Source of the DNA: Arthrobacter sp. UM1
Lineage (GTDB): Bacteria > Actinomycetota > Actinomycetes > Actinomycetales > Micrococcaceae
DNA length: 64,000 nucleotides
Assembly: GCF_020483305.1 (NCBI RefSeq)
Contig: NZ_JACWAB010000001.1
Span: forward strand, 372,001-436,000
Reading direction: 5' to 3'
Part shown: in pieces, positions 1 to 64,000 of the stretch
Position numbering within the stretch: position 1 is the first letter of the stretch
How the letters are laid out: every line of letters starts with the position of its first letter
Made by a program: the position numbers and the translations under genes
Notes under the pieces: model-generated
Told to the model about the DNA's origin: nothing
Database searches by the model: none
Seen by the model: the letters and a program-made list of their open reading frames with translations, nothing else

Positions 1-1
1 C

Positions 2-553
2 AACGTGATCGTCATCGGCGCGACGAACCGCGAGGACATGATCGACCCCGCGATCCTCCGCCCCGGGCGCCTCGACGTGAAGATCCGCGTCCAACGGCCG
101 ACGAGGGACGGTGCGCGCGACATCCTCGGCAAGCACCTGACCGCGGGGATCCCGTACGCCGAGGGGGAGTCGGCCGAGTCCCTCGCGGACGCCGCCGTGG
201 AGGACGTGTTCGCGCGGACGCCTGAGCGGGCGCTCGTGGAGCTCACGTTCGCCGGGGGAGAGACGGCGAGGCTCTACTTCTCGGACTTCGTCTCCGGCGC
301 CGTGCTGCGCAACATCGTCGACCGCGCCAAGAAGTTCGCGGTCAAGGACTCGATCCGCTCCGGCGAGACCGGCCTGACGAGCGCGCACATCGCACGAGCC
401 GTGGCACAGGAGTGCCGCGAGCTCGAGGACCTGCCGAGCTCGGCCAACCCGGAGGAGTGGGCCCGCGTGCTCGGCCGCCGCGGAGAGCGGATCGTGGCGC
501 TGCGCAACCTCGCCCACACGGACCCGGGCCGCGCCGACGGAGTCCCCCGATGA
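2..553 (+). CDS. arc: Proteasome-associated AAA+ ATPase ARC/Mpa, C-terminal part
   Basis: This is the 3' end of a AAA+ unfoldase; its start lies before the window. The visible 180 or so residues begin in the AAA core just before the second region of homology (IGATNREDMIDPAILRPGR, with the arginine-finger arginines) and continue through the helical lid. In actinobacteria ARC/Mpa forms a hexamer that recognises Pup through an N-terminal coiled coil, unfolds pupylated proteins and feeds them to the 20S proteasome. Docking normally uses a C-terminal Gln-Tyr-Leu-type tail. This protein ends in GRADGVPR, with no such tail, which matches the missing prcBA genes downstream. The stop overlaps the dop start (ATGA), indicating translational coupling. 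The identity is firm because of the dop-pup-pafA context. Confidence 0.93.
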   Translation, partial: NVIVIGATNREDMIDPAILRPGRLDVKIRVQRPTRDGARDILGKHLTAGIPYAEGESAESLADAAVEDVFARTPERALVELTFAGGETARLYFSDFVSGAVLRNIVDRAKKFAVKDSIRSGETGLTSAHIARAVAQECRELEDLPSSANPEEWARVLGRRGERIVALRNLAHTDPGRADGVPR

Positions 554-2232
554 GCGTGCGGCGCGTCATGGGAGGAGAGTCCGAGTTCGGCCTCACCTCC
601 CAGGGCATGACGGACTCCTCCCACGCCTACCTCTCGGCGGTGCTCGTCTCGGCCTACGCGGACTCAGAGGAGGAGCGGGCCCGGGCCGAGGGGCGCCCTG
701 GCTTCCTTCCCTCCGGCGGCTGGGACTACTCCACGGAGCGGCCGCTCCGGGACGCGAGGGGATTCTCCATGAGCCGGGCGTCCGCCCACCCGAGCCAGCT
801 GACGGACGCTCCGCCCGTGCTCGACGCCGAGCAGGTGGCCGTGGCCGGCACGTCCCGCTCCTCGCGCCCCCGCGTTCCGCTCGTGAAGCGGGGCCGCGAC
901 GAGCTTGTGACCAATGCGGTCCTCACCAACGGCGCCCGGTTCTACGTGGACCACGCCCACCCGGAGTACTCCTCCCCGGAGGTCCTCACTCCGCGCGAGG
1001 CGGTGGCGTGGGACCTCGCTGGGGACGTCGTCGCCATGCGGGCCGCCACGGCGGCGGAGGCCGGCGGCCTGCCGCACATCGATCTCTTCAAGAACAACAC
1101 CGACTCGAAGTCCAGCTCCTACGGCACGCATGAGAACTACCTCGTGGACCGGGCCGTGCCCTTCGACGAGCTCACAGAGCGCCTCACGCCCTTCTTCGCC
1201 ACGCGGCAGGTTCTCTGCGGCGCAGGCCGGGTGGGGATCGGTCTGCCAGGCGGGCCCGTGCACTACCGCCCTGGATTCCAGGTCTCCCAGCGCGCCGACT
1301 TCTTCGAGGAGGTCGTGGGGCTCGAGACCACGCTGCGCCGCCCCATCGTCAACGCCCGGGACGAGCCGCACGCGGACGAGCTCCGCTTCCGCCGGCTCCA
1401 CGTCATCATCGGGGACGCCAACCTGGCTCCGGTGTCCGTGCTGGTCCGCTTCGGCTCCACCTCGCTCGTCCTCAAGCTCATCGAGGACGGCCTCGCCCCG
1501 GACATCCGCTTCGAGGACCCGGTCCGCGCGCTCCAGACCGTCAGCCACGACATCCCCGCCGATGCCGGCTCCACCGCGGAGACCCTGCGGGGCGCCTTCC
1601 GCTCGCCCCTTCCGCTGGAAGGCGGCGGGAGCACGACGGCGCTCGCCGTGCAGCGCGCCTTCCTCGACGCGGCGGAGCGGGCCTACCGCGGGGCGGACGC
1701 AGAGACGGACGAGGTCCTGGACCTCTGGGACCGGCTCCTGACCGGGCTCGAGACGGACCCGATCAGCCTGGCCGCGGACGTCGACTGGATCGCGAAGTTC
1801 CGGATCGCCGACGCGGTGCGGCGCCGCGACGGACTCGACTGGGACGACGTCCGGCTCCACGCCCTCGACCTCCAGTATGCCCTCCTCGATCCGGAGAGGG
1901 GACTCGCGCTGCGGCTCCGCGCCTCCGGGGGACTCCGAGCGGTGGCCTCCGAAGAACAGGTCCTCTCCGCCGTGGCCGCGGCTCCGCGGAGCACGCGGGC
2001 GGCGGCGCGCGGGTTCGCCGTCGAGCACCATGCGGACACCCTCGTCTCGGCCTCCTGGGACACGCTGACCTTCGCCCTGCGCGGCTCCAGCGCGCCCTCG
2101 AGGATCTGGATCGGCGATCCGCTCGTCGGCGACGGCGAGCTCGTGGACTCCGTCCGCGGACGCCCGGCCGCCGACTTCGCCGCAGCCCTGGCCGATAGAC
2201 TGGCCGCCCCTGACGAAAGGACCGCACCGTGA
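550..2232 (+). CDS. dop: Deamidase/depupylase of Pup (Dop)
   Basis: Dop hydrolyses the C-terminal glutamine of Pup to glutamate, making it ligatable, and removes Pup from tagged proteins. It belongs to the carboxylate-amine ligase family related to glutamine synthetase. Visible marks are the N-terminal metal/nucleotide-binding strand (GGESEFGL, residues 8-15, usually GIETEYG), the Dop-loop region (RPLRDARGF and SQLTD, residues 64-86) and the catalytic strand FYVDHAHPEYSSPEV with the nucleophilic Asp at residue 134. Characterised Dop proteins have this Asp near residue 95, so about 40 extra residues precede it, mostly a basic, proline-rich insertion at residues 86-119. Length is 560 residues against roughly 500 for mycobacterial Dop. 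The ATG overlaps the arc stop; the stop overlaps the pup GTG. An upstream in-frame ATG at 412 lies inside arc and was not used. Confidence 0.95.
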   Translation: MSVRRVMGGESEFGLTSQGMTDSSHAYLSAVLVSAYADSEEERARAEGRPGFLPSGGWDYSTERPLRDARGFSMSRASAHPSQLTDAPPVLDAEQVAVAGTSRSSRPRVPLVKRGRDELVTNAVLTNGARFYVDHAHPEYSSPEVLTPREAVAWDLAGDVVAMRAATAAEAGGLPHIDLFKNNTDSKSSSYGTHENYLVDRAVPFDELTERLTPFFATRQVLCGAGRVGIGLPGGPVHYRPGFQVSQRADFFEEVVGLETTLRRPIVNARDEPHADELRFRRLHVIIGDANLAPVSVLVRFGSTSLVLKLIEDGLAPDIRFEDPVRALQTVSHDIPADAGSTAETLRGAFRSPLPLEGGGSTTALAVQRAFLDAAERAYRGADAETDEVLDLWDRLLTGLETDPISLAADVDWIAKFRIADAVRRRDGLDWDDVRLHALDLQYALLDPERGLALRLRASGGLRAVASEEQVLSAVAAAPRSTRAAARGFAVEHHADTLVSASWDTLTFALRGSSAPSRIWIGDPLVGDGELVDSVRGRPAADFAAALADRLAAPDERTAP

Positions 2233-2438
2233 GCTCTGAGTCCATCCATCCGCAGTCCGGCGGACAGCGCCGCGAGGAGACCGAGGCGGGAGACGTCTTC
2301 CCGGCCGAGGGCGCGCGCCGCAGCGCCCCGCAGGCGAACACCGAGAACCTCGACGACATCCTGGCCGACATCGACTCGGTCCTGGCCTCCAACGCCGAGG
2401 ACTTCGTGAGCGGGTTCGTCCAGAAGGGCGGCCAGTAG
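2229..2438 (+). CDS. pup: Prokaryotic ubiquitin-like protein Pup
   Basis: This 69-residue small modifier is attached through its C-terminal residue to lysines of target proteins. It has a polar, disordered N-terminal half and the conserved C-terminal helix region (NLDDILADIDSVLASNAEDF, residues 40-59) followed by VQKGGQ. It ends in Gln, so Dop must deamidate it before PafA can use it. The start is GTG, overlapping the dop stop as GTGA, and the coding region ends three bases before pafA. Most actinobacteria with a proteasome have prcB and prcA between pup and pafA; here there is no room for them. Confidence 0.97.
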   Translation: MSSESIHPQSGGQRREETEAGDVFPAEGARRSAPQANTENLDDILADIDSVLASNAEDFVSGFVQKGGQ

Positions 2439-2441
2439 GCC

Positions 2442-3839
2442 ATGCAGACGCGGATCGTCGGGATCGAGACCGAGTTCGGCCTCTCGTTCGCGGCGCGCAG
2501 CGGCCGCAGGATCTCGCCCGAGGAGCTGGCCCGGATCCTCTTCAAGCCCGTGGTGGCCTGGGGTCGCAGCTCCAACGTGTTCCTCGAGAACGGATCGCGC
2601 CTCTACCTCGACGTCGGCTCGCACCCGGAGTACGCCACGGCCGAGTGCTCGAGCCTCGCCGAGCTCATCGCCCAGGAGAGGGCCGGGGAGCGGATCGTCT
2701 CCGACCTCGCCGCGCAGGCCTCCCAGACGCTCGACGCCGAGGGGTATGACGGCGACGTCTACCTCTTCAAGAACAACGTGGACTCCGTCGGCAACTCCTA
2801 CGGCTGCCACGAGAACTACCTCATCAAGCGCTCGCTCGAGCTGCACCGCCTCTCCGCGTGGCTCGTCCCGCTCCTCGTGACCCGCCCGCTCATCGCAGGA
2901 GCCGGCGGCTTCGTGCAGGGGGAGCGGGGACCGCGGTTCGTGCTCTCCCCGCGCGCCGAGCACCTCTGGGAGCCGGTCTCGAGCTCGACGACGCGCTCCC
3001 GCCCCATGATCAACACCCGGGACGAGCCGCACGCGGACGCGCAGCGCTACCGGCGCCTGCACGTCATCTCCGGGGACTCCTCGATGGCCGAGCCCACGGT
3101 CCTGCTCAAAGCCGGCACGGTGTGCCTCGTGCTCCGGATGCTCGAGGCGGGGAAGGTCCTGCCGGACGTCTCGATCGCCAACCCCCTGCGCGGTCTGCGC
3201 GAGGTCTCCCTCGGCGGCGGCGCGCCCGTGTCCCTGGAGCTGGCGGACGGCCGCAGGATGACCGCCCTCGAGGTCCAGCAGACCTTCCTCGAGCAGGCGC
3301 GCACGTTCTGCGAGGCGGAGGGCGCGTCCGCCGAGGAGGAGCAGGTCCTCTCCCTGTGGTCGCGGGTCCTCGACGAGCTGGAACACGCGGTGCCGGCAGA
3401 CGGCGGAGGGCTCGCGGAGACCGGCCCGGCTCTGCGCTCCCACGTGGACTGGGCCGCCAAGAAGGGCATTCTCGACGCGTTCGCGGTCCGGGACGGCCTT
3501 GAGCCGGGAGACCCCCGCCTCAGCCAGCTCGACCTCGCCTATCACGACGTGAAGTCCGGGCGCGGCCTCGCCTCGATCCTCGAGCGCTCGGGCCGGCTCG
3601 AGCGGATCGTCGGGGAGCAGGACGTCCTTGCGGCCATGGACCGGGCGCCGTCGACGACGAGGGCCGCCCTGCGCGGGCGGTTCCTCTCCGAGGCCCGTGC
3701 GGCCGACACGCCGGTCACCGTCGACTGGATGAACCTCAGGGTCAACGCCCGCCCGGACCTCCCGCTGGCCCTCAAGGACCCGTTCGAGACGGACACGGCG
3801 CGGATCGAGCCGCTGCTCGAGATCATCCGCACCCTCTGA
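2442..3839 (+). CDS. pafA: Pup-protein ligase PafA
   Basis: PafA phosphorylates the C-terminal glutamate of deamidated Pup with ATP and forms an isopeptide bond to a substrate lysine. The 465 residues open with IVGIETEFGL (metal-binding Glu at residue 9) and carry RLYLDVGSHPEYATAEC with the catalytic Asp at residue 57, then a second homologous core with NTRDEPHAD and YRRLHVI. Length and motifs match the family. It shares the fold of Dop but lacks the Dop-loop insertion. It starts three bases after pup and ends the four-gene arc-dop-pup-pafA unit. A 116-base gap follows that contains TTGACA at 3894-3899 but no convincing -10 at standard spacing. Confidence 0.97.
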   Translation: MQTRIVGIETEFGLSFAARSGRRISPEELARILFKPVVAWGRSSNVFLENGSRLYLDVGSHPEYATAECSSLAELIAQERAGERIVSDLAAQASQTLDAEGYDGDVYLFKNNVDSVGNSYGCHENYLIKRSLELHRLSAWLVPLLVTRPLIAGAGGFVQGERGPRFVLSPRAEHLWEPVSSSTTRSRPMINTRDEPHADAQRYRRLHVISGDSSMAEPTVLLKAGTVCLVLRMLEAGKVLPDVSIANPLRGLREVSLGGGAPVSLELADGRRMTALEVQQTFLEQARTFCEAEGASAEEEQVLSLWSRVLDELEHAVPADGGGLAETGPALRSHVDWAAKKGILDAFAVRDGLEPGDPRLSQLDLAYHDVKSGRGLASILERSGRLERIVGEQDVLAAMDRAPSTTRAALRGRFLSEARAADTPVTVDWMNLRVNARPDLPLALKDPFETDTARIEPLLEIIRTL

Positions 3840-3955
3840 CGGTCCGCCCCCGGTTCCTCCGACACAGCGGACGAGGCGGGCGCGAACACGGTATTGACAG
3901 GAACTCCTGCCAGAATGACGGCTGGAGTACGAACCACGATCGAAGGACCACATCC

Positions 3956-5317
3956 GTGCGCAGAAAGCTCGCCATCGCGGCCGTCCCGCTCGCCCTCGTC
4001 CTCGCAGGCTGCTCGGGCACGAGCACGCCCGTCGGTGACAAGAAGGGGACCGAATCGCTCAAAGCGGACGTCAAGGGGGACGACCAGGCCCCTGACGTCA
4101 CGTTCGACAAGCCCATGAACGTCAGCGAGGACACCGTCAAGGTCCTCAAGCAGGGCGACGGAGAGCAGATCAAGGACGGCGACCGCGTCATGTACCGGCT
4201 TGCCGGCTATGACGGCAACTCGGGCCAGAAGGTCAACGACACGTACAGCTCGAAGCAGGACTCGCCGCTCATCTACGGCGCCCAGCTCCAGCAGCAGTCG
4301 AAGGCCCTCTTCGACGGACTCAAGGACCAGAAGAAGGGCGCGACGGTCGCCTTCGTGCCCAAGGCCCAGTCCGACCAGCAGCGCGGCGTCATGGTCTTCA
4401 CCATCACCGACGTCCAGCACCCGCCGGAGTTCAAGGACTTGAAGGCGGGCGAGCAGTTCGGCGACAAGACGGCCACGGACAAGATCGGCGTCAAGTACGG
4501 CGACGACTCATGGGTCCCGAAGGTCTCCATCGACAAGAAGCTCCAGGCGAAGGCTGCGGCCGCCCGCCTCTTCGGCGAGCCCAAGAAGGACGGCGCCACG
4601 ATCCAGGACGACTCGAAGGTCACGCTCAAGACCTCGGTCATCGACATCGCCTCCGGCAACCAGGCGCAGGACACCTATTCGCCGGGCTCGAAGCCGACGG
4701 CGCCGACGATGGCCGACCTCAAGAAGGAGATGCCCGTCCTCTACCAGGCGCTCAAGGGCCAGAAGGAGGGGCAGACCCTCGTCTACGTCCCGAAGGCGGA
4801 CAAGGGCCAGCAGGCTTCCGCCATGGTCCTGACCGTGGCCGGCGTGGAGAAGTACCACAAGCCGCAGAAGCTCTCGGCGGACCAGGTCAAGAAGCTGCGC
4901 TCGGAGGGTGCCCTGCCCACCATCAAGGAGCAGGGAGCCAAGAAGACCCCGTCCATCGAGTTCCCTGAGGGCAAGAAGGCCCCGCAGGACCTCGTGGTGG
5001 AGACGGTCAAGGAGGGCTCCGGCCCCGCCGTGAAGGCCACCGACTCCGTGACGGCCACGTACTCGGGCTGGGCCTGGGACTCCCACAAGAACTTCGACGA
5101 GAACTTCACCAAGAAGCCGACGTCGTTCGAGCTGGACAAGGTCATCAAGGGCTGGACGCAGGGCCTCGAGGGCCAGAAGGTCGGCTCCACGGTCATGCTC
5201 TCCATCCCCAAGGAGCTCGCTTACGGCGAGCAGCCGCAGGGTGACGCCCAGGGCGATCTCGTCTTCTACGTGAAGATCGAGAAGGCCGAGGCTCCCAAGA
5301 AGCAGCCGGCCAAGTGA
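3956..5317 (+). CDS. Lipoprotein with C-terminal FKBP-type prolyl isomerase domain
   Basis: This is a secreted or membrane-anchored FKBP peptidyl-prolyl cis-trans isomerase of 453 residues. The N-terminus is a lipoprotein signal (positively charged MRRK, hydrophobic stretch, lipobox LAGC with Cys at about residue 19). A canonical FKBP domain occupies about residues 330-445 (LVVETVKEGSGPAVKATDSV, VIKGWTQGLEGQKVGSTVML, IPKELAYGEQ). Two earlier segments, about residues 60-155 and 220-305, look like degenerate FKBP copies: each keeps a DRV- or SKV-type strand, a gLKgQKeGatv turn and an FVPKA or YVPKA strand, but lacks the active-site aromatics. The start is GTG, which places the signal peptide correctly. 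It lies between pafA and a small cytosolic FKBP gene; this pairing is common in actinobacteria. Confidence 0.88.
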   Translation: MRRKLAIAAVPLALVLAGCSGTSTPVGDKKGTESLKADVKGDDQAPDVTFDKPMNVSEDTVKVLKQGDGEQIKDGDRVMYRLAGYDGNSGQKVNDTYSSKQDSPLIYGAQLQQQSKALFDGLKDQKKGATVAFVPKAQSDQQRGVMVFTITDVQHPPEFKDLKAGEQFGDKTATDKIGVKYGDDSWVPKVSIDKKLQAKAAAARLFGEPKKDGATIQDDSKVTLKTSVIDIASGNQAQDTYSPGSKPTAPTMADLKKEMPVLYQALKGQKEGQTLVYVPKADKGQQASAMVLTVAGVEKYHKPQKLSADQVKKLRSEGALPTIKEQGAKKTPSIEFPEGKKAPQDLVVETVKEGSGPAVKATDSVTATYSGWAWDSHKNFDENFTKKPTSFELDKVIKGWTQGLEGQKVGSTVMLSIPKELAYGEQPQGDAQGDLVFYVKIEKAEAPKKQPAK

Positions 5318-5379
5318 CCGCATCCCGGTCGCACGGCCTCTGACCACCAGAACCCCTGAGCACGAGGAGAGGAACACAC

Positions 5380-5775
5380 ATGTCGTTCGGACAGCGCGAA
5401 TTCGACCGCACCAAGCCCGAGATCGACTTCCCCGGCGAGGAGGCTCCGTCGGAGCTCGTCGTCGAGGACATCATCGAGGGCACCGGCACTGAGGCGGTGG
5501 CCGGGAAGACCGTCTCCGCCCACTACGTCGGAGTGGCCCACTCCACGGGCGAGGAGTTCGACGCCTCGTGGAACCGCGGCGCCCCGCTCGACTTCGTCGT
5601 CGGGGTGGGACAGGTCATCCAGGGCTGGGACCAGGGCCTGCTCGGCATGAAGGTCGGCGGCCGTCGCAAGATCACGATCCCGCCGCACCTCGCTTACGGC
5701 GACCGCGGCGCGGGCTCGGTCATCAAGCCGGGGGAGACGCTCATCTTCGTCGTCGACCTCATGGCCGTCCGCTAG
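5380..5775 (+). CDS. FKBP-type peptidyl-prolyl cis-trans isomerase (cytosolic)
   Basis: This is a single-domain FKBP of 131 residues with no signal peptide, expected to catalyse prolyl isomerisation in the cytosol. Conserved strands are visible: SAHYVGV, GEEFDASWNRGAPLDFVVG, VIQGWDQGLLGMKVGGRRKI and IPPHLAYGDRGAGSVIKPGETLIF. The active-site set (Tyr, Phe, Asp, Val-Ile, Trp, Tyr, Phe) is intact, unlike the degenerate domains of the upstream lipoprotein. The ATG has a good ribosome-binding site (GAGGAGAGG) a few bases upstream. It lies 62 bases after the lipoprotein gene and is followed by a strong terminator, so the two probably share a transcript. Confidence 0.93.
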   Translation: MSFGQREFDRTKPEIDFPGEEAPSELVVEDIIEGTGTEAVAGKTVSAHYVGVAHSTGEEFDASWNRGAPLDFVVGVGQVIQGWDQGLLGMKVGGRRKITIPPHLAYGDRGAGSVIKPGETLIFVVDLMAVR

Positions 5776-5793
5776 AGACCGGCTCACCCGCTG

Positions 5794-5840
5794 AGAACGC
5801 CCCGCTTCCCGCCGCACAGAGGGACGCGGGGCGTTCTATA
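5794..5840 (+). terminator. Rho-independent terminator after the FKBP genes
   Basis: A perfect 12-bp stem (AGAACGCCCCGC at 5794-5805 with its complement at 5826-5837) encloses a 20-base loop. The T-rich tail is short and merges with the probable -10 element of pafBC (TATACC, 5837-5842), so the end of one unit and the start of the next are packed together. Confidence 0.8.
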
Positions 5841-5850
5841 CCCTGGAACC

Positions 5851-7953
5851 ATGAGCTCTGCCCCCTCTCCGAGCGGTCCGACTCGGCTCGACCGCGCCGT
5901 GGAGCGCTGCCTCGCGCTCTGGACGGCGCTCAGCGCCTCGGAGCTCGGGCTGACCTGGCCGGAGATCGCCTCCTCGGTGGAGGGATACGAGCACCGGGAG
6001 AGCAGCCGCAAGACCTTCCAACGGGACCGAGCGGCCCTCGAGTCCGCCGGTGTGGCGTTCGAGCCCGGGGACTTCTCGCGGGCCGACTACCGGTACCGCC
6101 TCCGGCCCCGGGCGCAGGCGCCGCGCCTCTCGGCCGCGGAGCGGAGCGCGCTCGGCCTCGCCGCCCTGTCCCTCTCCGGCTCGAGCGTGGGCCGGGCCGC
6201 CCAGCTCGCCGCGCAGCGTCTGGGCGCAGCCGGCGCGGACGCACCGGATCCCCACAGCCCGGACGCGAGCGCTGCGGCGCCCCTTGAGGCCTGGAGGCCC
6301 CTGCTGCCCGACGACTCGGACTGGCTCGACGTGTGGTGCTCCGCCATCGCGGACCAGGGCGCCGTCTCCTTCCGGTACGCCAACGCCCGCGGCGAGCGCT
6401 CTGCCCGGGCGGCGTGGCCCTGGACCGTCTACGTGCATGCGGGCGAGTGGTACGCCACGGCCTTCGACCTCCGCCGCGGCGAGCCTCGGGTCTTCCGTCT
6501 CGACAGGATGGCTGACGTCGAGCCGATCGCCTCCGCGGATCGCCTCGCCCCCGATCCGTTCACCCCGGCCGAGCGGGCTGCCGCCGTCCGCGAGCTCTGC
6601 GCGAGCATTCCGGAGAGTCCCCGGGACGAGATCCTCGTGGCCGTGAGGGCAGGCCACGCGCCCGTGCTCCGCGCGGCAGGCAGCCCGGACGGGCCTGCGA
6701 CGGCGGACTGCCGTGCGGCCCTCGGCGAGGACTGGACAGCGCTCAGGGTCGAGGGGCGCAGACGGGACACCGTCCTCTCCGCCGTGCTCGCCGCCTCCGG
6801 GGAAGCCGCCGTCCTCGGACCGCCCGACCTGGCGGCGGATCTCGAGGACGCGCTGGACGCGCTCGAACGCGATCACCGTCCGGACGCCGAGCAGCCCCGC
6901 GAGGCGGAGGACGCCCGCGGGTCCCGGGTGAAGACCACCGCCCAGGACCGCATCTCCCGCTGCCTGGCGCTGCTCACCGCCCTCGAGGCCCGTGGAGGCG
7001 GCTCGGTCCGCGAGCTCGCCGAGGCCACGGCCTCCGAGCCCGAGACCGTCCTCGAGGACGCCTGGGCGCTCTCCCTGGCGGCGGGTCCGTCCTCCCAATG
7101 GTGCGAGGTCAGCGTGTCCGAGGACGAGGAGCACGTCTTCTTCGCCTCCGTTCCCGATGCAGCGGGCGTCCCCGCTCCGCCCCTGCGCGAGCTCATCCCG
7201 CTCATCTCGGCTCTCGGGGCCCTTCTGCGCGACGTCGACGGCGGAACGGCCGCCCACGATGCGCTCGCCGGTGCGCAGCTCAAGCTCCTCGCGGCAGCGG
7301 AGCGCCCGGAGCTCGCCACGGCCCTCCTCACGGCGGGAAGCCGGCGAGGTCATGCCGATTCCGGGCCGGCCGCCGTCGTCGTCGAAGCGCTGCTCGAGGG
7401 GCGGCTTCTCGAGTTCGAGTACCTCAAGGACACGGAGGCGGACACGCGCAGACGGCGCGTCCGGCCGGTCAGGCTGCTCGAGTCCGGCCGCCGGGCCTAC
7501 CTCGTGGGCCTTGAGGAGGGCTCCTCGCGGGCCAAGCACTTCGCTCTGGAGCGGTGCTGGGGAATCTCCGCCGTGGAACCGCGTGACGGTGGGCCGGGCG
7601 AGCCCCCTTCTGCCGACTCGGACGCCTCGTTTCCGCCCGCGCGCCTCGAGATCGAGCCGCCCCGCTGGGGGACCCGGCGCCAGAGCGCGCCCTCTGTTCG
7701 GATCGCGGCGAAGTCGGGCCCTCACGGGTCCGCGCGGGCGCTGCTCCAGGACTTCGACGCGGTCCGGGTGCGTCCGGCCGAGGACGGCCGGCTGCTCGGA
7801 ACCGTCAAGGTGTTCCGCGGGCCCTTCGTCCGCGAGGTGCTCTCCGCCGCCGGCCAGATCGCCGTGGCGGAGGGAGGAGAGCTGGCCGCCGAGGTGCTCG
7901 CCAGTGCACAGGCCGTCAGGAAAACCCAAGCCGGGACGCGTAGAATCGTCTGA
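5851..7953 (+). CDS. pafBC: PafBC: fused PafB-PafC WYL-domain transcription factor
   Basis: This 700-residue protein is two homologous regulators in one chain. Each half has an N-terminal winged-helix segment (about residues 10-80, RLDRAVERCLALWTAL; about 365-430, TAQDRISRCLALLTALEARG) followed by a WYL ligand-sensing domain (about 150-240 and 500-570). PafBC is the activator of the LexA/RecA-independent DNA-damage response in mycobacteria, where the halves are separate genes; a fused form is known from Arthrobacter. Location near the Pup genes and upstream of tatAC is the standard actinobacterial arrangement. A TATACC hexamer 8 bases before the ATG suggests a leaderless mRNA. The second half retains the basic RRRRVRPVRLLESGRRAYLVG strand only partly split by spacing from its neighbour, so both WYL domains look intact. 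Confidence 0.9.
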   Translation: MSSAPSPSGPTRLDRAVERCLALWTALSASELGLTWPEIASSVEGYEHRESSRKTFQRDRAALESAGVAFEPGDFSRADYRYRLRPRAQAPRLSAAERSALGLAALSLSGSSVGRAAQLAAQRLGAAGADAPDPHSPDASAAAPLEAWRPLLPDDSDWLDVWCSAIADQGAVSFRYANARGERSARAAWPWTVYVHAGEWYATAFDLRRGEPRVFRLDRMADVEPIASADRLAPDPFTPAERAAAVRELCASIPESPRDEILVAVRAGHAPVLRAAGSPDGPATADCRAALGEDWTALRVEGRRRDTVLSAVLAASGEAAVLGPPDLAADLEDALDALERDHRPDAEQPREAEDARGSRVKTTAQDRISRCLALLTALEARGGGSVRELAEATASEPETVLEDAWALSLAAGPSSQWCEVSVSEDEEHVFFASVPDAAGVPAPPLRELIPLISALGALLRDVDGGTAAHDALAGAQLKLLAAAERPELATALLTAGSRRGHADSGPAAVVVEALLEGRLLEFEYLKDTEADTRRRRVRPVRLLESGRRAYLVGLEEGSSRAKHFALERCWGISAVEPRDGGPGEPPSADSDASFPPARLEIEPPRWGTRRQSAPSVRIAAKSGPHGSARALLQDFDAVRVRPAEDGRLLGTVKVFRGPFVREVLSAAGQIAVAEGGELAAEVLASAQAVRKTQAGTRRIV
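7941..7946 (+). promoter_or_regulatory. Probable -10 element of tatA
   Basis: TAGAAT lies at the very end of pafBC, about 35 bases before the tatA start, leaving space for a short leader with the ribosome-binding site GAAAGGA. No good -35 hexamer is visible, so tatA may also be read through from pafBC. Confidence 0.4.
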
Positions 7954-7981
7954 GCACTCTGCTTCCGAAAGGACTCCACTC

Positions 7982-8215
7982 ATGGGCGCCATTCAGCCAA
8001 CCCACATCGCCGCAATCGTCGTCGTCGCGCTGCTGCTCTTCGCTGCTCCGAAGCTGCCGCAGATCGCCCGGAACCTCGGCGAGTCGATGCGCGTGTTCCG
8101 GTCCGAGGTCCGCCAGATGAAGGACGAGAACGGGGATGAGAAGGACAAGCGGGACGGGAGCCACTCGGAGGACGGCACGGTGACGGGCCGCGTTGTCGAC
8201 GGTGACCGCAAGTAG
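7982..8215 (+). CDS. tatA: Sec-independent protein translocase subunit TatA
   Basis: TatA oligomers form the membrane-permeating component of the twin-arginine pathway, which exports folded proteins. The 77 residues show the family pattern: a very short N-terminus, one transmembrane helix (residues 8-22), a hinge at AAPKLPQIARNLGESM, an amphipathic helix and an acidic/charged tail. The ATG is preceded by GAAAGGACTCC. It lies 28 bases after pafBC and 5 bases before tatC, so tatA and tatC are probably co-transcribed. The length is normal for actinobacterial TatA. No TatB is in the window. Confidence 0.94.
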   Translation: MGAIQPTHIAAIVVVALLLFAAPKLPQIARNLGESMRVFRSEVRQMKDENGDEKDKRDGSHSEDGTVTGRVVDGDRK

Positions 8216-8220
8216 CCTCG

Positions 8221-9021
8221 ATGGCTCGCGCTCATCGTAAGCACAACCCCGAGGGGCACATGTCCCTCGGCGAGCATCTGAAGGAAGCCCGCAACAGGCT
8301 CTTCATCGCGCTCGGCTTCGTCATCGCCGGGTCCATCGCGGGAGCCTTCCTGTGGAAGCCCGTCTACGAGCTCATCCAGCGGCCGGTCCAGGCCGCGGCC
8401 CGCGGACACGGAAACATCAACTTCGGCACCCCTACACAGAGCTTCGACCAGTTCCTGCAGGGATCCATCGGCATCGGCGTGGTGCTGTCCTCGCCGTTCT
8501 GGCTCTACCAGATCTGGGCGTACCTCCAGCCGGGGCTGACCAAGAAGGAGCGGCGGTACTCGCTCGGCTTCCTCTTCGCGGCCGTCCCGCTCTTCCTCGG
8601 GGGCGTCTACATCGCGTGGCTCATCTATCCCCACGCGCTCAAGGCGCTGTTCGCCTTCACCCCCTCCGGAGCCACCAACCTCCTCTCGGCGTCCGAGTTC
8701 ATCCAGTTCGTGGTGCGGCTCCACCTCGCCTTCGGCGTCTCCTTCCTGGTGCCGCTGGGGCTCGTCGGCGCCAACATGCTCGGCTTCATCTCCGGCCGCC
8801 GTGTCGTCAAGGCGTGGCGCATCGTGGTCTTCGCGTGCATGGCCTTCGCCGCGATGGCCGCCCCGGGCCCGGACCTCTTCCCGATGTTCGCCCTGGCCGC
8901 CCCGATGCTGCTTCTCTTCTTCCTGGCCGTGGGCATCTGCCTCGTCAATGACCGCCGCCGCGCCAAGCGGGAGGCGGCCCGGCCGGCACCGGACACGGTG
9001 AGAGCGCTCTCGGACATCTGA
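8221..9021 (+). CDS. tatC: Sec-independent protein translocase subunit TatC
   Basis: TatC is the twin-arginine signal receptor. The 266 residues have the conserved cytosolic N-terminal segment (GHMSLGEHLKEARNRLF), about six transmembrane helices, the FxxSxPFWLYQIWAYLQPGL-type loop after the second helix and the short charged C-terminal tail KREAARPAPD. It follows tatA by 5 bases and ends before a strong terminator. One feature worth noting is that the tatA-tatC pair is bracketed by pafBC and helY, the same neighbourhood as in mycobacteria, which supports an ancestral order. Confidence 0.95.
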   Translation: MARAHRKHNPEGHMSLGEHLKEARNRLFIALGFVIAGSIAGAFLWKPVYELIQRPVQAAARGHGNINFGTPTQSFDQFLQGSIGIGVVLSSPFWLYQIWAYLQPGLTKKERRYSLGFLFAAVPLFLGGVYIAWLIYPHALKALFAFTPSGATNLLSASEFIQFVVRLHLAFGVSFLVPLGLVGANMLGFISGRRVVKAWRIVVFACMAFAAMAAPGPDLFPMFALAAPMLLLFFLAVGICLVNDRRRAKREAARPAPDTVRALSDI

Positions 9022-9107
9022 CCCGCTCGCGCCGGAGAGCCCTCTCGGGAAGCGTGAGGTCTGCTGCCTGCCACCCCGGATTCCTCTGATTCCTCCCGCC
9101 GCGAACC

Positions 9108-9138
9108 ACGGCCCGAGCCTCTCGGCTCGGGCCGTTTC
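9108..9138 (+). terminator. Rho-independent terminator after tatC
   Basis: A perfect 12-bp stem (ACGGCCCGAGCC at 9108-9119 and its complement at 9124-9135) closes a TCTC tetraloop and is followed by TTT. The rest of the 147-base gap holds only the probable helY -10 element. Confidence 0.85.
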
Positions 9139-9155
9139 GGCGTCCTCCCGCTGTG

Positions 9156-9161
9156 TATCGT
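9156..9161 (+). promoter_or_regulatory. Probable -10 of a leaderless helY transcript
   Basis: TATCGT ends 7 bases before the ATG at 9169, and there is no Shine-Dalgarno sequence. This is the spacing expected if transcription begins at or next to the start codon. The -35 region is not recognisable. Confidence 0.45.
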
Positions 9162-9168
9162 GGGGAAC

Positions 9169-11940
9169 ATGACCAGCCCAGCCGAGCGATACCACCAGAT
9201 GAAGGAGCGCCACGCTGAGGCCCGCACCGAGCTGAGCCGCTTCCGCGCTCAGCAGGACTTCCCGCTGGACAGCTTTCAGATCGAGGCGTGCAAGAGCATC
9301 GAGCAGGGCAGGGGAGTGCTGGTCGCCGCCCCCACCGGGGCAGGCAAGACCGTCGTGGGCGAGTTCGCCATCCACCTCGCCCTGGCCCAGGGCAAGAAGG
9401 CCTTCTACACCACGCCCATCAAGGCGCTCAGCAACCAGAAGTTCCAGGAGCTCTCGGACGAGCTCGGCGCGAACCGGGTGGGGCTCCTCACGGGGGACAC
9501 GTCGATCAACGGCGAGGCCGACGTCGTCGTCATGACCACCGAGGTGCTGCGCAACATGCTGTACGCGGGCTCGAGCACTCTGGAACGGCTCGGGTTCGTG
9601 GTCATGGACGAGGTCCACTATCTTGCCGACCGCTTCCGCGGCGCCGTCTGGGAGGAGGTCATCATCCACCTCCCGGAGTCCGTGAGCGTGGTGTCCCTCT
9701 CGGCCACGGTCTCCAACGCGGAGGAGTTCGGCGCCTGGCTCGGCACCGTGCGCGGCGAGACGGACGTCATCGTCTCCGAGCACCGCCCGGTCCCGCTCAC
9801 CCAGCACGTGCTCGTCCGGGACCGCCTCGTGGACCTGTTCGAGGAGCAGGTCTCCTTCGACGAGGTCTCGCATGCGGCGCGCACGCCCGTGGTGAACCCC
9901 GAGCTCGTCCAGCTGGCGAAGCGCTCCTCGCCCGCCTCGTTCGGCCACGGCGGACGGGGACGCGGGGGAGGCCGGCGCGGTCACCGCGGCCGCCCGCCGC
10001 AGCGTCACGGCGGGTCGGGCAAGGTGTCCCGCCCCCGCATGATCTCGAGTCTCGAAGAGCAGGGGCTCCTGCCGGCGATCGTCTTCATCTTCTCCCGCAA
10101 GGGCTGCGAGCAGGCGGTCCGGCAGTGCGTCGAGCACGGCCACGTGCTCACCACCAAGGAAGAGCGCCGCGAGATCCAGCGGGTCATCGACCAGGCGGCC
10201 AGCCACGTGGCCACCGAGGACCTCGACGTCATCGGGTTCTGGTCCTGGCGCGAGGGGCTCATGAAGGGCTACGGCGCCCACCACGCCGGCCTGCTCCCCG
10301 TCTTCAAGGAGGCCGTGGAGCTGCTCTTCGCCGGCAACCTCATCAAGGTGGTCTTCGCCACGGAGACGCTGGCCCTCGGGGTGAACATGCCGGCCCGCAG
10401 CGTCGTGCTGGAGAAGCTGGACAAGTTCAACGGCGAGTCCCACGTGGCGGTCACGCCGGGGGAGTACACGCAGCTCACCGGCCGGGCCGGCCGCCGCGGG
10501 ATCGACGTCGAAGGCCACGCCGTCGTCGTCTGGGACCGGGACGCGGACCCGGCCCAGATCGCCGACCTCGCCTCGACGCGCACCTATCCGCTCAACTCGA
10601 GCTTCGCGCCCACGTACAACATGAGCATCAACCTCGTGGCCCAGTTCGGCCGGGACCGTGCGCGCAGCATTCTCGAGTCCTCCTTCGCCCAGTTCCAGGC
10701 GGACCGCGGCGTCGTCGGGCTCGCGCGGCAGGTGCGCGAGCGAGAGAGGGCGCTCGACGGCTTCACCGAGGCCATGACGTGCGAGAAGGGCGATGTCCGC
10801 GAGTACATGCAGATCCGCCGGGACCTCTCGGACGCGGAGAAGAAGGCCAAGCGCAGCTCGCGCCGGCAGATGAAGAGCGCGGTCGCGGCCTCGCTCGAGT
10901 CCCTGACCCTCGGAGACGTGGTGAGCGTTCCGAGCGGCCGCCTCAAGGGCAAGGGCGTCATCATCGACGTGGACGCGCAGAGCCTCAGCCCTCGTCCCAC
11001 CCTCCTCACCCTGCAGAGGACCATCCGCCGCATCGGCGTCGACGATCTCGCAGAGCCGGTCGACGTGCTCACGAGGATGCGGATCCCCAAGCGCTTCACG
11101 GGGCGCTCCCCGAAGGAGCGCCGCGACCTCGTGGCGGCCCTCAAGGACGCCCTGGCCCGGGCGGAGCCGGCGCCGCCGCGCAGGCCTCAGTTCGCCACCG
11201 CGCAGGATGCGGAAGCCGGCGCGGACGTGGCGGACCTCCGCTCGCGCCTGCGCCAGCACCCCGTCCACCGCTGCCCGGAGCGCGAGGAGCACGCGCGGTG
11301 GGGCGAGCGGTACCTCAAGCTGCAGAGAGAGACCGAGGCGCTGCGCTCCAAGATCAGCGGCCGCACCAACACGATCGCGCGCCAGTTCGACCGTGTCTGC
11401 GAGGTGCTCATGTCCACGGGCTACCTGACCCCGGAGGCGGAGGTCACGGAGGCCGGGGACACGCTGCGGCGGATCTACGGAGAGCGGGACCTGCTCACGG
11501 CGCAGATGCTCAACGCGGACCAGTTCGAGGCGCTGGCGCCGGGCGAGCTCGCGGCGCTCGTCTCCACGCTCGTCTACCACGGGAAGCGGGAGGCGCCCCC
11601 GGGGCGCCCGGTCCTTCCGACGCACGCCCTGCAGGAGCGTTACGGCGCCCTCGTCGGCATCTGGTCCCGGGTCACGGACGAGGAGGAGCGCGCCCGCGTT
11701 CCGCAGATGTCGGATCCGGACCCGGGCCTCGCGCGCGCCGTCTACCGCTGGTCCCAGGGGGACACCCTCAAGCGCAGCCTCGAGGGCTCGGACCTCTCCG
11801 CGGGCGACTTCGTCCGGTGGGCCAAGCAGGTCATCGACTCCCTGGACCAGATCCGCGCGGCCTCGCGGTCCCAGGACGTCAGGGCCACGGCCGAGGAGGC
11901 CGTGGACGCAATCCGCAGGGGAGTCGTCGCCTCGTCGTAA
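9169..11940 (+). CDS. helY: Ski2/Mtr4-like DEAD-box helicase HelY
   Basis: This is a superfamily 2 ATP-dependent RNA helicase of 923 residues. Visible motifs are APTGAGKT (motif I, about residue 53), TTPIKALSNQK (Ia), MDEVHYL (II, DEVH), SLSATVSN (III) and GVNMPARSV with QLTGRAGRRGID (V and VI). After the core comes the Ski2-type accessory region and a C-terminal DSHCT-like domain. A glycine/arginine-rich insertion (GHGGRGRGGGRRGHRGR, about residues 262-278) sits between the two RecA-like lobes and may add RNA contacts. Actinobacterial HelY is found near tatAC, as here. A GTG at 9160 is also in frame; I prefer the ATG at 9169 because it lies at the expected transcription start. Confidence 0.92.
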   Translation: MTSPAERYHQMKERHAEARTELSRFRAQQDFPLDSFQIEACKSIEQGRGVLVAAPTGAGKTVVGEFAIHLALAQGKKAFYTTPIKALSNQKFQELSDELGANRVGLLTGDTSINGEADVVVMTTEVLRNMLYAGSSTLERLGFVVMDEVHYLADRFRGAVWEEVIIHLPESVSVVSLSATVSNAEEFGAWLGTVRGETDVIVSEHRPVPLTQHVLVRDRLVDLFEEQVSFDEVSHAARTPVVNPELVQLAKRSSPASFGHGGRGRGGGRRGHRGRPPQRHGGSGKVSRPRMISSLEEQGLLPAIVFIFSRKGCEQAVRQCVEHGHVLTTKEERREIQRVIDQAASHVATEDLDVIGFWSWREGLMKGYGAHHAGLLPVFKEAVELLFAGNLIKVVFATETLALGVNMPARSVVLEKLDKFNGESHVAVTPGEYTQLTGRAGRRGIDVEGHAVVVWDRDADPAQIADLASTRTYPLNSSFAPTYNMSINLVAQFGRDRARSILESSFAQFQADRGVVGLARQVRERERALDGFTEAMTCEKGDVREYMQIRRDLSDAEKKAKRSSRRQMKSAVAASLESLTLGDVVSVPSGRLKGKGVIIDVDAQSLSPRPTLLTLQRTIRRIGVDDLAEPVDVLTRMRIPKRFTGRSPKERRDLVAALKDALARAEPAPPRRPQFATAQDAEAGADVADLRSRLRQHPVHRCPEREEHARWGERYLKLQRETEALRSKISGRTNTIARQFDRVCEVLMSTGYLTPEAEVTEAGDTLRRIYGERDLLTAQMLNADQFEALAPGELAALVSTLVYHGKREAPPGRPVLPTHALQERYGALVGIWSRVTDEEERARVPQMSDPDPGLARAVYRWSQGDTLKRSLEGSDLSAGDFVRWAKQVIDSLDQIRAASRSQDVRATAEEAVDAIRRGVVASS

Positions 11941-11974
11941 GGTGGTCCGGACGCCCATTCGACGAAGGAAGAAC

Positions 11975-13630
11975 GTGACGAGCACCCTCTACACCAACGG
12001 AGCGATCCACTCGACGGCAGACCCGGGCGCGAGCGCCATGCTCGTCACGGACGGTCTCGTCGAGTGGGTGGGGGACGCCCGCTCCGGGATCGTGCCCGAG
12101 GGCGCCCGGCGTGTGGACCTCGAGGGCGCTTTCGTCGCCCCGGGCTTCGTGGACTCCCACGCCCACGCCATCGGCGTCGGGCGGACGGCCGTGGAGGTGG
12201 ATCTGCGGGACTGCCGGCACGCCGTGGACGTCCTGGACCGCCTGGCGGAGCGGGCCGCCGCGAGCGGACCGGACGAGACCGTCCGCGGCTTCGGCTGGGA
12301 TGAGACCCTCTGGACCGACCCTGCGCTCCCCACTTTCTCCGAGCTCGAGCGCGCCGTGGAAGGGCGCTGCCTCTACGCGCCCCGCGTGGACTCCCACTCG
12401 GCGCTCGTCACCCGAGCCTCCTACGACCGCGCCCGCATGGAGCTGCCGCAGTCCGGCCCCGACGAGCCGGGCGTCGTCGACGGCGCCGCCCGCACCGAGA
12501 TGGCCCGCACGTTCAACGCCCTGAGCGAGTCCGAGTCCGCCGAGGCCGCCCGCCTCGGCCTCGCCGAGTTCGCCCGGACCGGCCACGTCGCCGTCGTCGA
12601 GAACGCCGCGCCGCACCTCGGCGGAGAGCAGGACGCCGTCAGCCTCAAGCGCGCCTCGCTCGAGACGCCCGCTCCGGCGCTCTTCGCGCTCTGGGGCGAG
12701 CTCGTGGACCGCGAGGAGGACGCGCGGCGGATCGTCGGCGAGCTCCACGCGCGGCTCGGGATCGAGGGGGTCGAGCCGTGGGTCCTCGGCCTCGCAGGGG
12801 ACCTCAACGTGGACGGCTCCATCGGCTCGCGGACGGCCGCGCTGCGCGCGCCCTACCTGGACGGCGAGGACAACGGCATCGCCTACCTCACGCCGGAGCA
12901 GGTCCGGGACCACTTCGTCGCCACGACCCGGGCCCGGCTCCAGGGCGGATTCCACGTCATCGGCGAGCGCGGCATGGACATCGTCCTCGAGGGCGCCCAG
13001 CTCGCCGTGGAGATCGTCGGCCAGAGGGCGTTCGCCGCGCGCGGCCACCGCCTGGAGCACGCGGAGATGACCGACGACGACGCGCTCGCCCGCATGCTCG
13101 CCCTCTTCCTCACGTCCTCGGCCCAGCCCGGATTCGACGCAGCCTGGGGCCGGCCCGGCGAGCTCTACGACCAGCGCCTCGGGGACCGGAGGCTCACGAT
13201 GAACCGGTTCGCCTCCATGTCCCGGCTCGGCGTCCCGATGGCGTTCGGCTCCGACGCCCCGGTCCTGGCTCCGGACCCCTGGGGCCAGGTCAAGGCCGCC
13301 ATGGACCATTCCAACCCGGCCGAGTCCGTCACGGCGCGGGCCGCGTTCAACGCCCACACCCGAGGGGCGTGGCGCGCGCTCAACCGGCACGCCTCCGGCG
13401 GCCCGCGGCACGGCGAGGGCCAGCTCGTCCCCGGCGCGCCGGCCTCGTTCGCCGTCTGGGAGATCGAGCAGCTCGCCATCCAGGCGCCCAACCCGACGGC
13501 GAGCGCGTGGTCCACGGACCCGCGCTCCCGCGTTCCGATGCTCCCCGCCCTGGACACGGACTCAATGCCCCGGGCACTTCGGACCGTGTCGGACGGTGTC
13601 ACCATCTTCGATTCAGGCGAGCTCGCCTAG
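11975..13630 (+). CDS. Amidohydrolase family protein (YtcJ-like)
   Basis: This is a metal-dependent amidohydrolase of 551 residues, amidohydrolase_3 type. The N-terminal strand module (LYTNGAIHS, then VAPGFVDSHAHA) supplies the HxH metal ligands; further marks are GFGWDE, the DGSIGSRTAAL segment typical of YtcJ-like enzymes, HRLEHAEMT and the late FGSDAPVL aspartate. Members act on cyclic amides, carbamates or related N-acyl bonds, and the true substrate is not deducible. The start is GTG with GAAGGAAG just upstream; another GTG at 11942 would add 11 residues but touches the helY stop. It is followed within 15-80 bases by the glycosyltransferase gene. Confidence 0.85.
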   Translation: MTSTLYTNGAIHSTADPGASAMLVTDGLVEWVGDARSGIVPEGARRVDLEGAFVAPGFVDSHAHAIGVGRTAVEVDLRDCRHAVDVLDRLAERAAASGPDETVRGFGWDETLWTDPALPTFSELERAVEGRCLYAPRVDSHSALVTRASYDRARMELPQSGPDEPGVVDGAARTEMARTFNALSESESAEAARLGLAEFARTGHVAVVENAAPHLGGEQDAVSLKRASLETPAPALFALWGELVDREEDARRIVGELHARLGIEGVEPWVLGLAGDLNVDGSIGSRTAALRAPYLDGEDNGIAYLTPEQVRDHFVATTRARLQGGFHVIGERGMDIVLEGAQLAVEIVGQRAFAARGHRLEHAEMTDDDALARMLALFLTSSAQPGFDAAWGRPGELYDQRLGDRRLTMNRFASMSRLGVPMAFGSDAPVLAPDPWGQVKAAMDHSNPAESVTARAAFNAHTRGAWRALNRHASGGPRHGEGQLVPGAPASFAVWEIEQLAIQAPNPTASAWSTDPRSRVPMLPALDTDSMPRALRTVSDGVTIFDSGELA

Positions 13631-13710
13631 AATGGATCAGAGCAATGCAAGCGGCGCACTCGTCCCCGGGGCGCCCGTCCCTCGCGCAGAGCGCGAGTGA
13701 GAGGCTGTCC

Positions 13711-14478
13711 GTGCGAGTTCTCACGATTATCCCGACCTACAACGAGATCGAGTCCCTGCCCAGGACCGTCGCCCGCCTCCGCGCTGCCGTCCCGGAGGCT
13801 GACATCCTCGTGGTGGACGATTCCAGCCCGGACGGCACCGGCGAGTGGGCCGATGACATGGCCTCGCGGGACGAGCGCATCCACGTCATGCACCGCGCGG
13901 GCAAAGAGGGCCTGGGCGCCGCCTACATCGCCGGCTTCCGCTACGCCCTGGAGAACGGCTATGACGTCATCGTCGAACATGACGCGGACGGCTCCCACCA
14001 GCCGGAGCAGCTTCCCCGCCTCCTCAAGGCGGTGGAGGACGGGGCGGACCTCGCCATCGGCTCCCGCTGGGTGCCGGGCGGCAAGATCGTCAACTGGCCG
14101 CTCTCGCGCAAGCTCATCTCGCGCGGCGGCTCCTTCTACTCCCGCGTGATGCTCGGCATGCCGCTGCGGGACATCACCGCCGGCTACCGCGCCTACCGCC
14201 GCCGCGCCCTCGAGGCCCTGGACTTCGACGAGATCGAGTCGGTCGGCTACGGCTTCCAGGTGGACATGACGTTCCGGATGCACAAGCTCGGCATGAAGAT
14301 CGTCGAGGTTCCCATCACGTTCATCGAGCGGGAGCTCGGCACGAGCAAGATGAGCGGAGACATCGTCCGCGAGGCCATGGTGAACGTGACGCGCTGGGGC
14401 GCAGGGGAGAGGCTCGGCCAGGCCAAGCGGCTCGGCCAGGGGCTCTCCGAGCGCGTTCGCCAGGCCCGCCGCCGGTAG
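13711..14478 (+). CDS. ppm1: Polyprenol monophosphomannose synthase (Ppm1-type GT2)
   Basis: This is a glycosyltransferase family 2 protein of 255 residues with the dolichol-phosphate-mannose synthase signature: VLTIIPTYNEIESLPRTV, ILVVDDSSPDGTGEWAD, KEGLGAAYIAGFRYAL, EHDADGSHQPEQLPRLL (DxD-like metal site), GSRWVPGG and ERELGTSKMSGDIV. It transfers mannose from GDP-mannose to polyprenyl phosphate on the cytosolic face of the membrane, supplying protein O-mannosylation and lipoglycan assembly. It has only the catalytic domain; in mycobacteria the same enzyme is linked to the apolipoprotein acyltransferase Lnt, which is not adjacent here. GTG at 13711 follows GAGAGG; an in-frame ATG at 13645 lies 11 bases after a TAGAAT -10 and is a real alternative. 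Confidence 0.88.
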   Translation: MRVLTIIPTYNEIESLPRTVARLRAAVPEADILVVDDSSPDGTGEWADDMASRDERIHVMHRAGKEGLGAAYIAGFRYALENGYDVIVEHDADGSHQPEQLPRLLKAVEDGADLAIGSRWVPGGKIVNWPLSRKLISRGGSFYSRVMLGMPLRDITAGYRAYRRRALEALDFDEIESVGYGFQVDMTFRMHKLGMKIVEVPITFIERELGTSKMSGDIVREAMVNVTRWGAGERLGQAKRLGQGLSERVRQARRR

Positions 14479-14547
14479 GGCCATAGCGGGTCCATCCGCC
14501 GGAAAGGCGGGCGGACGCAGTGAGCGGACACAGCAGCCTGACACAGC

Positions 14548-14583
14548 GAAGGGGCCGTCACCCGATCGGGTGACGGCCCCTTC
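14548..14583. terminator. Bidirectional terminator between ppm1 and rbpA
   Basis: A perfect 36-base palindrome has arms GAAGGGGCCGTCACCC and complement around a central GATC. It lies between convergent genes and can end transcription from both sides. Confidence 0.9.
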
Positions 14584-14627
14584 CTCGTGTCCGGGCGGGC
14601 TGACCTGGGTCGGCTGACCTGCGCCGG

Positions 14628-15023
14628 CTACTTCTTCTTGGCGCCCTTGGACGCCGGAGCCTTCTTGGCGGCCTTGGCCTCGGCCTCAGCCTGTCCGCGA
14701 CGCTCGCGCAGGGCGGTGAGACGGTCCTGGAGGATGACCTCGAGCTCATCGATGCTGCGGCGCTCCAGGAGCATGTCCCAGTGCGTGCGCTGCGGCTTCT
14801 CGTTGGTCTCCTCGGGCTTGGCGCCGTTGACGATGACGGCTTCCTTGCCGGTCTTGGTGGTCCACACGGACGGGACCTCCGCCTCGGTGGAGAACGTCAC
14901 GAAGAAGGACTCGCCGTCTTCCGTCCGGTACTCGATGTGCTGCCGCGGTGCCGGCTCGACTCCGGCCTCAGTCTCCATGGACTGCGACCCGAGTCGCATT
15001 CCTCGCAGGCTGCGATCGCTCAC
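14628..15023 (-). CDS. rbpA: RNA polymerase-binding protein RbpA
   Basis: RbpA is an actinobacterial transcription factor that binds RNA polymerase and the primary sigma factor and stabilises the open complex. The 131 residues contain RGMRLGSQSMETE and APRQHIEYRTEDG at the N-terminus, a central core with TFSTEAEVPSVW, and the sigma-interaction segment RTHWDMLLERRSIDELE. The C-terminus continues into a lysine/alanine-rich tail (residues 113-131) that is longer than in mycobacterial RbpA. The central core lacks the paired zinc cysteines of some homologues, so it is probably the zinc-free type. It is transcribed alone, towards the terminator shared with ppm1. Confidence 0.95.
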   Translation of the reverse strand: MSDRSLRGMRLGSQSMETEAGVEPAPRQHIEYRTEDGESFFVTFSTEAEVPSVWTTKTGKEAVIVNGAKPEETNEKPQRTHWDMLLERRSIDELEVILQDRLTALRERRGQAEAEAKAAKKAPASKGAKKK

Positions 15024-15089
15024 GTCATCCTCAATTCTTCGTTCCGATTCACGGACGGCGGCTCTGAAAGAACTGCCAAAACCCCTAGT

Positions 15090-15995
15090 CTACCGGCTCA
15101 TCGGCCCGCTGGCGGGTCGATCGCCCGCGGCGGAACCCGTGAGACCGTATCGGCTGATCTCGAACCGGGCCGTGACGGCCGCTGTCGGCGGACCGCCGGG
15201 TGTCGCGCCCCGAGCCTCGAGGATCCGGGCCAGGATCTCCTCCCGCGTGCTGTGGTGCCCCGCGGGCCCCATGAACGCGAGATCCGCGAGGACCCCCGGC
15301 TCGGTCTCGAGCCGGGCCTCGACCACGCTGCGCCCGTCCCGTCTCAGACCGGTCTCCGCGGCGGCGGCATCGAGGGCGGCCGCCTTGTCTCCGGCCTGGC
15401 CGAGCATGATCCCGAGCTCTCTCGCCTCCGCGAGGTGCCCCTCGGCCGGGGTCACGACGACGACGCTCCCGCCGGGCGCCAGCACCCGTGCGAACTCGGG
15501 GAAGTTGTGCGGCGCGAAGACGTTGAGGACGGCGGCCACGGCGTCCTCGGCCAGCGGAATCGGACGCCACAGGTCCCAGACGAGGGCGAGCGTGCGGGGC
15601 AGCCTCGCAGCCCGGCGGACCGCATGCTTGGAGAGGTCCAGGGCGAGCACGGACTCGCTGTCCAGCCCGTGCGCGTAGTAGCCCGTGCCGCATCCCGCAT
15701 CGAGCAGAGGCCCGTGGGGGAGAAGCTCGTGGAGAGCGGTTTTGAGGGGCGCGTAGAGGCCCGAGGACTGGACCCGCTCACGGGCCGCGATCATCTCGCC
15801 GGTGTCCGCCGTGAACCTCGTGCCCGCGCCGACCATGAGGTTGACGTACCCCTGGCGCGCCGCATCGAACCGGTGTCCCGCTCGGCAGACGAGGGACCGG
15901 TCCCTGGGGTGCAGGGGAGTCGGCGCCGAAGGGCTGCACTGCGGACAGCGGACGCTGCCGCGCTCGAGAAGGCCGATGCCTGCGAAGAAGGACAC
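15090..15995 (-). CDS. rlmA: 23S rRNA (guanine-N1)-methyltransferase, RlmA family
   Basis: This 301-residue S-adenosylmethionine-dependent methyltransferase has the RlmA architecture. A zinc ribbon is at the N-terminus (Cys17, Cys20, Cys37, His41) with HRFDAARQGYVNLM. The Rossmann core follows: LLDAGCGTGYYAHGL (motif I), VLALDLSKHAVRRAA, and NVFAPHNFPEFARVLAPGG. RlmA enzymes methylate G745 or, in the Gram-positive TlrB type, G748 in helix 35 of 23S rRNA; TlrB-type methylation can affect tylosin sensitivity. Which guanine is modified cannot be told from sequence alone. The start is GTG; a TAGGCT hexamer (minus strand, 16002-16007) ends 6 bases before it, consistent with a leaderless mRNA. It diverges from the isochorismatase-like gene. 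Confidence 0.85.
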   Translation of the reverse strand: MSFFAGIGLLERGSVRCPQCSPSAPTPLHPRDRSLVCRAGHRFDAARQGYVNLMVGAGTRFTADTGEMIAARERVQSSGLYAPLKTALHELLPHGPLLDAGCGTGYYAHGLDSESVLALDLSKHAVRRAARLPRTLALVWDLWRPIPLAEDAVAAVLNVFAPHNFPEFARVLAPGGSVVVVTPAEGHLAEARELGIMLGQAGDKAAALDAAAAETGLRRDGRSVVEARLETEPGVLADLAFMGPAGHHSTREEILARILEARGATPGGPPTAAVTARFEISRYGLTGSAAGDRPASGPMSR

Positions 15996-16001
15996 CTCGC
16001 A

Positions 16002-16021
16002 AGCCTAAGGGAACCTAAACT
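16002..16021. promoter_or_regulatory. Divergent promoter region with phased CCTAA repeats
   Basis: The 60-base gap between rlmA and the isochorismatase-like gene holds a minus-strand TAGGCT (16002-16007) and a plus-strand TAAACT (16016-16021), placed as -10 elements. CCTAA occurs twice (16004-16008 and 16014-16018), exactly one helical turn apart. The second copy sits in GGAACCTAA, which matches an iron-box half-site (CTAACCTAA) at 7 of 9 positions. A dimeric regulator could bind here, but no full 19-bp DtxR/IdeR box is visible. Confidence 0.35.
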
Positions 16022-16052
16022 TAGAGGTGAGGGTCCTCACGCGAAGGAGAAG

Positions 16053-16648
16053 ATTATGTCAACCTCTGACGCCGCCGCACTGCTCGTCGTCGACGTGCAG
16101 GAAGCAGTGCTCGAGCACGCCTGGGAGCGGGACCACGTCATCGCGCGGATCAACCACCTCATCGAGCGCGCCCGCGCCGAGCACGTCAGCATCGTCTGGG
16201 TCCAGCACCATGACGAGGAATCGCTCGCGCGGGGCTCGGCGGGATGGGCCGTCCACGGCGGAATCGACGGGCCGCGCTCTGACGAGCAGATCGTGGAGAA
16301 GACCCACGGCGACGCGTTCGAGGGCACGGAGCTCGCTCGCGTTCTGGGCGGGCTCGGCGTGGGACGGCTCGTCGTCGTCGGCGCCGAGACGGACGCCTGC
16401 ATCCGCTCGACGATCCACGGCGCGTTCGCACGCGGCTACGACGTGACCCTGGTGGCGGACGCGCACACGGCCAACGACAAGACGGCCTGGGGCGCGCCGC
16501 CGGTGGCGGACGTCGTCGCACATCTCAATCTCTGCTGGCGGTTCCAGACCGGCGAGGGAAAGACGGCCCGCGTGGCGGAGTCCGTGGACGTGGACTTCGA
16601 CCAATCCTGAGCCTTCTCCAGAACGCCGATAATATACATTATGTCAAC
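16053..16648 (+). repeat. 11-bp direct repeat flanking the isochorismatase-like gene
   Basis: ATTATGTCAAC occurs at 16053-16063, spanning the start codon, and again at 16638-16648, next to the PAP2 stop codon. The second copy overlaps an AT-rich near-palindrome (ATAAT-N4-ATTAT, 16629-16642). This is strikingly AT-rich for the region. Confidence 0.5.
16056..16610 (+). CDS. Isochorismatase-like cysteine hydrolase
   Basis: This is an isochorismatase-superfamily protein of 184 residues. The catalytic triad can be placed at Asp13 (LLVVDVQEAV), Lys82 (EKTHGDAF) and Cys115 (GAETDACIRSTIHGAF), with the usual cis-peptide just before the Cys. The Cys makes it a hydrolase such as a nicotinamidase or N-carbamoyl amidase rather than a true isochorismatase, which uses no cysteine. 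The substrate cannot be named. The ATG is preceded by GAAGGAGA. It converges on the PAP2 gene; an 11-base sequence at its start codon recurs just beyond its stop. Confidence 0.85.
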   Translation: MSTSDAAALLVVDVQEAVLEHAWERDHVIARINHLIERARAEHVSIVWVQHHDEESLARGSAGWAVHGGIDGPRSDEQIVEKTHGDAFEGTELARVLGGLGVGRLVVVGAETDACIRSTIHGAFARGYDVTLVADAHTANDKTAWGAPPVADVVAHLNLCWRFQTGEGKTARVAESVDVDFDQS

Positions 16649-17329
16649 TTAGCGTTCAGTCCGCCGCGCGGGGCCTCTCCCGAGGGCCGCCGTCATCGCG
16701 TCCGGGCCGAGCAGCGCCGATCCCCACGCCAGCGCCGACCCGACGCCCACCATCGCTCCCGCGAGCGTGTCCGTGAACCAGTGCACGCCGAGGTACAGGC
16801 GCGTGCCCGCGACCACGGCGATCATGAGCGCGGCGAACGCCCAGACCAGCGCCTTCCAGCGGCGCCGGACGATCATGACGACGACGAGCGCCGCCGTCGA
16901 GAACGCCAGCGAGGCGATGCCCGTCGTGTGGCCCGAGGGAAAGCCGAAGTCCACCTCGGTGACCAGGTGGTCTGTGAGCGGCGGACGATCGCGCTTGAAC
17001 AGGAGCTTCAACAGGAACGTGACGGCAGCCGATCCCCCGACCGCCCCGAGCACGTACGCCGCCGAGCGCCAGGTTCCGGTGCGCCACCAGAGCAGCCCGC
17101 CGATGAGCACCGACAGGACGATCGTCCCCACGGGGCTGAAGATGTTCGTCACGACGACGGCGGCGCTGGTGATCCAGGCCGACCGGTGCTCGATGAACTC
17201 GTCGAGCACGCCCGTGTCCTCACGGGTCGAGAGGCCCACATGGACCACAAGGCCGAGGGCGACGGCGAGGAGGACGAGGGCCGCTCCGGTCCAGAAGGGC
17301 CAGGCCAGGGTTCTGCGCAAATAGGTCAC
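16649..17329 (-). CDS. PAP2-family membrane phosphatase
   Basis: This is an integral membrane phosphatase of the phosphatidic acid phosphatase 2 superfamily, 226 residues from the GTG at 17329. The three active-site motifs are present in order: KLLFKRDRPP (KxxxxxxRP), FPSGHTTG (PSGH) and RLYLGVHWFTDTLAG (the SRxxxxxHxxxD type). About six hydrophobic segments are visible. Such proteins dephosphorylate undecaprenyl pyrophosphate, phosphatidate or phosphatidylglycerol phosphate; the substrate is not decided by sequence. An in-frame GTG at 17419 would add 30 unremarkable residues; I chose the later start because it lies just before the first membrane helix. Neither start has a strong ribosome-binding site. 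Confidence 0.85.
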   Translation of the reverse strand: MTYLRRTLAWPFWTGAALVLLAVALGLVVHVGLSTREDTGVLDEFIEHRSAWITSAAVVVTNIFSPVGTIVLSVLIGGLLWWRTGTWRSAAYVLGAVGGSAAVTFLLKLLFKRDRPPLTDHLVTEVDFGFPSGHTTGIASLAFSTAALVVVMIVRRRWKALVWAFAALMIAVVAGTRLYLGVHWFTDTLAGAMVGVGSALAWGSALLGPDAMTAALGRGPARRTER

Positions 17330-17435
17330 CTCATCATTCTCGCCGACTCCCCCTATGGAGAGACTGTGCCTCGCCCAGCTCCAGGGCATGAGCCTAAGAT
17401 GTGAGAGCACGCATCTCACCCCAGGGAGTCCTCAT

Positions 17436-17825
17436 ATGAGCACCGCGCCTCGGCGCCGCTGGGCCGTCCAGGCTGTCCTCGACGTCGTCCTCGTCCTCGC
17501 CTTCGCCGCCATCGGCCGCTCGAGCCACGGGGAGTCGCCAGACCCCGTCGGGATCCTGACCACTGCGTGGCCCTTCCTCGCCGGGCTGGCGCTCGGCTGG
17601 CTCGTGAGCCGCTCCTGGCGGGCGCCGCATGCGCTCGCTCCGGCCGGCCTCACGGTCTGGCTCGGAACGCTCGCGTTCGGCATGGCCCTGCGCGCGGTGA
17701 CCGGCGGCGGCGTGGCCGTCAGCTTCATCATCGTCGCGGGCGTCTTCCTCGCCCTCGTCCTCCTCGGCTCGCGCGCCGTCCTGGGCGCCCTCGCCCGCCG
17801 TGAAGAAAGGAACCCACAGGCATGA
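17436..17825 (+). CDS. DUF3054 membrane protein
   Basis: This small membrane protein of 129 residues has four predicted transmembrane helices and the DUF3054 pattern: DVVLVLAFAAIGRSSHGE near the N-terminus, WPFLAGLALGWLVSRSW, GLTVWLGTLAFGMALR and FIIVAGVFLALVLLGSRAV. No biochemical function is known for the family. The ATG has AGGGAG upstream. The last bases overlap the following AsnC-type gene as ATGA, so the two are translated together. Confidence 0.85.
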   Translation: MSTAPRRRWAVQAVLDVVLVLAFAAIGRSSHGESPDPVGILTTAWPFLAGLALGWLVSRSWRAPHALAPAGLTVWLGTLAFGMALRAVTGGGVAVSFIIVAGVFLALVLLGSRAVLGALARREERNPQA

Positions 17826-18103
17826 TCACCGCGATCGTCCACATCCAGACCGACACGTCTCTCATCCCGGAGACCGCGCAGGAGCTCGCCGCCTTCCCCG
17901 AGGTCGAGACCGTCTACTCCGTCACCGGCGAATGGGACCTCATCGCGATCGTCCGCGTCGCCGAGCACGAGGCCCTTGCAGACGTCATCTCCGACCGTCT
18001 CTCCAAGGTGCAGGGCGTGGCCGAGACGAGCACGAACATCGCGTTCCGCACGTACTCGGACGCGGACCTGGACCAGGCCTACGACCTGGGCCTCGGAGAC
18101 TGA
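17822..18103 (+). CDS. Stand-alone Lrp/AsnC ligand-binding (RAM) domain protein
   Basis: This 93-residue protein is the C-terminal ligand-sensing domain of the Lrp/AsnC family without the DNA-binding helix-turn-helix. The RAM fold is recognisable from VHIQTDTSLIPETAQELAAF, VYSVTGEWDLIAIVRV and the final STNIAFRTYS. Stand-alone RAM proteins bind amino acids and can pair with full-length Lrp-type regulators. It overlaps the DUF3054 gene and faces trpD, an arrangement widespread in actinobacteria; a link to tryptophan or other amino-acid sensing is an inference. Confidence 0.88.
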   Translation: MITAIVHIQTDTSLIPETAQELAAFPEVETVYSVTGEWDLIAIVRVAEHEALADVISDRLSKVQGVAETSTNIAFRTYSDADLDQAYDLGLGD

Positions 18104-18110
18104 GGCCGCG

Positions 18111-18146
18111 GGCCCGGAGGGGGCACGGCGATCGCTCCCCCGGGCC
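18111..18146. terminator. Stem-loop between convergent RAM-domain gene and trpD
   Basis: GGCCCGG (18111-18117) pairs with CCGGGCC (18140-18146), and the inner G run pairs with C residues across a bulge. It fills the 45-base gap between the two convergent genes and may terminate either; there is no clear T tract. Confidence 0.5.
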
Positions 18147-18148
18147 GT

Positions 18149-19219
18149 CTAGGCCTGCTGCGCCCTCTGGGCCGCCGCCTGGGAGCACTCCACCCAGGCC
18201 TCGAGCTTCTCGATCGCCTGGCCGTTCTCCAGCACCTCGCGGACCCGCTCGATCTTGTCTCGGAGCCTGGATTCGAGCGAGCCGTCCGCGGCGGCGTCGA
18301 AGGCCACGAGCCCCGCGGCCGCGTTGAGCAGCACCGCGTCCTTCGGGGCACCCTCCTCCCCCGCGAGAGTCCGGCGCGCGACGTCCGCGTTGTGGCGCGC
18401 GTCGCCGCCCGTCAGGTCGGCGATGGTCCACGTGCCGAGCCCGAGCTGCGCCGGCTCCACCTCGCACCGGCGCACCTCCCCGTCCCGGACCTCCCAGACG
18501 GTGGAGGGCGCGGTCACCGTGAGCTCGTCCAGGCCGTCCTGCCCGCGGAAGACGAGCCCGCGGCTCCCCCGGCGCGCCAAGACGCCCGCGATGAGCTCCG
18601 CCGTCGTCTCCTTCGGGGTGCCGATCGCCGAGGCCGCAGGATGCGCGGGGTTGGTGAGGGGGCCGAGCACGTTGAAGATCGTCGGGACCCCCATCTGCTT
18701 GCGCGCCGCGGCCGCGAAGCGCATCGAGGGATGGAAGACCTGGGCGAAGACGAAGGCGATGCCCACCTCGCGGAAGATCCCCTCGACGTCTGAGGCCGGG
18801 GCCTCGAGGCTGACGCCCAGGGCTTCGAGAACGTCCGCCGAGCCGGACATCGACGAGGCGGAGCGGTTGCCGTGCTTGACGATGGGCGCGCCCGCCGCGG
18901 AGGCGGCGATCATCGACATCGTCGAGATGTTGACGGTGTTGAGCTGGTCGCCGCCCGTGCCGACGATGTCGAGGCTCTCCCCCGAGACGCCCAGGGGACG
19001 CGCATGGCGTCGCATGGCGTCGGAGAAGCCCGCGACCTCCTCCACCGTCTCCCCCTTGGCGGCGAGGCCCATGAGCAGGGCTCCGAGCTGCGCCTCCCCC
19101 GCAAGGCCGGACATGATCGAGTCCATAGCCCACACCGACTGCTCGTAGGACAGGGAGTGCCCTGCGAGCAGGGGGCGGAGAAGGGACGGCCAGGTGGTCT
19201 CAGCTGCTGCGGCGTTCAC
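18149..19219 (-). CDS. trpD: Anthranilate phosphoribosyltransferase
   Basis: TrpD joins anthranilate to phosphoribosyl pyrophosphate, the second step of tryptophan synthesis. The 356 residues show the family signatures: DIVGTGGDQLNTVNISTMS (PRPP loop), KHGNRSASSMSGSADVLEALG, FVFAQVFHPSMRFAAAAR (anthranilate contacts), FNVLGPLTNPA and GLDELT. The start is GTG; on the minus strand a TATAGC hexamer (19228-19233) ends 8 bases upstream, so the mRNA is probably leaderless. It is separated from the rest of the tryptophan genes, as is usual for actinobacteria with trpD next to ctaE-qcrCAB. Confidence 0.95.
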   Translation of the reverse strand: MNAAAAETTWPSLLRPLLAGHSLSYEQSVWAMDSIMSGLAGEAQLGALLMGLAAKGETVEEVAGFSDAMRRHARPLGVSGESLDIVGTGGDQLNTVNISTMSMIAASAAGAPIVKHGNRSASSMSGSADVLEALGVSLEAPASDVEGIFREVGIAFVFAQVFHPSMRFAAAARKQMGVPTIFNVLGPLTNPAHPAASAIGTPKETTAELIAGVLARRGSRGLVFRGQDGLDELTVTAPSTVWEVRDGEVRRCEVEPAQLGLGTWTIADLTGGDARHNADVARRTLAGEEGAPKDAVLLNAAAGLVAFDAAADGSLESRLRDKIERVREVLENGQAIEKLEAWVECSQAAAQRAQQA

Positions 19220-19227
19220 GACTCAAG

Positions 19228-19233
19228 GCTATA
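19228..19233 (-). promoter_or_regulatory. Probable -10 of a leaderless trpD transcript
   Basis: TATAGC on the minus strand ends 8 bases before the trpD GTG. No Shine-Dalgarno sequence intervenes. Confidence 0.45.
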
Positions 19234-19326
19234 ACTACGGCGCGTAGAAAATCTTTTCGGCCTCGGATCCGCGAGATTCCGGGCTTCTGGCCCCTCCGAC
19301 AGTGGCTCACACCGTGTTGCGTTGGG

Positions 19327-19352
19327 ATTCACAGTGAATTTTTAGACATAAT
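19327..19352 (+). promoter_or_regulatory. ctaE promoter region with a perfect palindrome
   Basis: The inverted repeat ATTCAC-A-GTGAAT (19327-19339) lies directly before the overlapping -10 candidates TAGACA (19343-19348) and CATAAT (19347-19352). CATAAT ends 6 bases before the ctaE GTG, so the transcript may be leaderless. A protein bound to the palindrome would cover the spacer of the promoter. Confidence 0.45.
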
Positions 19353-19358
19353 GGCAGA

Positions 19359-20000
19359 GTGACATCTGCGACCAATGCCCCAGCTCCCGCGACCAGCGCG
19401 ACGCTCAACCGGCCCAACATGGTCTCCATCGGAACCATGGTGTGGCTGGCGAGCGAGCTCATGTTCTTCGCGGGCCTCTTTGCCATGTACTTCTCGCTTC
19501 GCGCAGCGCTCCCCCAGGAATGGGCGGAGGAGGCGGCCAAGCTGAACGTGCCGTACGCGCTCGTCAACACGATCATCCTCGTGTCGAGCTCGGTCACCGC
19601 CCAGTTCGGCGTCTGGCGCGCGGAGGAGATGCAGCCCCGCCGCCGTGGAGGGATCTTCTCCTTCGGCAAGTGGGGCATGATCGAGTGGTTCTACCTGACC
19701 TTCGTGCTCGGCGCGATCTTCGTGGGCGTCCAGGCCTTCGAGTTCGCCACGCTGGTCAACCATGAAGAGCTGTCGATCTCCACGAACGCCTACGGCTCCG
19801 TCTTCTACCTGACCACGGGCTTCCACGGCCTCCACGTGGTCGGCGGACTCCTCGCGTTCCTCCTCATCATCGGCCGCGCTTACCTCGCGAAGCGGTTCGG
19901 CCAGTTCGAGGCGACGGCAGCCATCGTCGTGTCCTACTACTGGCACTTCGTCGATGTCGTCTGGATCGCTCTCTTCTCCGTCATCTACTTCCTCAAGTAG
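19359..20000 (+). CDS. ctaE: Cytochrome c oxidase subunit III
   Basis: CtaE is the non-catalytic subunit III of the aa3-type cytochrome c oxidase. The 213 residues have five predicted membrane helices and the typical pattern MVWLASELMFFAGLFAMYFSLR, WYLTFVLGAIFVGVQAFEF-like segment, GFHGLHVVGGLLAFLLI and SYYWHFVDVVWIALFSVIY. It lacks the first two helices of the seven-helix form, as other actinobacterial CtaE proteins do. The GTG start is fixed by an upstream in-frame boundary; the nearby ATG at 19351 leads to an immediate stop. It opens the ctaE-qcrCAB operon. Confidence 0.95.
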   Translation: MTSATNAPAPATSATLNRPNMVSIGTMVWLASELMFFAGLFAMYFSLRAALPQEWAEEAAKLNVPYALVNTIILVSSSVTAQFGVWRAEEMQPRRRGGIFSFGKWGMIEWFYLTFVLGAIFVGVQAFEFATLVNHEELSISTNAYGSVFYLTTGFHGLHVVGGLLAFLLIIGRAYLAKRFGQFEATAAIVVSYYWHFVDVVWIALFSVIYFLK

Positions 20001-20034
20001 AGCTCGGCTCGCGAACAATAGTTAGGAAACTCTC

Positions 20035-20832
20035 GTGAAGTCACGTTCACTGAACCGGCGCCACCCCTTCGCGATCTTCGCGCTGCTGGTCCTGGCTCTG
20101 GTCCTCACCGGCGGCACCTACGCGTTCGCCACGAAGTCGAATGATGCGAAGGCCGAGTCGAGCTCGAGCGCCTCCGACGTCGAGTCGGGCCAGAAGCTGT
20201 TCGCAGCCAACTGCGCGACCTGCCACGGCCTCCAGGGACAGGGCACCAAGTCGGGTCCGTCGCTCGTCGGCGTCGGCGCCGCTTCGGTCGACTTCCAGGT
20301 CGGCTCCGGCCGCATGCCGATGCAGATGCAGGGCCCGCAGGCCATGCGCAAGCCGCCGCAGTTCAACGACGAGCAGATCAAGCAGCTCGGCGCCTACGTC
20401 GCCTCGCTCGGCCCCGGCCCGTCGGTCCCGACGAACGAGCAGCTGGACTACAGCAAGATGTCCTCCGAGGACATCGCCGAGGGCGGTCAGATCTTCCGCA
20501 CGAACTGCGCCATGTGCCACAACGCCGCGGCCGCAGGCGGCGCGCTGACGCGCGGCAAGTTCGCGCCGACGCTCCAGGGCGTCTCCTCGAAGCACATCTA
20601 CGAGGCCATGGTCACGGGCCCGCAGAACATGCCGGTCTTCTCGGACTCCAACCTCAGCCCCGAGGAGAAGAAGAAGGTCATCGCCTTCCTCAAGACCAGC
20701 GAGGAGCAGGGCTCCCCGGGCGGAGCGAAGCTGGGCTCGCTCGGACCGGTGTCCGAAGGCCTGTTCATCTGGACGGCCGGCCTCGGCGTGGTCATCGCCT
20801 TCACCATCTGGCTGACGTCCCGCTCGCACTAG
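20035..20832 (+). CDS. qcrC: Diheme cytochrome c subunit of the bc1 complex
   Basis: QcrC carries electrons from the Rieske centre directly to the Cu-A site of CtaC, replacing a soluble cytochrome c. The 265 residues have an N-terminal membrane anchor (residues 11-29), two heme c sites (CATCH at about 62-66 and CAMCH at about 158-162) and a C-terminal membrane helix (about 241-260). Distal Met ligands are plausible within MPMQMQ and NMPVF. The GTG start has TAGGAAA upstream. The protein has the normal length of diheme actinobacterial QcrC. It follows ctaE by 34 bases and precedes qcrA by 75. Confidence 0.96.
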   Translation: MKSRSLNRRHPFAIFALLVLALVLTGGTYAFATKSNDAKAESSSSASDVESGQKLFAANCATCHGLQGQGTKSGPSLVGVGAASVDFQVGSGRMPMQMQGPQAMRKPPQFNDEQIKQLGAYVASLGPGPSVPTNEQLDYSKMSSEDIAEGGQIFRTNCAMCHNAAAAGGALTRGKFAPTLQGVSSKHIYEAMVTGPQNMPVFSDSNLSPEEKKKVIAFLKTSEEQGSPGGAKLGSLGPVSEGLFIWTAGLGVVIAFTIWLTSRSH

Positions 20833-20907
20833 AAGCTTGAACGGGCTCGGCCCGATCTGAGGTAGCACAAGTGAAAATCAAACTCGACAACATGGATTGG
20901 AGGAACC

Positions 20908-21927
20908 GTGAGCTCGCATAAGGACTCTTCCCACGCAGTGTCCAGAACGGCTGACACTGCGGACCGCTTCGCGGATCCGGGAATTCCCCCTCACGGTGAT
21001 CGCGTCACGGACACCGATCCGCACGCCGCGAAGGCGGCGGAGCGCCAGGTGGCCCTGCTGTTCGGCTTGTCCGTCCTGGGCACCCTCCTGTTCTTCTTCG
21101 CGTACTTCTGGATGAAGCCCGGCGCGGAGAACCACATCGCAGGCGTCCGCACGCAGAACCTCCTCCTCGGCCTCGGCACGGCGTTCGCCATGTTCGGCAT
21201 CGGCATCGGCGTGGTCCACTGGGCGAAGACGCTCATGCCGGACCACGAGATCGCCGAGGACCGTCACGAGATCCGCCCCGAGCAGGACCGCCAGGACGCC
21301 TCCGCGATCATCGACCAGGTGATCGGCGAGTCCGGCATCGCCCGCCGTCCGCTCATCCGCAACAGCCTCATCGCGGCCGGCGCCCTCGCGCCGCTTCCGG
21401 CCATCGCGATGTTCCGCGACCTCTCGCCGAACATCGACGTCGACCAGCTGCGCCACACGCTCTGGAACAAGGGCGTCAAGCTGGTGCGCGATCCCGACGG
21501 CACCCCGATCCGCGCCGCGGACGTCCAGCTCGGCTCGGCGTTCCACGTCATCCCCGAGAACCTGGAGTCCGCTGAGCACAAGCTCAACGAGAAGGCCAAG
21601 GCCGTTGTCCTCCTCATGCGCCTCGACCCGGACGAGATGCACATCTCCCCCGGTCGCGAGAACTGGCACGTGGACGGCATCGTCGCCTACTCCAAGATCT
21701 GCACGCACGTCGGCTGCCCCGTTGCCCTCTACGAGCAGCACACGCACCACCTGCTGTGCCCCTGCCACCAGTCGACGTTCGACCTCACCCAGGAGTGCAA
21801 GGTCATCTTCGGCCCGGCAGGCCACGCCCTTCCGCAGCTTCCGATCGAGGTCGATTCGGACGGCTACCTCGTGGCCCAGTCCGACTTCCACGAGCCCGTC
21901 GGCCCGTCTTACTGGGAACGAGGTTAA
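20908..21927 (+). CDS. qcrA: Rieske iron-sulfur subunit of the bc1 complex
   Basis: QcrA holds the [2Fe-2S] cluster that accepts electrons from menaquinol. The 339 residues include an N-terminal extension with three hydrophobic segments, typical of actinobacteria, and the cluster loops CTHVGC and CPCHQ near residues 264-291, which supply two Cys and two His ligands. After the clusters GPAGHALPQLPIEVDSDGYL is the conserved GPAxRPLP-type stretch. The GTG start follows GGAGGAACC. The gene is three bases before qcrB, so the two are coupled. Confidence 0.96.
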   Translation: MSSHKDSSHAVSRTADTADRFADPGIPPHGDRVTDTDPHAAKAAERQVALLFGLSVLGTLLFFFAYFWMKPGAENHIAGVRTQNLLLGLGTAFAMFGIGIGVVHWAKTLMPDHEIAEDRHEIRPEQDRQDASAIIDQVIGESGIARRPLIRNSLIAAGALAPLPAIAMFRDLSPNIDVDQLRHTLWNKGVKLVRDPDGTPIRAADVQLGSAFHVIPENLESAEHKLNEKAKAVVLLMRLDPDEMHISPGRENWHVDGIVAYSKICTHVGCPVALYEQHTHHLLCPCHQSTFDLTQECKVIFGPAGHALPQLPIEVDSDGYLVAQSDFHEPVGPSYWERG

Positions 21928-21930
21928 GAC

Positions 21931-23607
21931 ATGTCGAATACTCCCAACGACACGTTCGTCCCCGCGACGAAGCTCGGCCGGTTCGCCAACTTCGTCGACT
22001 CCCGCACTGGCGGCTCCGCCATGGTCAAGGAGTTCGGCCGCAAGATCTTCCCGGACCACTGGTCCTTCATGTTCGGCGAGGTCGCGCTCTACTCGTTCGT
22101 CATCCTGTTGCTCTCGGGCACGTTCCTGACGTTCTTCTTCGACCCCTCGATGGCTGAGACCCACTACTCGGGCTCGTTCATCCAGCTCAAGGGCGTCGAG
22201 ATGTCCGTGGCCTACCACTCGGCCCTCGACATCTCGTTCGACATCCGCGGCGGCCTCTTCATGCGCCAGGTCCACCACTGGGCCGCGCTCATGTTCGTGG
22301 CCTCGGTGTCGGTCCACATGCTCCGCGTGTTCTTCACCGGCGCCTTCCGCCGCCCGCGCGAGCTCAACTGGGTCGTCGGCGGCGTCCTCCTCATCCTCGC
22401 GATGGCGGAGGGCTTCACCGGCTACTCGCTCCCCGATGACCTGCTCTCCGGCAACGGCCTGCGCATCATCGACGGCGTGATCAAGTCGATCCCGATCATC
22501 GGCACGTACATCTCCCTCTTCCTCTTCGGCGGGGAGTTCCCGGGCAGCGACATCATCAGCCGCCTCTACGTGCTCCACATCCTGCTCATCCCGGCCATCA
22601 TCCTGCTCATGATCGTCATCCACCTCTTCATGGTTGTCGTTCACAAGCACACGCAGTACCCGGGTCCGGGCCGCACCAACTCCAACGTCGTCGGCTTCCC
22701 CGTCGGCCCGGTGTACGCGGCCAAGGCAGGCGGCTTCTTCTTCATCATCTTCGGCATCATCGCGATCATCTCGGGCCTGTTCACGATCAACCCGATCTGG
22801 AACTACGGTCCGTACGATCCGTCCCCGGTGTCCGCAGGCACGCAGCCTGACTGGTACATCGGCTGGGTCGACGGTGCTCTCCGCCTGATGCCGGGTGTTC
22901 TGGGCAACTTCAGCTTCGAGTGGAACATCCCGTTCCCCTGGGGCAAGAACACGCTCGTGCTCAACGTCCTCCTGCCGGCCCTCGGCCCGGCTCTGGGCCT
23001 CCTGACGCTCATGTTCACGTGGCCGTGGATCGAGCGCTGGGTGACCAAGGACAACCGCGAGCACCACGTCCTCGACCGCCCGCGGAACGCGCCGTTCCGC
23101 ACGGCCGTCGGTGTGGCAGGCTTCATCTTCTACTGCACCCTCTGGGCTGCGGCCAGCTCCGACCTCATTGCCACGCACTTCCACGTGTCTCTCAATGACG
23201 TCACCTACTGGCTGCGCGCGCTCTTCTTCCTCGGTCCGATTCTCGGCTTCATCATCACGCGCCGCGTCTGCCTTTCGCTCCAGCGCAAGGACCGCGAGAT
23301 CGTGCTGCACGGCCGCGAGACCGGACGCATCGTGCGCCTGCCGCACGGCGAGTACCAGGAGATGCACGAGTCGCTCGACCCGTACAAGCGTCACCGTCTG
23401 GTGCACTTCAACTCGTACGAGGTCATCCCGGCGACGCCGGACATCGACGGCAAGCTCTCCGGCAAGGAGCGCCTGCGCGGTCGCCTGTCCCGCCTCTTCT
23501 TCGAGGATCGAGTCGCACCGGTGACCCCGGCGGAGCTTGAGGAGGCCCATCACGGCCACCACGGCTCCGTTGAGGGCCAGGGCTCGCACAAGGCGATCGG
23601 ACACTAG
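21931..23607 (+). CDS. qcrB: Cytochrome b subunit of the bc1 complex
   Basis: QcrB is the membrane subunit that oxidises menaquinol and carries hemes bL and bH. The 558 residues have about eight to nine membrane helices, the first paired heme ligands in GLFMRQVHHWAALMF and HMLRVFFTGAFRRPRELNW, and the quinol-site GYSLPDD plus the Qo loop PxxW-type region near GAYDPSP. The long charged C-terminal tail (after about residue 440, ending DRVAPVTPAELEEAHH) is characteristic of actinobacterial QcrB. It ends the operon, followed 22 bases later by a terminator. It is the target type of anti-tuberculosis imidazopyridines. Confidence 0.95.
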   Translation: MSNTPNDTFVPATKLGRFANFVDSRTGGSAMVKEFGRKIFPDHWSFMFGEVALYSFVILLLSGTFLTFFFDPSMAETHYSGSFIQLKGVEMSVAYHSALDISFDIRGGLFMRQVHHWAALMFVASVSVHMLRVFFTGAFRRPRELNWVVGGVLLILAMAEGFTGYSLPDDLLSGNGLRIIDGVIKSIPIIGTYISLFLFGGEFPGSDIISRLYVLHILLIPAIILLMIVIHLFMVVVHKHTQYPGPGRTNSNVVGFPVGPVYAAKAGGFFFIIFGIIAIISGLFTINPIWNYGPYDPSPVSAGTQPDWYIGWVDGALRLMPGVLGNFSFEWNIPFPWGKNTLVLNVLLPALGPALGLLTLMFTWPWIERWVTKDNREHHVLDRPRNAPFRTAVGVAGFIFYCTLWAAASSDLIATHFHVSLNDVTYWLRALFFLGPILGFIITRRVCLSLQRKDREIVLHGRETGRIVRLPHGEYQEMHESLDPYKRHRLVHFNSYEVIPATPDIDGKLSGKERLRGRLSRLFFEDRVAPVTPAELEEAHHGHHGSVEGQGSHKAIGH

Positions 23608-23629
23608 TCCGAGGCCCATTCCGGCGCAC

Positions 23630-23667
23630 AAGGCCCGCTCTCCCCTCCGGGGAGGGCGGGCCTTTCT
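23630..23667 (+). terminator. Rho-independent terminator after qcrB
   Basis: Stem AAGGCCCGC (23630-23638) pairs with 23656-23664, continued by CTCCCC with GGGGAG around a TCC loop, followed by TTTCT. It separates the respiratory operon from the following small islet. Confidence 0.85.
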
Positions 23668-23751
23668 GCTGCGTCTCCCTCCCGCCCCTCACTCGTTCCC
23701 ATCCCGTCGAGCAGCATGACGAGCGCGGCATGCTCCTGGCTTGGAGCGCTC

Positions 23752-24652
23752 TCAGATCAGCTCTGCCACCGGCCCCTCATGGACCGCCTCATAGATGGCG
23801 TTTCGGATGGCGTTGGCCTCAGCGGAAGTCAGAGTCCGGTCGATGGGACGCAGCATGATCCGCAGGAGGAGGTTGCCCTGTCCGTCACGCGTGCCCAGCC
23901 TGGTGCGCGCAGCTTTCGGCAGCTCTTCGTGCCGTGTGCTGCCGAGCACCTCGAGCGACTCGACGAGCTCAGCGTCGTCGCCGAGGGCGAGACGCACCCG
24001 GTCTCCCAGCGTCTCTGCGTCCTCGTCAGCATCGACGACGACGGAGATGTCCCGACGCGCCGTGGAGCACGTCGATCTGCAGGCCGCCAAGCGTGTACGG
24101 ATGCGTCACGGCGGTTGTCCTCCACTGCGCGCCCGGGAGCACTGCCTCGACCAAGCGGCCGGCCATCGTGCGCAGGTCCTCGTCGCACAGGTCCTCGTCG
24201 CGCAGTGGTGACCTGCTGCGGAGGCGCCACAGGTCCACCTGGTGCGGCTCCCCCACATGGATGCGGTCCACAGCGTCGCGACGGTAGACCAGGCCGGGCG
24301 CCACGAGCAGCTCGTCGACGCCGGTCCTGCCCGCATAGTCCTCAAGAGCGCGCGGAAGCTCAGCGCTCATGTGGCTGCGGAGCATCACCGTGGGGCTGAT
24401 GTAGCGGGTGTAGCGCCGGGCCCGCGTGACGTCATCCGGCCTATAGCCGAGGCGATCGCAGTTGTCCCGAACCGGAACAATCGGCGAGCCGCGCAGACAT
24501 CGGATGGAGGTGCCCCCATCGGCCTTCAAAGCGTCCAGGACTGCGTTCAGAAGGGCCTGCATGGCGTGAGGCCCTTGGCCTGGGTCGGTCAAGTCGCGCA
24601 CGGTGAGCGCACGGTGGAGCTGGTCAGCAGTGACATAGTCGGCAGGCGACAT
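23752..24652 (-). pseudogene. PheRS-like ligase with FDX-ACB domain, broken by an internal deletion/frameshift
   Basis: Two minus-strand frames form one gene. The first, from ATG 24652 (after GGAGACC), reads through a class II phenylalanyl-tRNA synthetase-like core: LTDPGQGPHAMQALL (residues 21-35), TVMLRSHMSAELP, PGLVYRRDAVDRIHVGEPHQ (motif 2-like, 119-138) and THPYTLGGLQIDV (183-195). The second frame encodes an FDX-ACB anticodon-binding domain (RRDISVVVDADED to LLLRIMLRPIDRTLTSAEAN). The frame changes near 24056-24066. No motif 3 (GLGLERL-type) lies between them. In monomeric PheRS about 90 residues separate these regions, so the segment is probably deleted and the gene nonfunctional. Canonical PheRS is alpha-beta, so this would be a paralogue of unknown substrate. 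A 15-base tandem duplication gives DEDLCDEDL inside. Confidence 0.7.
24173..24201 (-). repeat. 15-base in-frame tandem duplication in the ligase gene
   Basis: CAGGTCCTCGTCGC occurs at 24173-24186 and again at 24188-24201 (period 15). It gives the repeated peptide DEDL in DEDLCDEDL at residues 152-160 of the ligase frame. Confidence 0.7.
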
Positions 24653-24864
24653 GAGAAGGTCTCCAAGAAGAGTGCAGGGACAAGGCACAGGAAAGTGCTC
24701 CCCCGGCCGTGCCTGCGAAGACCTGCTGCGCTACGAGCGCGCGTTGAAGACCCCGCGGCCATCACCCGGCCGGGGGTCCCGAAATCGCTGTTGCATCCGC
24801 ATGGCAACCCAGTGTAGCGACCTCACCGGAGAACGGCGAGACCCGCCGACAGCCGCCCGGCGGC

Positions 24865-25629
24865 TCACGAAGAGCCGTGCTGGCGGACGCGCGGAACATA
24901 GCGCCGCTGACCTGTGCGGCGCAGTGGAACGCTGATGCTGTAGCGGTCCGCGCGATAGTAGGAGACGGAATAGTCGACGAGGTCCTCGCGGATATAGGCG
25001 CGGCGCTGCACTTTGAGCAACGGCGTGCCCAGGTCCACTCGAAGCTGGCGGGACAGGGTCGCCGTCGCGGCCGCAGCGGAGATCGTGTCCTCTCCCCAGT
25101 CCATCTGCAGCCCGTATTCGTCGGAGAGGACCCGGTACAGGGAGCTGGGCGCCGGTGAGGAGAGAATGCCGGGAACGAGCCGCAGCGGAATGAAGTTCTC
25201 GTCCACAGTCATCGGCTCGCCGTCCGCGAGAAGCAGCCGCTTGAAGCGAACCAGTGGTGCGCCGGCCGGGAGCTTCATCTCCCTCGCCAGGGCGGAGGGC
25301 GCAGGCACCTGATCGAACGCGAGCAGGACAGCCGCCGGCTCCATGCCGCGGCGCCGCATCTCCTCCGAGTAGCCCGTCAGCTTGGGCTGAAGGGAGGTCT
25401 TGACCGGGGCCACAAAGGTCCCCTTGCCCACAATGCGGAGCAGTCGTCCCTCGTCCACCAGGCCGTCAATTGCCTTCCGGAGCGTCATGCGAGCCACCCC
25501 GAAGTCAGTCGCAAGCTGCCGCTCAGAGGGAAGCGCGACATCGGTTTCGGATCCCAGCTCTTCGATCATCTTCACGAGCTGCAGACGAACCTGCTCGCTC
25601 TTGGACGCTGTGGCGCTGTCTGGACCCAT
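24865..25629 (-). CDS. GntR-family regulator with UTRA domain (HutC subfamily)
   Basis: This 254-residue transcription factor has a GntR winged helix at about residues 10-75 (QVRLQLVKMIEELGSETDVALPSERQL with the recognition helix GVARMTLRKAIDGLVDEG) and a UTRA ligand-binding domain at about 95-240. UTRA regulators of the HutC type bind small effectors such as sugar phosphates, urocanate or amino-acid derivatives; the effector here is unknown. The ATG at 25629 has a TAGGAT hexamer (25636-25641) 6 bases upstream on the minus strand and TTGACC beyond it, so the mRNA is probably leaderless. It lies upstream of the broken ligase gene with 212 bases between them, in which I see no further gene. Confidence 0.9.
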   Translation of the reverse strand: MGPDSATASKSEQVRLQLVKMIEELGSETDVALPSERQLATDFGVARMTLRKAIDGLVDEGRLLRIVGKGTFVAPVKTSLQPKLTGYSEEMRRRGMEPAAVLLAFDQVPAPSALAREMKLPAGAPLVRFKRLLLADGEPMTVDENFIPLRLVPGILSSPAPSSLYRVLSDEYGLQMDWGEDTISAAAATATLSRQLRVDLGTPLLKVQRRAYIREDLVDYSVSYYRADRYSISVPLRRTGQRRYVPRVRQHGSS

Positions 25630-25635
25630 GCCTCA

Positions 25636-25666
25636 ATCCTACGGAAGCAGACACAGTCACGGTCAA
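25636..25666 (-). promoter_or_regulatory. Promoter of the GntR regulator
   Basis: Minus-strand -35 TTGACC (25661-25666) and -10 TAGGAT (25636-25641) are 19 bases apart, with the ATG 6 bases downstream of the -10. The region from 25667 to 25780 holds no recognisable gene. Confidence 0.5.
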
Positions 25667-25780
25667 CGTCTGGAATATGAACTTCTCCCGGCCTCCGAGC
25701 GACATGCCCGTGTCCTGATCCGGCTCCAGCGCGCGGGACAGACGGACAGAAAGCACCCGTCGAAGGGTACCGGGAATGTG

Positions 25781-25821
25781 ACAAGGGCCCCGTTTCCCTT
25801 TCGGGAATCCGGGGCCCTTGT
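25781..25821. terminator. Strong terminator downstream of ctaF
   Basis: A 12-bp perfect stem (ACAAGGGCCCCG, 25781-25792, with 25810-25821) is topped by a second TTCCC/GGGAA stem. It lies 44 bases past the ctaF stop and insulates the ctaCDF operon from the islet. Confidence 0.85.
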
Positions 25822-25865
25822 CTGTTCGGTGAGGCCGTCATCGGCCGCAGGCGAACTCGCCTGGG

Positions 25866-26270
25866 TCAGTGAGCGTGATCGCCGCGGCTGTACTCGTACA
25901 CCCAGCCGATGATGCCGACGACGCCGAGGCCAGCGGCCACGAAGAACACCCACCAGCCGACGGCGAGACCCAGAACCGAGCCTGCAGCGCCGAGGGCGAG
26001 GACCAGCGGCCACCAGGACCAGGGGCTGAAGAGGCCCTGCTCGCCGGAGCCCTCGTGGATCTCCGCGTCGACGCGGTCCTCAGGACGGCCGCCGACGAGG
26101 TTCTTGGCGTTCGTCTGGAAGTAGAAGCCGACCATGCCTGCCATGAGGCCCGTCACCGGGATGGCGAGGACGCCGACCCACTCCGTCCAGCCCGTCATGA
26201 TGCCGTATACGAGGCCCACGACGAGGAAGAACGGAACCAGGAAGGTGAAAATCCGGGATTCGATCTTCAT
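25866..26270 (-). CDS. ctaF: Cytochrome c oxidase subunit IV, actinobacterial type
   Basis: CtaF is the small fourth subunit of the actinobacterial aa3 oxidase. The 134 residues have four predicted helices and the family pattern ESRIFTFLVPFFLVVGLVYG at the N-terminus, AGMVGFYFQT and, after a soluble stretch, PWSWWPLVLALGAA and a last helix ending GWVYEYSRGDHAH. It starts 3 bases after ctaD and closes the ctaC-ctaD-ctaF operon. It converges on the GntR islet and beyond it the qcr operon. Confidence 0.93.
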   Translation of the reverse strand: MKIESRIFTFLVPFFLVVGLVYGIMTGWTEWVGVLAIPVTGLMAGMVGFYFQTNAKNLVGGRPEDRVDAEIHEGSGEQGLFSPWSWWPLVLALGAAGSVLGLAVGWWVFFVAAGLGVVGIIGWVYEYSRGDHAH

Positions 26271-26273
26271 GGT

Positions 26274-27965
26274 CTAGACGTCCTTCCGCTCAGCGTGGCT
26301 GTGGCTGACCGGGATCAGCTCCGGGTGGTGCAGGTCCAGAGCGGGACGCTCAGACCGGATGCGCGGCAGCGACGTGAAGTTGTGCCGCGGCGGCGGGCAG
26401 GACGTGGCCCACTCGAGGGAGGCGCCGAAGCCCCAGGGATCGTCCACCTCGACCTTCTTGGCGTTCCGTGCCGTGGTCCACACGTTGATGAACCACGGGA
26501 TGAGGGAGACGCCGAGGATGATCGAGAAGACCGTGGAGATCTGGTTCATCTCCGTGAAGCTGTCCTCCGGGAGGTAGTCCGCGTAGCGGCGCGGCATGCC
26601 CATGACGCCGAGCCAGTGCTGGACCAGGAAGGTGCCGTGGAAGCCGATGAACAGGATCCAGAAGTGGATCTTGCCCAGGCGCTCGTTGAGCATCTTGCCC
26701 GTGAACTTCGGCCACCAGAAGTAGAAGCCGGCGAACATCGCGAACACCACGGTTCCGAAGAGGACGTAGTGGAAGTGTGCGACCACGAAGTACGTGTCCG
26801 AGATGTGGTAGTCCATGGGCGGCGAGGAGAGGATGATGCCCGTGAGGCCGCCGAAGAGGAACGTCACGAGGAAGCCGAGGCTCCAGAGCATCGGGGTCTC
26901 GAAGGTGATCGAGCCGCGCCACATGGTGCCGATCCAGTTGAAGAACTTCACACCGGTCGGAACGGCGATGAGCATAGTCATGAAGGAGAAGAACGGCAGC
27001 ATGACCGCGCCCGTGACGTACATGTGGTGTGCCCACACGGTCACGGAGAGGGCGGCGATGGAGATCGTCGCGTAGACGAGGCCCTTGTAGCCGAAGATCG
27101 GCTTGCGGGAGAACGCCGGGAAGATCTCCGAGACGATGCCGAAGAACGGCAGCGCGATGATGTACACCTCGGGGTGGCCGAAGAACCAGAAGAGGTGCTG
27201 CCAGAGGACCGCTCCGCCCGACTCCGAGTCGAAGATGTGTCCGCCGAAGCGGCGATCCATGCCGAGCGCGAAGAGCGCAGCGGCGAGCGGCGGGAAGGCC
27301 ATGAGGATCAGGATGCCCGTCACCAGCGTGTTCCAGGTGAAGATGGGCATACGCCACATCGTCATGCCCGGAGCGCGCATGCAGACGATCGTCGTGATGA
27401 AGTTGACGCCGCCAAGAATGGTGCCGAATCCGGAGAGCGCCAGGCCGAAGACCCAGAGGTCACCGCCGACGCCCGGCGAGAAGGTGGTGCTCGACAGCGG
27501 CGCGTACGCGAACCAGCCGAAGGACGCTGCGCCCTGCGGGGTGATGAAGCCGGCGCAGGCGATGATCGAGCCGAAGAGGAAGAACCAGAACGCCAGAGCG
27601 TTGAGTCGCGGGAACGCCACGTCCGGCGCGCCGATCTGGAGCGGCACGATCACGTTCGCGAAGCCTGCGAAGAGAGGCGTGGCGAACATGAGCAGCATGA
27701 TCGTTCCGTGCATGGTGAACAGCTGGTTGTACTGCTCCTTCGTCTGAAGGATCTGCATGCCCGGCTCGAAGAGCTCGAGACGGATGAGCAGCGCCATGAC
27801 GCCGCCCACGCAGAAGAAGACGAACGAGGAGATGAGGTACATGTACCCGATCGTCTTGTGGTCAGTGGACGTGATCCAGTTGACCACGATGCGGCCCTTG
27901 GACTTCGGCACCACACGGGGCGCGTCCACTGCGCCCGAGTGAGCCCTGTATTCGTACGTAGTCAT
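26274..27965 (-). CDS. ctaD: Cytochrome c oxidase subunit I
   Basis: CtaD is the catalytic subunit with heme a and the heme a3-CuB site. The 563 residues have twelve helices. Metal ligands are visible: MHGTIM (heme a), [14 protein letters not shown] (CuB His and the Tyr of the His-Tyr cross-link), [10 protein letters not shown] (CuB) and [11 protein letters not shown] (heme a3 and a). The proton-channel residues of A-type oxidases are in place. ctaC ends 11 bases upstream. The C-terminal tail ([14 protein letters not shown]) is long, as in other actinobacteria. Confidence 0.97.
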
Positions 27966-27976
27966 GCGAACCTCAC

Positions 27977-28834
27977 CTAGTTTGCATTCTTGGTCGTCGG
28001 CTTGCGGTTGTACTCGTCTCCGACCTCGCCCTTGGGCAGCTCGGCCATCTTGGCCTTGAACTGGTCCTCAGGGAGCACGACGACGTTGAAGAGCATCTCC
28101 GAGTGGTACTCACCGCAGAGCTCCGCGCACTTGCCCTGGTAGGTGCCCGCCTTCTGCGGGGTCAGGGTCAGGAAGTTCGTGTGGCCGGGGATCATGTCCC
28201 GCTTCTCGAGGAACTGCGGGATCCAGAAGGAGTGGATGACGTCACGGGACTGGAGCTCGAACTCCACGCTCTTGCCCTCGGGGAGGTAGAGGGTGGGAAG
28301 CGTCTTCTCCACGCCCGTCTCGCCGGTCGGCGAGAGGTGCGCCTGAGTGCCCTGGAAGTAGTGCTTGTCACCCTTGACGTTGTAGTTGAAGTCCCAGGCC
28401 CACTGCTTGCCGTAGACCTTGATCTTCACGTCCGGGTCAGCGACACGCTGGTCGACCTGGCGCTGCGTCTTGTCCGTGAAGAAGAACAGCACCATGATCA
28501 TGAACAGCGGCAGGGCCGTGTAGAGGATCTCCAGCGGCAGGTTGTAGGAGATCTGCCGCGGGTAGCCGACATCGCCCTTGCGGCGGCGGTAGGCCACGAG
28601 GCACCAGAGCAGCAGAACCCAGGTCAGAAGGCCGACGGCGAGGGCGGCGATCCACGAGTGCACCCAGAGATTGCTGAGCGCCTCGGTGTTGTTGGTCATG
28701 TCGTTGCTGCCAGGCAGCCAGCCGCGCTTGGCCTCCTCGCTGCAACCGGACAGCGCCACCGCGACAAGCGGCAGGACAGCCGCGCCCTTGAGGAGGTTGC
28801 GGCTTCCGCGCCCCGCACGTTCTTGCGAACCCAC
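27977..28834 (-). CDS. ctaC: Cytochrome c oxidase subunit II (lipoprotein)
   Basis: CtaC carries the binuclear Cu-A centre that takes electrons from QcrC. The 285 residues start with a lipoprotein signal ending in the lipobox ALSGC, then two membrane helices (about residues 58-80 and 103-125), and a periplasmic cupredoxin domain with [19 protein letters not shown] and the Cu-A motif [12 protein letters not shown]. The GTG at 28834 has GAAAGGG upstream and gives a proper signal peptide; upstream GTG/ATG codons at 28930 and beyond would add an unrelated sequence. It heads the minus-strand ctaCDF operon. Confidence 0.95.
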
Positions 28835-29034
28835 GTAACGGCCCTTTCTGTCGAAATATCCGCTGTCTACCGGCCAATCACATGCCGTCCGGGAGCCAAC
28901 GACTGAAAGTCTCAGAACTTTCACGGTCAATTACTACTCATCGTAGAGCTTACCCGCCCTTGGGGGTGATTGTGCACTCCTGTGCGATGTGGCGGACCGG
29001 AAATTCGAGCTCGAGACCCCTCAGGATGCGCCGA

Positions 29035-29062
29035 CGGCCCGTCCCCAGACGGGAACGGGCCG
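29035..29062 (-). terminator. Terminator after erpA
   Basis: An 8-bp stem (CGGCCCGT, 29035-29042, with ACGGGCCG, 29055-29062) lies 20 bases beyond the erpA stop on the minus strand. The rest of the 247-base gap up to ctaC must contain the ctaC promoter; I see TTGACC (minus strand, about 28925-28930) but no -10 at good spacing. Confidence 0.55.
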
Positions 29063-29081
29063 CGCGGAGCCGGGCGAGCGG

Positions 29082-29444
29082 CTAGTGGAACGAGTCGCCG
29101 CAGGCGCAGGATCCCTCCGCGTTCGGGTTGTCGATGGTGAAGCCCTGCTTCGAGATGGTGTCCTCGAAGTCGATGGACGCGCCCGAAAGATACGGCACGC
29201 TCATCTTGTCCACGACGACCTCAACGCCGTCGAAGTCCTTGACCGCGTCCCCGTCGAGGAGCCGCTCGTCGAAGTAGAGCTGGTAAATCAAGCCGGAGCA
29301 GCCGCCCGGCTGGACCGCGACACGCAGGCGCAGATCCTGACGCCCCTCCTGCTCGAGGAGGCTGCGGACCTTCGCAGCGGCGACGTCAGAGAGCTCCACG
29401 TCATGAGTCGGCAGCTCGGTCTGCTCAGTGACCTCGGTGCTCAT
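29082..29444 (-). CDS. erpA: Iron-sulfur cluster insertion protein ErpA (A-type carrier)
   Basis: ErpA/IscA-type proteins carry Fe-S clusters to apoproteins. The 120 residues have the HesB fold with the three conserved cysteines at Cys49 (GGCSG), Cys113 and Cys115 (CACG), the expected cluster ligands. It sits next to the oxidase genes, although the Rieske protein and other targets are elsewhere. Length and motifs are normal for the family. The ATG has AAGGAGTACAG upstream. It is transcribed alone from the minus strand. Confidence 0.93.
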   Translation of the reverse strand: MSTEVTEQTELPTHDVELSDVAAAKVRSLLEQEGRQDLRLRVAVQPGGCSGLIYQLYFDERLLDGDAVKDFDGVEVVVDKMSVPYLSGASIDFEDTISKQGFTIDNPNAEGSCACGDSFH

Positions 29445-29593
29445 CTGTACTCCTTCCTCGCTCGCCTCTGTCCGGGCGGCGATACGACTTCGGTGTCGAG
29501 TCTAGTCCTGGACGCCTGGGCCGTCTCCCCTGCTCGCTCCCGGCGAATCCGGAGACCCGGAGGCACCGGAGACCGCAGAGCCGCCAGCGGCTC

Positions 29594-31012
29594 TCAGCGC
29601 ACCTCAGCGGCACGCGCCAAGAGGAGCGTCTCCGCGAGGATGGCGGACTTGAAGTCCCCGAGGTCCAGGGACTCGTTGGCCGAGTGGGCTCGCGTGTCCG
29701 GGTCTTCGACGCCCGTGACGAGGATCTCGGCCTCCGGGTAGACCTGCTTGAGGTCTGCGATGAAGGGAATCGAGCCGCCCATGCCCATCTCGACGGCCTG
29801 GGTGCCGAACCCCTCCGTGAGGGCCGCGAGGGCCGCCTTGGCGAACGGCTCGTCCGTCTTCGTGGAGAAGGGCTGGCCCTGTTCTCCCGGGTGGAACCGG
29901 ATCTCCGCGCCGAAGACGTCGAGCTCCTCGACGTGGCGGGCGAGCGCGTCCATGGCCGCAGCCGGGTCCTGACCCGGGGCGATCCGGAGGCTCACCTTCG
30001 CGCTGGCCTCGCTGAGCAGCGTATTGGAGGCGACCGCGACGGCAGGGGCATCGATCCCGATGACGGAGAGGGCGGGCTTGTTCCACAGCCGCCCGGTCAG
30101 GCTGCCGGTGCCGGCGAGGCGGCTCGTCTCGAGCAGGCCCGCGTCCCGGGCGAAGTCCGCCTCGGCGTAGTCGAGGCCCGTCTCCCCCTCGTTCTGGTGC
30201 AGGCCCGCGACGGCGACAGCGCCGTCGTCGTCGTGGAACGAGGCGATGACCCGGCCGAGCACGGTGAGCGCGTCGAGGACGGGCCCGCCGAACATCCCCG
30301 AGTGGGACGCGTGCTCGGCGACGCGGACGGTCACGGTGCCGTCCACGAGGCCGCGGAGGGAGGTGGTGAGGGCGGGGGTGCCGACGACCCAGTTGCTCGA
30401 GTCGGCGACGACGATCGCGTCCGCGCGCAGCTTCTCCCGGTGCTCCTCGAGGAAGGCGCGGAAGGTGGGCGAGCCGGCCTCCTCCTCGCCCTCGACGAAC
30501 AGGGTGACGCCGACGGGCAGGCGGCCGCCGAAGTGCTTGACGAGGTTCCGGACCGCGGAGATGTGGAGCATGACGCCGGCTTTGTCGTCGGCCGTGCCGC
30601 GGCCGTAGAGACGGCCGCCGCGCTCCGTGGCCTCGAACGGCTCGGTGTCCCAGAGGGCGCGGTCCTGCGGCGGCTGCACGTCGTGGTGCGCGTAGAGGAG
30701 GACGGTGGGGGCGCCCTCCGGCGCCGGAATGGAGGCGACGACGGCGGGGCCGCCGGTCACCGTCTTCTCCCCGCCTGCTTCCCCCGCGGAGAGGGACGCC
30801 CGGTGGATCTCCACCGACTCGAAGCCGGCGTCCCGTGCCAGAGCGGCCACGGCCTCGGCCGATCGCTCGAGGTGCGCGGGGTCGAAGGACTCCCAGGCGA
30901 TGCCGGGGATGGCCACGAGAGAGGAGAGGTCGGCGACCGCGCGGTCGAAGCCGGACTCGACCAGCGCACGCGCCTCGTCGAGCGAGAGGGCGGGAGAAGA
31001 GGTGTCAGTCAT
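29594..31012 (-). CDS. M20 family metallodipeptidase
   Basis: This is a zinc aminopeptidase/dipeptidase of the M20 family, 472 residues. The catalytic domain has LLYAHHDVQPP (first zinc His with Asp), GRGTADDKAG, FVEGEEEAGSP (catalytic Glu) and DSSN; the lid domain is inserted between about residues 225-340, and the last zinc His is in RAHSANESLDLGDF. Family members cleave small peptides in the cytosol. The ATG at 31012 is preferred over open frame further upstream, which is low-complexity and has no homology. A short stem-loop (29577-29594) overlaps its stop codon. It is divergent from DUF3043, 37 bases apart. Confidence 0.92.
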   Translation of the reverse strand: MTDTSSPALSLDEARALVESGFDRAVADLSSLVAIPGIAWESFDPAHLERSAEAVAALARDAGFESVEIHRASLSAGEAGGEKTVTGGPAVVASIPAPEGAPTVLLYAHHDVQPPQDRALWDTEPFEATERGGRLYGRGTADDKAGVMLHISAVRNLVKHFGGRLPVGVTLFVEGEEEAGSPTFRAFLEEHREKLRADAIVVADSSNWVVGTPALTTSLRGLVDGTVTVRVAEHASHSGMFGGPVLDALTVLGRVIASFHDDDGAVAVAGLHQNEGETGLDYAEADFARDAGLLETSRLAGTGSLTGRLWNKPALSVIGIDAPAVAVASNTLLSEASAKVSLRIAPGQDPAAAMDALARHVEELDVFGAEIRFHPGEQGQPFSTKTDEPFAKAALAALTEGFGTQAVEMGMGGSIPFIADLKQVYPEAEILVTGVEDPDTRAHSANESLDLGDFKSAILAETLLLARAAEVR

Positions 31013-31036
31013 GTCACTCAGCCTATCCGCCGCCGG

Positions 31037-31042
31037 TAGAAT
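31037..31042 (+). promoter_or_regulatory. Probable -10 of a leaderless DUF3043 transcript
   Basis: TAGAAT ends 7 bases before the GTG at 31050, with no ribosome-binding site between them. Confidence 0.45.
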
Positions 31043-31049
31043 GGGCAGG

Positions 31050-31727
31050 GTGTTTGGGAAGAAGAGCGAGAAGCTGACGGAGGCGCACGCCTCAGAGACC
31101 ACCGCCTCGGAGACCGCTCCGTCCTCGGGGACGGGATCCACGGCGGCTGGCGCGGCCAGCCGGACGGGGACGCCGAAGACGGCCGAGACCGGCCCGGCGG
31201 AGCAGTCGCCGCGCGAACGGCGGCACCCCCAGGAGAAGAAGGGCGCGCCCACCCCGACCCGGCGGGAGCGCGAGGCGGCCCGGAAGCGGCCGCTCGTGAC
31301 GAACGACCCGAAGGAAGCCCGGCGCCAGCGCCGCGAGGCGCGCGCCGCCGAGGCGGAGAAGGTCCGCGAGTCCTTCAAGACGGGCGACGAGCGCTACCTG
31401 CCGCCGAAGCACCGCGGCGCGAACCGCCGGCTGGTCCGCAAGGTCGTGGACGAGCGCTTCCGGATTCCGGAGATCATGATCTTCGTCCTGTTGCCGTTCG
31501 TCATCCTCTCGCTCGTGCTCTCCACGAACATGGAGGTGCAGAAGGCCATCTCCAACATCTTCATGGCGTTCATCCTCCTCGTGGCCGTCGAGGTCTTCCT
31601 CTGCGTCCGCTCGCTGCGCAAGCGCCAGGCCGAGACCGGCACAGAGCGCCAGCGGGGCGACGTCTTCTACGTCATCGAGCGGATCATCATGTTCCGCAAG
31701 TTCCGCACTCCCGCCGTCGGCGTCTGA
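31050..31727 (+). CDS. DUF3043 membrane protein
   Basis: This actinobacterial family has no known function. The 225 residues begin VFGKKSEK, as is common for DUF3043, followed by a low-complexity stretch rich in Glu, Thr, Ala and Arg (about residues 10-100). Two hydrophobic helices follow (IMIFVLLPFVILSLVLS and IFMAFILLVAVEVFLCV), and the C-terminus is basic (RKRQAETGTE, RRGDVFYVIERIIM). A likely membrane anchor with a disordered cytosolic N-terminus. A start at ATG 31041 is also in frame; I prefer GTG 31050 because TAGAAT at 31037-31042 places a transcription start at about that codon. Confidence 0.82.
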   Translation: MFGKKSEKLTEAHASETTASETAPSSGTGSTAAGAASRTGTPKTAETGPAEQSPRERRHPQEKKGAPTPTRREREAARKRPLVTNDPKEARRQRREARAAEAEKVRESFKTGDERYLPPKHRGANRRLVRKVVDERFRIPEIMIFVLLPFVILSLVLSTNMEVQKAISNIFMAFILLVAVEVFLCVRSLRKRQAETGTERQRGDVFYVIERIIMFRKFRTPAVGV

Positions 31728-31746
31728 CCGCCCGGCCTCGGAGAAC

Positions 31747-31792
31747 GCAGAGAGCCCGCCGCAGCCGTTCGCTGCGGCGGGCTCTCTGCTGT
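31747..31792 (+). terminator. Strong terminator after DUF3043
   Basis: A perfect 18-bp stem (31747-31764 with 31772-31789) has a 7-base loop. It lies 20 bases past the stop. It can also face the convergent pyrD. Confidence 0.85.
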
Positions 31793-31830
31793 GCTTGGGC
31801 GCTCCGATGTGCGCGGGCTCTCTGCTGTGC
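31778..31830 (+). repeat. 17-bp direct repeat next to the terminator
   Basis: CGGGCTCTCTGCTGTGC occurs at 31778-31794, overlapping the right arm of the terminator, and at 31814-31830, just before the pyrD stop. A partial duplication of the terminator arm would produce this. Confidence 0.6.
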
Positions 31831-31841
31831 GCAGGTCCGGC

Positions 31842-32903
31842 TCAGCGGCGCCGGGCGAGGCCTCGGTTGATGCGCCAGGCCCAGAACGGCCCCTCGTAGA
31901 GGAAGGCCGTATATCCCTGGACGAGGTCGGCGCCGGCGTCGAGGCGCTCGGCGACGTCCTCCGGCGTCGTCACTCCCCCGACGGAGACCACGGTGCGGCC
32001 CTCCCCCAGGCTGGAGCGCAGCAGGCGGAGGACCTCCAGGGAGCGCTCCTTGAGCGGGGCGCCGGAGAGGCCGCCCGCGCCGATCTCCTCGACGCGGGCC
32101 GCGGGGGTGCGGAGGCCCTCGCGTCCGATCGTGGTGTTCGTGGCGATGACGCCGTCGAGCCCGATCCGCTCGACAAGCGCCGCCACATCGCGGACGTCCT
32201 GATCCGCGAGGTCCGGGGCGATCTTCACGAGCAGCGGGATCCGGCGGCCCGCGGCCTCTGCCTCCTCGCGGACGGCCGTGAGGATGGGCTCGAGCGAGTC
32301 GGCGGACTGCAGAAGCCGCAGCCCCGGGGTGTTGGGCGAGGAGACGTTGACCGCCATGTAGTCGGCGTGCGGCGCGAGCAGGCGGGCGGAGGCTCGGTAG
32401 TCCTCCACGGCGTGCTCGAGCTCCACGGCCTTCGTCTTGCCGATGTTGACGCCGACGATCGGGCGGCGGCGCCCGAAGCGCTTGGCCAGGGCCTCGCGGA
32501 GCGGGCGGATCCGCTCGGCCACGGCGGCGGCGCCGTCGTTGTTGAAGCCCATGCGGTTGATGACGGCGCGGTCCTCGACGAGGCGGAAGAGCCGGGGCTT
32601 CGGGTTGCCCGGCTGGGCCTGGGCCGTGACCGTGCCGAGCTCCACGTGGCCGAAGCCGAGGTCCGCGAGGGCCGTCACGCCGGCGCCGCGCTTGTCGAAG
32701 CCAGCGGCGAGGCCGAACGGAGACGGGAACTCGAGGCCCATGGCCTGCGTGGCCAGCGAGGGGGCAGGGCGGGTCAGCCTGCGCAGGACGGAGCTGACGC
32801 CGGTCTGCTCCACGAGCCGGATGAGGCGGAACCCGACCTCGTGGGCCCGCTCGGGGTCCATGCGGGAGAAGAGGACTTGAAAGACTGCCGGATAGATCTT
32901 CAC
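31842..32903 (-). CDS. pyrD: Dihydroorotate dehydrogenase (quinone), class 2
   Basis: PyrD oxidises dihydroorotate to orotate in pyrimidine synthesis and passes electrons to the quinone pool. The 353 residues are of class 2: an N-terminal amphipathic membrane helix ([24 protein letters not shown]), the FMN barrel with [47 protein letters not shown] (the catalytic base is Ser in this class) and GGVTTPEDV. It is downstream of uppS by 36 bases. The ATG is supported by upstream sequence. Confidence 0.95.
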
Positions 32904-32939
32904 GCGAGCCAGCCTATCGGGCGCGCGGTCCGCGGCCGG

Positions 32940-33722
32940 CTACCGCGACACCGCGTCCACGGCCCCGCCGTAGCGGCGGTCCCGCTGCGCGTAGGCCTCC
33001 ACGGCCCGCCAGAGCGTCCGGCGGTCCACGTCCGGCCAGAGCTCGTCGATGAAGAGCATCTCGGCGTAGGTGGACTGCCAGGGAAGGAAGTTCGAGGTCC
33101 GCTGCTCCCCCGAGGTGCGGAGGAAGAGGTCCACGTCCGGGGCGTCCGGCTCGTAGAGGTAGCGCTGGAGGGTGGACTCCCGCACCGCGCCCGGCTTGAG
33201 GCGGCCGTCCGCGACGTCTCGGGTGATCCGGTTGACGGCGTCCACAATCTCGGCGCGGCCGCCGTAGTTGACGCACATCGTCAGCGTGCAGAGCGAGTTG
33301 TGCCGGGTGAGCTCCTCGGCGGCCTTCAGCTCCCGGACCACGGACTTCCAGAGCCGCGGCTCGCGGCCGCTCCAGCGGATGCGGACGCCCCACTCGTCGA
33401 GCACGTGGCTGCGGTCCCGCACCACGTCCCGCGAGAAGCCCATGAGGAAGCGGACCTCATCGGGCGAGCGCTTCCAGTTCTCCGTGGAGAACGCGTACAC
33501 GGACACCTGCTCGATCCCGATCTCGACGGCGCCCGCCATGACCTCCATGAGCGCCCGCTCCCCCGCCTTGTGCCCCTCCGTGCGCGGCAGGCCGCGCCGG
33601 TTGGCCCAGCGGCCGTTGCCGTCCATGACGATGGCGACGTGCCTGGGGACGAACTGCCGCGGGATCGCCGGAGCCGTCTCGCCCGAGGGATGAGGGGGCG
33701 GCGGAACGGGGTGTCGGGTCAT
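32940..33722 (-). CDS. uppS: Isoprenyl transferase (undecaprenyl/decaprenyl diphosphate synthase)
   Basis: This is a cis-prenyltransferase that extends farnesyl or geranyl diphosphate for cell-wall lipid carriers. The 260 residues have [18 protein letters not shown] (catalytic Asp and Gly-Asn-Gly), GHKAGERAL, the [14 protein letters not shown] stretch, and the C-terminal dimer motif [19 protein letters not shown]. Actinobacteria often carry two such enzymes of different chain length; the chain length here is not decided. Its ATG overlaps the recO stop. Confidence 0.93.
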
Positions 33723-34465
33723 GGCTGCCTGTCGAGTCGGGTCAGGGTCGAGATGGTCTTCTCCAGGTGCCAGCCGAGGTAGGCCCGCACGAGCTGATGG
33801 GCCTGGCGGCGGGCGGCCTCGTCCGAGGCGAGCACCGCGGACCAGTCACCCGATTTTAGCGAGGAGAGCAGCTCCCGCGTGCCAGGCCGAAGGATCGTGG
33901 CGCCGGGGAGGCGGACGAGCGCCGTGCTCAGCACTCCTCCATGGCTCGGCGAGAAGCTCGTGAGGCCCTGGGTCTCCCCCGTCACAGCGCAGGATTCGAC
34001 GCTCATGTCCCACCCGGAGCGAGCCATGGCCCTCAGGGCGAAGGCGTCGAACACCTGCTGGGGAGGATAGCGACGGCGGGCGAGGGCGGCGACCGCGCCG
34101 TGGACGAGGTCGAAGTACTCCGCCTGCGGGTCGTCCCTCCAGAGCACCTCGGTCAGCTCGGCGAGGGCCGAGGCGTACATGAAGGCGTCGTAGTCCTGCA
34201 CGATCCCGATCCCGTAGGAGGCCACGGAGACGGCCTGCGTCACGCGGTCCAGCGAGCGGCCCTCGGCGAGGTGGCAGTCCGAGACCATGAACGGCTCGAG
34301 CCGGGAGCCGAAGCGGCTCGCCGTCTTGCGGACGCCCTTCGCCACCGCCCGCACGAGTCCCCGTTCAGCCGTGGCGAGCACGAGGATCCGGTCCGACTCC
34401 CCGAGGTCGTACGTCCGCAGCACGACGACGCGGCTCGAGTAGGTGCGCGCGCGTCCGGAGTTCAC
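33719..34465 (-). CDS. recO: DNA repair protein RecO
   Basis: RecO binds single-stranded DNA and loads RecA with RecR. The 248 residues have the OB-fold N-terminus ([31 protein letters not shown]), and a helical C-terminal domain with ACAVTGE-like segment [24 protein letters not shown]. Of the zinc cysteines of some RecO proteins only Cys at about 177 is visible, so it may lack zinc. It follows leuA after a terminator and starts with GTG, weak Shine-Dalgarno upstream. Its stop overlaps the uppS ATG, so recO and uppS are coupled. Confidence 0.9.
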
Positions 34466-34502
34466 CTGTTCAGGCTACGCCAGCAGCGGCCGCAGACGCC
34501 GA

Positions 34503-34530
34503 AGGGCCCCTCCCCGAGGGGAAGGGCCCT
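34503..34530 (-). terminator. Terminator after leuA
   Basis: AGGGCCC (34503-34509) pairs with GGGCCCT (34524-34530), and TCCCC (34511-34515) with GGGGA (34518-34522). A second stem GCGGCCG/CGGCCGC follows (34541-34556). Both lie between the leuA stop and recO start. Confidence 0.6.
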
Positions 34531-34570
34531 GTCAGGCGGGGCGGCCGTTCGGCCGCCGGCCTGCCGGACA

Positions 34571-36349
<1,779 letters not shown>

Positions 36350-36357
36350 CTACGTCG

Positions 36358-36377
36358 CCCCGGCCGGACCGCCGGGG
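36358..36377 (-). promoter_or_regulatory. Hairpin in the leuA 5' leader
   Basis: CCCCGGC (36358-36364) pairs with GCCGGGG (36371-36377) around a 6-base loop, 33 to 52 bases upstream of the leuA start. It may act on translation or attenuation, but the only leader peptide I could trace (GTG near 36399) has one leucine codon, so classical attenuation is not supported. Confidence 0.35.
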
Positions 36378-36431
36378 ATATGTGAAACGTAGCACCGCCC
36401 CTCGAGGACCGTCCGACACGTGGTCGCTCTG

Positions 36432-36448
36432 GTCTCAATATCTGAGAC
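36432..36448. promoter_or_regulatory. Palindromic operator candidate upstream of leuA
   Basis: GTCTCA-N5-TGAGAC (36432-36448) is a perfect 6-bp inverted repeat 107 to 123 bases before leuA, in the gap after the LCP gene stop. An IclR-type regulator such as LtbR controls leucine genes in corynebacteria; whether this motif is its site is not known to me. Confidence 0.5.
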
Positions 36449-36496
36449 ACTGCGCGCACCGTCGGCTGCCGCCGCCGACAACTCGACCGTGCGCGG

Positions 36497-38095
36497 CTAC
36501 TCGCTGGGGTTCCCCTGCTGGCACGTCACCTGGTCCGCGGTCTGCCCGCTCAGTCCGCCCGAGACGGACTGGCCCGAGGAGCCGACCGTGCCGCCCTGCT
36601 GGAAGTCCTGGCCGACGACGACCTCGAGCCCCTCGACGGCCCCCGTGCGGACCAGCTGGGCGTCCTGGACCTTGAGCTTCGCGGCCAGGGCCTTCGCCGC
36701 CTGCTCGTAGCCGTCCGAGTAGAGGATCTGCGTGGTCGGGACCGGAGAGGGCGCCTTGCCCGTGTCCAGGGCGAGAGGCCATCCCAGCCGCTTGAGCTGG
36801 GCCTCGACCGCGCGGGACCGGCCTGCCCGTCCGCTGGCGTCCGTCACCGCGAGGGGCACGAGCGAGGGGTCCACGGAGGCCGCGGGGTCCTCCTCCGCCG
36901 CCTGTGTCGGCGAGGGAGCCGGGGCCGGCGCAGCGGTCTGCTCGGACGCGGAGCGCCCGGGCGTTCCGCCCTGGGACGGCCGGCTCGGGGCCTTCGGCGA
37001 GGGCGCGGCCGGCTTCGCGGTGACGTCCCCGTCCCGGCGCAGGATGGAGAAGAGCCGCTGGGCCTTGGGCTGGTCCACCGCGAGCCGGTTGGGGTCCGGA
37101 GCGTACGTCGTCGTCGGGAGCGTCACGAAGGCGATGTTCCCGAGCTGGGCGTCGTTCATGTTCTTGGCCACGGAGATGAGGGTCGGGATGTCGGAGAGCC
37201 CCTCGTCCACGGTGAGGTTCTGCGTCATGACGTCCGCGATGCCGTAGAGCTTCGGGACGTCGCTGAGCGTTCCCTCCCCCTTCACCTTGCGCGTCAGAGA
37301 GGCCATGAAGGCCTGTTGGGCGCGGATGCGGCCGATGTCCCCGCCGTCCGCGAACCCGTGGCGTGTGCGCAGGAAAGAGAGGGCCTGGTCCCCCTTGACG
37401 GTCGAGATCCCGGCGGGGAGGTCGAGGCCCGACTGCGGGTCCTTGACCGCCGAGTTGAGACAGACGTCCACGCCGCCCACCGCGTTGGAGATCTCCTTGA
37501 CGGCGTTGAAGTCCGCCATCATGAAGTGGTCGATGTTGAGGCCGGTCAGCTCGTTCACCGCGGCGACCGTGCACCCCGGCCCGCCGTAGCTCAGGGCGTA
37601 GTTGAGCATGGCGAGGTCCTGGGCGGGATACGTCTTCTTCGTGGCCGGATCCGTGCACGCCGGGAGCGGCACGAGGGTGTCCCGGGGGAAGCTCACCACG
37701 GTGACGCGCTTCCGGTCCTGGGAGACGTGCAGGAGCATCATGACGTCAGAGTGGCCCTGGCCGGCCGTGAACTGGGCGCCGCCGTACTTGCCGTTCGCCC
37801 CCGATCGGGTGTCCGTCCCGAGGAGAAGGATGTCCAGAGGGCCGCCCTGCCCCACGGGCTGGGCGTTCTGTCCGAGCGTCAGAGGAGCCGTTCGGAAATT
37901 GGACCGGAGGCGCCCGACAAGCCCTGCGCCTGCGATGAGCGCCAGCACGAGAGCGCACGAGACGGCCCAGAGGCCCCGGCGCCGCAGGCGCGCCCGCGAA
38001 ACGGCGGACTGGCTGCGCTCCACCGCCTGCCGCCGGTAGCGGCGAGCGCGGCGTCCCAGTGCCTCGGGCGCCGCCGAGCGCTCCCGCGAGTCCAT
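36497..38095 (-). CDS. LCP-family (LytR-CpsA-Psr) cell-wall ligase with LytR_C domain
   Basis: LCP enzymes attach wall polymers such as teichoic acids or arabinogalactan to peptidoglycan. The 532 residues have an N-terminal cytosolic basic segment, a membrane anchor (about residues 43-63), the LCP domain (DILLLGTDTRSG to FLRTRHGFADGGDIGRIRAQQ) with the pyrophosphate-binding Arg residues, a long Pro/Ser/Ala-rich linker (about residues 358-420) and a C-terminal LytR_C domain (SRAVEAQLKRLGWPL, VVVGQDFQQGG). It starts two bases after the era stop, so it was probably added to the end of the hrcA-era operon. Confidence 0.9.
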   Translation of the reverse strand: MDSRERSAAPEALGRRARRYRRQAVERSQSAVSRARLRRRGLWAVSCALVLALIAGAGLVGRLRSNFRTAPLTLGQNAQPVGQGGPLDILLLGTDTRSGANGKYGGAQFTAGQGHSDVMMLLHVSQDRKRVTVVSFPRDTLVPLPACTDPATKKTYPAQDLAMLNYALSYGGPGCTVAAVNELTGLNIDHFMMADFNAVKEISNAVGGVDVCLNSAVKDPQSGLDLPAGISTVKGDQALSFLRTRHGFADGGDIGRIRAQQAFMASLTRKVKGEGTLSDVPKLYGIADVMTQNLTVDEGLSDIPTLISVAKNMNDAQLGNIAFVTLPTTTYAPDPNRLAVDQPKAQRLFSILRRDGDVTAKPAAPSPKAPSRPSQGGTPGRSASEQTAAPAPAPSPTQAAEEDPAASVDPSLVPLAVTDASGRAGRSRAVEAQLKRLGWPLALDTGKAPSPVPTTQILYSDGYEQAAKALAAKLKVQDAQLVRTGAVEGLEVVVGQDFQQGGTVGSSGQSVSGGLSGQTADQVTCQQGNPSE

Positions 38096-38097
38096 CG

Positions 38098-39075
38098 CTA
38101 GAAGCCGAGCCGGTTGAGCTGCTTCGGATCCCGCTGCCAGTCCTTGAGCACCTTGACGTGCAGGTCGAGGTGGACCTGCGTGCCGAGGCGCTTCTGGATG
38201 GCGGGACGGGCGGCCGCGCCGATCGACTTCAGCCGGGATCCGCCCTTGCCGATGACGATGGCCTTCTGGCTCGGACGCTCCACGTAGACGGTCACCCGGA
38301 CGTCCGTGAGCGGCTTCTCGGCCGGCCGGTCCTCCCGGGGCACGACCTCCTCCACGGCGACGGCGAGCGAGTGCGGCAGCTCGTCGCGGACGCCCTCGAG
38401 CGCCGCCTCGCGGACGAGCTCCGCGATGTAGGTGGTGTCCGACTCGTCCGTCACGGCGTCCGTGGGGTACAGCGGCGCGGACTCGGGCATGTGCTCTGCG
38501 AGGACGGAGGCGAGACGGCCGATCTGGTAGTCCGAGACGGCCGACACGGGGACGATGGCGTCCCAGCCGCGGCCGTCCGTGATCTCCCGGCCGAGGGCCT
38601 CGACCGCCACGAGCTGCTCGCCGAGGGCCTGGCGGGAGACGGTGTCCGCCTTGGTCACGACGGCGATGAGGGGCTTGCGCCCCATGTCCCGCACGTGCTG
38701 CGCGATGTAGCGGTCTCCCGGCCCGATGGCCTCGTTCGCGGGGAGGCAGAAGGCGATGGCGTCCACGTCCGCCAGGGTCTCCGAGACGAGCTCGTTGAGG
38801 CGCTTGCCGAGGAGGGTCCGGGGCCGGTGGAGGCCGGGGGTGTCCACGAGGACGATCTGGTGCCCCTCGCCGTGGACGATGCCGCGGATCGTGTGCCGCG
38901 TCGTCTGCGGCTTGTTCGAGGTGATCGCGATCTTGTCCCCCACGAGCGCGTTGGTCAGGGTGGACTTGCCGACGTTCGGGCGGCCGACGAACGAGAGGAA
39001 GCCTGCGCGGAAGCCCTCCTGCGCGGGGGCGAACTGGGGCGGGCCGCTCGGGGCGGCGCTGCGCTCGTCGATCAT
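38098..39075 (-). CDS. era: GTPase Era
   Basis: Era is a small GTPase that acts in 16S rRNA maturation and 30S assembly. The 325 residues have G1 GRPNVGKSTL (residues 31-40), switch I TTRHTIRGIV, G3 DTPGLHRP, G4 TKAD and the C-terminal KH domain with RPSQKAIVIGKGGSRLKSIGAAAR. The ATG overlaps the CBS-protein stop (ATGA). It belongs to the conserved ybeY-CBS-era run and shares its transcript. Confidence 0.96.
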   Translation of the reverse strand: MIDERSAAPSGPPQFAPAQEGFRAGFLSFVGRPNVGKSTLTNALVGDKIAITSNKPQTTRHTIRGIVHGEGHQIVLVDTPGLHRPRTLLGKRLNELVSETLADVDAIAFCLPANEAIGPGDRYIAQHVRDMGRKPLIAVVTKADTVSRQALGEQLVAVEALGREITDGRGWDAIVPVSAVSDYQIGRLASVLAEHMPESAPLYPTDAVTDESDTTYIAELVREAALEGVRDELPHSLAVAVEEVVPREDRPAEKPLTDVRVTVYVERPSQKAIVIGKGGSRLKSIGAAARPAIQKRLGTQVHLDLHVKVLKDWQRDPKQLNRLGF

Positions 39076-40379
39076 TCCTCGTCCTCCGTGTCAGGTTCGA
39101 GCTCAGGGGTGTGGTGCACGATGACGTGCGAGATCTGGTGCCGGCGGCCCTGCTGGCGGGATGCCCGGAGCGAGAGCGTCCCGATCTCCCCGGCGCTGCC
39201 CTCGATGGGCACGCGCCCGATGGCCTTGGCGAGGAGCCCGCCCACCGTCTCGACGTCGTCGTACTCCAGCTCGATGCCGAGGAGGTCCGCGAGGTCGTCC
39301 ACGTTCATGCGCGCGGCGACCTCCCAGCCGCCGTCGGCGAGGGGAGCAGGCTCCGAATCCTTCGCATCATACTCGTCCGCAATGTCTCCGACGATCTCCT
39401 CGAGCACATCCTCGAGGGTGACGAGGCCCGCGGTGCCTCCGTACTCGTCCACGACGATGGCCACGTGGATGGACTCGCGCTGGAGCTCGCGCATGAGGTC
39501 CGTGGCCCGCATCGAGTCGGGGACGTAGCGGACGTCTCGGCAGATCTCGCGAACCTGCTGCTCCTGAGCCTCCCACGGCTCGAGGTGGCCCCACGCGGGC
39601 GCCGTCGTGCTGAGCCGCGCCGCGACGTCCTTGAAGTAGAGCATTCCGACGATGTCGTCCGCGTCCTCGTTGATGACCGGCACGCGGGAGAATCCCGAGC
39701 GGAGGAAGAGGCGCATCGCCCTCTCGAGGGTCTCGTCCTTGTGGATCGTGATCATGTCCGTCCGCGGGACCATGAGGCTCGCCACGAGCGTGTCGTCGAG
39801 GTCGAAGACGGAGTGGATCAGCTCCGCCTCCTCGTCCTCGATGTAGTCCGCGCTGGAGGCCCGGTCCACGAACTCGCGGAACTCGTCCTCCGTGAAGAAC
39901 GCGTCGTCCATCGGGGCGCCCTTGCCCGCGAGCGACTGCCCGAGCCTCGCCAGCCAGCGCGGGATGGGCCCGAGGAGGACGCACAGCCAGCGGACCATCG
40001 GGGCGGTGGCGACGACGACGGCGCTCGAGTGCGCACGGCCGAACTGGCGCGGCGAGACGCCCACGATGACGAACGAGATGCCGGTGATGACCACCGTGGT
40101 GATGAGGCCCGCGAGCCACACGTTCTCGATGAGCTGCGCCGCCATGAGCGCGATGGCGATCGCGGCGGCCATCTCGAAGAAGATGCGCAGGAACCGGACC
40201 CCGTGGAGGTGGTCCCGCGGACGCGCCAGGATCTTCTGGATCGAGCGCCCGTTGCGCCCGCGCCCGAGACGCTCGGCGTCGGAGCGGGGCAGATAGCTGA
40301 GGGCCGACTCGCTGGAGAGCAGAACGGCCGCGAGGGTGATCGCGGCGACGAAGAGCAGGCCGAGGAGCAGGTAGGTCAC
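39072..40379 (-). CDS. DUF21/CBS-pair membrane protein with CorC domain (hemolysin-family)
   Basis: This is a CNNM/CorC-type protein of 435 residues, possibly linked to divalent-cation transport or magnesium homeostasis. Three or four membrane helices (DUF21, residues about 3-150) are followed by two CBS domains (DLDDTLVASLMVPRTDMI to VREICRDVRYVPDSM and LQRESIHVAIVVDEYGGTAGLVTLEDVLEEIVGDI) and a C-terminal CorC_HlyC domain. The start is GTG with GAAGGCGA upstream, and overlaps the ybeY stop. The N-terminal reading frame continues further upstream but has no homology. The old name hemolysin is misleading. Confidence 0.88.
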   Translation of the reverse strand: MTYLLLGLLFVAAITLAAVLLSSESALSYLPRSDAERLGRGRNGRSIQKILARPRDHLHGVRFLRIFFEMAAAIAIALMAAQLIENVWLAGLITTVVITGISFVIVGVSPRQFGRAHSSAVVVATAPMVRWLCVLLGPIPRWLARLGQSLAGKGAPMDDAFFTEDEFREFVDRASSADYIEDEEAELIHSVFDLDDTLVASLMVPRTDMITIHKDETLERAMRLFLRSGFSRVPVINEDADDIVGMLYFKDVAARLSTTAPAWGHLEPWEAQEQQVREICRDVRYVPDSMRATDLMRELQRESIHVAIVVDEYGGTAGLVTLEDVLEEIVGDIADEYDAKDSEPAPLADGGWEVAARMNVDDLADLLGIELEYDDVETVGGLLAKAIGRVPIEGSAGEIGTLSLRASRQQGRRHQISHVIVHHTPELEPDTEDEE

Positions 40380-40849
40380 GCCGTCGTCGCCTTCGGAGCG
40401 GGACGGCCCAGGAACGCGGTGAGCAGCCTGTCCTGGAGCGCGAACATCTCGGCCTTCGCCTCGTCCGAGTCGTGGTCGAAGCCCATGAGGTGGAGGAGGC
40501 TGTGGGTGAGCAGCAGGAGCATCTCGTCCTGCGCGCTGTGCCCCTGCGCCGCCGCCTGCTCGGCCGCGACGTGTGGACAGATCGCCACGTCCCCGAGGAC
40601 GCCGGCGCCGGTCCGCGAGCCCGGCTGCCCGGGACGGAGCTCGTCCATGGGGAAGCTCATGACGTCGGTGGGGCCTTCCAGGTCCATCCACTCGACGTGG
40701 AGCCGGGCCATCTCCTCGGGGTCGATGAGCGTGACGGCCACGTCCGTCTCCGGGTGCAGGTGCATGGCGTCGAGCACGAAGCGCGTGCACGCGACCATCT
40801 GCTCCGCGTCCGCCTCCGCCTCGGTCTCGTTGACGAACTCGATGCTCAT
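40376..40849 (-). CDS. ybeY: rRNA maturation endoribonuclease YbeY
   Basis: YbeY is a metal-dependent RNase that matures the 3' end of 16S rRNA and takes part in ribosome quality control. The 157 residues contain the zinc motif HSLLHLMGFDHD (three His), preceded by PTDVMSFPMDE and LGDVAICPHVA. The ATG overlaps phoH as ATGA and the stop overlaps the CBS gene. It is always found with phoH and era in actinobacteria, as here. Confidence 0.94.
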   Translation of the reverse strand: MSIEFVNETEAEADAEQMVACTRFVLDAMHLHPETDVAVTLIDPEEMARLHVEWMDLEGPTDVMSFPMDELRPGQPGSRTGAGVLGDVAICPHVAAEQAAAQGHSAQDEMLLLLTHSLLHLMGFDHDSDEAKAEMFALQDRLLTAFLGRPAPKATTA

Positions 40850-41862
40850 CGGCGGCCCCCGCTCCGGGCGGAGCGCTCGTCCCAGGCGCCGTAGGCGTTG
40901 ACGATGTCGCTGACCAGGCGGTGGCGCACCACGTCCTCGGCGCCGAGATGGACGAAGTCGATGTCCTCGACCCCGTCCAGGACCGCCTCGACGGTCCGCA
41001 GCCCGCCCTGGGCCCCGCCGGGCAGGTCCACCTGGGAGGCGTCCCCGGTGACGACCATCTTCGAGCCGAAGCCGAGCCGGGTCAGGAACATCTTCATCTG
41101 GTCTGCGGTGGTGTTCTGCGCCTCGTCGAGGATGATGAAGGCGTCGTTGAGCGTCCGTCCGCGCATGAACGCGAGCGGGGCCACTTCAATGGTCCCGGCC
41201 TCCATGAGGCGCGGGATGGACTCCGGGTCCACCATGTCGTGGAGCGCGTCGTAGAGCGGCCTCAGGTAGGGATCGATCTTCTCGTTGAGGGAGCCCGGGA
41301 GGTATCCGAGCCGCTCCCCCGCCTCGACGGCGGGCCTCGTCAGGATGATCCGGCTGACCTCCTTGCGCGTGAGCGCCTGGACGGCCTTGGCCATGGCGAG
41401 ATAGGTCTTGCCCGTGCCCGCGGGGCCGAGGCCGAAGACGATCGTGTGGTCGTCGATCGCCTCGACGTACCTCTGCTGGTTGAGCGTCTTGGGCCGGATG
41501 TTCTTGCCGCGCGTGGAGAGGATGCTCGTGGTGAGGACCTGCGAGGGCGCGGGAGCCGGATCGCCCGTCTCGGCGGGGCCTCGCCGAAGCATCGAGACGA
41601 CCTGCTCCACGACGTGCTCGCCGATGAGCGTCCCCCGCTGCGCGATGGTCCGCAGCTCGCCCAGGACCTCCAGAGCCTGCGAGGCGCCCTCCGGAGCATC
41701 CGAGACGATGCGGACGTGCTGGCCCCGCGGGACCAGGCGCGTCCCGGGCAGGAAGGATTCGAGCAGGGAGATGTTGGAGTCCCCTGCTCCGAGGACGCGG
41801 AGGGACTCCTCCACGGATCCGAACGAGAAGACGCTCTCAGTGGGCTCGCTGTGCACAGTCAT
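40846..41862 (-). CDS. phoH: PhoH-family P-loop ATPase
   Basis: PhoH-like proteins are cytosolic ATPases that often occur with ybeY; their biochemical role remains unclear, with RNA-related activity suggested. The 338 residues have an N-terminal KH-like region and then IVFGLGPAGTGKTYLAMAKA (Walker A), AVEAGERLGYLPG, AFIILDEAQNTT (Walker B) and MVVTGDASQVDLP. The ATG at 41862 begins MTVHSEPTESVF, as homologues do. The gap to rsmE upstream is 26 bases. Confidence 0.93.
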   Translation of the reverse strand: MTVHSEPTESVFSFGSVEESLRVLGAGDSNISLLESFLPGTRLVPRGQHVRIVSDAPEGASQALEVLGELRTIAQRGTLIGEHVVEQVVSMLRRGPAETGDPAPAPSQVLTTSILSTRGKNIRPKTLNQQRYVEAIDDHTIVFGLGPAGTGKTYLAMAKAVQALTRKEVSRIILTRPAVEAGERLGYLPGSLNEKIDPYLRPLYDALHDMVDPESIPRLMEAGTIEVAPLAFMRGRTLNDAFIILDEAQNTTADQMKMFLTRLGFGSKMVVTGDASQVDLPGGAQGGLRTVEAVLDGVEDIDFVHLGAEDVVRHRLVSDIVNAYGAWDERSARSGGRR

Positions 41863-41888
41863 CCCCACCAGTCTAGGACGAGGACGGG

Positions 41889-42662
41889 TCAGGAGGCGGT
41901 CACCGCCCAGACGGCCCGCGCCGTCGCCATGGCCGCCGGGCCCGCGGAGGAGGCGCGGAGGATGAGGCGGCCGAGCGAGGCGAGCCGCGCGCCCGCCTCC
42001 ACGAGCTGCCGCGTCTCCTTCTCCGAGATGCCGCCCTCGGGGCCGACGACGACGTACACGTCCTCCGCCTCCGTCCCGGCGAAGACCTGGGCGGCGGCGT
42101 CCTCGGCGTCCTCGTGGAGCACGACGACGAGCGCGCCCCGCTCCGTCCACTCGGCGACGCGGCGGGCGAGCGCAGGCGTGCCGACGAGCTCCTGCAGAAC
42201 CGGTGTCCAGGGGCTGCGCGACTGCTTGGCGGCCGCCTCGAGCACGCTGCGCCACTTGGAGGCCGACTTCTCCCGCTTGGCCGCGGGCCACCGGGCCACC
42301 GAGCGGTCCGCCTCCCACGGGGCCACGCTCGCGGCGCCCAGCTCGGTGGCCGTCTCGATCGCGGCGAGATCCCGGTCTCCCTTGGCGAGGGCCTGGACGA
42401 GGTGCAGACGCGGGGCCGGGCGCTCCTCGCGAGACAGTTCGAGGACCTCGGCGACGAGCACGGGCGACTTCCCCGTCTCGGAGGCCGGATCCACGAGGGC
42501 GCGGCCCACGAGTCCCGCGCCGTCCGCAAGCAGGAGCTCCTCGCCCGGCTGGAGGCGGTGCACGGAGAGTGCGTGCCGGGCCTCCTGGCCCTCGATGCGC
42601 ACGCGGACGCCGGCCTCCGCCCCCTCGAGGGCGGAGCCGGCGGCGAACTGGTGAAGGGTCAC
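41889..42662 (-). CDS. rsmE: 16S rRNA (uracil-1498-N3)-methyltransferase RsmE
   Basis: RsmE methylates U1498 of 16S rRNA. The 257 residues have the PUA-like N-terminal domain ([19 protein letters not shown]) and a SPOUT/trefoil-knot domain with [31 protein letters not shown] and [17 protein letters not shown], then [20 protein letters not shown]. The start is GTG, overlapping the dnaJ stop. Normal length. Confidence 0.94.
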
Positions 42663-43804
42663 TGTCCCGTTCCGGTGAAGCGGCCCCGGAGGCGGGAGAA
42701 GACTCCGCCGCCGTGGGAGGCGTGGACCTCCGGCTGCGGGTTCTCCTCGCCGCGGAGGCTCGCGAGCTGCTCGAGCAGCTCCCGCTCTGCGGGCTTGAGC
42801 TTCGTGGGGGTCTCGACGTCGATCATGACGCGCAGGTCACCCCGCTCGTCCGTGCCGACGCCGTGGCGCAGCTTCTTGGCGCCGAGGCCGCGCAGCGTGC
42901 GCACCGCGCCGTGCTGGGTGCCCTGCTCGACATCCACCGTCTGGGGGCCGTCGAACGTGTCGATGCTGAGCGAGGCTCCGAGGGCGGCGCTCGTCATCGG
43001 CACGCGGATGTGGGTGAGGAGGTCGTCGCCGTCGCGCTCGAAGCGGTCGTTCGGCTTCACCTTGACCTCGACGTAGAGGTCTCCCGCCCGGCCGCCGGCG
43101 ATGCCGGCCTCGCCCTCGCCGCGGAGCTGGATGCGGTTGCCCGAGCGGATGCCGCCCGGGACCTTGATCTTGATGGTCCGCCGCTCCTGGACGCGGCCCT
43201 GCCCCTGGCAGGTGACGCACGGGTGCTTGATGACCGTGCCGAAGCCCCGGCACGTGCCGCACGGCGCGATCGACTGCATGCGGCCCAGCGGGGTGACGAC
43301 CTCCTGCGGGATCTGTCCCGCGCCGCCGCAGACGTCGCAGCGCATCGGCTCGGTGCCCGGCTCGCAGCAGGAGCCCGCGCACTTCTCGCAGACCACGGCC
43401 GTGCGGACGTCGACGCTCTTCGTCACGCCGAAGACCGCCTCCTCGAGGCTGAGCTGGAGGCCGATGAGCGCGTCCTGGCCCGGCTGCGTCCGCGAGGCGG
43501 GCCCGCGCTGGGCGCCGCCGCCGAAGAACTGGCCGAAGATGTCCCCGAAGTCGAAGCCGCCGAAGCCGCCCCCGCCGAAGCCCTGGGCTCCGTTGCCGTT
43601 CTCATCGCCGAACTGGTCGTAGTTCTGACGGCGCTGGGGGTCGCTGAGGACCTCGTACGCGTGCGAGACCTTCTTGAACTGGTCCGCGGCGTCCGGGTCC
43701 GGGTTGATGTCCGGGTGGAACGTGCGCGCGAGCTTCTTGTAGGCGCGCTTGATCTCCTCGGCCGAGGCGTCCTTGGAGACGCCCAGGGTCTCGTAGTGGC
43801 TCAC
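42659..43804 (-). CDS. dnaJ: Molecular chaperone DnaJ
   Basis: DnaJ (HSP40) stimulates DnaK. The 381 residues have a J domain with HPD at about residue 32, a glycine/phenylalanine-rich linker ([19 protein letters not shown]), a zinc-finger region and a C-terminal substrate-binding domain. The zinc modules read [24 protein letters not shown] and CVTCQGQG; the first has Cys in place of the usual last Gly, with another Cys beside it. This is the DnaJ2 of actinobacteria located after hrcA. The GTG start has AAAGGA upstream. Confidence 0.95.
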
Positions 43805-43819
43805 AGTGGTGTGGATCCT

Positions 43820-44890
43820 TTACTCGTTGGCGTGGAGGATGCGGGTGACGTAGCGGGCGACGGCGCGGACGGCCGACATCGAGCTCGCGTAGTCCATGCG
43901 GGTGGGGCCGATGACGCCGAGGGCGCCGTCCTGCGCAGAGGGCACGCCGTAGTGGCCCAGGACCACGGCGGTCTCCGCCAGGGCGCCGTCGTTCTCCCGG
44001 CCGATGCGGACCTCGAGGTCCGTGTCCTCGGCCGCGATCTCCGCGAGCAGCTTCATGAGGACGACCTGCTCCTCGAGCGCCTCGAGGACGGGGGTGATGG
44101 TCGAGGCGAAGTCGCTCGTGGAGCGGGCGAGGTGTGCCGTTCCGCTCATGACGATCTTGCTCGTGGAGAAGGAGTCGCAGAGGTCCGCGCATGCCGCGGC
44201 CATCTCGGCGAGCCGCTGCGATCCGGACTGGCCGGGAGCGCCGCGGAGCACGCCCTCCGGCTCTCCCCCGCGGGCCGCCCGGGCCGCGGCCTGGGCCGCC
44301 TCGCGGAACCGGGCCGCGGCCAGCGCGAGCGGGAGACCGGAGGAGAGAGCCCGCAGGAAGTCACGGGACGCCGTGATCTCCGCCTCCGTGTGGCCCGGCG
44401 TGTGGACGGTGCGCTGCGTGACCGCTCCCGCGGAGGTGATGAGGACGACGAGCGCCACCGTCTCCGAGAGGCCGACGATCTCCAGCGTCTTGACGCTCGC
44501 CGACGAGGAGACCGGGTACTGGATGAGGGCCGCCTGATGGGTGAGCTGGCTCAGGAGCCGGACGGAGCGGCCCATGACGTCGTCCAGGTCCTCAGCGCCC
44601 TCGAGCAGGGTGCGGATGGCCTTCCGCTCCGCCGCCGAGAGCGGCTTGATCTCCGAGAGGCGGTCCACGAACGTCCGGTAGCCGCGGTCCGTGGGGATGC
44701 GGCCGGCGCTCGTGTGCGGAGCGGTGATGAGCCCCTCCTCCTCCAGCGCGGCCATGTCATTGCGGATGGTGGCCGGGGAGACGTTGAGGCTGTGCCGCTC
44801 CACGAGGGCTTTGGAGCCGACGGGCTCGCTCGTGGACACGTAGTCCTCGACGATGGCCCGGAGCACGGCCAGGCGGCGCTCGCTCGTCAC
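43820..44890 (-). CDS. hrcA: Heat-inducible transcription repressor HrcA
   Basis: HrcA represses heat-shock genes by binding CIRCE and is released on stress. The 356 residues have the N-terminal winged helix (RRLAVLRAIVEDYVSTSEPVG, SPATIRNDMAALEEEGLI), and the GAF-like domain with FVDRLSEIKPL and LMKLLAEIAAEDTDLEVRIG. It is autoregulated: a CIRCE element lies 47 to 73 bases upstream. It heads the operon that runs to the LCP gene. The GTG start is close to a weak GGTGAGC. Confidence 0.95.
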   Translation of the reverse strand: MTSERRLAVLRAIVEDYVSTSEPVGSKALVERHSLNVSPATIRNDMAALEEEGLITAPHTSAGRIPTDRGYRTFVDRLSEIKPLSAAERKAIRTLLEGAEDLDDVMGRSVRLLSQLTHQAALIQYPVSSSASVKTLEIVGLSETVALVVLITSAGAVTQRTVHTPGHTEAEITASRDFLRALSSGLPLALAAARFREAAQAAARAARGGEPEGVLRGAPGQSGSQRLAEMAAACADLCDSFSTSKIVMSGTAHLARSTSDFASTITPVLEALEEQVVLMKLLAEIAAEDTDLEVRIGRENDGALAETAVVLGHYGVPSAQDGALGVIGPTRMDYASSMSAVRAVARYVTRILHANE

Positions 44891-44936
44891 GTCAGCTCAC
44901 CCACTTTCCAGCAACTCGATTCCGCGGTGCTCGACG

Positions 44937-44963
44937 CTAGCACTCGGAGCGCCTCAGTGCTAA
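44937..44963. promoter_or_regulatory. CIRCE operator of hrcA
   Basis: CTAGCACTC-N9-CAGTGCTAA (44937-44963) matches the CIRCE consensus TTAGCACTC-N9-GAGTGCTAA in 8 of 9 positions of each arm. On the minus strand it directly follows TATTAG/TAGACT hexamers, so HrcA binding there would block the hrcA promoter. Confidence 0.92.
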
Positions 44964-45017
44964 GTCTAATAGGGGTCGGACCGGCGCTCGCGGCCAGCGA
45001 ACAGTCCGGGAACGACT

Positions 45018-45043
45018 ACGACGCAGAACGACGACGCAGAACG
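45018..45043 (+). repeat. 13-bp tandem repeat before the DUF3097 gene
   Basis: ACGACGCAGAACG occurs twice in direct tandem, ending 9 bases before the GTG start. Confidence 0.7.
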
Positions 45044-45052
45044 GGGCCGTCC

Positions 45053-45914
45053 GTGCCGACATTCGACTACTCCTGGGGTCCGGGAGACATCTCCGCGAAG
45101 CCGCCTCGCCGCACCGTGAGAAAGGTCCCGGTGGAGCGGGACATGGTGCTCGAGGACGAGGCGAGCGGATTCGTCGGCGCCGTCGTGCGCATCGAGCGGA
45201 TGGGCGGCGGGATCGTCGTCGAGCTCGAGGACCGCCACGGCGGGATCCGGGCGTTCCCCCTCGACTACGGGTTCCTCCTCGAGGGCGAGCAGGTGCAGCT
45301 CGCGCCGCCGGCACCGCGCGCGGCGGCGGGCGCGCCTCAGCGGACCGCGAGCGGCTCGGTCAAGGTGAGCGGACAGCGGGCCCGGACCGCGCGGGCCAGC
45401 CGCATCTGGGTGGAGGGCAAGCACGACGCGGAGCTCATCGAGAAGGTGTGGGGCGACGATCTGCGCGTCGAGGGGATCGTCGTGGAGCCCCTCCACGGCG
45501 TGGACGACCTCGCCGGCGCCATCGCCGAGTTCGGCCCCTCCGCGACGCGGCGCCTCGGCATCCTCGTGGACCACCTCGTCGAGGGGACCAAGGAGGCCCG
45601 GATCCGCGACGACGCGATGCGGACCCCGGGGCGCGGCGGGGAACGTGCTCATCGTGGGACACCCCTACGTGGACGTCTGGCAGACGGTCAAGCCCTCGGT
45701 GCTCGGCCTGCAGCGCTGGCCGGAGGTGCCGCGCGGCCGGGACTGGAAGACGGGCGTCCTCGAGGGCATCGGCTGGCCCTCGCGCACGACGGCGGACGTG
45801 GCCCAGGGATGGAAGCGGATCCTCGGCGCGGTGCGCACCTACGCGGACCTCGAGCCGAGCCTGCTCGGGCGAGTCGAAGAGGTCATCGACTTCGTGACCG
45901 TTCCCCAGGACTGA
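45053..45914 (+). pseudogene. DUF3097 protein, interrupted by a frameshift
   Basis: DUF3097 is an actinobacterial family of unknown function; some members have a Toprim-like C-terminal part. Frame one starts at GTG 45053 (VPTFDYSWGPGDISAK) and carries SRIWVEGKHDAELIEKVWG and LGILVDHLVEGTKEARI. After 45638 the frame must drop one base to continue with NVLIVGHPYVDVWQTVKPSVLG and VPRGRDWKTGVLEGIGWP. The change falls in GGGG at 45638-45641, so one G is extra. Restored, the protein has 286 residues and normal length. A sequencing error and true mutation are equally possible. It is divergent from hrcA. Confidence 0.85.
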
Positions 45915-46025
45915 ACGGGTGGGCTGCGGCCTCCCGCGCCGGCACGGGCTCGAACGCTATGCTGTGTGGGAAGTCCCCTGACATCTCATCCCCGACGACC
46001 CCGAGCGAATCAGGTACCGAACCAC

Positions 46026-46439
46026 GTGGCACACCACCCGACAGAGCAGAACCCGCATGATGAAGAGGCCTCTCGCTTCGAGGGCACTCCCGCCAGCGCG
46101 CTTCCGCTGACTGCCGCCCAGGACCGGCAGTGGGCCACGCTCGCCCACTTCGGCGGCGTTCTGCTGTGCATCCCGTCCCTGATCATCTTCCTCGTCTTCA
46201 AGGACCGCGGGCCCTTCACCGCCCAGGAGTCCAAGGAGGCCCTCAACTTCACGCTGCCTCCCACGATCGTGGCCCTCGTGGCGCTGCTGCTCATGCAGAT
46301 CCCGGGCATCGGAGGGTTCTTCGCCGTCATCCACGCGATGATCTGGGTGGTCGTCACCATCTTCTCGGTCCTCGCCGGCATCGAGGTGGAGCGCGGGCGG
46401 CCGTACCGTTACGACTTCAACCTGCGCCTCATCCGCTGA
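46026..46439 (+). CDS. DUF4870-like membrane protein
   Basis: This 137-residue small membrane protein resembles DUF4870/Tic20-like proteins: WATLAHFGGVLLCIPSLIIFLVFKDRGPF, then AQESKEALNFTLPPTIVALVALLLMQIPGIG, FFAVIHAMIWVVVTIFSVLAGIEVERGRPYRY. Three or four helices are likely. No function is known. The GTG at 46026 was chosen; a GTG at 45966 lies only 2 bases after a TATGCT -10 (45958-45963), so a short leader is more likely than a leaderless mRNA. It converges on hemW, leaving a 57-base gap without a clear hairpin. Confidence 0.8.
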   Translation: MAHHPTEQNPHDEEASRFEGTPASALPLTAAQDRQWATLAHFGGVLLCIPSLIIFLVFKDRGPFTAQESKEALNFTLPPTIVALVALLLMQIPGIGGFFAVIHAMIWVVVTIFSVLAGIEVERGRPYRYDFNLRLIR

Positions 46440-46496
46440 CTCGAGACCGCTGACAACCGGCTGCTGACGCCTGGCCGGCGGGCCCGGCCCCGCGGG

Positions 46497-47744
46497 TCAG
46501 CCCGCGAGCTCCCGCACCACTGCGTCCGCGAGGAGACGCCCGCGCAGCGTGAGCACGAGGCGGCCGCGGATCGCCTCCCGGCCGTCCACCAGCCCCCTGG
46601 CCACGAGTGCCGCCACGCGCGGACGCGCCTCCTGGGACACGGCACTCACGGCGAGCCCGTCCACGGTCCTCACCTCGAGGAGCAGCTTCTCCAGCGCCGT
46701 CTCCTCCGCCGTCAGGACCTCACGGCCCACGCTCGGCGTCTGACCCGCGGCGAGCCGCTGGGCATAGGCCGTGGGATGCTTGGCGTTCCAGAAGCGCACG
46801 CCGCCGACATGCGAGTGCGCGCCGGGGCCGATCCCCCACCAGTCGCCGCCGCGCCAGTAGGCGTAGTTGTGCCGGGAGCGGTCCTCCGGGCGCCGCGCGA
46901 AGTTGCTCACCTCGTACCACTCGAGCCCGGCCTGCCGGAAGGCTGCGTCGGCGAGCTCGTACTTGTCCGCTGCGTCGTCGTCGCTCGGATACGGAACCTG
47001 GCCCCGGCGCATCTGCGCCGCCAGCCTGGTGCCGTCCTCGATGATGAGCGAATACGCGGAGACGTGGTCCGGCTCGAGGGCGAGGGCGGCCTCGACGCTC
47101 GCGCGCCAGTCCTCGAGCGACTCGCCCGGCGTGCCGTAGATGAGGTCCACGCTCGCCGAGAGGCCGAGCTCTCGGGCCCAGCCGACCACGACGGGGACGC
47201 GCTCCGGCTCGTGGGTGCGGTCCAGCGTGCGCAGCACGTGCGGCACCGCGGACTGCATGCCGAAGGAGACACGGGTCAGCCCCGCCTCGGCCATGCGCTC
47301 GAGCATGGGGCGTGTCACGGAGTCCGGGTTCGCCTCCATGGTGACCTCGGCCCCGGGCTCGAGGCCCCACCGGTCCACGGCCGCCTCGAGCATCCTCGCC
47401 AGGTCCTCGGCGGGCAGCTGGGAGGGCGTGCCCCCGCCGAAGAACACGGAGTGCAGGGGACGGTTGGCGCTCTCCGCCGTCGTTCCGTCCTCGGTCCGCC
47501 CCGCCAGCACCTGCACCGCCAGGTCCATCTCCCGGACGGCCTGGCCCGCGTACTCCGCCTGCGCTCCCCCGCCGCCGAGCTCGGTGGCCGTGTACGTGTT
47601 GAAGTCGCAGTAGCCGCAGCGGACCGAGCAGAAGGGGACGTGGACGTAGAGCGAGAGCGTGCGCTCGCCGGCGCCGTGGAAGGCCGAGGCGGGCAGGGCG
47701 CCGTCGCGCGGAGGGGTCTCTCCGAGGGGAAGTGCGGAGGGCAC
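46497..47744 (-). CDS. hemW: Radical SAM heme chaperone HemW
   Basis: HemW (formerly HemN-like) is a radical S-adenosylmethionine protein that binds heme and helps load it; it is not a coproporphyrinogen dehydrogenase. The 415 residues have the cluster motif FCSVRCGYCDF (Cys39, Cys43, Cys46), GGGTPSQLP and EANPDS. HemW lacks the fourth Cys of true HemN (the CxxxCxxCxC arrangement). It starts with GTG one base after the lepA stop. Confidence 0.9.
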   Translation of the reverse strand: MPSALPLGETPPRDGALPASAFHGAGERTLSLYVHVPFCSVRCGYCDFNTYTATELGGGGAQAEYAGQAVREMDLAVQVLAGRTEDGTTAESANRPLHSVFFGGGTPSQLPAEDLARMLEAAVDRWGLEPGAEVTMEANPDSVTRPMLERMAEAGLTRVSFGMQSAVPHVLRTLDRTHEPERVPVVVGWARELGLSASVDLIYGTPGESLEDWRASVEAALALEPDHVSAYSLIIEDGTRLAAQMRRGQVPYPSDDDAADKYELADAAFRQAGLEWYEVSNFARRPEDRSRHNYAYWRGGDWWGIGPGAHSHVGGVRFWNAKHPTAYAQRLAAGQTPSVGREVLTAEETALEKLLLEVRTVDGLAVSAVSQEARPRVAALVARGLVDGREAIRGRLVLTLRGRLLADAVVRELAG

Positions 47745-47745
47745 G

Positions 47746-49605
47746 CTACTTCTTCTTCTCCTTGGCGTCCTTCGCGTCCGAGGAGGAGAGCGCCGCGATG
47801 AAGGCCTCCTGCGGGACCTCGACCCGGCCGACCATCTTCATGCGCTTCTTGCCCTCCTTCTGCTTCTCGAGGAGCTTGCGCTTGCGGCTGATGTCGCCGC
47901 CGTAGCACTTCGCGAGGACGTCTTTGCGGATGGCGCGGATGTTCTCGCGGGCGATGATCCGGGAGCCGATGGCCGCCTGGATGGGCACCTCGAACTGCTG
48001 CCTGGGGATGAGCTCCCGGAGCTTGCCCGTGATGGAGACGCCGTAGGAGTAGGCCTTGTCCTTGTGGGTGATGGCGGAGAACGCGTCCACCTGCTCGCCC
48101 TGGAGGAGGATGTCCACCTTGACGAGGTCGGCCGCCTGGTCCCCCTCCGGCTTCCAGTCCAGCGAGGCGTAGCCGCGGGTGCGGGACTTGAGCACGTCGA
48201 AGAAGTCGAAGACGATCTCCGCGAGCGGCAGGGCGTAGCGGATCTCCACCCGGTCCTCGGAGAGGTAGTCCATCCCCTTCATGTTCCCGCGGCGGGACTG
48301 GCAGAGCTCCATGATGGCGCCGACGAACTCGTTCGGGGCGAGGACCGTGGCCGAGACCATCGGCTCCCGGACCTCGTTGACCTTGCCCGAGGGGAACTCG
48401 GACGGGTTGGTCACCTCGACGTGGGAGCCGTCCTCCATCTCCACCTGGTAGACGACGTTGGGCGCCGTCGAGATGAGGTCCAGGTTGAACTCCCGCTCGA
48501 GGCGCTCGCGGACGATCTCGAGGTGCAGGAGGCCGAGGAAGCCCACGCGGAAGCCGAAGCCGAGCGCGGCGGAGGTCTCCGGCTCGTAGACGAGGGCCGC
48601 GTCGTTGAGCTTGAGCTTGTCCAGCGCGTCGCGGAGCACCGGGTAGTCCGTGCCGTCCAGCGGGTAGAGACCGGAGAAGACCATCGGCTTGGGCTCCTCA
48701 TAGCCCGCGAGCTGGCGCTCGGCCGGCTTGGCGGCACTCGTGACCGTGTCGCCCACCTTGGACTGGCGGACGTCCTTCACGCCGGTGATGAGGTAGCCGA
48801 CCTCGCCGACGCCGAGGCCCTCCGAGGGGATGGGCTCAGGCGAGATGACGCCGATCTCGAGCAGCTCGTGCTGAGCGCCGGTGGACATCATCTCGATGCG
48901 CTCGCGCGGGGAGAGCTTGCCGTCCACCACGCGGACGTAGGTCACGACGCCGCGGTAGGTGTCATAGACCGAGTCGAAGATCATGGCGCGGGAGGGCGCG
49001 TCTGCGTTTCCGACGGGCGCGGGGATCTCCGCCACGATCTTGTCCAGCAGCGCCTCGACGCCCTCGCCCGTCTTGCCCGAGACCTTGAGGACGTCCTCCG
49101 GCTCCCCGCCGATGAGCGTGGCGAGCTCCTCCGCGTACTTCTCCGGCTGTGCGGCGGGGAGGTCGATCTTGTTGAGGACGGGGATGATCGTGAGGTCGTT
49201 CTCCATCGCGAGATAGAGGTTGGCGAGCGTCTGCGCCTCGATGCCCTGCGCCGCGTCCACGAGGAGGATGGCGCCCTCGCCGGCGGCGAGCGAGCGGGAG
49301 ACCTCGTAGGTGAAGTCGACGTGGCCCGGCGTGTCGATCATGTTGAGCGCGTAGGACTGGCCGTCCACCTCCCACGGCATGCGGACGGCCTGGGACTTGA
49401 TGGTGATGCCGCGCTCGCGCTCGATGTCCATGCGGTCCAGGTACTGGGCCTTCATCGCCCGGGGCTCGACGACGCCGGTCAGCTGGAGCATCCGGTCCGC
49501 GAGGGTCGACTTCCCGTGGTCGATGTGCGCGATGATGCAGAAGTTGCGGAGGAGGTCCGCAGGGGTCTTGGCTGGGGTCAGCGCGAGATTGGCCTTGGGC
49601 GACAC
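47746..49605 (-). CDS. lepA: Elongation factor 4 (LepA)
   Basis: LepA is a ribosomal GTPase that back-translocates or aids assembly under stress. The 619 residues show G1 [10 protein letters not shown]2 [12 protein letters not shown]3 DTPGHVDF, G4 NKIDLP and G5 SGKTGEGV, followed by domains II, III/V and the unique C-terminal domain ([14 protein letters not shown] near the end). The GTG start at 49605 has TAGGAAG upstream and is preferred to an in-frame ATG-type start at 49686, which adds unrelated sequence. The ending is Lys-rich. It precedes hemW with one base spacing. Confidence 0.95.
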
Positions 49606-49741
49606 GGGCGGTGGCTTCCTAGCGGTCGAGAGGGCGTGCAGGGCAATACGCCATTGTCCCATGAACTCGCCGAGGCCCGGCGGCATCGCGGCGCGCCGCC
49701 CTTGAGAGCACCTGGGTCCCCGGGTGACGGGCTGAACCTGG

Positions 49742-49747
49742 TAGACT
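49742..49747 (+). promoter_or_regulatory. Extended -10 promoter of rpsT
   Basis: TAGACT preceded by TGG (TGNTANNNT extended -10) lies 134 bases before rpsT, giving a leader of about 130 bases. A GGTGAC at 49723-49728 is too near to act as the -35. The leader contains no recognisable gene. Confidence 0.55.
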
Positions 49748-49880
49748 GGGACGCTGTGTGTCCGCGCAGGTCGACGGGCACCCCGTCCGGCGATCCAATC
49801 GGTGCCCCACGCCGCTCAGTCTTCGCAGTGACGGGAATACCCTCACCGACCCCTGTTTCGAGTAAACCGAAAGAGCAAAA

Positions 49881-50141
49881 GTGGCAAACATCAAGTCCCA
49901 GAAGAAGCGCATTCTGACGAACGAGAAGGCTCGTCAGCGCAACGCGGCCGTCAAGAGCGAGCTCAAGACGCTCGTCCGCTCTGTCAACGAGGCCGTCGCC
50001 GCTTCTGACAAGGAGAAGGCGACGTCCGCTCTCGCCCTCGCGGGCAAGAAGCTGGACAAGGCTGTGAGCAAGGGCGTGATCCACCGCAACCAGGCCGCGA
50101 ACCGCAAGTCGGCCATCGCGAAGAAGGTCTCCGCCCTCTGA
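49881..50141 (+). CDS. rpsT: 30S ribosomal protein S20
   Basis: S20 binds the 5' domain of 16S rRNA. The 86 residues are rich in Lys and Ala with the N-terminus [32 protein letters not shown] and the C-terminal [17 protein letters not shown]. The start is GTG with GAAAGAG upstream. It is transcribed alone, with a strong terminator 90 bases downstream, and is divergent from lepA, a common bacterial arrangement. Confidence 0.97.
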
Positions 50142-50230
50142 TTCAGGCGCTCAGCCTGGTCAGGCCCCTGATCTGACTCGGCGTGCGCTCCGGCGGCCCG
50201 CTGGGGTCTCACAGCCGGAGCCGCTGAGAC

Positions 50231-50266
50231 CGAAAGGGCCCTCCGCCTCGGCGGAGGGCCCTTTCG
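50231..50266. terminator. Strong bidirectional terminator after rpsT
   Basis: A perfect 16-bp stem (CGAAAGGGCCCTCCGC, 50231-50246, with 50251-50266) has a CTCG tetraloop. It separates rpsT from the convergent holA. Confidence 0.92.
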
Positions 50267-50330
50267 TCATGCCTGGAGGCTTGTCCTGCAGTCCTGTGAA
50301 GGCGCCTGCAGGCGAGCCGTGCGGCTCTCG

Positions 50331-51308
50331 TCAGCGACGCCCGATGAGCCGTCCGAGCTCGATGATGAGACGCTCCACCACGAAGCCGGGGTTCCTGGAT
50401 CCGCCTTTGACGTTGTAGTCGGCCTCCGCGACCGCCTGGACGGCTGCGATGAGAGACGGGCTGCTCCACCGCCGCGCATCGGCCATCGCGTTCTTGGCCT
50501 GCCACGGAGCCATGCCGAAGGCCTGCGCCGCTTCACCGGGGCTGCCTCTGAATCCGGCGACCTTGGCGAGGCCTCGGACCTTGACGCCGATGGAGGCGAC
50601 GAGCGGCACCGGGTCCACCCCGGTGACCATGGCAGCCCGTGCGATGCCCAGCGCCTGGGCGGTCTGACCCGCGACCGCCGCATCCGCCACTTTGAACGCC
50701 GTCGCCTCGACCCGGCCGCCGTAGTAGCGATTGACGAGCTCCGCGGTCACGTCCCCCGGCACGTCCTGGATGAGCTGCTGACAGGCGGAGTCCAGCTCCG
50801 CGAGGCTGCTCCCGACGGCCTGGACGAGCGCGGTCACGGCATCGGCCGAGATCTTGCGGCGGGCCGCCTTGAACTCGGCGACGACGTACGCCTGCTTGTC
50901 CGAATCCCTCTTGAGGCTGGAGCAGTCGTAGACCGCGGCGTTCTTCTTGAGCGCGTCCAGCAGCTTCTTGCCCCGGTTGCCGCCGGGATGGTGCAGCACC
51001 ACGCTGGCCTCGTCCACCGGGGCCTTCACGTAGGCGAGGGCCTCCTCGAGGAAGGCCTCGCTCATGGAGCCGAGGCCTTCGACCTGGACGAAGGAGCTCG
51101 GAGAGAACAGCGAGGCCTGGGCGGCGGACTCGAGGTCCCCGGCCGCATAGTCCGCGGCGTTGAGCCGGTGCACGTCGGTCTCCGGCTCCCGTTCCAGCGC
51201 CTGCCGTCTCAGCGAGGGAAGCATCTTGCGGAAGAGGAACTCCTCCGGCCCGAGGAAGAGGACGAGCGGCGCCAGACGCGCATCACGTGGGTTCTTGGCC
51301 TCAGCCAT
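50331..51308 (-). CDS. holA: DNA polymerase III delta subunit (HolA)
   Basis: HolA opens the beta clamp as part of the clamp loader. The 325 residues have LAPLVLFLGPEEFLFRKMLPSLR at the N-terminus, and NRGKKLLDALKKNA and SACQQLIQDV and a C-terminal collar domain VVERLIIELGRLIG. It lies downstream of comEA-comEC as in most Gram-positive bacteria, separated by 62 bases from comEC. The ATG is preceded by a weak ribosome-binding site. Confidence 0.93.
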   Translation of the reverse strand: MAEAKNPRDARLAPLVLFLGPEEFLFRKMLPSLRRQALEREPETDVHRLNAADYAAGDLESAAQASLFSPSSFVQVEGLGSMSEAFLEEALAYVKAPVDEASVVLHHPGGNRGKKLLDALKKNAAVYDCSSLKRDSDKQAYVVAEFKAARRKISADAVTALVQAVGSSLAELDSACQQLIQDVPGDVTAELVNRYYGGRVEATAFKVADAAVAGQTAQALGIARAAMVTGVDPVPLVASIGVKVRGLAKVAGFRGSPGEAAQAFGMAPWQAKNAMADARRWSSPSLIAAVQAVAEADYNVKGGSRNPGFVVERLIIELGRLIGRR

Positions 51309-51370
51309 GGGCGCCTCCGCGGTGGTTCATCACAGTTCTCCATCGTATCTGCCGCCCCTCTCGGGCGGGG

Positions 51371-53978
51371 TCACGGCCGACTGGGCCGGACGACAAGGTC
51401 CTCTCCGTCCTCGCGCAGAGTCACCAGCCCGTGCCTGTCGGTGCGGAAGACCCGGGCTCCAGCCGCGGTCAGCCGCTCCAGGACCGGCTGGTGGGGATGG
51501 CCGTAGGAGTTCCCCGTGCCGACCCCGATGAGGGCTGCCCTGGGGCTCAGCGGCGCATACGCAGCGGCGCCGTTCCGAGCTCCGTGGTGCGGGACCTTGA
51601 CGACGTCGACCCTTCTGGTCCCGCGACGTCCCAGATCGTCGATGGCCCGCGAGAGAGCGGAGTCCGACTCGCGCTCCAGGTCGCCGAGGAACAAGACGGT
51701 CAGCCCGCCCCCGGCGTGCCGGGACGAGACGAGGAGGGCTGAGCTGGCGCGGTTCTCCTGGCTCTCTCCCCCGCCGACGGCGCGTGCGGGCCTCGGCGCT
51801 GTGAGGACGGCCTCGACGCGGAGCCCCTCCCGTTCCAGCAGGACGCTCCCCGGCGGATGGGACTCTGCATCCACACGGCGCAGCTGCCCTGCGTCTGCGG
51901 AGGTGAGCCTCAGAGCTCTGTCCTCCGTGCTCGCGGAGCTGTAGAAGACCGGGACCCCCCGGGTGCCGCCGACGGACTGCGGGCAGACCTCCTCGGTGGT
52001 CTGCGTGGAGGTGGCTGAGGATGACCGCGTCGAGCTCACGGACTCCGAGCTCCTGGAGACAGCGAGCGGCGGCGTCCCCGGGTGGGCCCGCGTCAACGAG
52101 GATCGCATGGGCGCCGCTGCGAACCACCGCGGCATCGCCTTGGCCGACGTCGCAGAGGGCGAGCTGCCAGCCGTCCACCACCCCTGCGCTCGGCCTGAGG
52201 AACGGCAGCACGGCCACGAGGATCGACGCCGCCGCCCATCCGGCCATCGCCGTCCTCCGCCTGCCGCGGGGCGGCTGGGGGTGCCAGGTGCTCTCGGTGC
52301 GGCGCGCGAGCCACTGCTGGAGCATCCAGGGCAGCGCCCACGCGGCGATCCCCAGCAGCATTCCCGGGATGCCGACCGGCAGCGGGGAGCGATTCGCCGG
52401 GTGGGCTGCGACGAACTCCGCGACGGCCAGAATGAGGTCGACGGCGCGGTTCGGGCCCCAGGCGAGCGCCGCTGCCGCCCCGGGCCACACCCACGCCGTT
52501 CCCAGCACCGCGAGGCCGCAGAAGGTGACCGGGGCCACGAGAGCCCCAACGAGCAGGTTGGCGGGCAGGCTGAGACCCGGAAGCGACGGGAGCATGAGCG
52601 CGAGCAGCGGATGGCAGCCGAGGCCTGCCGAAGCAGCGACGGCTGCGGGAGCGGCGATCCAGCCAGGCAGCACACGGTCCAGAAGGGAGGTGAACGGCCT
52701 GGCCCAGAGCAGAATGCCCATCGTCGCGCTCGCCGAGAGGCCGAAGCCCAGGTCGAGCGACAGCCAGGGGTCCCATGCAAGGAGCAGGACGACGGCGGCG
52801 CTGAGCAGGCAGAGGCCAGACCTCCCTCTGCCGTGGAGCAGCGCCAAGGCTGCCAGCGAGCCCATGACCGCCGCTCGCAGCACGGTCGCGTCCGGTCCGC
52901 AGAGCAGGGCGAAAGCCCCGACCGTCCCGAGGGTGACTGCCGCCTGAAGACCTCGGCCTCCCCTCAGCACGCGAACCGCGAGGAGGCCGGCCGCCGCGGC
53001 CAGAGCGCAGTTGGCACCGGAGACGGCCGTCAGGTGGGCGAGGCCGGCGGTCTTCATCGAGGCGGCGGCCTGAGGGTCGCCGGGGTCCCCGCCGTAGACC
53101 ATGGCGGCGGCCACTCGTCCGCTTCGCGGACCGGCAGTCTGGGCGAAGGCCTGCTCAGCCTGAACACGGGCCACGCGCAGAGGCCGGTACCAGGCCCGGT
53201 TCGTCGCGACCGCCTCCCCGGCGATGACGAGCGCTGCCGCTCCCCTGTCTCGCGTGCCCGGCTCCCGCACTCTCATGCGCCGGACCAGCACGGTGTCTCC
53301 GAGGTCGGGCGGTTCCCCGGCCTTCGGCCCGGCTGCGTGCTGCGGGCCAGGGCCTTCAGCGGTGCCGGCACGCCCCGGAGTCCCACGACACGGAAATCGG
53401 AGAGCAACCCTCACGCCGTCCGGGACTGTCCGGGCCGAAGCAGCGCACGTCTCTGCGCTCGGACGGCGTTCGCCCGCCCTGCCCTCCGGAGAATGACCGG
53501 TGTGCTTGACCGCGCTCTCTCCTTCCGCCCCGCCTTCCCCTCGAGCACCGGGCAGAACTCGAGGGTTCGACTCGATGACGAGTTCCGCCTCTCCCGCCCG
53601 GCTCAGACGCTCCCGCGCCGAAGGAGCGCTCACGGCGGCAGAGCAGACCTGGACGACGACGATGAGGAGGGCGAGGCCGGCGTACACCGACACGAGCCGG
53701 TGCCGGGCCCGCAGCCTGCTCAAGTGCCCGCATGCTCGTCCGGGTGCTCGTCCGAACCAGAGGAGAAGCCCGAGCGCAATGCCTGCGAGTCCCGCCATCC
53801 AGAGCAGACCCGAGGCGCAGCCGGCCGCGACGGCCCAGATGCAGAGCCCTGCCGTCACAGGAATCCTGCGAGGCGAACAGAGGCCCTCGCGTACGCCGCG
53901 GGCCGCCGCGACCAGCCGGCTCTGCGTCATCCCGTGCCTCACGAGCCGCATCAAGGCGAGTGCCGTGGGCGCTGTCAC
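51371..53978 (-). pseudogene. comEC: ComEC/Rec2-type DNA-uptake channel, interrupted by a frameshift
   Basis: ComEC is the inner-membrane channel for DNA uptake. Frame one starts at GTG 53978 and has about ten membrane helices, the Competence domain (HLTAVSGANCALAAAAG, GPDATVLRAAVMG), then a metallo-beta-lactamase-like domain (LCDVGQGDAAVVRSG, SHLHADHRGGLPAV). At 51955-51960 a run of six C (G on the coding strand) shifts the frame; with five, HPG continues as VPVFYSSAS and KVPHHGARNGAA in the second frame, to the stop at 51371. The restored protein is 868 residues. Both halves look conserved, so a sequencing error or a very recent mutation is likely. Confidence 0.85.
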
Positions 53979-54988
53979 GGCCCGAAGCTGACGAGCGGGT
54001 CGATGGCCGCGAGGACGCTCGGGCCGCAGCCCTTCACGCGCCGCAGGTCTTCAAGCCCTGTGAAGCGCCCGTTCTTGGTCCGCTCTTCCACGATGCGCTC
54101 GGCGAGGACTCGTCCCACCCTCGGCAGAGTCTGCAGCTGCGCGGCGCTGGCACGGTTCACGTCGACTCGGTTGCCCTGAGCAGCTGGCTTCAGGGCCTGG
54201 TCTCCACGACCAGAGCCGGCCACGGGGCGCCGGAGTGCGCTGCCGCCGTCGTGAGAGCCCGGCCTGGCAGTGCTGGTTTCCCCCTGGGTCACCTCACCTT
54301 GCCTGGGGACGACCAGCTGAGCTCCGTCACTCAGCGGCTCGGCCCTGTTCACGGCGTCCAGAGCAGCGTCTTCCCGGGGGCCTCCAGCCCGCTCGATGGC
54401 GTCCGCAACACGCGCGCCCACCGGGAGCGCATAGACACCGGGGATCCTGACCGCCCCTCCGACGTCGACGACGAGAGCGGCCTCCCCGGCCTCCGCGCCC
54501 TGCGGCCGGCCCGGTGCCCCCGTAGGCGCCGCGGACCGCGACGGACGCTCCGACGCGGCCGGGCTCCGATCCGCCACGTGACCGCCGACGTGTGCCGCCT
54601 CTGCGGCGCCCTCCCGGGGAATGCGGACGTGGTCCGCCGTCTGGCCCGCGGACCTCCAGAAGAAGACGGAGACCACTGCGCAGATGAGCCCGAGCAGGGC
54701 CAGCAGCCCGCGACGCCGCCGACGCGACGGCAGCCTTCCGTCCGGCGCCGCACCAGACGCCGCCGGAGAAACGCTGTGCCCCGGGCCCGAACTCGGCCTG
54801 CCCTCAGCGGGCACGTTTCCGTCTGAACCGGCTCCCTCAGAGCCGACCCCATCAGAGCCGGCTCCGCAAGGCTGCGGTCCCTGCCCCTCACCCACAGGGG
54901 TGCCGAGCGCGGCAGCTGCTCGGACAGGCTCGCCGCGAAGGCGTCGGAGGAGCGCGCGTGACGCAGGATCAGACGGGGAGAGGCTCAT
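53975..54988 (-). CDS. comEA: ComEA-family helix-hairpin-helix DNA-binding protein
   Basis: ComEA is the membrane-anchored DNA receptor of competence. The 337 residues have a cytosolic basic N-terminus rich in Ser/Gly, a membrane helix (RRRGLLALLGLICAVVSVFFW), a SLBB domain (VVDVGGAVRIPGVYALPVG, DAIERAGGP) and a C-terminal helix-hairpin-helix pair (VDVNRASAAQLQTLPRVG and FTGLEDLRRVKGCGPSVLAAI). It overlaps comEC as GTGA. ATG 54988 is preferred to the GTG at 55048, which adds 20 residues not typical of the family. Confidence 0.88.
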   Translation of the reverse strand: MSLSPSDPASRALLRRLRGEPVRAAAALGTPVGEGQGPQPCGAGSDGVGSEGAGSDGNVPAEGRPSSGPGHSVSPAASGAAPDGRLPSRRRRRGLLALLGLICAVVSVFFWRSAGQTADHVRIPREGAAEAAHVGGHVADRSPAASERPSRSAAPTGAPGRPQGAEAGEAALVVDVGGAVRIPGVYALPVGARVADAIERAGGPREDAALDAVNRAEPLSDGAQLVVPRQGEVTQGETSTARPGSHDGGSALRRPVAGSGRGDQALKPAAQGNRVDVNRASAAQLQTLPRVGRVLAERIVEERTKNGRFTGLEDLRRVKGCGPSVLAAIDPLVSFGP

Positions 54989-55105
54989 GCTCCGATCGTG
55001 CGACAACATCCCGCGCCTGCACGCCGGGGCCTCTCCAAACGTGGACAACTCGCGCTCGGCGCCCTGTCTGCCCCGGCTGTGGAGGGCTCACGGCCGGGTC
55101 ACGGG

Positions 55106-56113
55106 TCAGGACACGCCGTCTGCCCCGTCCCACGTGGACAGCGCCATGGCGCCCGGTCCCAGGTGGACGGCGAGCACGAGCGGCAGCGGGGAGAACACGA
55201 GGCTCCCCTCGAATCCCGCCTCGCGCAGCTGCCGTTCCGCGGTGGCATGCGGCACGGCGAACGTCTCCACGACGATCTCCCGATCCTGGGCTCTGCGGGG
55301 CCCGGACGGGGGCACCGTCGACGACGCGTGTGCTTCCGGCCCCGGTACGGCATCCGCCTTCGCCGTGCTCTTGCGGTCCAAGCCGATGTGCCGCAGGGCC
55401 TTCTCCACGGCACCGGCCGGCGTCATCGCCATGTCCACGGAGGCGAACCCTCCGGCTCCGAAGGGAAGCACCGGGCGCAGGCTCAGCGCCTTGACCAGTC
55501 CTGCCGCGGCGGCGGGCGCCCGGCCGCCCGCCCGCAGCGCAGCCAGGTTGGGCAGGGTCGCGGCGCACCGCCAGCGCTCGAGAGAACGCTCTGCAGCGCT
55601 GCGCGCCCGCTCCGCGCCGTCGCCGTCCACGAGGCCCGGCTCGCCTGCGCAGAGGCTGTCGAGCGCTCCCGACTCGGCGGCGCGGACCAGAGCATCCACG
55701 CACCTCGCCGCCGCCCATCCGGCGGCTCGCGAGTCCACGACGGCGACGGGCATCGCGGCCTCCGCAGCGGCAGCCCTCGCGGCGTCCGCCGTTCCGGAGA
55801 GCGCCCCGGACAGAGTCACGATGACCACAGCATCGAATCCTCGCGCGCGGCAGCCCTCGAAGACGTCGGCGAAGGCCCCGAGCGACGGCCGCGAGGTGCT
55901 CACGCGAAGGCGCGCCGCCTGCGCCGTCGCGATCTGGGCCGCGAGGGCCTCGGAGTCCATGCGGTCGTCGAGGCGCTCGTCCTCCACGAGGATGGGGAGC
56001 GAGACCACCGCGTCAGCCGTCCTCAGGCCGTGGCGCCCTGCCGCCGTCGCTGCGGCAGACGAGTCCGCGACGACGGCGACCCGGCGCGGTTCCGGCGACG
56101 ACGGCGAGGACAC
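55106..56113 (-). CDS. DegV-family fatty-acid-binding protein
   Basis: DegV proteins bind fatty acids and are FakB-like partners of a fatty-acid kinase. The 335 residues have the DegV pattern: VADSSAAATAAGRHGL, RVSTSRPSLGAFADVFEG, VIVTLSGALSGTADAAR, VVDSRAAGWAAARCVDALV and a C-terminal half with KALSLRPVLPFGAGGF. The fatty-acid kinase subunit FakA is not in the window. It is longer than the typical 280 residues because of an insertion near residues 255-280. It lies 4 bases after leuS. Confidence 0.9.
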   Translation of the reverse strand: MSSPSSPEPRRVAVVADSSAAATAAGRHGLRTADAVVSLPILVEDERLDDRMDSEALAAQIATAQAARLRVSTSRPSLGAFADVFEGCRARGFDAVVIVTLSGALSGTADAARAAAAEAAMPVAVVDSRAAGWAAARCVDALVRAAESGALDSLCAGEPGLVDGDGAERARSAAERSLERWRCAATLPNLAALRAGGRAPAAAAGLVKALSLRPVLPFGAGGFASVDMAMTPAGAVEKALRHIGLDRKSTAKADAVPGPEAHASSTVPPSGPRRAQDREIVVETFAVPHATAERQLREAGFEGSLVFSPLPLVLAVHLGPGAMALSTWDGADGVS

Positions 56114-56117
56114 GGGG

Positions 56118-58613
56118 CTACTTCCCCGGGACGATGCTCACGAGCTTCGGCGCGCGGACGATCACCTTGGCCACAGACCGGCCTTCGAGCAGCCGCACGA
56201 TCGGCGGGGCGGACAGCGCCATCTCCTCGAGCTCCGCCTCGGAGACGTCCGGGGAGACCTCGAGCTTGGCGCGCACCTTGCCCTGCACCTGCACCACGGC
56301 GGTCACGGTGTCCGCCACGAGGAGGCTCGGGTCCGGCTCGGGAAGGCGGGTGTTGGCCACGAAGCCCTCGCCGCCGAGCATCTCGTGCATGTCCTCGGCC
56401 GTGTACGGCGCGAACATCGAGAGCAGCTGCGTGAGGACCATGGCCGCCTCGCGGACCGCCGGGTCCCCGGCGCCCGCCCCCGAGTCGATCGACTTGCGGG
56501 CCGCGTTGGTCAGCTCCATGAGCTTGGCGACGACGACGTTGAACTTGCTCTGCTCGAGCAGCTCGTTCGCCTGGGCCAGCGTCTGGTGGGTGACGCGCCG
56601 CAGCGCCGTGTCCTTCGAGTCCGCCGGGTCCCCTGCAGCGCCGGCCTGGCCTGCGTCCCGGGCCACGCGCCACGCACGCGCCAGGAACTTCGAGGAGGCC
56701 GTGGGCGAGACGTCCGCCCAGTCGACGTCGTCCTCCGGAGGCGAGGCGAAGAGCATGGTGAGGCGGACGGCGTCCACGCCGAAGAGCTCGAGCTGCTCGC
56801 CCAGGTTGACGCCGTTGCCGAGCGACTTGCTCATGGCCTTGCCCTGGTTGATGACCTGCCCCTGATTGAGGAGGGAGGAGAAGGGCTCGGTGAAGCCGAC
56901 CAGGCCCAGGTCGTAGAGGACCTTGGTGAAGAACCGCGCGTAGAGCAGGTGGAGGATGGCGTGCTCGACGCCGCCCACGTAGCGGCCCACGGGCATCCAC
57001 TCGTCCACGGCGTCCCGGCTGAAGGGAGCGTCCTCGAGGCCCGGGCTCGTATAGCGGAGGTAGTACCAGGAGGAGTCCACGAACGTGTCCATCGTGTCCG
57101 AGTCCCGCAGAGCCTCGCCGCCGCAGGACGGGCAGGAGACGCGGCGCCACTCCATCGCGGCCGCGAGCGGGCTCTCGCCCTTCGGCGCGAGCTGCTCCCC
57201 CTTGAGGTCGTCCGGCAGGCGGACGGGCAGCTGGTCCTCCGGGACCGGCACCTCGCCGCAGGACTCGCAGTGGATGATCGGGATCGGGGTGCCCCAGAAG
57301 CGCTGGCGGGACAGGAGCCAGTCCCGCAGGCGGAAGTTGACGGTGCCCTCGCCGGTGCCGCGCTCCTCCACGAGGCGAATGGCGGCTGCGATGGCCTCCT
57401 CCTTGGCGAGGCCGTCCAGCGGGCCCGAGTTCTTGGCGGTGCCGGGCGAGAGGCTGGGCTCCCCCGACTCGGCCGGATCCGGGTCCCCGTTCTCCACGAC
57501 GGACCGGACGGGCAGGCCCATGGCCTTCGCGAAGCCGAGATCGCGGCCGTCGTGCGCGGGAACCGCCATGATGGCGCCCGTGCCGTAGTCCGCCAGCACG
57601 TAGTCAGAGATCCACACCGGGATCTGCTCGCCCGTGACGGGATTGACGGCCGTGCGCCCGGAGAGGACGCCGGTCTTCTCCCGGTCCGTGGCCTGGCGCT
57701 CGATCTCGGTGGCGGCCTTGGCCTTCTCCCGGTACGCCTCGAACTCGGCCCGCTGCCCGGGCGCCACGATCTCCTCCGCGAGGTCCGAGTCCACAGCCAC
57801 CACCATGAAGGTGGCGCCGAAGAGCGTGTCCGGGCGGGTGGTGAAGACCTCGATGTCCCGAGCCGGCTGATCCCCGGCCGCCTCGAGGGCGAACCGGACG
57901 TTGGCGCCGTGCGAGCGGCCGATCCAGTTCTTCTGCATGAGCAGGACCCGGTCCGGCCAGTGGCCCTCGAGCTGGTCCATGTCGTCGACGAGCCGGTCCG
58001 CGTACTCCGTGATCTTGAAGTACCACTGGTTGAGCTTCTTCTTGGTCACCAGGGTGCCGCAGCGCTCGCAGGCGCCGTCCACGACCTGCTCGTTCGCGAG
58101 CACGGTCTGGTCCTTGGGGCACCAGTTGACCGGCGAGTCCTTGCGGTACGCGAGGCCCTTCTTGAAGAACGTGAGGAAGAGCCACTGCGTCCACCGGTAG
58201 AACTCGGGGTCCGAGGTGTGCAGGCGGCGGGACCAGTCCAGGCTGAGCCCGTAGCGCTTGAAGGATCCGGCCTGGACCTCGATGTTCTTGTACGTCCACT
58301 CGGCCGGGTGCGTGCCGTTCTTGATGGCCGCGTTCTCCGCGGGAAGGCCGAACGAGTCCCAGCCGATCGGGTGGAGGACGTTGTACCCCTTGAAGCGCCA
58401 GAAGCGGCTGGCGACGTCGCCGATCGCGTACGCCTCCGCGTGGCCCATGTGCAGGTCCCCGGAGGGGTACGGGAACATGTCGACGACGTAGCGGCGCTCC
58501 CGCGTGTCCCCGGGCTGCGGCTCGAAGACCTTCGCCTCCTCCCACGATCCGCCCCACTTGGCCTCGAGGGCGCGGAAGTCGTAGTCCTGCTCGGTTGACC
58601 GGTCGTCGCTCAC
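56118..58613 (-). CDS. leuS: Leucyl-tRNA synthetase
   Basis: LeuRS attaches leucine to tRNA-Leu. The 831 residues have the class I HIGH-type motif ([16 protein letters not shown], about residues 51-66), an editing domain (CP1, with [16 protein letters not shown]), the KMSKS-type [11 protein letters not shown], and an anticodon-binding and C-terminal domain ([19 protein letters not shown]). The GTG has CAGGAGTGAC upstream. The gene is the first of leuS-degV; a 186-base gap separates it from glpK. Confidence 0.97.
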
Positions 58614-58709
58614 GTCACTCCTGTATCAAGTCGCGTCTGCCCGCGCGCGGCGGACCCTGACGATTTTAGTGCAGTCCCGCGGCGCCTCCGTCCTTCCCTC
58701 AGACGCCGA

Positions 58710-58742
58710 CGGCCGCGTGTCCGGGGTGCGGACACGCGGCCG
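58710..58742 (-). terminator. Stem-loop after glpK
   Basis: A perfect 14-bp stem (58710-58723 with 58729-58742) closes a 5-base loop 58 bases beyond the glpK stop. The flanking tail is not T-rich on the minus strand. The rest of the 186-base gap to leuS shows no gene. Confidence 0.6.
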
Positions 58743-58799
58743 GTGCGGGCCGCTGCGGCGAGGGCGGGTCTGCCCTGCCGGGCGGGGTGGTCGGACGCG

Positions 58800-60323
58800 T
58801 CAGCGCACGTCGTCGTCGACCCAGTCGAAGGTCCGGGTGACGGCCTTCTTCCAGTTGCGCATCTGGCGCTCGCGCTCCTCCTCGGGGAGCTCCGGGGTCC
58901 AGCGCGTGTCCTCGGCCCACTGGTTGCGCAGCTCGTCGAGGCTCTCCCAGAAGCCGACGGCGAGGCCGGCGGCGTAAGCGGCGCCGAGCGCCGTCGTCTC
59001 GATGACCTTCGGGCGGATGACCGGGACGCCGAGGATGTCGGACTGGAACTGCATGAGGGCGTCGTTGGCCACCATGCCGCCGTCCACCTTGAGCTCCTCG
59101 AACGGGACGTCCGAGTCCGCGTTGACGGCGTCGAGCACCTCGCGGGTCTGGAACGCCGTGGACTCGAGGGCCGCGCGGGCGATGTGCCCCTTGTTGGCGA
59201 ACCGCGTGAGGCCCACGATCGCGCCGCGGGCGTCCGGCCGCCAGTACGGCGCGAAGAGCCCGGAGAACGCCGGGACGATGTACACGCCGCCGTTGTCCTC
59301 GACCGTCTCGGCGAGCTTCTCCACCTGCGGGGCGCTCGAGATGAGGCCGAGGTTGTCCCGCAGCCACTGGACGAGCGAGCCGGCGACGGCGATGGAGCCC
59401 TCGAGCGCGTACGTGGCCGGCTGGTCGCCCAGCTTGTAGCCCACGGTGGTGAGGAGGCCGTTCTTGGAGTGGACGATCTCCTCGCCGGTGTTGACGATGA
59501 GGAAGCAGCCCGTGCCGTAGGTGTTCTTGGCCTCGCCCTTCTCGAAGGCGGCCTGGCCGAACGTCGCCGCCTGCTGGTCGCCGAGGATGCCCGCCACCGG
59601 GACCTCGCGGAGCAGCTGGTCGCCGTGGACCGTGCCGTAGACCTCGGACGAGGACTTGATCTCGGGAAGCATGGACGCCGGGACGCCGAAGGCCTCGAGC
59701 GCCTCCTCGCTCCACGAGAGCGTCTTGAGGTCCATGAACATGGTGCGCGAGGCGTTGGTGACGTCCGTCGCGTGCACGCCGCCGTCGGTGCCGCCCGTGA
59801 GGTTCCAGAGGACCCAGCTGTCCGTGGTGCCGAAGAGGAGGTCCCCCGCCTCGGCCTTCTCCCGGGCGCCCTCGACGTTGTCGAGGATCCACTTCACCTT
59901 GGTGCCGGCGAAGTAGGTGGCGAGCGGAAGGCCCGTCAGGTCCTTGAAGCGCTCGAGGCCGCCGTCTTCGGCCAGCTCGTTGACGATGTCCTGGGTGCGG
60001 GTGTCCTGCCAGACGATCGCGTTGTAGACGGCCTTGCCCGTGTTCTTGTCCCAGACCACGGTGGTCTCGCGCTGGTTGGTGATGCCCACGGCCGCGATGT
60101 GGTGGCGCGTCAGGCTCGCCTTGGAGAGGGCGTTGCCGATGACCTCGCGGGTGTTGTCCCAGATCTCCGCCGGGTTGTGCTCGACCCAGCCGGCCTTCGG
60201 GAAGATCTGCTCGTGCTCCTTCTGGCCCGTGGAGACGATGCGTCCGTCATGGTCGAAGATGATCGCGCGGGAGGACGTGGTGCCCTGGTCGATCGCGATG
60301 ACGTACTTCTTGCTCGTGCTCAT
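58800..60323 (-). CDS. glpK: Glycerol kinase
   Basis: GlpK phosphorylates glycerol to sn-glycerol 3-phosphate. The 507 residues have [18 protein letters not shown] (phosphate 1), [34 protein letters not shown] (adenosine motif region) and [20 protein letters not shown]. It is the last gene of the glpD-glpF-glpK operon; glpF is 33 bases upstream. The ATG has GAAGGAGCTGAC upstream. Confidence 0.97.
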
Positions 60324-60356
60324 GTCAGCTCCTTCGCTGGTGTCCGAGGTGGGAGG

Positions 60357-61088
60357 TCAGACCATCATCGCGTGGACGAGGCCGGCGAGGACGCCGCCGA
60401 CGATCGGGCCGACGACGGGCACCCAGGCGTAGCCCCAGTCCGAGCCGCCCTTGCCGCGGATGGGCAGGACGGCATGGGCGATGCGCGGGCCGAGGTCACG
60501 GGCCGGGTTGATGGCGTAGCCCGTGGGGCCGCCGAGCGAGGCGCCGATGCCGACGACGGTCAGCGCGACGAGCACCGGGCCGAAGCCGGGTGCCGCCTTG
60601 GCCGGGATGTAGAGGATGACCATGACGAGCACGAAGGTCGCGATGATCTCCGTGACGAGGTTCCACGCGTAGGAGCGGATCTCCGGACCGGTGGAGAAGA
60701 CGCCGAGCTTGTTGGCCGGGTTCTCCTCGGCGTCGAAGTGCTGCTTGTAGGAGAGCCAGCAGAGGACGGCGCCGATGAACGCGCCGAGCATCTGGGCCAG
60801 CAGGTACAGCAGCACGTTGCCGATCGACTTGTCGATGCCCGGGGCGAGCTGCCCCACGTTCGGGTCGGCGAGGAGGCCGAACGTCACGGCCGGGTTGAGG
60901 TGGGCGCCAGAGGCCCCCGCGACGAGGGCGCCCGCGAGGACCGCGATGCCCCATCCGAAGTTCACCATCAGGAACCCGGTGCCGTAGCCCTTGTTCTTGA
61001 CGAGGATGTTGTTGGCCACCACGCCGCCGCCGAGCAGCAGGAGGAGGGCCGTGCCGAGGAACTCGGCGAAGAACTGAGAGACGGTCAT
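60357..61088 (-). CDS. glpF: Glycerol uptake facilitator (MIP/aquaglyceroporin)
   Basis: GlpF is a channel for passive glycerol entry. The 243 residues have six membrane helices and both NPA boxes: GAHLNPAVTFG (about residues 64-74) and GYAINPARDLGPR (about 195-207). The Asp after the second NPA (NPARD) is typical of the glycerol-selective channels. The neighbours glpD and glpK confirm the assignment. The ATG has AAAGGGAGAGG upstream. Confidence 0.95.
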   Translation of the reverse strand: MTVSQFFAEFLGTALLLLLGGGVVANNILVKNKGYGTGFLMVNFGWGIAVLAGALVAGASGAHLNPAVTFGLLADPNVGQLAPGIDKSIGNVLLYLLAQMLGAFIGAVLCWLSYKQHFDAEENPANKLGVFSTGPEIRSYAWNLVTEIIATFVLVMVILYIPAKAAPGFGPVLVALTVVGIGASLGGPTGYAINPARDLGPRIAHAVLPIRGKGGSDWGYAWVPVVGPIVGGVLAGLVHAMMV

Positions 61089-61129
61089 GGCGGCCTCTCC
61101 CTTTCGGTCAGGCTGGTGAGTGCAGCGGT

Positions 61130-62839
61130 TTACGAGAGCTCGCCGGTGGCGAGGTCGATCCGGTGGCGGTCTGCGAAGACGGAGCGAGCGTGCTCGCGCT
61201 CGGCTTCGAGCTCCTCCGGACCCCAGCCCTTGACGTCGGCGAACGCCCGGACGATCTCCTCGAAGAGATCGCCGGCGGCCGCGCCGCGGAAGGCCAGGGA
61301 GGTGCGGCGGATGAGGACGTCGGCGACGTGCTCGACCTGCTCGCGCTCGACGAGGAAGCGCAGCTCCCGGGTCGACAGCTCGGGAGAGCCGCCGATGAGC
61401 CGGTCCTCTCCCTCGCGGAGGTAGGCGGCCACGGCGTCCGCGCGGACTCCGTAGCGCTCCAACAGGATGCCATAGCGCTCGGCGTCGATGTGATCATCGA
61501 CACGCGCCTGGATCCAGGCGCGCTCCCCGGCCTCGCTCTCGGGGAAGCCCTTGCCGCCGCCGATGGTGCGGCCGAGCGTGCTCACCTCGCGCTTCTTCCC
61601 GAGCATCCCGAGGACCTCGTTGGCCAGGTGCTCGGAGAGGGCGCGGAAGGTGGTCCACTTGCCGCCGACGACGGAGAGCACCGTGGCCCCGTTCTGCTCG
61701 CGGCGCTCGAAGCGGTAGTCGCGGGAGACGAACCCGGGCGCCGTCTCGTCGTGCCGCGGCAGCGGGCGCACGCCGGAGAACGTGTAGACGATCTGCTCCC
61801 GCTTCACCTCGATCGAGGGGAAGACGTGGCCGATGAGGTCGAAGAAGTACTGGATCTCCTCGTCGGTGCAGACGGCCTGGGCGGACATGTCGTCGTCGAG
61901 GTCCGTGGTGCCGACGAGCACGCGGTCCCCCATCGGGTAGATGAGGACGATGCGGCCGTCGGTGTGCTCGAAGAAGATCTCGCGGCCGTGCGTGGCGGCG
62001 AGGAGCTCCGGGTGGTCGAGGACGATGTGCGAGCCCTTGGTGCCGCCCATGAAGCGCGTCGCGTCGTCGAGCGCGCCGTTGGTCTGGTCCGTCCAGGCGC
62101 CGGAGACGTTGAGGACGATCTTCGCGGAGAAGTCGAACTCCTCCCCCGAGATCTCGTCCCGGAGGCGGACCCCGGCGTCGGTCATGCCGACGGCGGAGAC
62201 GTAGTTGCTCGCCCGGACGCCCTCGTGCGCGTCGAGGCCGTCGTGGAGCACGTCGAGGGTCAGCCGCTCCGGGTTGTGCACCGAGGCGTCGAAGTAGGTG
62301 GCGGTGTAGCGCACGTCCGAGCGCATCTGCGGAAAGAGGGCGCGGGACTCCTCGGCGCCGAGGAATTCGTGCTTCGGCACCGTGCCGCCGAGCCGGGAGA
62401 AGGAGTCGTAGATGGACAGCCCCATCTTGATGAGAGCCGCGCCGCGCTCCTGCGGCTTGCCGGACTTGTGGGTGAGGAAGCGGATCGGCGCGTTGAGGAT
62501 GCCGGAGAACGTGGAGAAGATCGGGATGGTCGTCTGCAGGGGCTTGACGTAGTGCGGCGCGATCTTGAGGAGGTTGTTCCGCTCGACGACGGACTCCTTG
62601 ACGAGGCGGAACTCGCCGTTCTCCAGGTAGCGGATGCCGCCGTGGATCATGTGGCTGGAGGCGCCGGACGCGCCCGAGCAGTAGTCCTCCCGCTCGACGA
62701 GGGCGACGTCGACGCCCTGGAGCGCCAGGTCTCGGAAGGTTCCGACGCCGTTGATGCCTCCGCCGATGATGAGGACGTCAGCGCTCGGACGGCTTCGCAG
62801 GGCCTCGACGCGATCGCGGACAGCAGGCGCAGCAGACAA
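61130..62839 (-). CDS. glpD: Glycerol-3-phosphate dehydrogenase, FAD-dependent aerobic (GlpD)
   Basis: GlpD oxidises glycerol 3-phosphate to dihydroxyacetone phosphate and passes electrons to menaquinone. The 569 residues have the dinucleotide fold VLIIGGGINGVGTFRDLALQG, then GASGASSHMIHGGIRYLENGEF, an FAD domain with VNVSGAWTDQTNG, and VSVVGGKWTTFRALSEH; the C-terminal domain follows. The start is TTG at 62839, since GACGAGGAGGAAGAA stands immediately before it and the frame has no ATG or GTG with a ribosome-binding site; a GTG near 62885 is weaker. It heads the glp operon. Confidence 0.93.
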   Translation of the reverse strand: MSAAPAVRDRVEALRSRPSADVLIIGGGINGVGTFRDLALQGVDVALVEREDYCSGASGASSHMIHGGIRYLENGEFRLVKESVVERNNLLKIAPHYVKPLQTTIPIFSTFSGILNAPIRFLTHKSGKPQERGAALIKMGLSIYDSFSRLGGTVPKHEFLGAEESRALFPQMRSDVRYTATYFDASVHNPERLTLDVLHDGLDAHEGVRASNYVSAVGMTDAGVRLRDEISGEEFDFSAKIVLNVSGAWTDQTNGALDDATRFMGGTKGSHIVLDHPELLAATHGREIFFEHTDGRIVLIYPMGDRVLVGTTDLDDDMSAQAVCTDEEIQYFFDLIGHVFPSIEVKREQIVYTFSGVRPLPRHDETAPGFVSRDYRFERREQNGATVLSVVGGKWTTFRALSEHLANEVLGMLGKKREVSTLGRTIGGGKGFPESEAGERAWIQARVDDHIDAERYGILLERYGVRADAVAAYLREGEDRLIGGSPELSTRELRFLVEREQVEHVADVLIRRTSLAFRGAAAGDLFEEIVRAFADVKGWGPEELEAEREHARSVFADRHRIDLATGELS

Positions 62840-62940
62840 TTCTTCCTCCTCGTCGAGGGCCCGAGGCCCCCGGCACGACACTGTGTGGGTATTGCTGTGA
62901 CCTACATCTACTCGCGGCCTCGCAGTACACTCAACGAGGA

Positions 62941-62954
62941 TGCACGAATGTGCA
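62941..62954. promoter_or_regulatory. Inverted repeat operator candidate in the glpD/sorC gap
   Basis: TGCAC-N4-GTGCA (62941-62954) is a perfect inverted repeat about 40 bases before the SorC-type start and 10 bases after a TACACT -10 candidate (62926-62931). SorC-family proteins often bind such sites next to their own genes. It could control both directions. Confidence 0.5.
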
Positions 62955-62992
62955 CTCGCCCCGCCCTCCTGCCCCCGGAAAGTCAGGGACGC

Positions 62993-63952
62993 ATGCCCCA
63001 GGTCTCCAGCAAGCTCCTCGTGACGACTGCACGGATGTACTACGAGGAGCTGCGCACCATGGAGTCGATCTCCCGTGAGCTCGGGACGAGCCGCTCCACC
63101 GTGTCCCGCTGGCTCAAGCAGGCGCGCGAGCGCGGCCACGTGCAGATCCGCATCCAGGAGAACGTCTCCGCGCCGGCCCAGCTCGAGCGCCAGCTGGCGA
63201 GCCGCTTCGGCGTCCGCGCCGTCGTCGCCGCCTGCCCGCCCCGGGCGAGCGATGCGGAGGCGTTCGAGACGACGGCGGCCCTCGCGGCGAGGACCATCGC
63301 CGCCGAGGTGGTGCCCGGGACGGTCCTCGGGATCGCGTGGGGCACCACGATGACCGCGGTGGCGCGCCACCTGCCGCCCAAGCGGGTTCCGGAGACGGCC
63401 GTGGTGCAGCTCAACGGCGCAGGCAACACGCAGTCGAGCGGCATCGCCTACGCGAGCGACATCCTCCGCCGGTTCTCCCAGGCCTTCGGCGCCGTCGCGG
63501 AGCAGTTCCCCGTCCCGACGTTCTTCGACCACGCCGAGACACGGGCCGCCATGTGGAGAGAGCGCTCGATCGAGCGGATCCGGGAGCTGCAGAACCGCAC
63601 CACCATCGCGGTCTTCGGCATCGGCGTGCTCGGCGCGAGCAGCCCGTCCCAGGTCTACATCGGCGGCTACCTGGGCGCCGAGGACCTCGAGAGCCTCCGG
63701 GCGGACGGGGTCGCGGGCGACATCGCCACGCGCTTCTTCCGCGGTGACGGCACCTTCGAGGACATCCCGCTCAACGCGCGCTCCTCTGCCATCGAGTTCG
63801 AGGACCTCAGGCACGTCCGCAAGCGGATCTGCGTGGTCTCCTCCGCCCACAAGGCCGCCGGCGTCCGCGGGGCCCTCGCCGCCGGGCTCATCACGGACCT
63901 GGTCCTCGACGAGCGCGCCGCCCGGGCCCTCCTCGAGGACGCCGCTTTATAG
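62993..63952 (+). CDS. SorC-family sugar-binding transcriptional regulator
   Basis: This 319-residue regulator has an N-terminal helix-turn-helix (MYYEELRTMESISRELGTSRSTVSRWLKQARERGHVQI, about residues 14-54) and a C-terminal sugar-phosphate-binding domain (GIAWGTTMTAVARHLPP, VVQLNGAGNTQSSG, GIGVLGASSPSQVYIGGYL, HVRKRICVVSSAHKAAGVRGAL). It is the probable regulator of the divergent glpD-glpF-glpK; glycerol 3-phosphate or a related phosphate is a likely effector. ATG 62993 has AGGGAC upstream; ATG 62948 is in frame but without a ribosome-binding site and overlaps the operator. Confidence 0.9.
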   Translation: MPQVSSKLLVTTARMYYEELRTMESISRELGTSRSTVSRWLKQARERGHVQIRIQENVSAPAQLERQLASRFGVRAVVAACPPRASDAEAFETTAALAARTIAAEVVPGTVLGIAWGTTMTAVARHLPPKRVPETAVVQLNGAGNTQSSGIAYASDILRRFSQAFGAVAEQFPVPTFFDHAETRAAMWRERSIERIRELQNRTTIAVFGIGVLGASSPSQVYIGGYLGAEDLESLRADGVAGDIATRFFRGDGTFEDIPLNARSSAIEFEDLRHVRKRICVVSSAHKAAGVRGALAAGLITDLVLDERAARALLEDAAL

Positions 63953-63961
63953 ACTGGCCAG

Positions 63962-64000
63962 ATGAGCCTCTCGAACTCGAGCGCTTCCCGCATCCGCTCC
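63962..64000 (+). CDS. Start of an unidentified gene, cut by the window end
   Basis: The last 39 bases open with ATGAGCCTCTCG (MSLSNSSASRIRS), 9 bases after the SorC stop. TAGACT (63950-63955) ends 6 bases before the ATG and overlaps the SorC stop, so the gene could have its own leaderless promoter. Too little is visible to suggest a function. Confidence 0.35.
   Translation, partial: MSLSNSSASRIRS

Follow-up and report, generated by a model that had tools for sequence, protein, structure and literature searches.

The stretch of DNA analysed here (the window, 64,000 nt) carries a broken srmL gene that is almost certainly a real pseudogene. The best explanation of the data is that this gene is the dead copy of a horizontally acquired srmL, and that the intact family is probably a tRNA ligase of the one-chain, mitochondrial type that acts on tRNA-Phe. 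The SrmL family is already named yet functionally uncharacterised, and stands in databases as a 'mystery ligase'. The window copy is a case of ordinary decay in a degenerate member of a named family, not a novel gene; routine by itself, it leads to a family of mystery function.

A frameshifting deletion in srmL

The features of the remnant and of the segment that carries it are the following.

23610..24883, no strand assigned: srmL-bearing segment from qcrB to the GntR/UTRA gene, no blastn match in congeners G001 and G002
23752..24652, minus strand: whole srmL pseudogene, 901 nt long (the intact relatives aligned with it have 1119 nt)
24058..24652, minus strand: in-frame catalytic core remnant (NF051887 positions 1-177, 235.6 bits; Pfam tRNA-synt_2d)
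about 24057..24060, minus strand: deletion junction, from DNA alignment with seven intact relatives and the list of open reading frames
23752..24056, minus strand: FDX-ACB (anticodon-binding) remnant in another frame than the core (NF051887 positions 251-349, 120.2 bits)
24170..24199, minus strand: 15-bp tandem duplication inside the core, 14 of 15 bases alike, from sequence and alignment
24515..24517, minus strand: codon 46, G instead of the W found in 52 of 53 intact SrmL
24458..24460, minus strand: codon 65, C instead of the Y found in 53 of 53 intact SrmL

The core frame starts with an ATG at 24652, carries the class II motif 2 region VYRRDAVDRIHVGEPHQVDLW and the pocket motif HPYT, and after the junction is read on in the wrong frame as far as a stop at 24026-24028, while the FDX-ACB frame runs from the junction to a stop at 23752 (both on the minus strand). 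In the DNA alignment with the seven intact relatives, each 1119 nt long, 233 nt are deleted from the window gene, and since 233 is not a multiple of three the frame changes at this point. An earlier note, made from the sequence alone, had described, at 23752-24652, a gene in which a PheRS-alpha-like core is followed by an FDX-ACB domain, and had proposed that an out-of-frame internal deletion broke this one-chain PheRS-like ligase gene near 24056-24066. Matches of both parts to NF051887 and Pfam bear out the first claim, and the alignment agrees with the second, narrowing the break to about 24057-24060. The note had further held that a motif 3 segment of about 90 residues was missing; motif 3, which reads GLALGMGLERALML in the relatives, is indeed gone, but the loss comes to about 78 residues (73 profile positions). 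Full-length homologues, which the note had wanted aligned across the break, were found, and all 53 retain motif 3, so that a family naturally devoid of this motif is rejected.

Other lesions accompany the deletion. The 15-nt tandem duplication is present in none of the seven aligned relatives, and two near-invariant residues are changed, at codons 46 and 65. Changes flagged at E201, G203 and P269 were not counted, as they stem from out-of-frame letters before the junction. Differences between the window gene and its relatives in the DNA alignment fall mostly at third codon positions (against L110 there are 44, 34 and 122 at positions 1, 2 and 3), and this excess shows that selection acted on the encoded protein during most of the time before the break.

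That the break is a sequencing or assembly error in an intact gene is very improbable, since several independent lesions are present (the 233-nt loss, the separate 15-bp duplication and the two residue changes are hard to obtain from one error) and the junction is internal to a contig of 763 kb. Nor is this the only damaged member of the family: split or truncated copies occur in genomes G029, G165 and G266. It is, if anything, still harder to believe that the remnant works as a truncated protein, either as a core fragment or as an RNA-binding FDX-ACB domain on its own. In favour of this, the FDX-ACB part is an open frame and the gene has a coding-type history. Against it, no evident start precedes the FDX-ACB frame (a TTG at 24090 sits in out-of-frame sequence), motif 3 is lost, and decay has begun at near-invariant residues. 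Motif 3 is the ATP-binding motif of class II synthetases. An intact-type srmL formerly occupied the gap between qcrB and the GntR gene and was inactivated by the 233-nt frameshifting deletion that removed motif 3; the deleted copy would lack proper ATP binding and yield at most a truncated core.

Assignment to the SrmL family

For both window pieces the best curated-family match was NCBIfam NF051887, 'PheS-related mystery ligase SrmL' (E 8e-70 for the core), from which the window copy differs in being frameshifted and in lacking profile positions 178-250. Pfam tRNA-synt_2d matched the core with E 3e-8, and Pfam FDX-ACB was matched with E 7.6e-7 (29.9 bits, slightly below its cut-off of 31.1). 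Taken together, these family and domain scores exclude chance. Membership of NF051887 is defined for the whole protein, at 300 bits or more over 349 positions, a score that neither piece reaches, and the copy is filed only as an SrmL pseudogene. Its core nevertheless sits within a clade of full-length SrmL proteins with support of 100/99. The SrmL pocket signature H.Y(T) is kept in the core as HPYT, which is the only part of the signature that can be read, the E of the LAECG pocket segment falling in the deletion.

Intact relatives matched NF051887 with 472-524 bits over all 349 positions, Pfam tRNA-synt_2d with E 3e-31, and FDX-ACB with E 2e-5 (25 bits, below the 31.1 cut-off). Scores of intact SrmL against mitochondrial PheS (NCBIfam pheS_mito, TIGR00469) were 113-158 bits, below the cut-off of 258, and those against bacterial PheS (TIGR00468) were 80-119 bits, below the cut-off of 237. 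No pheT lies beside srmL, so the pheS-pheT pairing of bacterial PheS is absent, and in place of the FPF Phe-binding loop of monomeric PheRS there is HPY, with H and Y in 53 of 53 SrmL. The earlier note had suggested that an intact relative could be a ligase of unknown specificity: intact homologues do exist and their function is uncharacterised, but the family had already been named. In the papers searched, only unrelated uses of the acronym SrmL were found, and no SrmL biochemistry.

Horizontal acquisition and distribution

The host genome (2.39 Mb, 17 contigs) encodes a complete PheRS elsewhere, with pheS and pheT together on contig C10 (a PheS frame of 454 residues, and a PheT frame of 879 residues with B3_4 and FDX-ACB domains). 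In the congeners G001 and G002, qcrB is followed by unrelated DNA and then by the GntR/UTRA gene, and blastn found the 1.27-kb srmL stretch in neither. The maximum-likelihood tree placed the window core in a 10-row clade that spans several actinobacterial families, including Microbacterium, Brachybacterium, Brevibacterium, two genomes from the family of the host, and a Glutamicibacter plasmid; the plasmid and genome G109 encode identical SrmL proteins. In this tree the placement of the PheS outgroup is not trusted, given branch lengths of 5 or more and one mis-extracted row. Since the congeners lack srmL and the window core belongs to a mobile clade, the window gene was acquired horizontally.

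Within the host's family, srmL was detected in 44 of 345 genomes, distributed over 14 of the 32 sampled genera, and elsewhere in the phylum in 2 of 395 genomes. It was also found in plasmids, Nocardia, Pseudonocardia, Azotobacter (a 51%-identical copy on a plasmid), an alphaproteobacterial MAG and giant phages. This patchy, plasmid-borne and often broken occurrence indicates a mobile accessory gene, of which the window copy is one of several relics.

In congener G002 (L125, about 2000-2700), the unrelated DNA in the gap between qcrB and the GntR gene apparently includes a portion of a different coding gene, so that insertions may recur at this site as a hotspot.

Architecture and pocket of intact SrmL

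Intact-type SrmL has 372 residues and consists of a PheRS class II catalytic core followed by a C-terminal FDX-ACB domain. When a profile of 12 intact members was searched against the PDB, human mitochondrial PheRS was the top match (E 4.5e-30), aligned end to end through motif 2 and motif 3 and into the FDX-ACB domain. An AF2 model of intact SrmL had a mean pLDDT of 75.7, with weak regions around residues 55-95 and 122-134, and its first Foldseek match was again human mitochondrial PheRS (3cmq, E 1.1e-19). That enzyme is monomeric and has the same order of parts in one chain, a class II core and a C-terminal FDX-ACB (B8) domain. It has been described as a PheS catalytic module fused to the C-terminal B8 domain of PheT, and as the sole monomeric form of PheRS (PMC3275996). 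Identity between the two is about 22%, and SrmL has HPY for FPF and Glu for one Gly of the pocket floor; unlike the mitochondrial enzyme, SrmL occurs in bacteria and phages, in bacteria beside a normal PheST. With bacterial PheS it has motifs 2 and 3 and the HQ.(D/E) amino-group site in common, but it differs in having no PheT partner, no N-terminal coiled coil, an FDX-ACB domain of its own and another phenyl pocket.

Essentially all 53 full-length SrmL keep the motif 2 Arg, the motif 3 GxGxxR (with D or E before the Arg), HQ and the pocket Ala. The pocket residues H179, Y181 and E201 are present in 53 of 53, where 23 of 24 PheS have F, F and G, and correspond to F258, F260 and G282 of T. thermophilus PheRS, in which Phe-alpha-258 and -260 of the FPF loop hold the phenyl ring (PMC12447630). 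The Glu replaces a Gly of the conserved GG.G segment, which the alignment places at the pocket floor. SrmL has the architecture of a one-chain PheRS, conserved catalytic motifs and an altered pocket.

With the residues that read the phenyl ring altered in all 53 proteins, the amino acid may not be Phe. The two corresponding Phe positions are, however, N and Y in eukaryotic cytosolic PheRS, which still charges Phe (PMC3275996), so H and Y in SrmL do not rule out Phe, and the stricter proposal that HPY excludes it was dropped. The same observations bear on the possibility that SrmL, while retaining the PheRS fold, has given up tRNA charging and ligates small molecules or carrier proteins, its pocket being remodelled for another aromatic or polar substrate. 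The three invariant pocket residues would suit such an enzyme, as would the lack of an adjoining tRNA gene in bacteria, and aaRS paralogues with non-translational jobs are common (PMC9437257). Besides the N/Y enzyme, two observations detailed below speak against it: the FDX-ACB domain is kept throughout, including in giant phages where srmL lies among tRNA genes and no other PheRS was found, and no biosynthetic partner gene recurs across insertion sites. On balance we regard this alternative as unlikely.

We infer instead that intact SrmL, an accessory enzyme of one chain, likely activates an amino acid as its adenylate and loads it onto tRNA-Phe. The adenylate would be formed in the PheS-like pocket, the FDX-ACB domain would recognise the anticodon of tRNA-Phe, and SrmL would thus act as a second enzyme beside the host PheST. 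No tRNA gene was found beside bacterial srmL in 60 loci, apart from two unrelated tRNA-Arg genes 2-4 kb away, which fits an enzyme that uses the tRNA-Phe of its host.

SrmL in giant phages

A scan of viral contigs and annotated phages detected SrmL in six large phage records, and further viral scans gave no additional ones.

L130/L138, L133/L140, L129/L134, L131, L132 and L128, 181-635 kb: SrmL phage contigs, several with the gene within tRNA arrays

The five phage SrmL proteins that were scanned against NF051887 scored 387-443 bits, above the cut-off, and the phage proteins share the H.Y and ECG pocket. Each record encodes a single strong PheRS-type core (E below 1e-31). The B3_4 domain of PheT was not detected in these records by a search that was positive in 14 of 14 control genomes. 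Five of the six records (416-635 kb) have 49-71 tRNA genes, with tRNA-Phe in all five, and encode further class II synthetases. In G759 (L130, L138), two tRNA-Phe(GAA) genes directly flank srmL, and in G762 (L133, L140) tRNA-Phe and tRNA-Val genes lie just before it; in G758 (L129), srmL comes after a core frame resembling HisRS and a gene resembling SerRS (both named from sequence). By chance, the adjacency in G759 would occur in 1 of 18 slots, with a value of 0.007 on shuffling of the tRNA order, and the value for G762 is 0.16. These statistics are modest, the adjacency occurs in only two, mutually related records, and phages with about 60 tRNAs would be expected to hold tRNA-Phe regardless of SrmL.

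The 181-kb phage record with SrmL (L128, L132) gave no tRNA hits, only a possible tmRNA nearby (ARAGORN), and may be a fragment. Giant phage G760, which also carries SrmL, has a tRNA with a CTA anticodon (L175:2792-2865), labelled tRNA-Pyl by ARAGORN and possibly a suppressor.

Gene neighbourhoods and resistance genes

Partner genes of srmL, which the earlier note had proposed to look for, did not emerge: clustering of the neighbours of 65 loci gave clade-specific synteny only, and none was conserved across the differing insertion sites. In one mobile clade, srmL or its fragments lie beside resistance genes.

L068:6176-10041, L069:5098-7624 and L066:10338-13119: actinobacterial plasmid loci where srmL, whole or as a fragment, neighbours erm(X), tet(65) and Cmx/CmrA efflux genes

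On a Glutamicibacter nicotianae plasmid, srmL or a fragment of it adjoins the Cmx/CmrA efflux gene, on two Corynebacterium plasmids srmL fragments lie between erm(X) and tet(65), and in Brevibacterium and Microbacterium homologous efflux genes are found beside srmL. By analogy, intact SrmL might serve in resistance, as a spare PheRS of one chain that withstands an inhibitor or toxic analogue directed at PheST. Such a role would suit the patchy, mobile and often decayed gene, and has a precedent in the plasmid-borne, mupirocin-insensitive IleRS2, an accessory mobile second synthetase found beside resistance genes (PMC9437257); the likeness to IleRS2 is one of gene context. The same review lists no PheRS duplicate (PMC9437257). 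Against a resistance role, the resistance neighbours come from the one clade, the Corynebacterium copies are fragments and srmL may be mere cargo there, and many chromosomal copies (about 18 loci) lie between housekeeping genes that are methyltransferase-like and rhodanese-like. We therefore consider the resistance reading rather doubtful, and the broader suggestion that SrmL confers protection from an inhibitor of PheRS or uses an amino acid that resembles Phe is likewise speculative.

Returning to SrmL as an accessory ligase for tRNA-Phe, a wider and quite tentative proposal is that SrmL provides bacteria and giant phages with a mobile tRNA-Phe synthetase in one chain, an enzyme form known elsewhere only from mitochondria. 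In phages it might serve their own tRNA-Phe genes; in bacteria it might travel together with resistance genes and act as a reserve PheRS or one that tolerates inhibitors, and its altered pocket might let it charge a non-standard amino acid resembling Phe. If true, the picture of three PheRS forms (PMC3275996) would gain a monomeric enzyme from bacteria and phages, and SrmL would offer a compact single-chain enzyme for genetic-code work. The giant phages, the tRNA-Phe context and the resistance neighbourhoods were not found as leads on this family in the papers searched. The new links, namely SrmL among the tRNA genes of giant phages without another PheRS, the conserved pocket change and the erm(X)/tet/cmx neighbours, make the family's job directly assayable.

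At a single chromosomal site in about 18 genomes (L071-L097), intact or broken srmL is convergent with a rhodanese-family gene, whose predicted product looks like the tRNA uridine hydroxylase TrhO.
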